From Bacteroidota bacterium (GTDB taxonomy: Bacteria; Bacteroidota; Bacteroidia; Flavobacteriales; JADGDT01), in assembly GCA_039714315.1 (NCBI GenBank), contig JBDLJM010000014.1:1-36867 (forward strand): a stretch of DNA of 36,867 nucleotides, in the 5' to 3' direction. The notes below the pieces were generated by a model. That model was not told the origin of the DNA, did not search any database, and saw only the letters and a program-made list of their open reading frames with translations. The position numbers and the translations under genes were made by a program. Numbering within the stretch: the stretch's first letter is position 1; each line of letters starts with the position of its first letter. Positions 1 through 36,867 of this stretch are shown here, piece by piece.

Positions 1-31
1 ATCGCTCTTAGCTTTACTAAGAGCGATTTTT
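1..31 (+). terminator. Rho-independent terminator of an upstream gene
   Basis: A perfect 11-base-pair stem (1-11 with 17-27) with a 5-base loop is followed by five T. It must end a gene lying left of the window on the plus strand. It separates that gene from the outer-membrane protein starting at 80. Confidence 0.85.
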
Positions 32-79
32 CATTCTAAAAGTCGTAAATTTATATTGTAAAATATCACAAGGACTTAA

Positions 80-2743
80 ATGTTTAGATCTTCTTTTTTT
101 AAAACTTTATGTCTTTTGTTTTTACTTTCGTCCCACAGTTATTCTCAAATAATAGAAGGCAAAGTGGTTAATAGTGAAAACAATCCTCTTGAACATGCAT
201 CCATCTCAGTAATCAACACAAAAGACTCTACCCTAATAAGCTACGTCAGCACCGACAAATCAGGCAAGTATACTTTTACTGAAATTCCTTATGGCGAGTA
301 TATATTTCACATCCATTTAGTAGGATATAAAACCTATCAAAAAAACATTGAAATAAAAACTGAAACAACAACTCTGGAAGTTGTCGTTCTCGAAAACAGT
401 AATAAATTGGATGAAGTGATTGTCACTTTGGTCACTCCAATTTCCATAAAAAAAGATACTGTAACATATAATACCCGGGCTTTTAAAGTCAGAATTGATG
501 ACTCTGTAGAGGATCTTCTGAAAAAATTACCGGGCATCGAAGTAGATGCTTCCGGTAAGATTACTGCACAGGGTGAGGAAGTAACCAAAATTTACGTCGA
601 CGGGAAGGTGTTTTTTAGCGGAGACCCTGCCATAGCCTCTAAAAACCTTTCGGCTGATGCTGTAAAACGGGTAGATGTTATTGATGAAAAGAGTGAAAAA
701 GCAAGAGTTACAGGAATAAACGACTCCGAACAAAAAAAAGTTATCAACCTGGAATTGAAGGATGATAAAAAAGTAAATGATTTTGGTAAATTTCAGGGTG
801 GATACGGCACAGATGACAGGCATTTAAGCAGTTTGAACTATAATCGCTTTACACCAAAATTGCAGGCATCTATTATAGGTAAGTATAACAATGTTAACAG
901 CTCCGGTTCTGACATTTCAGAATTAATCAATTTTAATACTACAGGCAGAATAGGCTCTGCAAGTTCTCCCGGCTTTATAACTACCGCTATTGCAGGCTTC
1001 AATATGGGCTATGAACTAAAAAAAGCTCAGAATATAAACAGTGATTATTTTTACAATCACAACAACGCATCATCCGGTGACATACTTAGCAAAAGAACTG
1101 AGTATATAGAAGATTTAGAATTCCTGTCAGAAAGCAAAAGCAGTAGTGATAATATATCTAATAATCACAACTTAAATTTTAACTACAGGGACCAGTCAAA
1201 TAAATTGAGTTCATTTTTCATTGATGGTAGCATAAATTATAGGAGTAATGACGGGAATAATATAAATACTTTAGAGAGGTATAACGGACAAAATGAACTG
1301 GATCTTCAAAGTAATAGTAATACTGAAAGTGAAAGTAGAAACAACTCAGGTAATATTTCGATTAACTACACCAAAAGGTTTAATGAAGAAAGTAAAAGAA
1401 ATTTTTCAGTTTCAGGAAGATTTAATGCTTCAAACAGCAATAATATCAGTAACAATAATCAGTTAAACAGATTCAGTATTGCCGATCCTGATAACACATA
1501 TGAAACTACGGAGGAAGTAAAGAGGAGTCAAGAGCTTAATGATTTATATGCAGGTTTGAATTTAACTTATGTTGAACCTATAGCCGGGAGTCATTTTCTT
1601 GAAATCAGAACAAATACCAAATATGCATCTGTAAATGATGATGTCAATCAATCGAAATATGAAAACAATGAAATTAAAGAACCTTTAATATACACCCAGT
1701 TCTATAAAAATACAGGTCTAAGCGGAGGAGTATTCTATAAATATGATAAAGAAAAAATATTTTTTTCTGCAGGATCTACTATTGCCAGTCAAACGCAAAT
1801 ATTTGGCCTGAAAAATGAGGAAGAACATGAAAACAATTACACAAATATTAACCCTGAAATAAATCTTAAATATCGACCAAAAAAAGGCAGGTATTTAATG
1901 TTACGTTTTCAAAAATCAGTTAAACTTCCACGTTTATCACAACTTTCTCAGGTGATAAATAATTTCAACTCATTATATATAAGAAAAGGAAACCCTGACT
2001 TAACTCCTGAAGATAACTATTCAGCTTCTGTAACCTTTATCAATCATAATTTTTCAAAAGGTCTTAACTTCTTTTCTCGTTTGAGCTACCGATATACCGA
2101 CAACAGTATTGTTAATTCAGAATTTACAAATGAATTAGGTGTACGAACATCTACCTATGAAAATTCGGGAAACAGAAACAGAGTCAATGCAGGTATTAGG
2201 TTAAGTAAAAGAGTAAAATCATTAGGGGTAAGATATAATATTTCCTTAAATGGAAGTTATGGCGACTATATATCCATCATCAACAATAAAGATAATGAAA
2301 CGCAATCGAAAAATGCTATTTTAAGTCTTTCACTCGAAAATAACAAGAAGGAAAATATTGATGCGATGATAGGCGTATCTTTAAATAAGAATTATACAAC
2401 CTTCTCTTCCGGGAATAATGCCGATCGGGAATATTTGCAACAATCCTATTATGCAAAAGCAGACTGGAATGTCACAGAGAGATTTAATGTTAACAGTCAG
2501 TTTAAATATGATATTTATACTGACAGTAACTTCGGAACAAATCAGTCTGTACCTATTTGGAATGCATCAATTTCTTACTCATTCTTAAAATCGAAAAGGT
2601 TGAATATAATGATAACAGCTATTGACATATTAAATAAAAACATAGGTATAATAAGAAGCAGCTCGGACAACTATTTTGAAGAAACTTATCAGGATGTTTT
2701 AGCTAACTATTACTTATTGAGCGTTACCTATGCTATAAAATAG
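80..2743 (+). CDS. Outer-membrane beta-barrel protein with carboxypeptidase-regulatory-like domain (TonB-receptor-like)
   Basis: The 887-residue protein starts with a signal peptide of about 23 residues ending SYSQ. Residues about 24-105 form a carboxypeptidase-regulatory-like beta-sandwich (IIEGKVVNSENNPLEHA, later GEYIFHIHLVGYKTY). A plug-like segment follows at about 140-225 (LLKKLPGIEVDASGKI, IYVDGKVFFSGDP). The remainder is a long Asn/Ser-rich barrel of alternating strands ending in an aromatic-type terminal strand (LLSVTYAIK). This matches the Bacteroidetes outer-membrane beta-barrel family that resembles TonB-dependent receptors. I see no SusD partner nearby, so the substrate cannot be predicted. 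It appears monocistronic, with a terminator before it and about 130 bases to the next gene. Family is confident; transport role is inferred. Confidence 0.85.
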   Translation: MFRSSFFKTLCLLFLLSSHSYSQIIEGKVVNSENNPLEHASISVINTKDSTLISYVSTDKSGKYTFTEIPYGEYIFHIHLVGYKTYQKNIEIKTETTTLEVVVLENSNKLDEVIVTLVTPISIKKDTVTYNTRAFKVRIDDSVEDLLKKLPGIEVDASGKITAQGEEVTKIYVDGKVFFSGDPAIASKNLSADAVKRVDVIDEKSEKARVTGINDSEQKKVINLELKDDKKVNDFGKFQGGYGTDDRHLSSLNYNRFTPKLQASIIGKYNNVNSSGSDISELINFNTTGRIGSASSPGFITTAIAGFNMGYELKKAQNINSDYFYNHNNASSGDILSKRTEYIEDLEFLSESKSSSDNISNNHNLNFNYRDQSNKLSSFFIDGSINYRSNDGNNINTLERYNGQNELDLQSNSNTESESRNNSGNISINYTKRFNEESKRNFSVSGRFNASNSNNISNNNQLNRFSIADPDNTYETTEEVKRSQELNDLYAGLNLTYVEPIAGSHFLEIRTNTKYASVNDDVNQSKYENNEIKEPLIYTQFYKNTGLSGGVFYKYDKEKIFFSAGSTIASQTQIFGLKNEEEHENNYTNINPEINLKYRPKKGRYLMLRFQKSVKLPRLSQLSQVINNFNSLYIRKGNPDLTPEDNYSASVTFINHNFSKGLNFFSRLSYRYTDNSIVNSEFTNELGVRTSTYENSGNRNRVNAGIRLSKRVKSLGVRYNISLNGSYGDYISIINNKDNETQSKNAILSLSLENNKKENIDAMIGVSLNKNYTTFSSGNNADREYLQQSYYAKADWNVTERFNVNSQFKYDIYTDSNFGTNQSVPIWNASISYSFLKSKRLNIMITAIDILNKNIGIIRSSSDNYFEETYQDVLANYYLLSVTYAIK

Positions 2744-2806
2744 GCACTTCATTTAAATAAAAATTGATTGTATTTTTTAATTTCGATTTACACTCCGTGT
2801 ATTTAG

Positions 2807-2837
2807 TTGATTTCTAATGTTTTATTTCATATCTTTA
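2807..2837 (+). promoter_or_regulatory. Probable Bacteroidetes-type promoter for the SPFH gene
   Basis: TTG at 2807-2809, a 20-base spacer and TATCTTTA at 2830-2837 match the Bacteroidetes TTG/TAnnTTTG promoter except for the last base. It lies 36 bases before the ATG at 2874. Confidence 0.5.
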
Positions 2838-2873
2838 TAATATTATTTTGATATCATATTAAATTTTAATAAA

Positions 2874-3725
2874 ATGAAAACAGAATTTACAGTAAAACCA
2901 AAAAGTGCATATTTAATGCTGGTTGTTGAACTTATTCTTTTAATTGCCACTCTATTCACATTTATATTTCTGAGAAATCCACTTGGTATAGTACTGGCAT
3001 TAACTTTCATTATCATACTCCCGGGATTTTTCTATGTTGATCCAAACAAATCCAGAGTATTAACATTGTTTGGTGAATACAAAGGATCTGTTACAGAAAA
3101 TGGTTTCTTTTGGGTAAATCCATTTTACACAAAGCAAAACATTTCATTGCGGGCACGAAACTTCGACAGTGAAAGAGTAAAGGTTAATGACAAAATCGGT
3201 AACCCCATCATGATCAGTGTAATTATGGTATGGCGCGTTAAAGAAACATATAAAGCAGCCTTTGAAGTAGACAACTACGAAAGTTTTGTTCATATACAAA
3301 GTGATGCTGCCGTTAGAAAAATGGCAGGTATGTATCCTTACGACAATTTCGATAACTCTAATGAAATCACACTGCGCTCCGGGATGAATGAAGTAAACCA
3401 TGCTTTGGAACTGGAATTGTCCAAACGATTAGAAATTGCCGGAATCGAAGTATTGGAAGCCAGGATTGGCTATCTGGCATATGCACAGGAAATAGCAAGT
3501 GCTATGCTAAAACGTCAACAGGCATCTGCAATTATTGCGGCCAGAGCTAAAATCGTTGAAGGGGCAGTAAGCATGGTAGAAATGGCCTTAGAACAATTGA
3601 GTGATAAGAAAATTATAGAGCTGGACGAAGAAAGAAAAGCTTCGATGGTTACAAACCTGATGGTTGTATTAACTTCAGATAAAGATGTCAGCCCTATAGT
3701 CAACACAGGTACTCTAAATCATTAA
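2874..3725 (+). CDS. SPFH (band 7/stomatin-like) domain membrane protein
   Basis: The 283-residue protein has two closely spaced hydrophobic segments near the N-terminus (about 13-33 and 37-52). Next come a band-7 type beta-rich domain (about 55-180, including YVDPNKSRVLTLFGEYKGSV) and an Ala/Glu-rich helical region (about 185-255, QEIASAMLKRQQASAIIAAR) typical of SPFH oligomerisation. Such proteins form membrane-attached ring scaffolds linked to microdomains and protease control. It is followed after 75 bases by a tiny ribbon-helix-helix-like gene, an arrangement I recall from other Bacteroidetes. Molecular partner unknown; family assignment is strong. Confidence 0.88.
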   Translation: MKTEFTVKPKSAYLMLVVELILLIATLFTFIFLRNPLGIVLALTFIIILPGFFYVDPNKSRVLTLFGEYKGSVTENGFFWVNPFYTKQNISLRARNFDSERVKVNDKIGNPIMISVIMVWRVKETYKAAFEVDNYESFVHIQSDAAVRKMAGMYPYDNFDNSNEITLRSGMNEVNHALELELSKRLEIAGIEVLEARIGYLAYAQEIASAMLKRQQASAIIAARAKIVEGAVSMVEMALEQLSDKKIIELDEERKASMVTNLMVVLTSDKDVSPIVNTGTLNH

Positions 3726-3800
3726 TTGCTTTGATTTTCTTTCCCGTTTGTTTAATTAAAAAAAGTATATACACATATTTTGTTAACACTTTAACCTATT

Positions 3801-3965
3801 ATGACTAAAAAGAAAGCATTTGCGCTACGCTTGAATGAAGAAATGATGAAGTCCATCGAAAAATGGGCTTCTGATGAATTTCGCAGCACTAATGGTCAGA
3901 TAGAATGGATGCTTTCTGAACAACTAAAGAAAGCAGGAAGATATAAAAGGATCAAAAAACAATAG
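3801..3965 (+). CDS. Small Arc/ribbon-helix-helix-like DNA-binding protein
   Basis: A 54-residue reading frame, ATG to TAG. It starts MTKKKAFALRLNEEMMKSIE: a basic beta-strand-like segment (KKAFALRLNEE) leading into two helices (EEMMKSIEKWASDEF and TNGQIEWMLSEQLKKAG). This is the layout of Arc/MetJ-type ribbon-helix-helix regulators, where the strand contacts DNA and the protein dimerises. It ends in a basic tail. It sits 75 bases after the SPFH gene and before a hairpin terminator, so the two are probably co-transcribed. Its target is unknown; autoregulation of this operon is a guess. Confidence 0.75.
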   Translation: MTKKKAFALRLNEEMMKSIEKWASDEFRSTNGQIEWMLSEQLKKAGRYKRIKKQ

Positions 3966-4007
3966 AATAACTACATTATAATTAAGAACATAATACAATA
4001 GCCCAGG

Positions 4008-4045
4008 GTACAGGCTGCAGTCACTGCCTGTACTTTAATAATTTT
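4008..4045 (+). terminator. Terminator after the SPFH/ribbon-helix-helix pair
   Basis: GTACAGGC (4008-4015) pairs perfectly with GCCTGTAC (4026-4033) across a 10-base loop. A T/A-rich run follows, so the T-tract is imperfect. Confidence 0.65.
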
Positions 4046-4082
4046 ATGTAATTTAGCCCGATTTCTATTAACAGCTTACAAA

Positions 4083-5714
4083 ATGAACAATCTTAACTTC
4101 AACATTAATGAAGATCACAACAAAGTGTTGTTATCTGATGTAAACAAACGCCTTAGTAAGATCAAACTAGGAGGAGGTCAAAAAAAGATAGACAAAGAGC
4201 ACAGCAAAGGGAAGTTTACAGCAAGAGAACGTATAAATTATGTTTTAGACAAAGGCAGTGAACGGATAGATATTGCTGATTTTGCCGGATTTGAGATGTA
4301 CGAAGAATATGGAGGATGTCCTGCAGGTGGAGTTATTGTTGTGATTGGATATATAAGCGGTAAGCAGTGTATTGTTGTGGCAAACGATGCTACGGTTAAA
4401 GCCGGAGCATGGTTCCCGATTACTGCAAAAAAGAATTTGAGAGCACAGGAAATAGCAATGGAAAATAAACTCCCAATTATTTATCTCGTAGATAGTGCAG
4501 GAGTTTTTCTACCGATGCAGGACGAAATATTTCCCGACAAAGAACATTTTGGCCGCATTTTCAGAAACAATGCAAAAATGAGCTCCATGGGAATCACACA
4601 AATTTCTGCAGTAATGGGAAGTTGTGTGGCAGGAGGAGCATATCTTCCTATAATGAGTGATGAAGCACTGATAGTTAACAAAACAGGAACCATTTTCCTT
4701 GCCGGATCATACCTTGTAAAAGCAGCTATCGGAGAAGAAATTGACAACGAAACTCTCGGAGGGGCTACTACTCATAACGAAATTTCAGGTGTTGCAGATT
4801 ACAAGGCAAAAGATGATAAGGATGCCTTAAATACTATCAGAAATATAGTTGACAAGATTGGCGATTTTGATAAAGCAGGATTTAACAGAATAAAACCTCT
4901 TAAGCCGGCTAAAGAGGCGAAAGAAATATTCGGCATTTTACCAAAGGAAAGAAATCAGCCCTACGACACTCATGAGATAATAGAAAGACTTGTTGATGAT
5001 TCCAAATACGATGAATACAAGGCCGATTACGGAAAAACTCTTATCTGTGCTTATGCAAGAATTGATGGATGGTCAGTAGGAATAGTAGCTAACCAGCGAA
5101 AAATTGTTAAAAATGCCAAAGGCGAAATGCAGTTTGGCGGTGTTATATATTCCGACTCAGCAGACAAAGCAACACGATTTATAGCAAACTGTAATCAGAA
5201 AAAAATTCCATTAGTTTTCCTTCAGGATGTTACAGGATTTATGGTTGGATCGAAATCCGAGCACGGAGGAATAATAAAAGATGGAGCAAAAATGGTAAAT
5301 GCTGTTTCAAATTCTGTTGTTCCAAAATTAACCGTAATTATAGGTAATTCGTATGGAGCAGGGAATTATGCAATGTGTGGAAAAGCTTACGACCCGCGAT
5401 TAATAGTTGCATGGCCTTCAGCACAGCTCGCTGTGATGGGAGGTGTACAGGCTGCTAAAACCTTATTGCAAATAGAAAAGGCTTCCCTGAAAAAAGAAGG
5501 TGAAGAAATTTCAATGGAGAAAGAAACCATGCTTCTAAATAACATTACTGAAAAATACAACAAACAAACATCTCCATATTATTCAGCATCAAGAATTTGG
5601 ACAGACGCAATTATATCTCCGCTTGATACAAGAAAATGGATTAGTATGGGAATAGAAGCCGCAAACCACTCTCCTATCACTGAAAAATTCAACATGGGAG
5701 TTATACAAACCTGA
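4083..5714 (+). CDS. Acyl-CoA carboxylase carboxyltransferase (beta) subunit, methylcrotonyl-CoA-carboxylase-like
   Basis: The 543-residue protein has both halves of the crotonase-fold carboxyltransferase. The N-terminal half includes CIVVANDATVKAGAWFPIT, the acyl-CoA/oxyanion region GSCVAGGAYLPIMSDE and GTIFLAGSYLVKAA. The C-terminal half includes PLVFLQDVTGFMVGSKSE and GNSYGAGNYAMCGKAYDPR with AWPSAQLAVMGG. These resemble methylcrotonyl-CoA carboxylase beta more than propionyl-CoA carboxylase beta. The enzyme moves a carboxyl group from biotin to an acyl-CoA. No biotin carboxylase or biotin-carrier gene lies in this window, so the alpha partner must be elsewhere. Length is normal for the family. 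Exact substrate (methylcrotonyl, propionyl or geranyl type) is not settled. Confidence 0.88.
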   Translation: MNNLNFNINEDHNKVLLSDVNKRLSKIKLGGGQKKIDKEHSKGKFTARERINYVLDKGSERIDIADFAGFEMYEEYGGCPAGGVIVVIGYISGKQCIVVANDATVKAGAWFPITAKKNLRAQEIAMENKLPIIYLVDSAGVFLPMQDEIFPDKEHFGRIFRNNAKMSSMGITQISAVMGSCVAGGAYLPIMSDEALIVNKTGTIFLAGSYLVKAAIGEEIDNETLGGATTHNEISGVADYKAKDDKDALNTIRNIVDKIGDFDKAGFNRIKPLKPAKEAKEIFGILPKERNQPYDTHEIIERLVDDSKYDEYKADYGKTLICAYARIDGWSVGIVANQRKIVKNAKGEMQFGGVIYSDSADKATRFIANCNQKKIPLVFLQDVTGFMVGSKSEHGGIIKDGAKMVNAVSNSVVPKLTVIIGNSYGAGNYAMCGKAYDPRLIVAWPSAQLAVMGGVQAAKTLLQIEKASLKKEGEEISMEKETMLLNNITEKYNKQTSPYYSASRIWTDAIISPLDTRKWISMGIEAANHSPITEKFNMGVIQT

Positions 5715-5831
5715 TAAATTAATTCTGAGATAAAATCAACAGTAATATCAATAATTAAAATATTTACTGATCTAATACTACCTTCGATTAATATAATCAC
5801 CATGAATAGTTTTTAAACCTTATTTAAAACT

Positions 5832-5847
5832 ATCACTTATAAGTGAT
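5832..5847. promoter_or_regulatory. Perfect 16-base palindrome upstream of the propeller gene (possible operator)
   Basis: ATCACTTATAAGTGAT is a perfect inverted repeat 21 bases before the ATG at 5869. Just left of it, ATAGTTTT...AAAACTAT makes another hairpin. No T-run follows, so an operator or leader hairpin is more likely than a terminator. Confidence 0.35.
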
Positions 5848-5868
5848 CCAATAAATCAACATATTAGA

Positions 5869-6825
5869 ATGAAAAAAATTATAATAGTTTTATTTATTAC
5901 CATTATAGGAAGTATAATTTATTCAAAATTCAGCAAGTTAGATACGATTGTTGTTTCGGTAGAAAATACAAGCGAAATACCATCCGGCTCAGGAATTGTT
6001 TTTCATAACGATGAGTACTTTATAATCGGAGATGATTCTCCCTGGCTTTACAAATATGAGGATGAAACGATTGAGAAAAAAACACTTATTTCCTATAAGC
6101 ATAAAACTTCTCAAGGAAGAGTAGATAAGAAGAAAAAAGCGGATTTCGAAGATATTGATATTGTAAATTATAACAAAAAAGAATATCTGTTTGTAGTAAG
6201 TTCAGGTTCTAAAAAACTTTACAGGGATACAGTCTTTGTATTAAATGCAGTCAATCCTGAAATCATCTTATTCAAGAAAAACATCAGACCTCTTTATGAT
6301 AAAATGAAGAAAAAAGCAGGTTTGAAAAAGGTAAACATTGAAGGTTTTACATCTGATGAAAATCAAGTGTATTTTGCCCACAGAGGTAATCACGATAGAA
6401 ATGTAATTTTCAAAATTGATAAGAAGAAATTCTTTGACTTCATTCAGGACAAAAACAAAAAAACTCCCGATTTTAGAGTTCTTTCAATACAATTACCAAC
6501 AGATGAAGGAATGCAAGCAGGGTTCTCATCATTGCAATTCGTTAAAGAAATAAACTCTCTATTATTTACCGCATCATTAGAAGGTTCAAAAGATGCATAT
6601 AACGATGGAGAGATCAAAGGAAGTTACATTGGGATTTTACCCATCAATGAACCTCACAAAATCACCACTACTCCACTAATGAAAGATCGAAAGTTCGTTA
6701 TTACAAAGTTAGAAGGAATAACTGTTTATGAATTTGATGCTTCAAATAATGAAATTAAAGCAATTGCTGTAAGTGATAATGATGATGGAAAAACTGAAAT
6801 TTTCAATATAAAAATCAGGTATTAA
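5869..6825 (+). CDS. Secreted or membrane-anchored probable beta-propeller protein (DUF6929-like)
   Basis: The 318-residue protein starts with a signal/anchor segment (MKKIIIVLFITIIGSIIYS). The body has the pattern SGSGIVFHNDEYFIIGDDSP, then repeated strand motifs (LFVVSSGSKKLYRDTVF, VNIEGFTSDENQVYFAHRG, LEGITVYEFDASNNEIKA). These are typical of an SdiA-regulated/phytase-like beta-propeller with one blade per 45-60 residues. The GSGI...GDDSPWLY stretch reminds me of the family labelled DUF6929, but I could not check this. It has its own leader with palindromes and about 300 bases before the next gene. Function unknown. Confidence 0.65.
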   Translation: MKKIIIVLFITIIGSIIYSKFSKLDTIVVSVENTSEIPSGSGIVFHNDEYFIIGDDSPWLYKYEDETIEKKTLISYKHKTSQGRVDKKKKADFEDIDIVNYNKKEYLFVVSSGSKKLYRDTVFVLNAVNPEIILFKKNIRPLYDKMKKKAGLKKVNIEGFTSDENQVYFAHRGNHDRNVIFKIDKKKFFDFIQDKNKKTPDFRVLSIQLPTDEGMQAGFSSLQFVKEINSLLFTASLEGSKDAYNDGEIKGSYIGILPINEPHKITTTPLMKDRKFVITKLEGITVYEFDASNNEIKAIAVSDNDDGKTEIFNIKIRY

Positions 6826-7128
6826 TATTAGTTAGGTAATTAGAATTCATTACAAAAAATATTATTTCGGCACACCTGGCTTCATTCCATTAAGAATCTG
6901 TTATTTACAATCCGATTCACACTAAATATCATAGGAAATATCGGCTTAAATTCGTATATTATGTAATTAAATTTTGTTCTTATAAATAATTACCTAATTG
7001 TAATTTTTTTTACTGAGGAATCAGGAGATATATAACGTTTTTATAATAAACATTACTCCCTGTTTTTTGAGTATACATAATAAAAACGTTGGCTTTTTGA
7101 GTACCACTTCTAACCAAAAAAGTCAATC
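6826..7128. other. Intergenic region with one long inverted repeat
   Basis: I found no gene here. AACGTTTTTAT near 7034-7044 is an exact inverted repeat of ATAAAAACGTT near 7080-7090, with about 35 bases between. The pair lies 40-95 bases before the first tonB start and could form a leader hairpin or flank a binding site. No clean terminator for the preceding gene was seen. Confidence 0.4.
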
Positions 7129-7872
7129 ATGCAAATTAAGAAGAATCCCGAAGTAAGCCTCGAAAATTATAGAGCTATATTTTTCGAAATAGGTTTAATC
7201 ATCTCTCTATTTATCGTATACCTGGTACTTGAAAGCAAATCCGACAGACGAATTGACACTGATATGCTAACAACTCAAACAATTTTTGTCGATGAAATTG
7301 AAGTACCCGTTACAGAGAGAAAAACAGATCCGGCTCTGATAAAAAAACCTCCTCCTGCTCCAGTGACTCAAATCATTGTTGTGGCCGACAATACTATTAT
7401 AGAGCAAGAATTAGAAATAGAAACAACTGAGATAGACGAGGATACAGAAATTGAGTTCAAGACAAAAAAAGCTGGTCCAATAGCTCCTATAATGGAAGAA
7501 GAGGAAGAGGAAGAAGTTTACAATTTTCAAATTGTAGAGTCTCAGCCAATATATCCAGGATGCGAAGGCTACAGCAGTAAACAAAGCAGATACATGTGTT
7601 TCCAAAAACAAATAATGGCACACGTTAAAAAGAACTTTAAATATCCGGAAGTAGCTAAAGAAATGGGCATACAAGGTCGTGTAATAATAAAATTTGTTAT
7701 AGGTAAAGACGGTATTATTAAAGATGTTGGAGTATTACGCGGTATTGATAAAAGTTTAGATGAAGAAGCCCTTAGAATTGTAGAAGCACTACCAAAAATG
7801 ACACCTGCAACTCAACGTGGCAGGCCGGTTCCGGTTTCATTTATGTTACCTATTAATTTTCAACTTCAATAA
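7129..7872 (+). CDS. Energy transducer TonB (first of two tandem paralogues)
   Basis: The 247-residue protein has the Bacteroidetes TonB layout. There is a short cytoplasmic start (MQIKKNPEVSLENYR), one transmembrane helix at about 18-37, and a Pro-rich then Glu/Asp-rich periplasmic linker at about 60-135. The C-terminal TonB domain is at about 150-247 (NFKYPEVAKEMGIQGRVIIK, GIDKSLDEEALRIVEALPKM, FMLPINFQLQ). Before the domain is the pair of cysteines YPGC...MCF common in this clade. It couples the ExbBD proton motive force to outer-membrane receptors. No exbB/exbD lies in the window. A close paralogue follows 237 bases downstream. Confidence 0.92.
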   Translation: MQIKKNPEVSLENYRAIFFEIGLIISLFIVYLVLESKSDRRIDTDMLTTQTIFVDEIEVPVTERKTDPALIKKPPPAPVTQIIVVADNTIIEQELEIETTEIDEDTEIEFKTKKAGPIAPIMEEEEEEEVYNFQIVESQPIYPGCEGYSSKQSRYMCFQKQIMAHVKKNFKYPEVAKEMGIQGRVIIKFVIGKDGIIKDVGVLRGIDKSLDEEALRIVEALPKMTPATQRGRPVPVSFMLPINFQLQ

Positions 7873-7902
7873 CTTTGGTACGATTATTGGTCTGAAAGAA
7901 TT

Positions 7903-7914
7903 ACATCATGATGT
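7903..7914. promoter_or_regulatory. 12-base palindrome between the tonB paralogues
   Basis: ACATCATGATGT is perfectly palindromic and lies 30 bases after the first tonB stop. It may be a binding site or chance; nothing else recognisable lies in the 237-base gap. Confidence 0.15.
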
Positions 7915-8109
7915 TGTCCCTTAACTGAACTAATACCAATATAACCATGAAATGTACCTTAAATTTCTTAGGCTAATTTCATAATCACATTGATATAACA
8001 TTCAGAAGACTTTTGTTGACAATAATTCCCGAGCCTTACCCAGGTTCGACCGGCAGATTATTGTTTAATCTTTTATTAAGAATCCAAAACTCAATAAAGA
8101 ACAACACGT

Positions 8110-8820
8110 ATGAATGTAAAGAAAAATCCTAATGCTAATCTTGAAAACAAACGCGGTATTTTTTTCTTGATTGGTCTGGCAATTGCCCTTTCAGCTTCTT
8201 ATTTTGTATTAGAATACGAATCTCCGGTAAAGGAAATTAAATTTCAAACATCTGGTTTTTTTACCGAAATAATGGATGATTTACCTCCTGTAACTAAACC
8301 AAAAGAACCGAAAAAACCCAAACCTCTGCCTTTACCGGCAAAAATAGAAGTACTGGATAATATCTCTGATATTACTGACGATCCCATCTTCGACTCCAGT
8401 GAAGACGAAGCGGATGAACCTATAGATATATTTGAACCTATCGAAGTGGAAGAAGAAACAAAGCCATTTAAATTTTATGTTGTTGAAGATCTTCCTCTTT
8501 TCCCGGGCTGTGAGCATATCAAAGATAAAAAGCAACAGGAAAGTTCTTTTTGGAAAGAAATTTCTAAACACGTTAGAAAACATTTTAAATACCCCGAAAT
8601 AGCAAAAGAAATGGGTATTGAAGGCAAAGTATATGTTCAATTTATTATAAAGAAAGATGGAAGTGTTGATAATATAATCATAGCCAGAGGTGTAGATAAA
8701 TCTTTAGATAATGAATCGTTAAGAATTGTAAAAAAACTTCCCAAGCTAACTCCAGCAAAACAGCGGGGAAAACCTGTTAGCGTTTCATTTATACTCCCAA
8801 TAACATTTAAATTGAACTAA
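8110..8820 (+). CDS. Energy transducer TonB (second paralogue)
   Basis: The 236-residue protein repeats the layout of its neighbour: MNVKKNPNANLENKRGIFF, one transmembrane helix at about 17-35, a Lys/Pro then Asp/Glu linker, and a C-terminal TonB domain (KHFKYPEIAKEMGIEGKVYV, GVDKSLDNESLRIVKKLPKL, FILPITFKLN). The second cysteine seen in the first copy is missing here: FPGCEH is followed by a Lys/Gln/Ser stretch and FW instead of CF. Any disulphide in the first copy cannot form in this one. Linker lengths also differ, so the two may serve different receptors. It ends in a strong terminator. Confidence 0.92.
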   Translation: MNVKKNPNANLENKRGIFFLIGLAIALSASYFVLEYESPVKEIKFQTSGFFTEIMDDLPPVTKPKEPKKPKPLPLPAKIEVLDNISDITDDPIFDSSEDEADEPIDIFEPIEVEEETKPFKFYVVEDLPLFPGCEHIKDKKQQESSFWKEISKHVRKHFKYPEIAKEMGIEGKVYVQFIIKKDGSVDNIIIARGVDKSLDNESLRIVKKLPKLTPAKQRGKPVSVSFILPITFKLN

Positions 8821-8840
8821 AACACCTTATTACCATATAT

Positions 8841-8885
8841 AAATGATGCTTACCAACTCTACTTTGGTAAGCATCATTTTTTTTT
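8841..8885 (+). terminator. Strong terminator after the second tonB
   Basis: A perfect 15-base-pair stem (8841-8855 with 8865-8879) with a 9-base loop leads into T residues up to 8885. Confidence 0.93.
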
Positions 8886-8899
8886 ACAGCCAATTATAC

Positions 8900-8915
8900 A
8901 TCATAGATCTATGAT
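8900..8915. promoter_or_regulatory. Perfect 16-base palindrome upstream of a small gene
   Basis: ATCATAGATCTATGAT lies 23 bases before the ATG at 8939. It is not followed by a T-run and could be an operator overlapping the start region. Confidence 0.35.
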
Positions 8916-8938
8916 TTGTTATTAGCCAAATATTTTAT

Positions 8939-9280
8939 ATGTTTGGACTTACTAAGCCAAAAACTGATATGTATATTGTAATTCTAAATGATGACCTCGA
9001 AAATGCAAGAGTTTATGAGAATCTAACGGTGTTAAACACCGATTTAGACATGAATCCATATACAATGACCAATTTCTTTTCCAGAAATAAAGGTCAATTT
9101 TATAAACGGGGAAAACTAACGGTAATAAAAACTCCACTTATCGACAGGTCTTTTGTAAAAGCTCTAAATGACGGTGAAGATGATCTATCTAAGTATAAAC
9201 TTGATATTGAACAGAAAAAGGAAGTTGAAAAGAGAAAGAAGGTCCTAAAGGAAGGGAAGGAAATTTTGTGGGCTATATAA
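8939..9280 (+). CDS. Small orphan protein of unknown function
   Basis: A 113-residue protein I do not recognise. The first half looks like a beta/alpha soluble fold (MYIVILNDDLENARVYENLT, then KGQFYKRGKLTVIKTP). The C-terminal third is a charged helix rich in Lys and Glu (DIEQKKEVEKRKKVLKEGKE), probably a coiled coil. No signal peptide or membrane segment is visible. An internal ATG at 8969 (MYIVILN) is an alternative start. The gene stands alone between two terminators and behind a palindrome. Coding is supported by the bounded reading frame and the terminator directly after it. Confidence 0.6.
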   Translation: MFGLTKPKTDMYIVILNDDLENARVYENLTVLNTDLDMNPYTMTNFFSRNKGQFYKRGKLTVIKTPLIDRSFVKALNDGEDDLSKYKLDIEQKKEVEKRKKVLKEGKEILWAI

Positions 9281-9299
9281 CAAAGGAATCAAAATAATA

Positions 9300-9352
9300 T
9301 TTTCACCGTCATATTAACCGGATAGGTTAATATGACGGTGAAAAATATTTTA
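9300..9352. terminator. Long hairpin between convergent genes (likely bidirectional terminator)
   Basis: A perfect 20-base-pair stem (9300-9319 with 9325-9344) with a 5-base loop lies between the plus-strand gene ending at 9280 and the minus-strand gene ending at 9384. Flanking DNA is A/T-rich on both sides. Confidence 0.85.
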
Positions 9353-9383
9353 GACTAAACTTCATGATGTCTGACTACCAGGA

Positions 9384-9869
9384 TCAATTAATTTCTGCCT
9401 TCTTCATCACTTCACTCACCTGTTTAGGATCTATATTTCCAGACATTGATATCAGAGTAGTTTCACGATTTTCTTCTACAAGAATAAAAAACTCTTTTAT
9501 AATGTTGTTCTCTATTTTTCCATAGAACTTCACCTCTTCTCCTTCAGAATCTACAGTCATCATTTCCTCATAATTTTTTGTTCTTATGAGTTTCTGTATA
9601 ACTTCACTCAATTCGTTTCCACGTTCTGAAGAATCAGTGGTAATAATATTCATCTCATCGATCTGATTTGCAATATCCTTGGCTGCTTTAGCATCTTTAT
9701 CATCCTCATCGATAAAATTACTGCCAAATTTAAACATGCTTCCACTAATTGAAATTACATCTACATCGTCATGCCCTTTGTATTGATTTATTAATTCCTG
9801 TACATTGTTCTGAGCGAAAGAAAATGTAGAAAACAATGTTAAGCCGATTATCATTATAAAATTTTTCAT
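9384..9869 (-). CDS. DUF4252-family secreted protein
   Basis: The 161-residue protein has a signal peptide (MKNFIMIIGLTLFSTFSFAQ). Its alpha/beta pattern is typical of DUF4252: VQELINQYKGHDDVDVISIS, a helix with Asp/Lys-rich residues, LIRTKNYEEMMTVDSEGEEV, and a C-terminal strand-helix (TLISMSGNIDPKQVSEVMKK). Family members are small periplasmic or lipid-anchored proteins of unknown role in Bacteroidetes. This one has no lipobox Cys and should be a free periplasmic protein. It appears monocistronic, since the kinase upstream has its own terminator. Confidence 0.8.
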   Translation of the reverse strand: MKNFIMIIGLTLFSTFSFAQNNVQELINQYKGHDDVDVISISGSMFKFGSNFIDEDDKDAKAAKDIANQIDEMNIITTDSSERGNELSEVIQKLIRTKNYEEMMTVDSEGEEVKFYGKIENNIIKEFFILVEENRETTLISMSGNIDPKQVSEVMKKAEIN

Positions 9870-9976
9870 CTGTATAAGATTTTATGTTTGCATTAAGTCA
9901 ATCCCGGGTTGATACTATTTTTAATTTGGTTTTATAAAAAGAAGACGGCGGTACTATATAAATGTTACACAATTTC

Positions 9977-10018
9977 AAAAAAAAATCGCACTATCGAGTT
10001 TAATTTCAATAGTGCGAC
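9977..10018 (-). terminator. Terminator of the deoxynucleoside kinase gene
   Basis: Read on the minus strand, GTCGCACTAT pairs with ATAGTGCGA(T) (10009-10018 with 9985-9994). Nine T follow (A-run at 9977-9985 on the plus strand). Confidence 0.88.
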
Positions 10019-10044
10019 TTCAGTTTTTATATGTACAACTTTAA

Positions 10045-10659
10045 TTAAAACAGTCCATTTACCTGACTTTCAACCCTGTCAATTATTTTCCCTAAATCTT
10101 CCGGTTTATTTACAAAATCAATATTGTCTACATCAATAATCAACAAATTCCCCCTATCATAGTTAGAAATCCAGGCTTCATATCTTTCATTTAATCTACT
10201 TAAGTAATCTATGCTAATTGTATTTTCATACTCTCTCCCACGTTTGTGAATCTGCGATACCAGTGTTGAAATATCCGCCCTGAGGTAGATCAACAAATCC
10301 GGTGCGGGAACGAATGTTTCCATTAGTCCAAACAGAGATTGATAATTATCGAAATCTCTTTTGGTCATCAACCCCATATCATGAAGGTTTGGTGCAAAAA
10401 TTCGGGCATCTTCATATATTGTTCTATCCTGAATAACTGCTTTTCCACTTTCACGAATATCATTCACCTGCTTAAATCTACTATTGAGAAAATAAATTTG
10501 AAGATTAAATGACCAACGCTCCATTGTATTGTAAAAATCATTTAGATAAGGATTATCGTCAACATCCTCAAAATGTGGATTCCAATTATAATGTTTGGCG
10601 AGAAGTTCCGTAAGCGTAGTTTTTCCTGAACCTATATTTCCGGCTATGGCAATATGCAT
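10045..10659 (-). CDS. Deoxynucleoside kinase
   Basis: A 204-residue enzyme of the deoxynucleoside/deoxyguanosine kinase family, which phosphorylates deoxynucleosides in the salvage pathway. Visible motifs are the P-loop GNIGSGKTTL at residues 6-15, the substrate-contact segment RWSFNLQIYFLNSRF, the DRT motif in QDRTIYEDARIFA, and the Arg-rich lid RGREYENTISIDYL. The open frame extends upstream to 10755, but I chose the ATG at 10659. It begins with the classic MHIAIAGNIGSGK, and a TACATTTG promoter box at 10730-10737 would put transcription downstream of the longer start. It ends in a strong terminator. Confidence 0.9.
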   Translation of the reverse strand: MHIAIAGNIGSGKTTLTELLAKHYNWNPHFEDVDDNPYLNDFYNTMERWSFNLQIYFLNSRFKQVNDIRESGKAVIQDRTIYEDARIFAPNLHDMGLMTKRDFDNYQSLFGLMETFVPAPDLLIYLRADISTLVSQIHKRGREYENTISIDYLSRLNERYEAWISNYDRGNLLIIDVDNIDFVNKPEDLGKIIDRVESQVNGLF

Positions 10660-10729
10660 GATATAATTATTATAAATTTTATGCTGATTATCTTTTACTG
10701 ATGCGATATATACTATATATCTACAGCGA

Positions 10730-10737
10730 CAAATGTA
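10730..10737 (-). promoter_or_regulatory. -7 promoter box of the deoxynucleoside kinase gene
   Basis: On the minus strand TACATTTG matches the Bacteroidetes TAnnTTTG box. A TTG lies 15 bases further upstream, a short spacing. It supports the internal ATG at 10659 as the true start. Confidence 0.45.
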
Positions 10738-10913
10738 ATAGAAATAAGCATGCAATATTGACTCTTAAGCGGTGAGTTTTCAACAAAATAGCCATTTATA
10801 CCAAGAATTTAATCACCTCCGTTCCTATCTTTTACTTAAGCCGGGGATCAATACAAAATCTGGGATTAAAATTTATAACAAGGATAAAGTAAAAAGACAA
10901 AGGAGCTTCACTG

Positions 10914-10937
10914 AGTCTGCCTGACGGTAGGCAGGCA
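10914..10937. repeat. GC-rich short palindromic element
   Basis: A local island of G/C in AT-rich DNA, with CTGCCT and AGGCAG arms around GACGGT. It resembles the short hairpins scattered between Bacteroidetes genes. A related hairpin (CCTGCCTG...CAGGCAGG) occurs at 20450-20476. Confidence 0.5.
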
Positions 10938-10965
10938 ACCGCTGAATGCGAATTACCAACAAGCT

Positions 10966-11001
10966 AAAAAAAAGCCTGACGAAATAATCCGAAAGGCTTT
11001 T
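10966..11001 (-). terminator. Terminator of metK
   Basis: On the minus strand AAAAGCCT (11001-10994) pairs with AGGCTTTT (10977-10970) and runs into a continuous T-run to 10966. Confidence 0.85.
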
Positions 11002-11026
11002 GTACTTTATTAATGCAGAACTTTTA

Positions 11027-12295
11027 TTACAGGTTAAATATTTTTTTCAAAACATGAACATAATCCAGTTTTTCCCAAGTAAATAGCTCTACCTCTATTT
11101 CTTTTTTACCCCAGAATGGCGAATCAAATATTTTCGTCACTTTTCGTGGCTCTCTTCCCATATGTCCGTAAGCAGCAGTTTCAGAATAAATTGGGCATCT
11201 AAGTTTTAAGCGCTCTTCTATTGCAGCAGGACGCATATCAAAAATATCCTTTATTTTATTTGCTATTTCACTATCGCTTTGCTTCACATTAGACTTCCCA
11301 TAAGTATTTACAAAAATACTTGTTGGTTCTGCAACACCAATAGCATAAGACACCTGTACCAATACCTCATCCGAAATTCCGGCAGCAACCATATTTTTAG
11401 CAATATGACGAGCTGCATAAGCTGCTGAACGGTCTACTTTTGAAGGATCTTTACCCGAAAAAGCACCTCCACCGTGAGCTCCTTTACCTCCGTAAGTATC
11501 AACAATAATCTTTCGTCCTGTTAAACCCGCATCTCCGTGAGGCCCCCCAATAACGAACTTTCCGGTTGGATTTATATGATAATTTATATCATCGCCAAAA
11601 AGCTTCTGTACATCAACATCAAGTTGTGCAACAACCCTTGGCATAAGTATGTTTATAAGATCAGTGCGGATTTTATCCAACATTATCCTATCGCTTTCCG
11701 AAAAATCATCATGCTGAGTTGATATAACTATTGTATCAATCTTTATTGGCTTATTATCTTCGGAGTACTCAATTGTTACCTGTGATTTAGCATCAGGACG
11801 AAGATATTCTATTTCTTTTCCTTCTTTTCGAAGTATAGCAAGCTCCTTAAGAATAATATGCGAAATTTCTAAAGCCAATGGCATATAGTTCGACGTTTCG
11901 TTTGTTGCATATCCAAACATCATTCCCTGATCACCTGCACCCTGCTCATGCCCTACATTTGCCTTATTATCAGCATCAACTCCTCTATTTATATCATCAG
12001 ACTGTCCATGAATTGCCGATAAAACACCACATGCGTCTCCATCGAACTTATATTCACTTTTTGTATATCCAATCTTATTGATAACATCTCTTGCCAATTG
12101 CTGAGCGTGAACATAAGTATTTGTATTAACCTCTCCAGCCAAAAAAACCTGACCGGTAGTTACCATTGTTTCAATTGCCACTTTAGCATTAGGATCGTAA
12201 GCAATTATATTATCCAATAATGCGTCAGAAATCTGATCGGCTACTTTATCAGGATGTCCTTCTGACACTGATTCTGATGTGAAAAAATAAGACAT
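11027..12295 (-). CDS. metK: S-adenosylmethionine synthase
   Basis: A 422-residue methionine adenosyltransferase that makes S-adenosylmethionine from methionine and ATP. Diagnostic motifs are all present: [20 protein letters not shown] near the start, [16 protein letters not shown] in the flexible loop region, [20 protein letters not shown], and [20 protein letters not shown]. It is slightly longer than the 384-residue E. coli enzyme, as usual in Bacteroidetes. It is transcribed alone from a consensus promoter at 12454-12486. The leader contains a SAM-II-like aptamer, so expression should respond to its own product. A terminator follows. Confidence 0.97.
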
Positions 12296-12390
12296 AGTCT
12301 TCCTATTATAATTTTATTATTAACTTAATATATATAAGTGAATATCTTTGAATGGCGGGATGCTCAACAACTATATGCAGAAGAAACTAC

Positions 12391-12445
12391 ACGTTTTAGC
12401 ATTTTTTTTAGTGGTCGCAAGCCCGATACAAATCTATCCACGTTT
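12391..12445 (-). ncRNA. SAM-II (SAM-alpha)-like riboswitch in the metK leader
   Basis: Read on the minus strand, a P1 stem GTGG (12441-12438) pairs with CCAC (12414-12411). The loop contains GATTTG and ends GGGCTTGCGA. After P1 come an A-rich strand and ATGCTAAAACG, the 3' part that folds back to form the pseudoknot in SAM-II. The order GTGGATAGATTTG, CTTGCGACCAC, A-run, TGCTAAAA fits the SAM-II layout known from alphaproteobacteria and Bacteroidetes. It starts about 10 bases after the predicted promoter box, so nearly the whole transcript start is aptamer. Its end is about 95 bases from the metK ATG, longer than usual for a translation-controlling SAM-II. Confidence 0.75.
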
Positions 12446-12453
12446 TAAGGTTG

Positions 12454-12486
12454 CAAATGTAATGTATAATTATTCTAAATTGCAAA
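12454..12486 (-). promoter_or_regulatory. metK promoter (Bacteroidetes type)
   Basis: On the minus strand TTTG (12486-12483), a 21-base spacer and TACATTTG (12461-12454) match the consensus. The predicted transcript start is immediately before the riboswitch. Confidence 0.75.
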
Positions 12487-12648
12487 AAAAACACTAATAT
12501 TTTAAACTTAATTTAAGGTATGAATTTTGATGCATTCAAATAAAACAACCTCATTTTCAATAAATTAAACTATTCAGAATGCATTTTATCAGAAATATTA
12601 CTAAACCAATATTAATTATTGTTAAATTGTTATATAATTAAAATTAAT

Positions 12649-13611
12649 ATGGAAAAGTTAAAACATATAGTACTGGCACTAAGCCTTTTACTGATAAATT
12701 CTTACGGTTATTCGCAAGATGTAACCACAGTTGAAGCCAAAAACGAAGACATAAGCGATAATCTGGACTTAAAGGCAGTTGCCTCTGTATTCGGGGAATC
12801 GAAAGATTTGGAAGATTTTGAAAAAAGACTAAACGATCCGGAGGCTAGAATAACGAACCTCGACCTTAACAATGATGGAGTTGTTGATTATTTGCGCGTA
12901 ATGGAAACAACAAAAGGAAACACCCATTATATCGCAATACAATCCGTTATAGCTAAAGATCAATTTCAGGACGTTGCATCGATCGAAGTAGAAAAAGACA
13001 GTAAAGGAGAAACCGTAGTTCAGGTTGTTGGCGATGTTTACATGTATGGTCCAAACTATATTTATCAACCCGTGTACGTACATCCTCCTGTATTTTTTAC
13101 ATTTTTCTGGATAGCAACTTACAACCCGTGGAGATCGCCGTGGTATTGGGGATATCACCCTCCTTATTATCATCCATGGAGGCCTTATCCGGTATACCGG
13201 TATCATTCAAATGTTCACGTCCATATAAATGTTAACAATGTCTATAATGTTACAAATGTAAGACACAGTAGAAACTCTATAAACATTCAAAATAATGTCA
13301 GAAGAAATGATTTCGGAAACAGACATCCGAATAATTCCTTCCAAAACAGAAACAAAGGGAAGAGCAACTATTCTCAACTGAACCGAAACTGGAATAATCA
13401 CAGGGCTTCAGAATATCCAAAATTAAATGGAAGAAAGGTTGATAAAAACTGGAAACCAAGAAGTGGGGCCTCAAGAGAAAACATCAAAACTCATAAGCCC
13501 GATAACTATAATAAACAGAGAAACAGAAATAACTATAAAAAACCTAACACCCAAAAACAGCCAAAAAGAACGGTCAAACCAAAAAAAACAAGATCCAAAA
13601 GGAGACGTTAA
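12649..13611 (+). CDS. Secreted protein with calcium-loop-like motif and basic Asn-rich tail (paralogue 1)
   Basis: A 320-residue protein I cannot name. The ATG at 12649 (MEKLKHIVLALSLLLINSYG) gives a clean signal peptide ending YSQ; a longer frame from 12619 would spoil it. Residues about 24-140 form a conserved domain (NLDLKAVASVFGESKDLEDF, HYIAIQSVIAKDQFQDVASI, ETVVQVVGDVYMYGP). It includes an EF-hand/dockerin-like loop, DLNNDGVVD. A Tyr/Trp/Pro/His-rich stretch (about 145-190) and a strongly basic, Asn-rich tail with no predicted fold follow. A paralogue lies 280 bases downstream. Such a design suits an envelope or matrix protein, but function is unknown. Confidence 0.8.
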   Translation: MEKLKHIVLALSLLLINSYGYSQDVTTVEAKNEDISDNLDLKAVASVFGESKDLEDFEKRLNDPEARITNLDLNNDGVVDYLRVMETTKGNTHYIAIQSVIAKDQFQDVASIEVEKDSKGETVVQVVGDVYMYGPNYIYQPVYVHPPVFFTFFWIATYNPWRSPWYWGYHPPYYHPWRPYPVYRYHSNVHVHINVNNVYNVTNVRHSRNSINIQNNVRRNDFGNRHPNNSFQNRNKGKSNYSQLNRNWNNHRASEYPKLNGRKVDKNWKPRSGASRENIKTHKPDNYNKQRNRNNYKKPNTQKQPKRTVKPKKTRSKRRR

Positions 13612-13632
13612 TTTTATTTATCAATAGCATAG

Positions 13633-13670
13633 AGCCTGTCTCAAAATAAACGAGACAGGCTTTTTATTTT
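13633..13670 (+). terminator. Terminator after paralogue 1
   Basis: AGCCTGTCTC (13633-13642) pairs perfectly with GAGACAGGCT (13652-13661) across 9 bases, followed by T-rich sequence. Confidence 0.92.
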
Positions 13671-13890
13671 CTTCATAATTCCCTTCAAACTCTATATAAC
13701 TACTTGCATAAGCTTAAAAAAAGCATAGAAATAAACCCTAAAAAAATCGACGGTTAAAATTTATGGCATCCTTTTTGTTTACTATTCATTAATTCCAAAT
13801 TACTGATCAGGTTAAGATTTATAATTATTAATCAACCTAACACCAAACAAAACAGATTCACTGATTGTTTAACTAATAAAAAACCATATT

Positions 13891-15222
13891 ATGAAACAAT
13901 ATATATACATAACACTGGTATTAACTTTTTTACTGGGAAACATTAGTTTAAAAGCTCAGGAAACAACAACTGTCAGAGCATTTAATGAAGATATAAGTGC
14001 CAACCTGGATCTAAAAGCTGTAGCATCGGTTTTTGGAGAATCGGAAGATTTAGAGGATTTCGAAAGAAGACTGAATGATCCTTACACCCAAATCTCTAAC
14101 CTCGACATAAATGGTGATGGCCAGGTTGATTACCTAAGGGTAATGGAAACCGTGAAAGGTAGAACCCATTATATCGCTATTCAGGCAGTTGTAGGCAGAG
14201 ACTTGTATCAGGATGTTGCGTCTATTGAAGTTGAAAGAGATACAAGAGGGAATACTGTTGTACAGGTAGTAGGTGATGTATACATGTATGGACCTGATTA
14301 CATATATCAACCTGTATACGTTCGTCCTCCGGTATTCTTGACATTTTTTTGGGCATCGTACTACAGCCCCTGGAATTCTCCATGGGATTGGGGGTATCGT
14401 CCGGCATATTACAGACCCTGGAGACCTTATGCTGTACATAGATATAGAAACAATGTGAACGTTTGTATAAATGTAAACAATTATTACAGAACAACAAATG
14501 TAAGATACAGTAACACTTCCAAAAGAATACAGCACTATACACGTAGAAATGATTATGGAAACAGACATAAAAACAAGTCTTTTAAAAATCGAAATAAGGG
14601 AGTATATAATGTAGCTCATCTGGAAAAAAGACATAACAGGTATAAGAATAATCAAAAGAATTATTATACAAAGCCCAACAGAAAAAACGATCGTAAAGTT
14701 TACAATGACCGGAACCATAAAAATGGGAATAAAAACAGAACAGTAAAAACGAAACAACCTAAAAGGGCGAAGAGTAATAATAACCGTTCTTACAATTACA
14801 AAAACAAGAACTATAGTAAGGTAGCTCGAGTAGAAAGAAACAATAGAAACAATACAAAAAAAACGACAAAGGTTACCAGAAATAACAGCTATAAGTCTGA
14901 TAAATATCGTAAGCAAAAGTCAACAAACAGAAGCAATAATGCGTATACTAATAAAACGAATCGTTCTAAGGTAAGTTATAATAAAAGCAATAACACGAAA
15001 ACTTATAAGCCGAATCGTTCAAAAGTAAGTTATAACAAAAATAATAAGGCGAGAACTTACAACTCTAATAAATCCAAAGTAAACAGAAACAGAAGTTCTA
15101 ATCAAAAGAATTATAAATCTAATAACAGCAGAGCAAAAAGCAACGTAAAAAATAATTCAAAAAAAGGTAAAAGTTCTTCCAATAAAAAGTTGGCTTATAA
15201 CAAATCGGGACGCAGAAGATAG
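13891..15222 (+). CDS. Secreted protein with calcium-loop-like motif and long repetitive basic tail (paralogue 2)
   Basis: The 443-residue paralogue of the gene at 12649. The two are nearly collinear for about 180 residues: a signal peptide ending LKAQ, then NLDLKAVASVFGESEDLEDF, the loop DINGDGQVD, DVASIEVERDTRGNTVVQVV, and the aromatic block WNSPWDWGYRPAYYRPWRPY. After that the tail is over 100 residues longer and almost pure Asn, Lys, Arg, Ser and Tyr. It includes three 18-residue repeats starting NRSKVSYNK (or NKSKVNRNR). The mature protein would be extremely basic and probably disordered, able to bind polyanions such as DNA or acidic polysaccharide; this is inference. It has its own terminator. 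Confidence 0.82.
   Translation: MKQYIYITLVLTFLLGNISLKAQETTTVRAFNEDISANLDLKAVASVFGESEDLEDFERRLNDPYTQISNLDINGDGQVDYLRVMETVKGRTHYIAIQAVVGRDLYQDVASIEVERDTRGNTVVQVVGDVYMYGPDYIYQPVYVRPPVFLTFFWASYYSPWNSPWDWGYRPAYYRPWRPYAVHRYRNNVNVCINVNNYYRTTNVRYSNTSKRIQHYTRRNDYGNRHKNKSFKNRNKGVYNVAHLEKRHNRYKNNQKNYYTKPNRKNDRKVYNDRNHKNGNKNRTVKTKQPKRAKSNNNRSYNYKNKNYSKVARVERNNRNNTKKTTKVTRNNSYKSDKYRKQKSTNRSNNAYTNKTNRSKVSYNKSNNTKTYKPNRSKVSYNKNNKARTYNSNKSKVNRNRSSNQKNYKSNNSRAKSNVKNNSKKGKSSSNKKLAYNKSGRRR
14959..15120 (+). repeat. Three in-frame 54-base tandem repeats
   Basis: Units start at 14959, 15013 and 15067 and encode 18 residues each, beginning NRSKVSYNK, NRSKVSYNK and NKSKVNRNR. The third is the most diverged. They account for part of the extra tail length compared with the neighbouring paralogue. 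Confidence 0.85.
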
Positions 15223-15238
15223 TCTATCTGCAGCTATT

Positions 15239-15279
15239 AATAAAACCTATCTCAATTCTTGAGATAGGTTTTATTTTTA
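15239..15279 (+). terminator. Terminator after paralogue 2
   Basis: A stem of about 16 base pairs (15239-15254 with 15260-15275) with a 5-base loop, then T-rich sequence. It ends 15 bases before the menE start. Confidence 0.9.
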
Positions 15280-15293
15280 TATACTTTTATCGA

Positions 15294-16334
15294 ATGTTAA
15301 AACTAGATTTCTCTCTAAGTAAAGAAGACATTCTGAAAAAAGTGTCGGATAACGATAATAATTGGGCTAAGGATATTTTATTTTTCCTCGATGAGTGGTG
15401 GAATCAAGAAGTTTATATTTCTGCCGAAACATCAGGTTCTACAGGAACCCCAAAACTTATCTCACTGGAAAAATCTAAAGTCATCAATTCGGCCAAGTCT
15501 ACCGGAGATTTTTTTGGTTTTAACGAAAATAACACTGCTCTTCTGTGTATGTCTCCAAAGTTCATTGCGGGAAAGCTTATGATTGTCAGGGCAATTGCAT
15601 GGAAAATGAACCTGATATGTATTAAACCTGATTCTAATCCATTAGAATTAGTTCCTGAAGATAATCATATCGATTTTGCTGCCATGGTTCCTTTACAGGT
15701 AAAAAACTCAATTGACAAAATAAATTCGCGAAGAGTATCAAAACTCATAATTGGTGGCGGAAGTATAGATAGCAGCCTGCTGGAAAATATAAAAAAATCG
15801 GATACGGAGATTTATTCTACATATGGAATGACTGAAAGTATTACACACATAGCTTTAAAAAAACTTAATGGAGTTAATCCCGGTCTATATTATAAAGCTT
15901 TAAATGATGTTAGCTTCGCAACCGACAAGCGGAATTGTCTAGTTATCGACTCTCCCAAAGTGAGCAAAACAAAAATTATCACAAACGATATTGTGGAGTT
16001 AATCGACGATAAAACATTCGACTGGTTAGGCCGATATGATAATGTCATAAATTCAGGGGGTATTAAAATCAACCCTGAGAAACTTGAAGCTATACTTTCG
16101 AAAGTTATTTCAGTTCCTTTCTTTATATCGTCAGTTAAGGACGAAACTCTTGGGGAGAAGGTAATACTCCTTATAGAAGGAGAAAAAAATATTATAAGTT
16201 TAAAAACTATAAATGGACTGCTTCCCAGGTACCATACCCCTAAAGATGTATACTATTTAAAAGAATTTTCCAGAACGGAATCCGGGAAAATCCAGCGAAG
16301 AAGAACTGTCGAGAAAATAAGTATACAGCTTTAA
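15294..16334 (+). CDS. menE: o-Succinylbenzoate--CoA ligase (AMP-binding enzyme)
   Basis: A 346-residue AMP-forming acyl-CoA ligase, short compared with most members of the superfamily, as usual for MenE of Bacteroidetes. Visible are the P-loop-like SGSTGTPKLISLEK at about residues 46-59, the motif YGMTESITHIALKKLNG, the hinge DWLGRYDNVINSGGIKINPE, and the catalytic lysine region TESGKIQRRRTVE near the C-terminus. MenE activates o-succinylbenzoate in menaquinone synthesis. No other men genes are in the window. The gene is convergent with the cytochrome gene at 16371 and follows a terminator, so it has a very short leader. Confidence 0.85.
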   Translation: MLKLDFSLSKEDILKKVSDNDNNWAKDILFFLDEWWNQEVYISAETSGSTGTPKLISLEKSKVINSAKSTGDFFGFNENNTALLCMSPKFIAGKLMIVRAIAWKMNLICIKPDSNPLELVPEDNHIDFAAMVPLQVKNSIDKINSRRVSKLIIGGGSIDSSLLENIKKSDTEIYSTYGMTESITHIALKKLNGVNPGLYYKALNDVSFATDKRNCLVIDSPKVSKTKIITNDIVELIDDKTFDWLGRYDNVINSGGIKINPEKLEAILSKVISVPFFISSVKDETLGEKVILLIEGEKNIISLKTINGLLPRYHTPKDVYYLKEFSRTESGKIQRRRTVEKISIQL

Positions 16335-16370
16335 CCGGCATTAAATATATGCCCCTAAGCTAAAGCATCT

Positions 16371-18671
16371 TTATGGCATCTTCTGCTTTTGTACTGCCAT
16401 CGACATCATTTCTTTCCCTATATTTTCATTTGGATAATATTCTATTAAAAGCTTTGCAACTCTTTCTGCTTTCTTAAACTTTGAATTTTTAAGATAGAAC
16501 ACACCCAAATTATATAAGTAATCGAAATTATCCTCATCTATTTCTATAGTTCTTTCAAATGCTATTTCCGCTGATTTTTCATCATTTTCTGATAGATATA
16601 TCAATCCTAAATTGTAAAAAGCTCTCGCATAATTAGGATCAAATTCAATTGCTTTCTCTAAGTTAGTTTTAGCTAATTCTGTATCGCCATCCTCATTATA
16701 CAACAAGCCTAAATAGTAATATCCTATTGCCAAATCTGAATGATATTTCAGAGTATTATTAAGGATTGTCTTTGCATCCTTGTTTCTGCCAGTCTGGCTA
16801 TAAAGTATGGCCATATTTATTGCTGCCGGGTAAAACTGATCATCAATTATTAAAGCTTCTTCATAATATTTTAATGCATTCGTATTGTCGCCTAACCTAC
16901 TGTAAAGTCCCCCTAAATTATGTGCACTTTCAGCAAAATCAAGGGTATACTCCATAGTTTTTATATATTCATTCAGTGCTTTATCAAATAATACCTGGTA
17001 ATTTTCGGGAATAGCATTTTTTGGAGCATCTAACAGTTTACTAACAGTAATTATTCTAACTGCCAATAATGGATCGTCCAGTTTTGGCAACAATGCAGAC
17101 ACATATTCTTCAACCCTTTGAGAATTTAAATTTCTCACTGCAGCATGCCTAATCAAACCATTTTTATCATCGAGCATTTCCTTTACTGCCTCTCTCGATA
17201 ATCCGGGATCAAAATTTGCCAAATACTCTATACTAGTAGCTTTATGAATTGGATTAATAGAATCGTGTTTCAACAGCAGCTTTAATTCTTCAACAGAACT
17301 TTCCTTTCCTGCTCTTGCATCTGCAAAAGTCTGCAAATAAGAATATTCAGAATAATCAGTATCGCCATACCATTTTTTTATCCACTTAACAGACCATTCG
17401 TTCGATTTGTCTTTATGACATTGATTACAGGCATTTGGCGTTCCGTTTTTAATACTCAGATCCGGACGTGGAATACGGAAACTGTGATCGCGTCTGTAAT
17501 CTACTCCCATATATTTACCACCGGTCATATGACAGTCTACACATTGAGTTCCATCGCCTCTTTCGTTTTCATAGAAACCATTTTCGGTTATCGCTCCCTT
17601 TCCTCCTATGCTTTTATGAAAATGATGGGTTTCTTCATACTGATCTTCTCTGTGACACTGGTAGCACAGGGCATCTCCCTGAAATTTTGTTTTCAGTGAA
17701 TGTACATTGTGGCAATCGGCACAGCGTACATGGTTTCTATACATTTTGGTTTGAACGAAAGAAGTATAAACATAATCTTCCTCCAGTATTTGCCCGTCAG
17801 AATGATAATATTCTCCATTAATTAGTTGCGGGAACATATGATTCAGCATATTATCTCCGTCGTGATGATTATCGCCAAACGAAGTACGGCGGGCGTGACA
17901 ATATGCACACTGATCCAATAATCCATCGGTTTGCATATATGTTGGATTTTTTAAGCCGTAGTGTTTTATCTCCGGCCTGTCCAAACTATCAATTTCTGCC
18001 CACTGAACATGACGTGATGCCGGTCCGTGGCAAGCCTCACAGCTAACATTTATTTCACTCCAGGTAGTATTGTACTCTCTGGTTTCCGGATTATAGCCTT
18101 TATGCAGGTTTGTAGAATGACACTCAGCACACATCCCATTCCAATTTTGCCCGTTGTTAGTCCAGTAAAGCCAATTTTCCGGTGTAATTTTTTGTCCGTG
18201 ATATACCGAATCTACAAGAGAATACCACGATTCCGTTTGCGTATCCCAGGTAATTGGCAAACATTGCAAACGCCCTTTTTCGAATGGAATTAAATACTGC
18301 TGAAGCGGTCGTATTCCAAATGTATATTTTATTTCCAGTTCCTTAGGCTCTCCGTTTTCAGCCTTAGTATATACAAAGAATTTACCATCTCGTTTGTAAA
18401 ATTTTGATACAAATCCATCGTTATCGGTAAATGTAGAATTATTGAAATCGCCAACAACTGAGGAGTCACTGGCCACTGCCATTGCTCTATCATGATCGGA
18501 ATGCAGCCAGTCTTTATACTCTACCTCATGACATTCTATACAGCTTTGTTTTCCAACAAAATAATATTCCGATGATATTTCTTCAACTTTAGAATACAAC
18601 TCTTCATTAGAACAACTGCCCAGCACAGTTACAATTATAAAGAACAAAATAAATTTGACAACAGTTCTCAA
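16371..18671 (-). CDS. Octaheme c-type cytochrome lipoprotein with HEAT and TPR repeats
   Basis: The 766-residue protein has a lipoprotein signal (VTVLGSC, Cys at 20). Eight CXXCH heme sites lie within about residues 44-425: CIECH, CAECH, CEACH, CAYCH, CADCH, CYQCH, CVDCH and CNQCH. They are followed by HEAT-like repeats (about 445-545, for example DDKNGLIRHAAVRNLNSQ) and about five TPR units (about 575-755, such as ALKYYEEALIIDDQFYPAAI). The heme part resembles cytochrome c554-type multiheme proteins; the repeats suggest docking to partners. The start codon is TTG, also kept in the decayed copy at 20039, which supports it. A porin-like gene lies upstream in the same direction. Likely role: periplasmic or surface electron transfer; acceptor unknown. 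Confidence 0.88.
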   Translation of the reverse strand: MRTVVKFILFFIIVTVLGSCSNEELYSKVEEISSEYYFVGKQSCIECHEVEYKDWLHSDHDRAMAVASDSSVVGDFNNSTFTDNDGFVSKFYKRDGKFFVYTKAENGEPKELEIKYTFGIRPLQQYLIPFEKGRLQCLPITWDTQTESWYSLVDSVYHGQKITPENWLYWTNNGQNWNGMCAECHSTNLHKGYNPETREYNTTWSEINVSCEACHGPASRHVQWAEIDSLDRPEIKHYGLKNPTYMQTDGLLDQCAYCHARRTSFGDNHHDGDNMLNHMFPQLINGEYYHSDGQILEEDYVYTSFVQTKMYRNHVRCADCHNVHSLKTKFQGDALCYQCHREDQYEETHHFHKSIGGKGAITENGFYENERGDGTQCVDCHMTGGKYMGVDYRRDHSFRIPRPDLSIKNGTPNACNQCHKDKSNEWSVKWIKKWYGDTDYSEYSYLQTFADARAGKESSVEELKLLLKHDSINPIHKATSIEYLANFDPGLSREAVKEMLDDKNGLIRHAAVRNLNSQRVEEYVSALLPKLDDPLLAVRIITVSKLLDAPKNAIPENYQVLFDKALNEYIKTMEYTLDFAESAHNLGGLYSRLGDNTNALKYYEEALIIDDQFYPAAINMAILYSQTGRNKDAKTILNNTLKYHSDLAIGYYYLGLLYNEDGDTELAKTNLEKAIEFDPNYARAFYNLGLIYLSENDEKSAEIAFERTIEIDEDNFDYLYNLGVFYLKNSKFKKAERVAKLLIEYYPNENIGKEMMSMAVQKQKMP

Positions 18672-18785
18672 GGGTTAAAGATTTAGATTAGAAAGGGGAT
18701 TCTTGAGCTCCTTTTTTTCATTATTTCTCTTAGCTTGACATAAAGATGCGAAGAATTATTTTGAATAACAATTTCCAAAGCTTCA
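18549..18785. repeat. Direct repeat, copy A (leader and head of intact cytochrome gene)
   Basis: This stretch covers about the first 42 codons and the leader of the octaheme gene. It is closely matched by about 19917-20145. The match runs through the leader (ATAAAGAT.CGAAGAA) as well as coding DNA, so DNA, not just protein, was duplicated. Boundaries are approximate. Confidence 0.8.
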
Positions 18786-18797
18786 TTATTGTCTCTT

Positions 18798-19790
18798 TTA
18801 GAATTTATACAGAACATTCAAATAAACTGAAGTCTGTTTTCCTACAGTTCTATCTTCATTGGAGACATATCGTCCATTTAATGAAAATTTAACATGTTCT
18901 AATGGTGCAAACTCCAGCCCTATCATATATATACTGCCATTCTCTGTATTATTCCACGGATTTGACTGTCCTTCTTCAATATTTGATTTCAAAATATCGT
19001 AACGCGAAAATACTCCTATCTTTTCTGTAAATTGATAATTCCCAAAAATTGATATCCCATATATTTTATGATTGTCCACAAATTTGTTGTTTTTCTGATA
19101 ACTGCTTTCGGCTCCAATAGTGTAATTATTTTTTAAGTGATAAGCTACAAATAAAGATGCTGTAGCTTGAATTGTATCCAAATGAGGAATAATATCGCCA
19201 TATAGTCTAAAAAATAGTTTTTCAGTTGGTTTTAAAGTTATACCCGTACCATATCTCATTTTATTATCAGTTTGCGCCCTTTTAAAACCTTCTCCATTTG
19301 ATAAGGCAATATCTGTAGAAATTATATCGGTGAACTTATACTCAATATTTAAACCCAAATCATTCGAAGGTCCGAATTTATTTTTATCCTGAAAAGTTGC
19401 CATTATATATCTGTATCCCCAAATATCCTGAATCAATAAAAATTGTTTCATTGGTATTACTCCAAATTTAACTACGAGCTTATCTTTTTTATATGTCAAC
19501 GAAGCCTCTTTCATAAATGCATGATAATCCAAACTGCTTTCTTCATTAGGTGGTGCTACATCGAAAACTACTTTTGCTGAAAAATTATCGTTATAATTTA
19601 AATTGTATCCTAAATAAGAACGAATTAGTTGAAATTCCGTAGTTTTTCCTTTTTCATTCCTGCTATGATGTAAATTGGAGAAAACCTGAATTACCGGTCT
19701 GCCATTTTCCAGAACATCAATTCCTTGAGCCATAAGCCCATTTAGGAACAGAGAATACAAAATAATAAAAATTACAATTACACCTCTCAT
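18798..19790 (-). CDS. Porin-like outer-membrane beta-barrel protein
   Basis: A 330-residue protein with a signal peptide (MRGVIVIFIILYSLFLNGLM then AQ). It then shows about 16 alternating amphipathic strands separated by turns (FQLIRSYLGYNLNYNDNFSA, VKFGVIPMKQFLLIQDIWGY, YTIGAESSYQKNNKF, SIYMIGLEFAPLEHVKFSLN), ending YLNVLYKF with the terminal Phe typical of outer-membrane barrels. It resembles OprP/DcaP-type porins. It precedes the octaheme gene in the same direction with 126 bases between. The pair could supply substrate passage or an outer-membrane conduit for the cytochrome, which is inference. A collapsed cytochrome copy ends 2 bases before its ATG. Confidence 0.78.
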   Translation of the reverse strand: MRGVIVIFIILYSLFLNGLMAQGIDVLENGRPVIQVFSNLHHSRNEKGKTTEFQLIRSYLGYNLNYNDNFSAKVVFDVAPPNEESSLDYHAFMKEASLTYKKDKLVVKFGVIPMKQFLLIQDIWGYRYIMATFQDKNKFGPSNDLGLNIEYKFTDIISTDIALSNGEGFKRAQTDNKMRYGTGITLKPTEKLFFRLYGDIIPHLDTIQATASLFVAYHLKNNYTIGAESSYQKNNKFVDNHKIYGISIFGNYQFTEKIGVFSRYDILKSNIEEGQSNPWNNTENGSIYMIGLEFAPLEHVKFSLNGRYVSNEDRTVGKQTSVYLNVLYKF

Positions 19791-19792
19791 AA

Positions 19793-20039
19793 CTATGGGT
19801 TTAGACCAAATACCTTCCTCTTCTCTCTATTTTGCTTTTTTAGTACAAGTTTTAATGCTTTAACAAAGTTTTTTGAAGAAAAAATATAGGCATGTGCCTT
19901 ACTATTATAATACGCATTTTGCAATGAATTGATATTCAGACGATATTTCTTCAACTTTTTAATACAACTCTTCAATTGAACAACTGCCCAACATAGTTAC
20001 AGTTATAAAAGACAAAACAGATTTGGCAACAGTTTTCAA
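19793..20039 (-). pseudogene. Collapsed second copy of the octaheme cytochrome gene
   Basis: Reading from a TTG at 20039, the first 26 codons match the intact cytochrome at 18 positions (TVTMLGSC against IVTVLGSC, then EELY). A TAA at 19961-19959 interrupts at residue 27, and the frame continues KVEEISSEY, identical to the intact protein. After about codon 42 the heme region is missing. The rest reads NAYYNSKAHAYIFSSKNF and VKALKLVLKK, which looks like a last TPR helix pair, and stops at 19793, two bases before the porin ATG. I infer a former full gene that lost its middle by deletion. The TPR-tail part is weaker evidence than the head. Confidence 0.75.
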
Positions 20040-20145
20040 GGATCAAGTTAAGGATTTAGATAAAAAAGACTTTAATTTTTATCTAAGTTATCTATAAAGA
20101 TCCGAAGAACTTTTTTTAATAGCAATTTCTTTCACTTAAATATTA
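19917..20145. repeat. Direct repeat, copy B (leader and head of decayed cytochrome gene)
   Basis: Matches copy A at about 18549-18785 in the same orientation, about 1.37 kb apart, with the porin gene in between. Similarity continues about 100 bases upstream of the TTG codon. Confidence 0.8.
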
Positions 20146-20239
20146 AATATACTTATTAATCTAATTTACATATCCAACAATGAACAGTCCACAAAATTGT
20201 AAATTGGTATATCATCCTGACAAAACTCAAGTCATCTAG

Positions 20240-20270
20240 TTGTATTTCAGGCATATACATTGTAACTTTA
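20240..20270 (+). promoter_or_regulatory. Probable promoter of the ABC1 kinase operon
   Basis: TTG (20240-20242), a 20-base spacer and TAACTTTA (20263-20270) are one base off the Bacteroidetes consensus. Transcription would start just before the first repeat at 20284, giving a leader of about 340 bases. Confidence 0.5.
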
Positions 20271-20283
20271 TTGAAATAAAACG

Positions 20284-20610
20284 AGTATGAGTAAAATTTT
20301 ACTCACACGGGGGGATGATTGTTATAGCGAGTTCCATACCTGCCATGCTAAGGCATGGTGACCGATTAAAAAACAAATTACAGACAGATGAAACAAGCAT
20401 GAGCAAAGAGTTTCTCATACAAGGGAACGATAATAATGCGAACACCATCCCTGCCTGCAAGACGCAGTCAGGCAGGTGACCAAAACATAAAATTATTAAC
20501 AGATGAAACTAGCATGACAAAATTTTAACAATTTTGACCCACAGGGGAATGTTAAAATTTTGTTTTGCGAACACCATCTGACCAAAACATAAAATTATTA
20601 ACAGATGAAA
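20284..20610 (+). repeat. Three tandem ~110-base structured repeats in the leader of the ABC1 kinase gene
   Basis: Units are about 20284-20395, 20396-20510 and 20511-20610. Each has the order ATGA, hairpin 1, an ACA-GGGG-A block, GCGAACACCAT (GCGAGTTCCAT in the first), hairpin 2 (lost in the third), TGACC, an AT-rich spacer, and ACAGATGAAA. Hairpin sequences differ while their positions hold: hairpin 1 is GAGTAAAATTTTACTC in unit 1 and a 13-base-pair inverted repeat (20517-20529 with 20551-20563) in unit 3. Hairpin 2 is CCATGC/GCATGG in unit 1 and CCTGCCTG/CAGGCAGG in unit 2. I know no named RNA family with this layout. Confidence 0.8.
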
Positions 20611-20620
20611 AGATATATTT

Positions 20621-22285
20621 ATGGAAACAGGAAATAAGCCTGCAACAAAACCACTTACTAAACTAAATGAAAACTCAGTTAGAATTAAGGAGATAATAAG
20701 CATTCTGTCAAAGTACAGTTTGGCCAGTTGGTTAAATGAGTCAAAAATTGAGTGGATAAAAAAATATTACAGAAAAAACAATTCCGTTGAAATAAGTACT
20801 GAAAGTACTGAAATACGTATTAGAAAGGCCATTAATGAGCTAGGTACCACATTTATTAAATTGGGTCAGCTATTGAGTACAAGAACTGATTTAATTAGTA
20901 AAGACTTGATAGAAGAGCTAAGTAAACTTCAAAGCGATACAAAGACCGATTCGTATGATTATGTTGAATCCGTAATAAAACAGGAGTTTGATGTTAACAG
21001 CCTTGACCCACTATATAATGTATTTAACTCTGTACCTATAGCTTCTGCATCAATAGCACAGGTGCACAAAGCTACGCTGATTTCAGGCGAAACTGTTGTA
21101 GTAAAAATCATCCATGAAGGAATAGAAAAGAAGATTTCCGAAGACATGGAGATATTGGATGCCCTTGCTCATTTGACTGAAAAATATAGCAGTAAACTCA
21201 GAAAATACCAGCCGGTACAGCTAATAAGAGAATTTCGAAAGATTCTTTTTAATGAAGTGAATTTAAAAAAGGAACTTAGGAATATTCAATTATTTGAAAA
21301 GAATTTTTCAGACGACGAAACAGTTTCATTTCCAGATGTTTATCCTGAATTATCGGGTAAAAATGTTTTAACTATGCAATTTGTAGAAGGAACAAATGTA
21401 AATGACATTGCCGATAAGCCTGATGAAATTAAAAACGAAATATCATATCGAAGTGCCCAAGTATTTTTGGATATGATTTTCAGAGATAATTTTTATCATG
21501 CAGATCCTCATCCGGGGAATTTTTTCATTAGTTCCGATAACACAATTACCCTGATTGATTGTGGAATGGTAGGTCGTTTAGATGAGGATAATCTGGAAAA
21601 AATAGAAAGTCTGATAATCAGCATTATCGAAAAAGATAGTGAAGAAATAAAGCAAAACATTATTGATATTGGCTCTGTACCGGAAAATTTAGATACAGAA
21701 TTATTCGCAGCTCAAATTGACGATTTTATAGAGGAGTACTTAGACTTACCTCTCCAAGAATTAGATATTAGCAAAGCCATAAATCAGGCGATTGAAATAA
21801 TCCAGACCAATCATATAACACTACCTGCAAATATTACGATGTTACTTCGTGTATTGGTAATGCTTGAAGGATCAGCAAGATTATTAAATCCCGGTTTTAA
21901 TTTATCTGAACTTCTCAGAAGTTACTATTTAAAGATAGCATTGAAACGAATTTCACCAAAAGCAATCTTTAAAAAAGCAAAAAAGAATATACAACAGTGG
22001 GAAAGAGCTATTGAACTTATGCCAAAAGTTTTGACTAAAGTTCTTAACAATGCCAGTAAATCGGACTTCAAGGTAAGCATGGAACACCGTAATCTGGAGC
22101 ATACTGTAAACAGTTTGGTAACCGGATTGATTGTAGCAGCGCTATTTTTAGGTTCATCACTGATAGTATCCGCTAAAATAGCACCATTAATAGGCGAATA
22201 TTCAATTTTAGGACTTATAGGCATGCTAATTTCACTAATTATAGGTTCAATATTACTGATTCGTATTATCAAAGAAGAGAAATAA
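20621..22285 (+). CDS. ABC1/UbiB-family atypical kinase
   Basis: The 554-residue protein has the hallmarks of the ABC1/UbiB (AarF, ADCK) family: the KxGQ motif in TFIKLGQLLSTRTDLI, the Ala-rich nucleotide loop PIASASIAQVHKATL, the catalytic lysine in VVVKIIHEGI, HADPHPGNFFI, and LIDCGMVGRLDEDN in place of the usual DFG. Two transmembrane helices close the protein (about 495-520 and 525-550), with a short cytoplasmic end. Family members act as ATPases/kinases supporting quinone lipid synthesis at the membrane. The leader is unusual, with three structured repeats. It probably forms a transcription unit with the lipase and lipid kinase downstream. Confidence 0.9.
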   Translation: METGNKPATKPLTKLNENSVRIKEIISILSKYSLASWLNESKIEWIKKYYRKNNSVEISTESTEIRIRKAINELGTTFIKLGQLLSTRTDLISKDLIEELSKLQSDTKTDSYDYVESVIKQEFDVNSLDPLYNVFNSVPIASASIAQVHKATLISGETVVVKIIHEGIEKKISEDMEILDALAHLTEKYSSKLRKYQPVQLIREFRKILFNEVNLKKELRNIQLFEKNFSDDETVSFPDVYPELSGKNVLTMQFVEGTNVNDIADKPDEIKNEISYRSAQVFLDMIFRDNFYHADPHPGNFFISSDNTITLIDCGMVGRLDEDNLEKIESLIISIIEKDSEEIKQNIIDIGSVPENLDTELFAAQIDDFIEEYLDLPLQELDISKAINQAIEIIQTNHITLPANITMLLRVLVMLEGSARLLNPGFNLSELLRSYYLKIALKRISPKAIFKKAKKNIQQWERAIELMPKVLTKVLNNASKSDFKVSMEHRNLEHTVNSLVTGLIVAALFLGSSLIVSAKIAPLIGEYSILGLIGMLISLIIGSILLIRIIKEEK

Positions 22286-22383
22286 ATAATTATATAATAA
22301 GAAAAACCTATCATTACTTAACAACTAATTTATTTTAAAAAATGGAAAATTAAAATTCATTAATTAAACAGATAAAAGTAACC

Positions 22384-22518
22384 GTGAAAAATTGGCGGGT
22401 ATTTATGTTACTGGGAATGGCATTTATATTACTGGGGGGCAAACCCTTTAGAAAGCTACTTTTGATGTGTAATTGGCATAATCCCTGCAGCCGACCATTT
22501 CCATGTTTTTCTCCTTAA
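22384..22518 (+). CDS. Possible small membrane protein or frameshifted N-terminus
   Basis: A GTG-started frame of 44 codons reads VKNWRVFMLLGMAFILLGG, a good transmembrane helix, then turns into unremarkable Cys/Pro-rich sequence and stops at 22518. The next frame opens just there with another hydrophobic helix (FFSLIISLPGSAILRGSYIY) at the head of the lipase. Together they look like the two halves of a two-helix membrane protein broken by a frameshift near 22440-22500. Start and reality are uncertain. Confidence 0.35.
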   Translation: MKNWRVFMLLGMAFILLGGKPFRKLLLMCNWHNPCSRPFPCFSP

Positions 22519-23423
22519 TAATATCACTTCCGGGGAGTGCCATATTAAGGGGAAGCTACATCTATAGAAAAATAAAATTTACAGTTGAAAAAAATCTAAC
22601 TTTAATTTATAAAAAACTGCAGATTGAAATGGAAGAAGAAATTGACAGAGAAAAAAAACTGCAAAACAATAAAGTAAAATCAGTTTCCTTAGCCTTGTCT
22701 GGAGGAGGTGCACGGGGAGCTATTCATCTTGGAGTATTAAAAGCTTTTGATGAAAATAACATTAAAATTGATGCTGTTTCCGGAACAAGTATTGGTGCAA
22801 TTATTGGCGCTCTATACTGTGCGGGAAATTCGCCTGATTACATAAAAACATTCACAAATACTAAATCGTTTAAAAAGATCTTTGCTTTTTCATTAAACAA
22901 TAAAGGCTTATTAAAAATGGATAAAATGATTAAGCTTTTATCTACCTTAATTCCGGAAAACGATTTCGACAAACTTAAAACACCATTCTACAGCTGCGTC
23001 AGCAACCTCGATGAAGGAACCTTTGAAATATTAGAAAATGGCGATTTATATAAAAGTATAGTTGCTTCTGCATCAATTCCTATAGTATTTGAACCGGTAA
23101 CAATAAAGGGCAAATCGTATATAGACGGAGGGTTATTTAACAACCTGCCTGTAGATCCTCTAATAAATAAAAAATGTAAAATTATTGGTGTACATGTAAA
23201 TAACTATAAACCCTCAGAAAAAGAGAATATGCTTTCTTCGGCTGAAAGAATTTTTACGCAGATAATAAAATCTAATGTAAAACCTCAATTAAAAAAATGT
23301 GATTATATAATAGAGCCCTATATTTCAAAACATATAGGAGTACTCAATTTTAACAAAACAGATTTACTTTTTGAAATTGGGTATAAAGAAGCCAAAAAAT
23401 TAATTAAAGAATCTTTAATCTAA
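22503..23423 (+). CDS. Patatin-like phospholipase
   Basis: A 306-residue patatin-type lipid acyl hydrolase. Visible are the oxyanion hole SGGGARGAIHLG, the nucleophile elbow GTSIGAI (GxSxG, Ser is the nucleophile), and the catalytic Asp in YIDGGLFNNLPVDPL. The catalytic domain starts at about residue 55. Two starts are possible: 22503 adds a hydrophobic segment and a charged helix, while the ATG at 22629 (MEEEIDREKK) gives a plain cytoplasmic enzyme of 264 residues. The coding-like text RKIKFTVEKNLTLIYKK before 22629 favours translation further upstream, perhaps from a broken two-helix membrane module. The lipid kinase follows after 5 bases. Confidence 0.85.
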   Translation: MFFSLIISLPGSAILRGSYIYRKIKFTVEKNLTLIYKKLQIEMEEEIDREKKLQNNKVKSVSLALSGGGARGAIHLGVLKAFDENNIKIDAVSGTSIGAIIGALYCAGNSPDYIKTFTNTKSFKKIFAFSLNNKGLLKMDKMIKLLSTLIPENDFDKLKTPFYSCVSNLDEGTFEILENGDLYKSIVASASIPIVFEPVTIKGKSYIDGGLFNNLPVDPLINKKCKIIGVHVNNYKPSEKENMLSSAERIFTQIIKSNVKPQLKKCDYIIEPYISKHIGVLNFNKTDLLFEIGYKEAKKLIKESLI

Positions 23424-23428
23424 AAAAA

Positions 23429-24322
23429 ATGAAATTACTATTCATTGTAAACCCAATTTCAGGTGGCGTTGATAAAGAACCATTTTTAAAAGAAGCAAAA
23501 GAAATTTGCAAAAAATATGGGATTATATACAAGATAATAAAAACCACCGGAAACAATGATGAGCAAAAAGTGAACGAACAATTAAGTAAATTCAAACCCG
23601 ACAAAGTAATATCGGTTGGAGGTGACGGCACTACACTGTTTACATCTATCATTCTATTAAACACAAATTATCCTATGGGAATTATCCCGCTTGGCTCGGC
23701 AAACGGAATGGCTGTAGAATTGAATGTAAACCCTGATCCTTTAGAGGCACTTAAAGAAATAATTATTTCACAGGTAGTTTCAGAAATGGATATGATTATG
23801 GTTAATAAAAAACATTACTCTATCCATATTGGCGACGTAGGGATTAACGCCAATATAGTTGAAGCTTATGAAAAAGACGAAAACCGAGGAATGATTACCT
23901 ATGCAAAATATTTTATGGATGAACTAAATAAGACTGAACTAATTAATTTTAAAATTAAGGCAAACGAAAAAACTTACTCCGAAAAAGGACTAATGCTTGG
24001 AATTTGCAATTCGAGAAAATATGGCACAGGAGTTCCACTGAATATTGCCGGTAATCCAATGGATGGCAAATTTGAAATTGTTATTGTTAAGGATATTAAC
24101 CTAAACTCTTTGATAAAGGCCGGTTTGTCTAAATTTGACGAAAAATTTCACGACAGCCAAAATGGTGTGGTCATAAGTACAGATAATGCCGAAATAATAT
24201 TTGACCAACCAAGACTTTTACAACTAGATGGTGAAGTAATAGGTATGTTTGATAAATTAAATATTAAAATACTTAAAGGTGCTGTCAAACTTATAACGAA
24301 CAATGATAATCCATATTTATAG
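23429..24322 (+). CDS. Diacylglycerol-kinase-family lipid kinase
   Basis: The 297-residue protein has the diacylglycerol kinase catalytic fold (YegS/DgkB/sphingosine kinase superfamily): the N-terminal strand LLFIVNPISGG, the nucleotide-binding motif ISVGGDGTTLFTS, and GIIPLGSANGMAVEL corresponding to the GTxND region with Ser-Ala-Asn. The C-terminal beta-sandwich carries EIIFDQPRLLQLDGE. It should phosphorylate a membrane lipid using ATP. It starts 5 bases after the patatin-like lipase stop, so the two are probably translated together and may form a remodelling pair (lipid hydrolysis and rephosphorylation). Convergent with the M48 gene, 9 bases away. Confidence 0.88.
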   Translation: MKLLFIVNPISGGVDKEPFLKEAKEICKKYGIIYKIIKTTGNNDEQKVNEQLSKFKPDKVISVGGDGTTLFTSIILLNTNYPMGIIPLGSANGMAVELNVNPDPLEALKEIIISQVVSEMDMIMVNKKHYSIHIGDVGINANIVEAYEKDENRGMITYAKYFMDELNKTELINFKIKANEKTYSEKGLMLGICNSRKYGTGVPLNIAGNPMDGKFEIVIVKDINLNSLIKAGLSKFDEKFHDSQNGVVISTDNAEIIFDQPRLLQLDGEVIGMFDKLNIKILKGAVKLITNNDNPYL

Positions 24323-24331
24323 CCCAAAAAA

Positions 24332-25762
24332 TTATTTTCCTAAATAGCCTTTTTCGTAAACAACCTTGATTAACTCTCCTTTTTTCAAAACTTCATCAAT
24401 AGTTTTTTCATTAATTATAGCCGTAAGATTATCGTTGAGTTTATTAGTTGTTCGCTTACTCAACGAACTTATTGTCTCATTTTCACGTGCTTTTTCAATT
24501 TTCACAACATATTGCTTAATAGATTCTTTTTCAGAAGAAGTTAAGTTCCTAAGACTTGCTGCTGAAGCTTCCAATTCTTTTTTATACTCTAAGGGAGCTA
24601 TACCTATTATCTTAAAAACTTTATCATCTAATGGAAGCCACAACACATATGCATACATGTTATCCTTTTTACTTTTTTCAGAAAAACTAACCAAATATCC
24701 TTTTCTGCCACTTATTTCCACATTCTTATTATCCGTGAGATAACTTCGGTATTTATCATCTATTTTATCAACAAACTCCATGCCTGCATCTTTGGGACTT
24801 AACCCCTGCCGTTCCAGGCTAAAAAACACCGCTGCTTTGCCATCAGCACTAAATGCGCCAATGTTGCTTGGCTGATTTTCAATATTCCATCGCGTAGGGA
24901 AATTTACATAAAAATTAAGGTCAGGGTGTAAAAACTCATTGCCGCGTATTACGCCCTTAGAAGGATCTATTCCAAATAAAACCCCATCAAATTCGTGTAA
25001 AAAATCACTCGATACGGGCTTTGTGTAATTTACTTTTATTTGCGCAGCATGTTTTTTTATGTTATTATTTCTATCCGGAGTATATGGATGATCTGCAAAA
25101 TAACTTTCCTCTTCCTTATAACCGGTTGCCTCTTCAATAGCGGAACTCATCCGAGACAGGATCTCTGTTAAACGGTATGGGTTGTATCCGGCAGATGCTG
25201 CAAGAACAATACCTTCGTTATCAGCCTCTGTCTCGTATTTTCGACTGTACGATGCAAATAGTAAGGAATTTGATGTTTTTATTGGAGCATTAAATAATTC
25301 TCCCAAATCTCTATTAATAACACCTAAAAGTTCTCCTGGGATTTCAAGTAAACTTGGCAGTATCTTCTTCTTTAATTGTCGCACACTATGTCGATTATTT
25401 GAGTGTATTATTTCGTGTGCAAGAATACATGCGAGTTCATCCTCATTTTCTAATAGAGGAATTAGTCCTGTTGTTACATAAATATAGCCTCCTGGCAAAG
25501 CAAATGCATTGGGAGCAATATCCGGAACTAAATGAAACTGATATTCAAAAAGAGGCTCTTTAAGGTGAGAAACTAACTTATTACCCAGCTTATTCAAATA
25601 GATATTCATCGATTCATTGTCGTAAATCCCCATTTGCGCCTCTACCATCTTTGAGTTTTCCTCACCCAAATAACTATCCAGTTCTATCGACTGCCCATTT
25701 AGTGGTGTTTCAGAAATTAAACAAAACACAAAAATCAATACATTAATAACACGCTTAATCAT
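24332..25762 (-). CDS. M48-family secreted zinc metalloprotease
   Basis: A 476-residue protease with a signal peptide (MIKRVINVLIFVFCLISE). The zinc site is HEIIHSNNRHS (HExxH) at about residues 115-119, with the third ligand in YETEADNEGIVLAASAGYNP. The upstream FALPGGYIYVTTGLI strand is typical of BepA/LoiP-type M48 enzymes. The C-terminal half (about 270-476) is an extra domain with FPTRWNIENQPSNIGAF. It closes the Bat operon, starting 9 bases after BatD. Likely role: quality control of envelope or outer-membrane proteins. Confidence 0.9.
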   Translation of the reverse strand: MIKRVINVLIFVFCLISETPLNGQSIELDSYLGEENSKMVEAQMGIYDNESMNIYLNKLGNKLVSHLKEPLFEYQFHLVPDIAPNAFALPGGYIYVTTGLIPLLENEDELACILAHEIIHSNNRHSVRQLKKKILPSLLEIPGELLGVINRDLGELFNAPIKTSNSLLFASYSRKYETEADNEGIVLAASAGYNPYRLTEILSRMSSAIEEATGYKEEESYFADHPYTPDRNNNIKKHAAQIKVNYTKPVSSDFLHEFDGVLFGIDPSKGVIRGNEFLHPDLNFYVNFPTRWNIENQPSNIGAFSADGKAAVFFSLERQGLSPKDAGMEFVDKIDDKYRSYLTDNKNVEISGRKGYLVSFSEKSKKDNMYAYVLWLPLDDKVFKIIGIAPLEYKKELEASAASLRNLTSSEKESIKQYVVKIEKARENETISSLSKRTTNKLNDNLTAIINEKTIDEVLKKGELIKVVYEKGYLGK

Positions 25763-25771
25763 AACTCAAAT

Positions 25772-27091
25772 TTATTTTGGATTCAGAGAAAACTCATTTC
25801 TTAAAACATCGCCTGATTTAACTCTTGCTTTTTTCAATACAGCTACAAATTCTTTTGGCGATACACCGCTTTCATCTGACATATAATTTCTTTTTTGTAA
25901 AATATTGAATTGCTTACTTAGTTCCGGGTTATTCAATAACAACTTATTGAATTCATCGACTCCATAAGACATTTTCCAGTTGTTAAATACTGTATAGAAT
26001 ATTTTTATTTTTTTTTGCGAAGCATTTTCCAGAGTCTTAAATAAATACTCTTCGCTTTTTCTTCGTATTAGTTTTCTTTCTTCCTGCTTTTTATAAATTT
26101 TTGCTCCTAATTTAATTATACGGAATAAAAACAGAATAACAACCAGAAGTATCAGTACAAACTGCCATGGCTTTAATCCAAGTATCAAAAATTCTTTTTC
26201 TTCCTCTACCTCAACGGGCTGTATTTGCGACTTTAAAAAAGCATCCAAAGAATCCTGTACACTCTGTGCATAAGCCAGGTCTTTATTTAGTTCTACTTTT
26301 ATTTTTCTTGCTTTTAAGTACTTAAAAGCTATTTTTTTTGTTCGGGGGTTAAAGAAATAGAACCTGATTTCAGGAAAGGTAAATTCTCCTTCCTCTGTGA
26401 GCAGATATTTTATCTTGTCGGTTCTGCTACCGTATATATTCTCTGTTTTTTTATTTTCATAAGTAGTAAAATCATCGGGATAGACAGATGCAAAATCCAA
26501 ACTGTCCTGTTTAAATTCCGGAATAAAATTAGGTAAAGTACCATTGGCTCGCACACTAACCGATCTGATAATTACATCGCCTGTAGTTAGATTATTCAAA
26601 GGTTTATTCCACTTTTCAGAAACAGAAATAGAGTTGGCTGTCATATTCCACTCGTGTTCCTTTGCTTCTTGCGGTATATCTGCGACATTTATTTTTATCG
26701 AACGGGTTTTTATTCTTCGTTTTTGACCTTTGTAGCCTCCATCAGGTGGGGTAACTACATTAACTGTCAACTCCGGAAATTCTATTTCTCCATTCTTATA
26801 AGGAAACAGCAAAAAGAAGAACTCAACTCCTGAATATTTTTTATTCTTGACATTGGTTGATATTGCAGTGTTACGCTGATACGGAACCAAAAAAGCACCA
26901 TCAATTTTAAGTTCTTCAAACTTTACCCCTTCCGTGAACCATGTTGATGTATAAACCTTTATCGTTACTTTAACACCCTGCCCTACATATACCTTTTTCG
27001 GAGACACCGATACTGTGGCAAAGGTGCTTTGGGCATCGATGTTTGTAACAAAGAAACTTAGGATTGTTAGTATGTATATTATTTTTTTCAT
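25772..27091 (-). CDS. batD: BatD-like protein
   Basis: The 439-residue protein, with the start chosen at the ATG at 27091 (MKKIIYILTILSFFVTNIDA), has a signal peptide. The open frame extends to 27106, but those codons come from the inserted repeat. Two Ig-like beta-sandwich domains follow (about 22-135 beginning FATVSVSPKKVYVGQGVKVT, and about 155-260). A transmembrane helix sits at about 300-325 (ILGLKPWQFVLILLVVILFL), then a basic cytoplasmic helical domain. Bat proteins with MoxR ATPases are associated with stress and oxygen tolerance. It is shorter than many BatD proteins, and is followed by the M48 gene. Confidence 0.8.
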   Translation of the reverse strand: MKKIIYILTILSFFVTNIDAQSTFATVSVSPKKVYVGQGVKVTIKVYTSTWFTEGVKFEELKIDGAFLVPYQRNTAISTNVKNKKYSGVEFFFLLFPYKNGEIEFPELTVNVVTPPDGGYKGQKRRIKTRSIKINVADIPQEAKEHEWNMTANSISVSEKWNKPLNNLTTGDVIIRSVSVRANGTLPNFIPEFKQDSLDFASVYPDDFTTYENKKTENIYGSRTDKIKYLLTEEGEFTFPEIRFYFFNPRTKKIAFKYLKARKIKVELNKDLAYAQSVQDSLDAFLKSQIQPVEVEEEKEFLILGLKPWQFVLILLVVILFLFRIIKLGAKIYKKQEERKLIRRKSEEYLFKTLENASQKKIKIFYTVFNNWKMSYGVDEFNKLLLNNPELSKQFNILQKRNYMSDESGVSPKEFVAVLKKARVKSGDVLRNEFSLNPK

Positions 27092-27535
27092 CTCGCAAAG
27101 GCGCACTTTACAATCTCCGTTATTCCGACCTTGTGGAGGAATCTCGTGATATTCACTGCATTATTTCAATAAATTCCCAATTCTGATTTTTCATTCCAAT
27201 CAACTTATCTTTCTTTTTTCTACTCCAGTTTTTCAATTGTTTTCCTCTTTCGATTACCTTATTTATATCTGTAAATTCTTCATAATAAAACAAATTATCG
27301 ACATTATATTTTTTAGTAAAACTAGATCCTCCTCCTGATTTATGCTAACTTAAACGTTTAGCTAAATTACTTGTAACTCCAATATATAATACTGTTTCCC
27401 TATCGTTGGTTAATATGTAAATATAACTTAATTGCATTTTTTCTTATTTAAAACGAGATTCCTCGACTTCGCTAAATCTTCGCTCGGAATGACGGTAGTA
27501 TATCACATTTTCCTTGCGTTGGCGCCTTTGCGAGA
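27092..27535 (-). mobile_element. Nested inverted-repeat element with GIY-YIG remnant, filling the BatB/BatD junction
   Basis: The segment is bounded by CTCGCAAAGGCGC (27092-27104) and its exact inverse GCGCCTTTGCGAG (27522-27534). One end touches the batD start codon and the other lies one base from the upstream stop codon. Inside is a second pair: GAGGAATCTCGT (27136-27147) against ACGAGATTCCTC (27453-27464), and ATTCCGA (27122-27128) against TCGGAAT (27484-27490). Inside that pair is a broken GIY-YIG gene. The inner element seems to have landed inside an outer one related to the segment at 29258-29430. Confidence 0.75.
27153..27437 (-). pseudogene. GIY-YIG nuclease gene with one in-frame stop
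   Basis: From the ATG at 27437 the frame reads MQLSYIYILTNDRETVLYIG, VTSNLAKRLS, then TAG (27347-27345), then HKSGGGSSFTKKYNVDNLFY, YEEFTDINKVIERGKQLKNW, and ends at 27153. The YIYIL...LYIG signature, the Arg in AKRL, and the conserved E/Q-HK after the Arg are those of small Bacteroidetes GIY-YIG endonucleases. The stop replaces a codon that is usually Gln or Glu, so a single C-to-T or G-to-T change explains it. Otherwise the frame is intact over 94 codons, implying recent inactivation. Confidence 0.88.
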
Positions 27536-29257
27536 TTACCAAATCTCCTCCCCCTGATCAACATTTTTATAATACTTCCTCTGTTGATACTGGAACTTCC
27601 TTTTCAGAAAAGTTTCCGGATCGGCACTAATTTTCCTGATCAGCATCTTTCTTGCATCCTGGTTCTGTTTCTTTTTATTATCGATTTCCATAGGCATATC
27701 TTCCGATTCTTTTGCTTTCCGAATGTTCGATTCAGTTTCATCGCTTAAACGATTTTCCATGTCTTTCGGTTTTTCTTTTACCTCCTGATTGGCATCGTCC
27801 AGGGATTCATCTTTATTTTTTGGCTTGCCTCTTCCTTTCTCATTAATCTTTTTCAGTGAATCAAGTCTTGCTTTGGGCAAATTGTCGTTCATCCAATTTT
27901 GCAGCAACTTTTCAGAATCTTTTGCCATAGTTAGTGTTGAATCCTTGGCATAAGCAGTTTCAAACGCCATCAATGCTTCGTTATAATTTCCGGCCTGCAT
28001 GTGTGCCAGCCCCAAATTATAAGAAGCCATAGCTGTTGTATCCTGAGAAAATTGTTCAATAGCCAAACTGTAATTGCCGTCTTTGTAATAAGCACTACCC
28101 TTTCTTATTGATTCGGTATATTTTGTTGCTGCATCATTAAATTCCCCTTCTTCCTCACGCATTTGTCCCTGATAATCTTTTGTATACCAAAGGTCATCGA
28201 ATGTTTCAATGTCGTTGCACGAAGAGAAAAACAATAGAATTACCGGTAAAAGTGAGAATCCTTTTCTAAACCAAAATAAACTTAAAATCAAAATAACCGG
28301 CATTAATAATATTCCTGAATCCTGCCAGTCTTCTTCGTTTTTTTCGTCTTTCAAAAATTCTTTCTGAGCTTTTACCTTTTCGGCAATAAGTTTCACATCG
28401 GTATTATCCAAAACCATAGGTACTACATCGCAATTTTCAATAGAACTAATGTTTTTTATTACGGAGGCATTTAATTTTGAATGAACCGGTTCCCCTTTTA
28501 TATCTTTCAAGGTTCCTTTGCCACGGAATGCCGGAACATTTGCACCCGCTATTGTAGCTAAAGGCATAAGGAAAAAATTGTGCTTTTCATTTGAACAGAA
28601 CTCCCGGATTGCATTGTAATCATTATTTCCGGGTGAATCGGTCAGAACAAACAAACTCAATGGTGAATCGCCGGGAGTAATAGAATCGGCCAACTCAATT
28701 GCTAAAGGTAAATTTGAACCTTTTACATAGAGTATTTTTGGTGAAAGTGGATTGAGATACTCCTCAATGATTGAATAGTCGTTCGTAGCCGGAACCACCA
28801 AATGCGCCGTTCCTTCATACACAATCAGTCCGGTGCTCGAATGCGGATTCTCCTTGAATAAATCTTTAATCTTGAACTTGGCTCTTTCCAATCGGTTCGG
28901 TTGCAAATCCTTGGCAAGCATCGACTGGGAAATATCAAGCACTATGTAGAAAACCGATTTGGTTTTAGTGCCCGGTTTTTCTATCATTTTCCAACTCGGT
29001 CCCGACATTGCTATAATCAGAATTGAAAAAAACAATACAAACAAAAACCTGTTTAACCATATATTTTTATCGTTGTGATTAACTATTACAAATTGACGAA
29101 GATGTGTTGCTATATTTTCCTGCCATTTGTGTTCTTTGTTTTTTACAAAAATCATCAATACTAAAATCACAACGAAGGGCACAAATGCCCATAGCCATTC
29201 CGGTCTCAAAAAATGAAACTCTTCCCAGTTGATATTTAATAGTTCTTTGTATTCCAT
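27536..29257 (-). CDS. batB: BatB/BatC-type protein: von Willebrand domain fused to TPR
   Basis: The 573-residue protein starts at the ATG at 29257 (MEYKELLNINWEEFHFLRPE); the longer frame enters the inserted repeat. Order: one transmembrane helix at about 20-38 and another near 60-80; a von Willebrand A domain (about 90-300) with the metal site DISQSM and VLTDSPGNND; a transmembrane pair near 325-355; TPR units (about 370-450, SLAIEQFSQDTTAMASYNLG); and a charged Lys/Glu tail. In many Bacteroidetes BatB and BatC are separate; here they are one chain. The metal-site DxSxS is intact, so ligand binding is plausible. Both gene borders carry inverted-repeat elements. Confidence 0.85.
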   Translation of the reverse strand: MEYKELLNINWEEFHFLRPEWLWAFVPFVVILVLMIFVKNKEHKWQENIATHLRQFVIVNHNDKNIWLNRFLFVLFFSILIIAMSGPSWKMIEKPGTKTKSVFYIVLDISQSMLAKDLQPNRLERAKFKIKDLFKENPHSSTGLIVYEGTAHLVVPATNDYSIIEEYLNPLSPKILYVKGSNLPLAIELADSITPGDSPLSLFVLTDSPGNNDYNAIREFCSNEKHNFFLMPLATIAGANVPAFRGKGTLKDIKGEPVHSKLNASVIKNISSIENCDVVPMVLDNTDVKLIAEKVKAQKEFLKDEKNEEDWQDSGILLMPVILILSLFWFRKGFSLLPVILLFFSSCNDIETFDDLWYTKDYQGQMREEEGEFNDAATKYTESIRKGSAYYKDGNYSLAIEQFSQDTTAMASYNLGLAHMQAGNYNEALMAFETAYAKDSTLTMAKDSEKLLQNWMNDNLPKARLDSLKKINEKGRGKPKNKDESLDDANQEVKEKPKDMENRLSDETESNIRKAKESEDMPMEIDNKKKQNQDARKMLIRKISADPETFLKRKFQYQQRKYYKNVDQGEEIW

Positions 29258-29430
29258 CTCGCAAAGGCGCAAAGACGCAAAGCGTTCAGCTATAAATTAT
29301 TGACAATTCTGGTTATTCCGTTTTTAATTAATTTTTCATTAAAATTAATTAGTAGTATATCTACTTATATTTTTGGTATCTCATTTTCCGTCATATCTTA
29401 AATCTCTTTGAGTCTCGACGGCTTTGCGAG
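29258..29430 (-). mobile_element. Inverted-repeat element with GxxExxY remnant, filling the BatA/BatB junction
   Basis: Bounded by CTCGCAAAG (29258-29266) and CTTTGCGAG (29422-29430). It fills exactly the space between the batA stop codon and the batB start codon. Its batB-side end, CTCGCAAAGGCGCA, is identical for 14 bases to the batD-side end of the element at 27092. The same side continues AAGACGCAAAGCG, a run of CGCAAAG-like units. A deleted nuclease gene lies inside in operon orientation. Confidence 0.75.
29290..29394 (-). pseudogene. Internally deleted GxxExxY-type nuclease gene
   Basis: From the ATG at 29394 the frame reads MTENEIPKI, TAA, VD, then ILLINFNEKLIKN, GITRIVNNL and TAG at 29290. 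MTENEI+KI+VD is how GxxExxY proteins (TIGR04256-type, PD-(D/E)xK-like) begin, and LLINFN..L.K.GI.RIVNNL is how they end. The central part, including GxxExxY itself, is missing: 35 codons remain of about 125. I matched both ends from memory of the family. The deletion leaves the frame in register apart from one stop. Confidence 0.78.
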
Positions 29431-30441
29431 CTATTTTATAACACTTTTAACAAGCCTCACAAACACAGCAAACAAATAATAAACTACTCCCAGCAAATAT
29501 GCTATACCAAGAGGGTAGAAATAAAGCAAAGTAACAGGTTTATAACTTTCCTCCTCGTATTCCATTGGTTCGTATTTATTAAGTGTTTCTGTTATTTTTT
29601 GCAATGAATTTTCATCATCAGCTTTAAAATACTCTCCTCCACTTATAGAAGCTATTTCTTTCAATGTATTCTCGTCAAGCTCATAAGAACCTGCTCCTTT
29701 TTGTCCAATCCCCAAAGTATAAATTGTGATTGAATCTTTCTTGGCAATAGCAGCGGCATCCAGTGGAAGTATATCGCTTCCGCTGTCAACACCATCGGTC
29801 ATTACCAGCATTACTTTGTACTTAATACTGTCTTTTTCAAACATTTCTATACCTTTGGCTATAGCATTTCCTATCGAAGTCATTTGTCCTGCCATGCCTA
29901 CTGCTACATCATCCATCATACTGTTTACCAAATTCAAATCGGTAGTAAACGGTGCCTGCGTATAAGCCTGCGAACCAAAAAACACCAACCCCATCCTGTC
30001 TCCTTCACGCGTGTCTACAAAATCGTGAAGAACATCCTTTACACCATCCCATCGACTAACCTTACCATTATCTGTTGGCCAGTCTTTTTCGTCCATACTC
30101 AGGGACAAATCGGCAACTATTAGGAAATTTCGCGAATTTTTCACTTTTTTCTCCGGAATACCTACCAACTGTGGCGACGAAAATGCCAACAGTAATAAAG
30201 CCCAGATAACTATCAAAAAAATCCACTTATACCACTTATTACCCTGTGATTTGTTCAAAGAGATTTCTTTTGAATCTAATAATCTCTTAATATTTGAATA
30301 TGCCGGAGAAAAAAGTGCCTTTTTATTACTTCTTATAGCGGGTATAATAAGCCATACCAATATTGGAATAGGAAATAAGTAGAATACCCATATATGCTGT
30401 ATTTCTACCGATGATAATGATATGTCAAATAATTCTTCCAA
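29431..30441 (-). CDS. batA: BatA-like von Willebrand factor A protein
   Basis: A 336-residue membrane protein: an N-terminal transmembrane helix (about 17-36, WVFYLFPIPILVWLI), a second at about 70-88, a von Willebrand A domain (about 100-285) with the intact metal site DLSLSMDEKD and VMTDGVDSGSD, and a closing transmembrane helix (about 305-330). The start codon is TTG at 30441, two bases after the DUF4381 stop; no nearby ATG would keep the first helix. In the Bat system these proteins act with a MoxR ATPase in the cell envelope. The stop codon directly abuts the inverted-repeat element. Confidence 0.88.
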   Translation of the reverse strand: MEELFDISLSSVEIQHIWVFYLFPIPILVWLIIPAIRSNKKALFSPAYSNIKRLLDSKEISLNKSQGNKWYKWIFLIVIWALLLLAFSSPQLVGIPEKKVKNSRNFLIVADLSLSMDEKDWPTDNGKVSRWDGVKDVLHDFVDTREGDRMGLVFFGSQAYTQAPFTTDLNLVNSMMDDVAVGMAGQMTSIGNAIAKGIEMFEKDSIKYKVMLVMTDGVDSGSDILPLDAAAIAKKDSITIYTLGIGQKGAGSYELDENTLKEIASISGGEYFKADDENSLQKITETLNKYEPMEYEEESYKPVTLLYFYPLGIAYLLGVVYYLFAVFVRLVKSVIK

Positions 30442-30443
30442 AT

Positions 30444-30887
30444 TTATCTATGCCCATTTATCCATTTAACAGCATTGGCAATAAAGCTATCTAACTCCCG
30501 CTTGTCCACCTCCCCATTACTATAAACAACTTCAAATATTTCTTTATCGAATTTTACTATCGATTTTGAATTCAAAAAATCAGCCCAATTATCAGTACTA
30601 AGCCTGGCAACAATATCCCGTCCAAAAGTATGCATAGCAACAATTTTTAATATTTCATTTACTTCTGCTACAGACTTTTGATCTTTCCGGTTTGCAATAA
30701 GCTTAACAGCATCCCTTCTGTATTTATTTTTCCTCCAATTAGAATATATTTTATAAATAACAATGAGTATTACAACAGTTACTACTCCATAAACAATATA
30801 CCAACCCGGAGTTGTGTAGGTCATCTCCAGTTTGTCAGGCTCAATAAGGTTGCCAATATCTTTTATGTCTGATGTTTGTAAAATCAT
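30444..30887 (-). CDS. DUF4381-like membrane protein
   Basis: A 147-residue protein with one transmembrane helix (about 30-48, IVYGVVTVVILIVIYKIY), a basic segment, and a helical C-terminal domain ending AVKWINGHR. This matches DUF4381, usually encoded between DUF58 and BatA genes. It likely anchors or adapts the MoxR/von Willebrand machinery at the membrane. Its leader, 3 bases before the ATG, is a 7-base tandem repeat of almost 11 units, unusual for this gene and possibly able to change translation. The stop is 2 bases before batA. Confidence 0.8.
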   Translation of the reverse strand: MILQTSDIKDIGNLIEPDKLEMTYTTPGWYIVYGVVTVVILIVIYKIYSNWRKNKYRRDAVKLIANRKDQKSVAEVNEILKIVAMHTFGRDIVARLSTDNWADFLNSKSIVKFDKEIFEVVYSNGEVDKRELDSFIANAVKWINGHR

Positions 30888-30888
30888 T

Positions 30889-30963
30889 TTACTGGTTACT
30901 GGTTACTGGTTACTGGTTACTGGTTACTGGTTACTGGTTACTGGTTACTGGTTACTGGTTACT
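30889..30963. repeat. 7-base tandem repeat (TTACTGG) of about 10.7 units before the DUF4381 start
   Basis: The 75-base array of TTACTGG (CCAGTAA on the coding strand) is perfect throughout and ends 1 base from the start codon at 30887. Perfect short arrays are prone to slippage, so length may vary between cells. Confidence 0.95.
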
Positions 30964-31005
30964 ATGCTTGTCGAAGGACTGATTACAATCTATGAACTAT
31001 CACCT

Positions 31006-31060
31006 CTTTCTTCTTTTATCTTTCTTCTTTTATCTTTCCTCTTTTATCTTTCTTCTTTAC
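31006..31060. repeat. Four 14-base pyrimidine-rich tandem repeats
   Basis: Units of CTTTCTTCTTTTAT start at 31006, 31020, 31034 and 31048 with one substitution in the third; the last is cut short. They lie just after the DUF58 stop, next to the 7-base array. Confidence 0.85.
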
Positions 31061-31070
31061 CCATACAAAC

Positions 31071-32003
31071 TCACAACCCCAACTGCGTCCTAATTTGCTC
31101 TTCAACCGGTGTTTCTGTTTCAATTAAAAAAACAGGGATTTTATATGCATTTAATTCTTCAATAAACTCCTTCTGTTTGCTTTCGAATTCTGTTTTTATG
31201 GTATTCTGCGTGTTTTTGTCCTTTCCGTTGATTTCTATCTGATTTTCACCATCACTTATTGCTATTCTTTCCCCGGGAATTTGCATCTCAAGTTCATCGT
31301 ATATTTTAAAAACTATAACATTGTTGTGCAAAGAAGCTGTTACCAGGGTTTGCAAGACACGCGAATCATATCTTTTAAAATCAGAAATAACAACCATAGT
31401 ATAATCGTGCGACACCAGGCTGTGCAATTGTTCAAAAACCTTATTTCTGGTTTCTTCGATACTTTTTTCAGATGATATTTCGGCTAGCAGGTTGTTTTTC
31501 TCAACTACTTTTTCCAAAAAGTGTAACATCGATTTTTTATCGCGTTTTGGTTTAATCATCTCCACAGAATCATCGTTGAATACAATTCCCCCCACACGAT
31601 CGCCATCTCCCGAAATTTTGTAAGCCATAATTGCTGCTATTTGTGCTGCACATACCGATTTCATATTTCTTTTAGAACCAAAAAACATTGACTTTGACAA
31701 ATCAACAACTATCACTGCAGGATGTTCCTTTTCTTCCTGAAATACTTTAGTGTGGGTTTTCTGTAATCTGGCAGTTACTTTCCAGTCGATATTACGAATA
31801 TCATCGCCTTTCACATAAGCTCTCGATTCTTCAAAATCCATACCTCGTCCCCTAAGTCTGGATGCATGACGACCTGCCATAATAGAATTTACTTTGGCGT
31901 TTTTTCTTAGATGAATATTACGTGCCACATAGCTGTAATAAACCAGGTCTTCTATTGTTAAGAAAACTCCCTTAGTATCTGATATGGCCTTTAGTGGTTT
32001 CAT
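31071..32003 (-). CDS. DUF58-domain protein
   Basis: A 310-residue soluble protein from the ATG at 32003 (MKPLKAISDTKG). An upstream extension to 32072 falls in repetitive TTTGAAG sequence and is not credible. It carries the DUF58 signature (MDFEESRAYVKGDDIRNIDW, with KVTARL), then a von Willebrand-like fold with VIVVDLSKSMFFGSKRN and MVVISDFKRYDSR. The family pairs with MoxR ATPases. Here the usual MoxR neighbour is separated by an Omp85-like gene, yet all point the same way. Confidence 0.9.
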   Translation of the reverse strand: MKPLKAISDTKGVFLTIEDLVYYSYVARNIHLRKNAKVNSIMAGRHASRLRGRGMDFEESRAYVKGDDIRNIDWKVTARLQKTHTKVFQEEKEHPAVIVVDLSKSMFFGSKRNMKSVCAAQIAAIMAYKISGDGDRVGGIVFNDDSVEMIKPKRDKKSMLHFLEKVVEKNNLLAEISSEKSIEETRNKVFEQLHSLVSHDYTMVVISDFKRYDSRVLQTLVTASLHNNVIVFKIYDELEMQIPGERIAISDGENQIEINGKDKNTQNTIKTEFESKQKEFIEELNAYKIPVFLIETETPVEEQIRTQLGL

Positions 32004-32071
32004 ACTTTGTTGTTTGAAGTTTGAAGTTTGAGCTTCGGCATTGTAAAACAACAAACTCCGAACCTCAAACA
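32004..32071. repeat. Repetitive TTTGAAG/TTTGAGG leader with inverted arms
   Basis: Repeated GTTTGAA(G)-like heptamers and two inverted pairs (TTTGTTGTTT with AAACAACAAA; GTTTGAGCTTCGG with CCGAACCTCAAAC, one mismatch) fill the gap before the DUF58 start. I see no promoter here. Confidence 0.55.
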
Positions 32072-32079
32072 ATACTGTC

Positions 32080-33252
32080 CTAAAATGCCTGATTAAAGTT
32101 AAAATAGAAACCGGAACTTTCTCTACCTATACCATAGTCTAATCTAAGATTCATACGCGGTTGCAATTCAAACCGGTAACCAATACCGAAGTTCGGCAAC
32201 CACCTGTTTGTGTTATCTTTTATTGTTTCGGAATCAAAAACTGTTCCCGAACCAATCCATGCTACTACACCATGCTTACTTAAATCGCCGGTATCTTTTA
32301 AGAATGTATGACGATACTCTGCTATGAAAAAGAACATATCATTGTTTCGGTATCGTCCCCATGTGTATCCTCTTAAATCAAACGGAGTTCCAAGTTGCGA
32401 CATTTCTCCATAAGGAACCTCTCCTTCGGCAATACGCACTTTTGCCTGCCATGCCAGTACCTGTCCTTTGCGCGATAATGTTTCAAACTGACGATAATCG
32501 AGTTGATATACATTGTAATTATTATCTCCGCCAAAAGCAGTATTGTAATTGGTGTATCTAAAATCTACCAAAACACCTTTCCAGGCATCCACAGGAATAT
32601 CACGACTATCGTATCGAAGAATCAAACCAAGTCCCGAATTCATCGGCTTGTTTTTAAATTCTTTATAGTTATTTTCGTTAGATACAGGGGCAGCGGCATC
32701 GCTACCTTGTGTTGAATTATAATCAACATTTAATCCAACGAAATAGTTTTTCTTAACCTGATACAAAAACCTTGGATTAAACCACCACCATTTTCGGTTG
32801 TATGCAGTAGTTGAATCAGACTTGTATGCATTGTAATTGTTTTGATAACCAACACCCCAATAATGGTCGGGCATATCTTTGTACCAAAAATCACCATTTA
32901 TACGTAGTTTGTCGTCAAGCCAGTATGATGTAAGAATAGCATTAGCTACAAGAGCACTTGTAGTTGTGTATGCTACAGTAAACGGCAAAGAAGAACGCAA
33001 TAAATCCGGATCGCTTTTATCAGTTTTAAAACTTGTTAAACCACCCGCAGCTATCATAAAACCAAGTTCGGGAGTATATCCCGGAGCTATAATAGGACTA
33101 ATCATAAAATCGCCGTTCTTTATTTTTTCTTCGTTTTTTGCTTTTTTAGCAGCCTTTTTAGCTTCCTTTTTCTCTTTTCTTGTCATTTCCTGTGCAAAAC
33201 CCGGAACTATCATTATACTTAAGAATAGTAGTAGTAATATTTTTGTTTTCAT
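32080..33252 (-). CDS. Omp85/BamA-like outer-membrane barrel protein
   Basis: The 390-residue protein has a signal peptide (MKTKILLLLFLSIMIVPGFA) followed by a Lys/Glu-rich linker (MTRKEKKEAKKAAKKAKNEE). It then has a beta-barrel with the Omp85 surface-antigen hallmark FDLRGYTWGRYRNND, strands such as HYWGVGYQNNYNAY and WWWFNPRFLYQVKKNYF, and a C-terminal aromatic strand (GFYFNFNQAF). No POTRA domains are visible, so it resembles the barrel-only Bacteroidetes group. Its place inside a Bat operon is not typical in my experience. It may help insert or export the envelope proteins of this operon; that is inference. Confidence 0.8.
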   Translation of the reverse strand: MKTKILLLLFLSIMIVPGFAQEMTRKEKKEAKKAAKKAKNEEKIKNGDFMISPIIAPGYTPELGFMIAAGGLTSFKTDKSDPDLLRSSLPFTVAYTTTSALVANAILTSYWLDDKLRINGDFWYKDMPDHYWGVGYQNNYNAYKSDSTTAYNRKWWWFNPRFLYQVKKNYFVGLNVDYNSTQGSDAAAPVSNENNYKEFKNKPMNSGLGLILRYDSRDIPVDAWKGVLVDFRYTNYNTAFGGDNNYNVYQLDYRQFETLSRKGQVLAWQAKVRIAEGEVPYGEMSQLGTPFDLRGYTWGRYRNNDMFFFIAEYRHTFLKDTGDLSKHGVVAWIGSGTVFDSETIKDNTNRWLPNFGIGYRFELQPRMNLRLDYGIGRESSGFYFNFNQAF

Positions 33253-33303
33253 CTGTTAATAATTTTAGATTATTGATGTTTACAGACTTACCGGCTTCGT
33301 AGT

Positions 33304-33508
33304 TTATCGGTTGTACGAATTCGTATTGTCGGTAACATCATTTACAAATGATATTATTTTTGATTTTACATCTCCTTCATTCCAAAAGCTTAAAACTCCT
33401 TTTTTAGAATCTTCATCTTGCCGTTGATTCTGTATACTTTTCTGTTGGAAACTTGTGAAAGTAAATCCTATTGTGGTAATAAATAATACAATAAAAAAAA
33501 CTTCTCAT
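33304..33508 (-). pseudogene. Truncated head of a HAD phosphatase paralogue
   Basis: Starting at the ATG at 33508 the frame is broken in a run of eight T (A-run 33493-33500). With one T removed it reads MRSFFIVLFITTIGFTFTSF as a signal peptide, then QQKSIQNQRQ, GVLSFWNEGDVKSKIISFVN and DVTDNTNSYNR, then TAA at 33304. WNEGDVKSKIISFV matches WNEGQAKSSIISYV of the phosphatase at 34622 (residues about 46-59). The sequence ends before the phosphatase active-site DNDGT, so this is a relic of a copy. I found no sign of the rest of the gene in the 300-base gap. Confidence 0.75.
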
Positions 33509-33561
33509 AATTATTTTTTCGTGCAATTACAATGTTTTATTATTACATTACCAACTAGTTA

Positions 33562-34533
33562 TCAACCTACTGCAACAAGTTTTATTATCTCATCCAGAGC
33601 TTTATCTTCAGTTATTCCTTTGGCATTTGCCTGATAACTGAGAATAAGTCTGTGGCGGAGAACATCGTGAATTACGGCTTGCACATCATCGGGAGTAACA
33701 AAATCTCTTCCGTTCATCCACGCATTGGCACGCGAACATTTATCCAGAGCAATAGTTCCACGGGGGCTCGCCCCAAAATCTATCCACTTAGATAAATCCT
33801 CGTTGTATTTTTCGGGATGACGCGTAGCATCAATTAGTGCTATTATGTATTTTTCTACTGATTCTGATATTATAATATTATCTATTTCTTTTTGGGATTC
33901 AAAAATCAGATCTTGTGGAAATTTATCTTCTTCAGTTTTTTTGCCCAATGATTTGTTTTTGCTTTCCTCACGTACCAATCGCAATACTTTAAGTTCGGCA
34001 TCGGTGCTGGGGTAATCTATATAAACGTGCATCAAAAATCTGTCCATTTGTGCTTCAGGAAGGGGGTAAGTACCTTCCTGTTCAACCGGATTTTGAGTAG
34101 CAAGTACCATAAACAATTTCGGAAGCTTGTGGGTTTTGCCACTAACTGTAACCTGACGTTCTTCCATAGCCTCTAGCAAAGCAGCTTGTACTTTGGCAGG
34201 GGCACGGTTTATCTCGTCGGCAAGAATAAGATTGTCGAAAATAGGACCGGGTTGAAACTGAAATTTCTCTTCCGCATCAGGCAAATATATTTCAGTTCCC
34301 GTAACATCAGAAGGAAGCAAATCAGGTGTAAACTGAATACGGCTCAAACCTGCTTCAATAGTTTTAGAAAGGCTCTTTACGGCTCTGGTCTTCGCAAGCC
34401 CGGGCAAACCTTCAAGAAGCATATTCCCGTTTGAAAGCAATACCAAAATCAATCTATTTACAAGGTGCTCCTGACCTATTATAGATTGTGATATGCTTTC
34501 TTTTATCTTATTAATTTTCTCTAAGTTGGTCAT
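33562..34533 (-). CDS. MoxR-family AAA+ ATPase
   Basis: A 323-residue ATPase from the ATG at 34533 (MTNLEKINKIKESI). The Walker A is LEGLPGLAKTRAV (a Gly-Leu-Ala-Lys-Thr variant usual in MoxR); Walker B is ILADEINRAPAKVQAALLEA. Sensor and pore segments include LATQNPVEQEGTYPLPEAQM and DRFLMHVYIDYPS. The lid has ASPRGTIALDKCSRANAW. MoxR proteins act as chaperones for von Willebrand proteins and partner DUF58 and Bat. It heads the Bat set here, with the Omp85-like gene and the phosphatase relic between it and DUF58. Confidence 0.95.
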   Translation of the reverse strand: MTNLEKINKIKESISQSIIGQEHLVNRLILVLLSNGNMLLEGLPGLAKTRAVKSLSKTIEAGLSRIQFTPDLLPSDVTGTEIYLPDAEEKFQFQPGPIFDNLILADEINRAPAKVQAALLEAMEERQVTVSGKTHKLPKLFMVLATQNPVEQEGTYPLPEAQMDRFLMHVYIDYPSTDAELKVLRLVREESKNKSLGKKTEEDKFPQDLIFESQKEIDNIIISESVEKYIIALIDATRHPEKYNEDLSKWIDFGASPRGTIALDKCSRANAWMNGRDFVTPDDVQAVIHDVLRHRLILSYQANAKGITEDKALDEIIKLVAVG

Positions 34534-34621
34534 AGTGTTGTACAATTTTCACACATCAGTTTATTAACCTGAGTAATCCAAATAAATTTCAGTTAACCCC
34601 TATAAATATTTAAGAACATTA

Positions 34622-35647
34622 CTATTCAGGGAAAACTGTCTTCCAGTCTTTTTCCATATCTACAACTGTCCAGTTATTTTTTCCGGCTTCAATAAGTGCT
34701 TTATCAAGTTTACCTACATGCGATTCTTTGTCATAAGCCCATTCTCTTATAGAGTCAGTATGATGTATCAACAGGTTGAAATATCCTTTTTCATTGGTTT
34801 GTGCATATTGCATCATTTGCAAATCACCATCTGAGTTTCCTGCTACAAATACCGGTTTTTTACCAATGTATTTATAAATTCCGGCAGGTTTACCGGCTTT
34901 ATCATCAATAAATTCCATCTCCGGCAGCCTTTGTATTTTTTTGGTTTCTTCGTTGTATTTAACCTTAATGCTCGAACCAATTGTCATATATTGAGGTACA
35001 CCATAAGTTTCGCAGGCAAATTCTCTCATAAAATCTCTTCCTCCACCCGAAACAATAAATACTTTAAAATCATTGTTTCGCAGATAGTCCATTAATTCCA
35101 GCATTGGCTGGAATATCAGCTCGTTATATTTTCTGTTTTTTGTTGGGTGTTCGGTTTCGCTCAACCATCTTTTTACTCCTTCTGCAAACTCTTCGTCAGT
35201 TGAGTTACCATGAGTTATCAATGCCAATTTTACAAGTCCGTGTTCGCCGTGTTTAGCTAATGTTTTAAAGTCGCGGTCAACGGCTGCTTTTATCAACTCA
35301 TCTTTTAATAACTCCGGTTTTTCTTTTACCAATGTATCCAGAGTGTACAGGGTAAAATATAATTGAAAATAGAAGGGTTTTTCACTCCATAGAGTACCAT
35401 CATTATCGAATGTTGCGATTCTATCTTCAGGTTCAATAAAGTTTTTATTCTTAGGATCGCTTATTGATTCCACATAAGAAATAATGGATGATTTTGCTTG
35501 ACCTTCGTTCCATGTTAGTAAAGGATCTGCTGTTTCAGTGCTATCAGTAGTATATTTTTTTCCGGGGCTTGATGCGTCGGAAGTATAAATAACTAACATT
35601 AGTAGCGAAATAACCACTACTAAACCGGTTGAGAATAATTTCTTCAT
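34622..35647 (-). CDS. Secreted HAD-superfamily phosphatase
   Basis: A 341-residue enzyme with an N-terminal signal or anchor (MKKLFSTGLVVVISLLMLVI). HAD motifs are visible: DNDGTLW (nucleophile Asp, about residues 85-91) in IATFDNDGTLWSEKPFYF, the second motif Ser in FIVSGGGRDFMREFA, the lysine in KPAGIYKYIGKKP, and the last acidic pair VAGNSDGDLQMMQYA. It probably removes phosphate from an organic substrate in the periplasm. A decayed partial copy of its first 60 codons lies near 33304. It is separated from the sulfatase by a strong terminator. Confidence 0.88.
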   Translation of the reverse strand: MKKLFSTGLVVVISLLMLVIYTSDASSPGKKYTTDSTETADPLLTWNEGQAKSSIISYVESISDPKNKNFIEPEDRIATFDNDGTLWSEKPFYFQLYFTLYTLDTLVKEKPELLKDELIKAAVDRDFKTLAKHGEHGLVKLALITHGNSTDEEFAEGVKRWLSETEHPTKNRKYNELIFQPMLELMDYLRNNDFKVFIVSGGGRDFMREFACETYGVPQYMTIGSSIKVKYNEETKKIQRLPEMEFIDDKAGKPAGIYKYIGKKPVFVAGNSDGDLQMMQYAQTNEKGYFNLLIHHTDSIREWAYDKESHVGKLDKALIEAGKNNWTVVDMEKDWKTVFPE

Positions 35648-35721
35648 AGATTTAATTTTAGACTAACTAAATTACAAAAAAAACATTAACATTTTATAAT
35701 CCAGTAAGTTATACCCCTAGA

Positions 35722-35754
35722 ATAAAAAAGCCATCAAATTAATTTGATGGCTTT
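35722..35754 (-). terminator. Terminator of the sulfatase gene
   Basis: A perfect 28-base palindrome (35727-35754) with AAAGCCATCAAATT arms runs into six T on the minus strand. Confidence 0.88.
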
Positions 35755-35774
35755 ACTGAAATTTAATATTGGTT

Positions 35775-36867
35775 TTATTTAGAGCCTCCTTCTTGCAGTG
35801 ACTCCATAACTTTATCTAAACTAAAACTTGCAGCTTTCATTCTAGGAGGATAATCTTTAAATGTCATCAAGAAATCTCCAACAATTTTTTGAGCAGGAAC
35901 CAATAAAAATACATGATCCAATAACCAATCGTAATATGTATTTGATGTTATTGTTGCATTTTCATAAGGATCTCTTCTAAGGTTAAAAATAAGGGGAACT
36001 CTCAATGTAATAAATGGTTCAGACCAAACTTGCATAGTTCCTTTTGCCCTTTGTTCCATGAAAATTATTTTCCAATCGTCATATCTCAGTGCTGTTAGAT
36101 CTCCATCATCAGAGAAATAGAACATCTCTTTACGTGGTCCTTCCTCAACTTCTCCGGTCAAATAAGGTAAAAAGTTATATCCGTCTAAATGAACTTTAAA
36201 TCCCTTATATCCATTTAACAGTTTTTCTTTTACATCATCTCTACCTGCAGCAGCAAGAAAAGTTGGCATCCAGTCAAGCCCTGAAATCATTTCATTCGAA
36301 ACTGATCCTGCTTTAATATGATTCGGCCAACGAATTAACGATGGAGTTCTCCATCCACCTTCCCAGTTGGAATTTTTCTCTCCTCTAAAAGGATTTATTC
36401 CGGCATCCGGCCATGTATTCTTATGAGGTCCGTTATCTGTTCCGTATTGAACAATTGTATTATCCGCAATTCCAAGTTCATCAAGAACTTTTAAAAATTT
36501 ACCGATATGCATATCGTGTTCTACCATACCGTCAGCATATTCATCCTGTCCTGATACACCTCTTAACTCATCTTTAACATGTGTTCTAAAGTGCATTCGT
36601 GTACCATTCCACCATACGAAGAATGGCTTTCCGGCCTCAACCTGTTTTTTGATAAATGCTATAGCTGCATCTGAAGTTTCATCATCAACAGTTTCCATTC
36701 TTTTTTTGGTAAGTGGTCCTGTATCTTCAATTTTTCCATCAGCATACGAGTGAATTACACCACGTGGCCCAAAGTTTTTTCTAAAATCAGGATATTCCTT
36801 AGGATCCGGATAATCAGGTAATTCAGGTTCTTCCTCAGCATTCAGGTGATAAAGATTACCGAAAAAT
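35775..36867 (-). CDS. Arylsulfatase, C-terminal part (runs off the window)
   Basis: The frame is open from 36866 to the stop at 35775, giving about 363 residues, so the gene begins beyond the right edge. It is a formylglycine-type sulfatase: FFGNLYHLNAEEEPELPDYP, GKPFFVWWNGTRMHFRTHV, the metal-site region YGTDNGPHKNTWPDAG, and PFRGEKNSNWEGGWRTPSLI. The active-site Cys/Ser motif lies outside the window. It hydrolyses sulfate esters, common in marine Bacteroidetes that use sulfated polysaccharides. A terminator follows its stop, so the phosphatase is a separate unit. Confidence 0.92.
   Translation of the reverse strand, partial: FFGNLYHLNAEEEPELPDYPDPKEYPDFRKNFGPRGVIHSYADGKIEDTGPLTKKRMETVDDETSDAAIAFIKKQVEAGKPFFVWWNGTRMHFRTHVKDELRGVSGQDEYADGMVEHDMHIGKFLKVLDELGIADNTIVQYGTDNGPHKNTWPDAGINPFRGEKNSNWEGGWRTPSLIRWPNHIKAGSVSNEMISGLDWMPTFLAAAGRDDVKEKLLNGYKGFKVHLDGYNFLPYLTGEVEEGPRKEMFYFSDDGDLTALRYDDWKIIFMEQRAKGTMQVWSEPFITLRVPLIFNLRRDPYENATITSNTYYDWLLDHVFLLVPAQKIVGDFLMTFKDYPPRMKAASFSLDKVMESLQEGGSK

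Follow-up and report, generated by a model that had tools for sequence, protein, structure and literature searches.

Inverted short-unit arms around GxxExxY nuclease genes at gene junctions, and two probable decayed elements in a Bacteroidota Bat operon

The intervening sequences (IVS) of 23S rRNA are a few hundred base pairs long and consist of one small, decaying ORF placed between terminal inverted repeats that form a stem; they were called selfish and possibly once mobile (PMC4990558). In the REPIN/RAYT systems, short extragenic palindromes, dispersed also as gene-less copies, are linked to an encoded nuclease-like enzyme (PMC3116915, PMC3686654, PMC3733652). The GxxExxY family (TIGR04256, PF13366) is rarely mentioned in the open-access literature searched (GxxExxY in two papers and PF13366 in one, at least one of the mentions being in passing; subscription papers were outside the search), and neither an account of its function nor a description of arms flanking its genes was found there. 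Free-standing homing endonucleases of the GIY-YIG and PD-(D/E)XK types are small intergenic nuclease genes that decay after fixation and are transferred across phyla. MITEs and the palindromic elements of Rickettsia are gene-less hairpins, which share the arms of a gene-bearing partner.

The window analysed here, i.e., the whole stretch of 36,867 nucleotides of contig JBDLJM010000014.1 from a Bacteroidota bacterium, contains a Bat operon on the minus strand, and two of its junctions are filled completely by inverted-repeat segments, 27092-27534 (element 1) and 29258-29430 (element 2). Element 2 directly adjoins both the batA stop codon (29431-29433, minus strand) and the batB ATG (29255-29257); element 1 lies one base from the batB stop codon (27536-27538) and directly adjoins the batD ATG. 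An earlier note on this DNA had described both segments as spanning stop-to-start junctions with related inverted ends, and the coordinates and the repeat alignment bear this out, the terminal inverted repeats being 22 nt at 86% in element 1 and 25 nt at 80% in element 2. The features of the region are the following:

25772..27091, minus strand: batD, downstream neighbour of element 1 (PF13584)
27092..27104, minus strand: outer arm of element 1 beside the batD ATG (CTCGCAAAGGCGC read on the plus strand), GxxExxY-type (repeat alignment, genome count)
27117..27147, minus strand: inner arm of element 1, from the GIY-YIG element (CCGTTATTCCGACC...GGAATCTCGT read on the plus strand), a repeat kind found around GIY-YIG genes elsewhere
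27153..27437, minus strand: decayed gene for a GIY-YIG nuclease, interrupted in frame by one TAG at 27345-27347 (PF01541, E 1.8e-16, the stop being read as X)
27453..27495, minus strand: inner arm of element 1, from the GIY-YIG element (CCGTCATTCCGAGCGAAG...GAGGAATCTCGT on the minus strand; repeat alignment, genome-wide sites)
27522..27534, minus strand: outer arm of element 1 beside the batB stop, GxxExxY-type (repeat alignment, genome count)
27536..29257, minus strand: batB-TPR fusion gene between elements 1 and 2 (VWA and TPR domains, orthologues in relatives)
29258..29282, minus strand: arm of element 2 beside the batB ATG, three CGCAAAG-type units at 8-bp spacing
29290..29355, minus strand: C-terminal GxxExxY remnant of element 2 (LLINFNEKLIKNGITRIVNNL, then stop), 90% identity over 21 residues to the intact gene of a relative (G001, see below)
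29365..29394, minus strand: N-terminal GxxExxY remnant of element 2 (MTENEIPKI, then stop), followed by the internal deletion (compared with the intact gene)
29406..29430, minus strand: arm of element 2 beside the batA stop (sequence, inverted-repeat alignment)
29431..30441, minus strand: batA, upstream neighbour of element 2 (VWA domain)

Exact copies of CTCGCAAAGGCGC number four in the whole 3.4-Mb genome, and three of those are located in the region of elements 1 and 2. The RNA folds of both segments are far stronger than those of dinucleotide shuffles (z -3.7 and -4.0), and Rfam gave no match at 26500-30000 of the window. As in the 23S rRNA IVS, the terminal inverted repeats of both segments form a long stem around one small ORF; the segments are situated between protein genes of the Bat operon, not in 23S rRNA, and contain no transposase gene.

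Element 2 is a GxxExxY element with an internal deletion. Since only the two protein ends are kept, the copy in the window is a remnant, and the description of a GxxExxY-like gene that had lost its middle proved accurate. In G001, a genome of the same genus, an intact GxxExxY gene of 125 residues, flanked by the same kind of arms, is found at the batB-batD junction; the encoded protein, with the motif GMLESVY, is a clear member of TIGR04256 / PF13366 (144.5 bits, cut-off 35). The batA-batB junction of G001 falls in an assembly gap, and the comparison with this genome covers batB-batD only. Between batB and the intact gene of G001 (locus L022, 7984-8478) there is a 102-bp unit repeated 4.9 times, and each unit includes one arm and a copy of the batB 3′ end.

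The gene in element 1 was likewise correctly recognized as GIY-YIG with one stop, as it matches PF01541 with 60.6 bits (gathering cut-off 22.6) when X is put at the single TAG. The earlier note missed a second, inner inverted pair of another kind inside this segment (27117-27147 and 27453-27495). The inner-repeat pattern has 23 sites in the window genome, as compared with one for the reversed pattern, and some of the 23 have no CTCGCAAAGGCGC copy near them. The GIY-YIG genes of other Bacteroidota are accompanied by GTCATYC palindromes (GTCATYCYGA), i.e., the same kind as the inner arms of element 1, and they are free of the CRCWRAG arms found around GxxExxY genes (0.05 units per arm; at least three units in none of the 29 examined). 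The most likely history of element 1 is that a GIY-YIG element, equipped with GTCATTCCGAG arms, entered a CTCGCAAAGGCGC-armed GxxExxY copy and later decayed. Such nesting is the simplest reading because an intact GxxExxY gene occupies the same junction in G001, and it accounts for the outer ends common to elements 1 and 2. The stretches between the outer and inner arms resemble the ends of GxxExxY genes weakly (26 nt, p about 0.02-0.04), and for both sides together the likeness is only suggestive (p 0.05).

As the genus and the family together comprise only three genomes, the search for batB orthologues was taken to the order level. batB and batD overlap by 17-28 bp in three order-level outgroups, and batA and batB overlap by 4 bp in one outgroup locus (L038). 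Because the outgroup genes overlap there, both junctions became filled only once the outgroups had branched off; the relatives lacking the insert, which were to be compared for unrelated long spacers, have overlapping genes instead. In another outgroup (G008, locus L037, 3995-4411), where batA is not adjacent, a small ORF resembling Y1 (IS200/RAYT-like) transposases was seen by eye upstream of batB. The outer shell at batB-batD probably predates the divergence from G001, so from the proposal of two independent insertions the two filled junctions stand, and their independence is open to this other reading. The earlier note had explained both segments by one inverted-repeat family, whose members carry a nuclease of one type or the other, GIY-YIG or GxxExxY, and inserted independently at the two adjacent junctions. 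The outer ends common to both segments speak for it, yet it has to face the different arms, lacking CRCWRAG units, of GIY-YIG genes elsewhere, the complete inner GIY-type arm pair, the 23 sites of that inner repeat, only some of which are near a CTCGCAAAGGCGC copy, and the GxxExxY gene present at the element 1 junction in G001, and it is very unlikely. Since element 1 is most likely nested, G001 has an armed GxxExxY gene there and the outgroup genes overlap, the nucleases are not interchangeable within one family.

The arms are a general property of GxxExxY genes. At most of 80 loci of subfamily I, which belong to more than ten phyla, CRCWRAG units spaced 8-17 bp apart form inverted arms. Counted in the inverted sense, there are 2.19 units per 160 bp upstream and 2.53 downstream, as compared with 0.086 at distant positions of these loci, and units in the other sense amount to 0.75 per 160 bp around the genes. 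At least two units are present in 57/77 and 59/75 flanks and in 31/3370 control segments. Several of the statistics of this analysis count related genomes as independent. In subfamily II the arms are built of CRCDRATT units (1.47 per arm, 0.07 in subfamily I), and CRCWRAG, with 2.10 units per arm in subfamily I, falls there to background (0.08); IVP (PF05635) genes have arms of other short units. The tie between repeats and nuclease, against which a lack of association elsewhere would have spoken, is thus strong and specific across phyla for GxxExxY. A plain inverted-repeat score against mismatched loci (15/72 loci over the 99th percentile of the null) was replaced by the motif test; it understated the effect, because arms of different loci share words. 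GxxExxY genes occur in 167/345 and PF05635 genes in 157/198 Bacteroidota genomes (even samples), and their abundance in this phylum makes a role for them of interest. No GxxExxY match was found in phages, plasmids gave eight records, and PADLOC and PHROGs gave no match for GxxExxY; for GIY-YIG one marginal match was obtained in PADLOC (E 0.0009). PF05635 (23S_rRNA_IVP) genes at loci L150-L179 number up to 16 per Bacteroidota genome, and in most cases they lie in directons, flanked by arrays of units of 7-10 bp.

The arm type follows the nuclease tree. Mapped on the protein tree, the lead type of the arm (CTCGC or AACCRC) requires 4 changes versus 20.6 in shuffles; with one locus per genomic context it requires 1 change versus a mean of 9.8 (minimum 7), and within Bacteroidota alone 1 versus 9.1. 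As a single change remains both with one locus per context and within Bacteroidota, the linkage of arm and nuclease reflects neither host composition nor inheritance at a single site. The two arms of one element also match each other better than same-type arms of other loci (mean rank 0.77-0.80). Since the arm sequence tracks the nuclease tree across genomic locations, gene and arms constitute one heritable, transferable unit. The gene is then one half of this unit and a clade-specific inverted arm array is the other, which gives GxxExxY genes a testable role, i.e., recognition of the arms. It could be argued that REP-like palindromes were gathered at junctions by other transposases, e.g., of RAYT type, and that the nuclease genes are captured passengers. 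Arms can indeed grow without a gene, as in the nested, layered arms of locus L252 and the 102-bp tandem unit of G001, but clade-exact linkage to the nuclease and arms in over ten phyla are unexpected for passengers, and in the loci read a single Y1-transposase-like ORF was noticed (that in L037, by eye); such a capture is barely credible.

A given junction may be empty in one relative and re-occupied by another kind of element in the next, and arms persist as hairpins once the gene is lost. This was observed at the hemW-cyclase junction of Flavobacterium (genus inferred from same-locus records), where the 30 best-scoring of 61 loci, which are not a random set, were compared. Two of these sites are nearly empty (22 and 33 bp), six carry a complete GxxExxY element, and twelve carry only a hairpin of 74-105 bp that has CRCWRAG-type arms and no gene; GIY-YIG elements, flanked by arms of their own kind, occupy two sites, and hairpins built of a different word occupy three. 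Hairpins of a further kind, with CGCTGATA/CACTGAT units, were seen at this junction in L233, L235, L251 and L236. The gmd-fcl junction is occupied by a type I GxxExxY gene in the window genome and by a type II gene in G001, so the proposal that gene borders are taken by elements holds at both junctions, which were re-occupied by different element kinds. The first 9 nt past the stop codon at gmd-fcl (ATTGCGAAT) are common to L031 and L034 and may represent the tip of a type II arm that was there earlier. Junctions such as hemW, gmd-fcl and batB-batD thus provide, each at a single site, natural series of gain, nesting, gene loss and near-clean loss.

A strict pattern for hairpins without a gene, which misses imperfect hairpins including those of the window genome, was found in 9/296 genomes, all nine of which have GxxExxY genes, and the reversed pattern was found in none. 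At none of the 16 gene-less hairpin loci read was a GxxExxY gene recognisable within 1.5 kb. For the elements in general, the analysis yielded no target-site duplication, no excision product and no identical recent copies within one genome, and the flanks are too diverged for a duplication to be read. Seemingly identical within-genome copies in G366 and G306, apparently due to redundant contig ends, were left out. The arm-plus-gene unit explains a large set of intergenic hairpins.

The linkage of arm and nuclease would also be expected if the nuclease merely regulates itself through the arms. According to this explanation the arms are binding sites, or a 3′-UTR hairpin, for self-control of the nuclease or for protection of the operon mRNA, and the spread is passive, by recombination and horizontal transfer. 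It agrees with arms that outlive the gene as stable hairpins with strong RNA folds and with elements positioned close past stop codons in transcription order; in the arms-only hairpins of the hemW set there is also a compensatory change in one of seven consensus pairs (A-U to G-C in 4/12 sequences, with the arm alignment unsure). Self-regulation alone, however, leaves unexplained the repeated, different occupants of one junction (hemW, gmd-fcl), the filled Bat junctions where outgroup genes overlap and the gene-less hairpins at unrelated loci remote from any GxxExxY gene, and as the whole explanation this main alternative is rather unlikely.

Which activity could the nuclease contribute? The AF2 model of the GxxExxY protein (pLDDT 96.6) has a PD-(D/E)XK fold, and D67, E77 and K79, i.e., a D...ExK active site, are conserved in 72 sequences. 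The best PDB match of the model is Cas4 SSO0001 (Z 9.4); Hjc resolvases score Z 5.7-6.7 and, taken together with type II restriction enzymes, Z 5.6-6.9, which is a middling range. Judging from the modelled fold, GxxExxY is plausibly an active nuclease on branched or duplex DNA. The two Bat segments are probably decayed small selfish elements of gene junctions, whose core is a GxxExxY gene between inverted arms, and copying driven by the nuclease is slightly favoured as the way in which such elements spread. The core unit is a gene for a PD-(D/E)XK nuclease of 125 residues between two short arrays of CRCWRAG-like units 8-17 bp apart. The nuclease, expressed via read-through from the host operon, may recognise the arms either in duplex form, unit by unit, or after extrusion into a hairpin or cruciform, a proposal that draws on the fold shared with Hjc, Cas4 and lambda-exonuclease-like enzymes. 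By a cut-and-repair route similar to homing, it could then start the copying of the element, and of derivatives without the gene, to new junctions, and insertion past a stop codon would be what selection tolerates. More tentatively, GxxExxY proteins can be proposed as mobility enzymes of undescribed cross-phylum miniature elements, each clade reading an arm word specific to it (CRCWRAG, CRCDRATT or a variant) and moving arm-plus-gene units and gene-less hairpins to borders past stops, with GIY-YIG and IVP genes at the head of parallel classes with their own words.

The gene-plus-arms unit is located within directons and is read in the direction of the gene upstream of it. For elements faced by a stop codon, the distance from stop to arm has a median of 14 bp, and in 28/66 cases it is within 10 bp. 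Taken over the four gene families, 142/158 upstream genes are co-directional, a bias that is large against 50:50 and moderate against the measured baseline of 73% for other neighbours; for GIY-YIG alone the bias is not significant against the baseline (p 0.37). Position and orientation fit read-through expression and tolerated insertion just past stop codons, although alone they are no proof of targeting, and a part of the junction preference may be mere selection against gene breakage.

Among described systems, IVS and REPIN/RAYT are the closest kinds, and GxxExxY elements belong to neither. IVS with an S23p/IVP ORF (PF05635) are alike in small size, single ORF, terminal stem and ORF decay, and the PF05635 genes outside rRNA examined here also lie between inverted short-unit arrays in gene junctions; unlike IVS, GxxExxY elements are found outside rRNA, encode a PD-(D/E)XK nuclease and have other arm words. 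With REPIN/RAYT they share extragenic palindromes, an encoded enzyme and gene-less copies, but the enzyme is PD-(D/E)XK and not a Y1 HuH tyrosine transposase, which places them outside that group, and the gene is flanked on either side by an array of 7-bp words, with few copies per genome. Homing endonucleases differ in that GxxExxY elements have conserved inverted arms matched to the nuclease clade and their apparent target is gene borders rather than conserved coding sequence, and MITEs differ in that GxxExxY elements lack a DDE transposase and a demonstrated target-site duplication. The nuclease-plus-arms elements are a widespread kind, apparently undescribed judging from the open-access literature searched.

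Two further intergenic stretches of the operon deserve mention. In a third junction, between the DUF58 and DUF4381 genes (window 30888-31070), two arrays of 7-bp units extend up to the ATG, TAACCAG repeated 10.7 times and a 14-bp AAAGATAAAAGAAG unit repeated 3.9 times, and they resemble the arms of IVP (PF05635) genes. At 33253-33561, between two operon genes, there is an apparent pseudogene fragment (WNEGDVKSKIISFVNDVTDN and more), which by eye resembles the dehalogenase-like gene at 34622-35647 in its N-terminal part.
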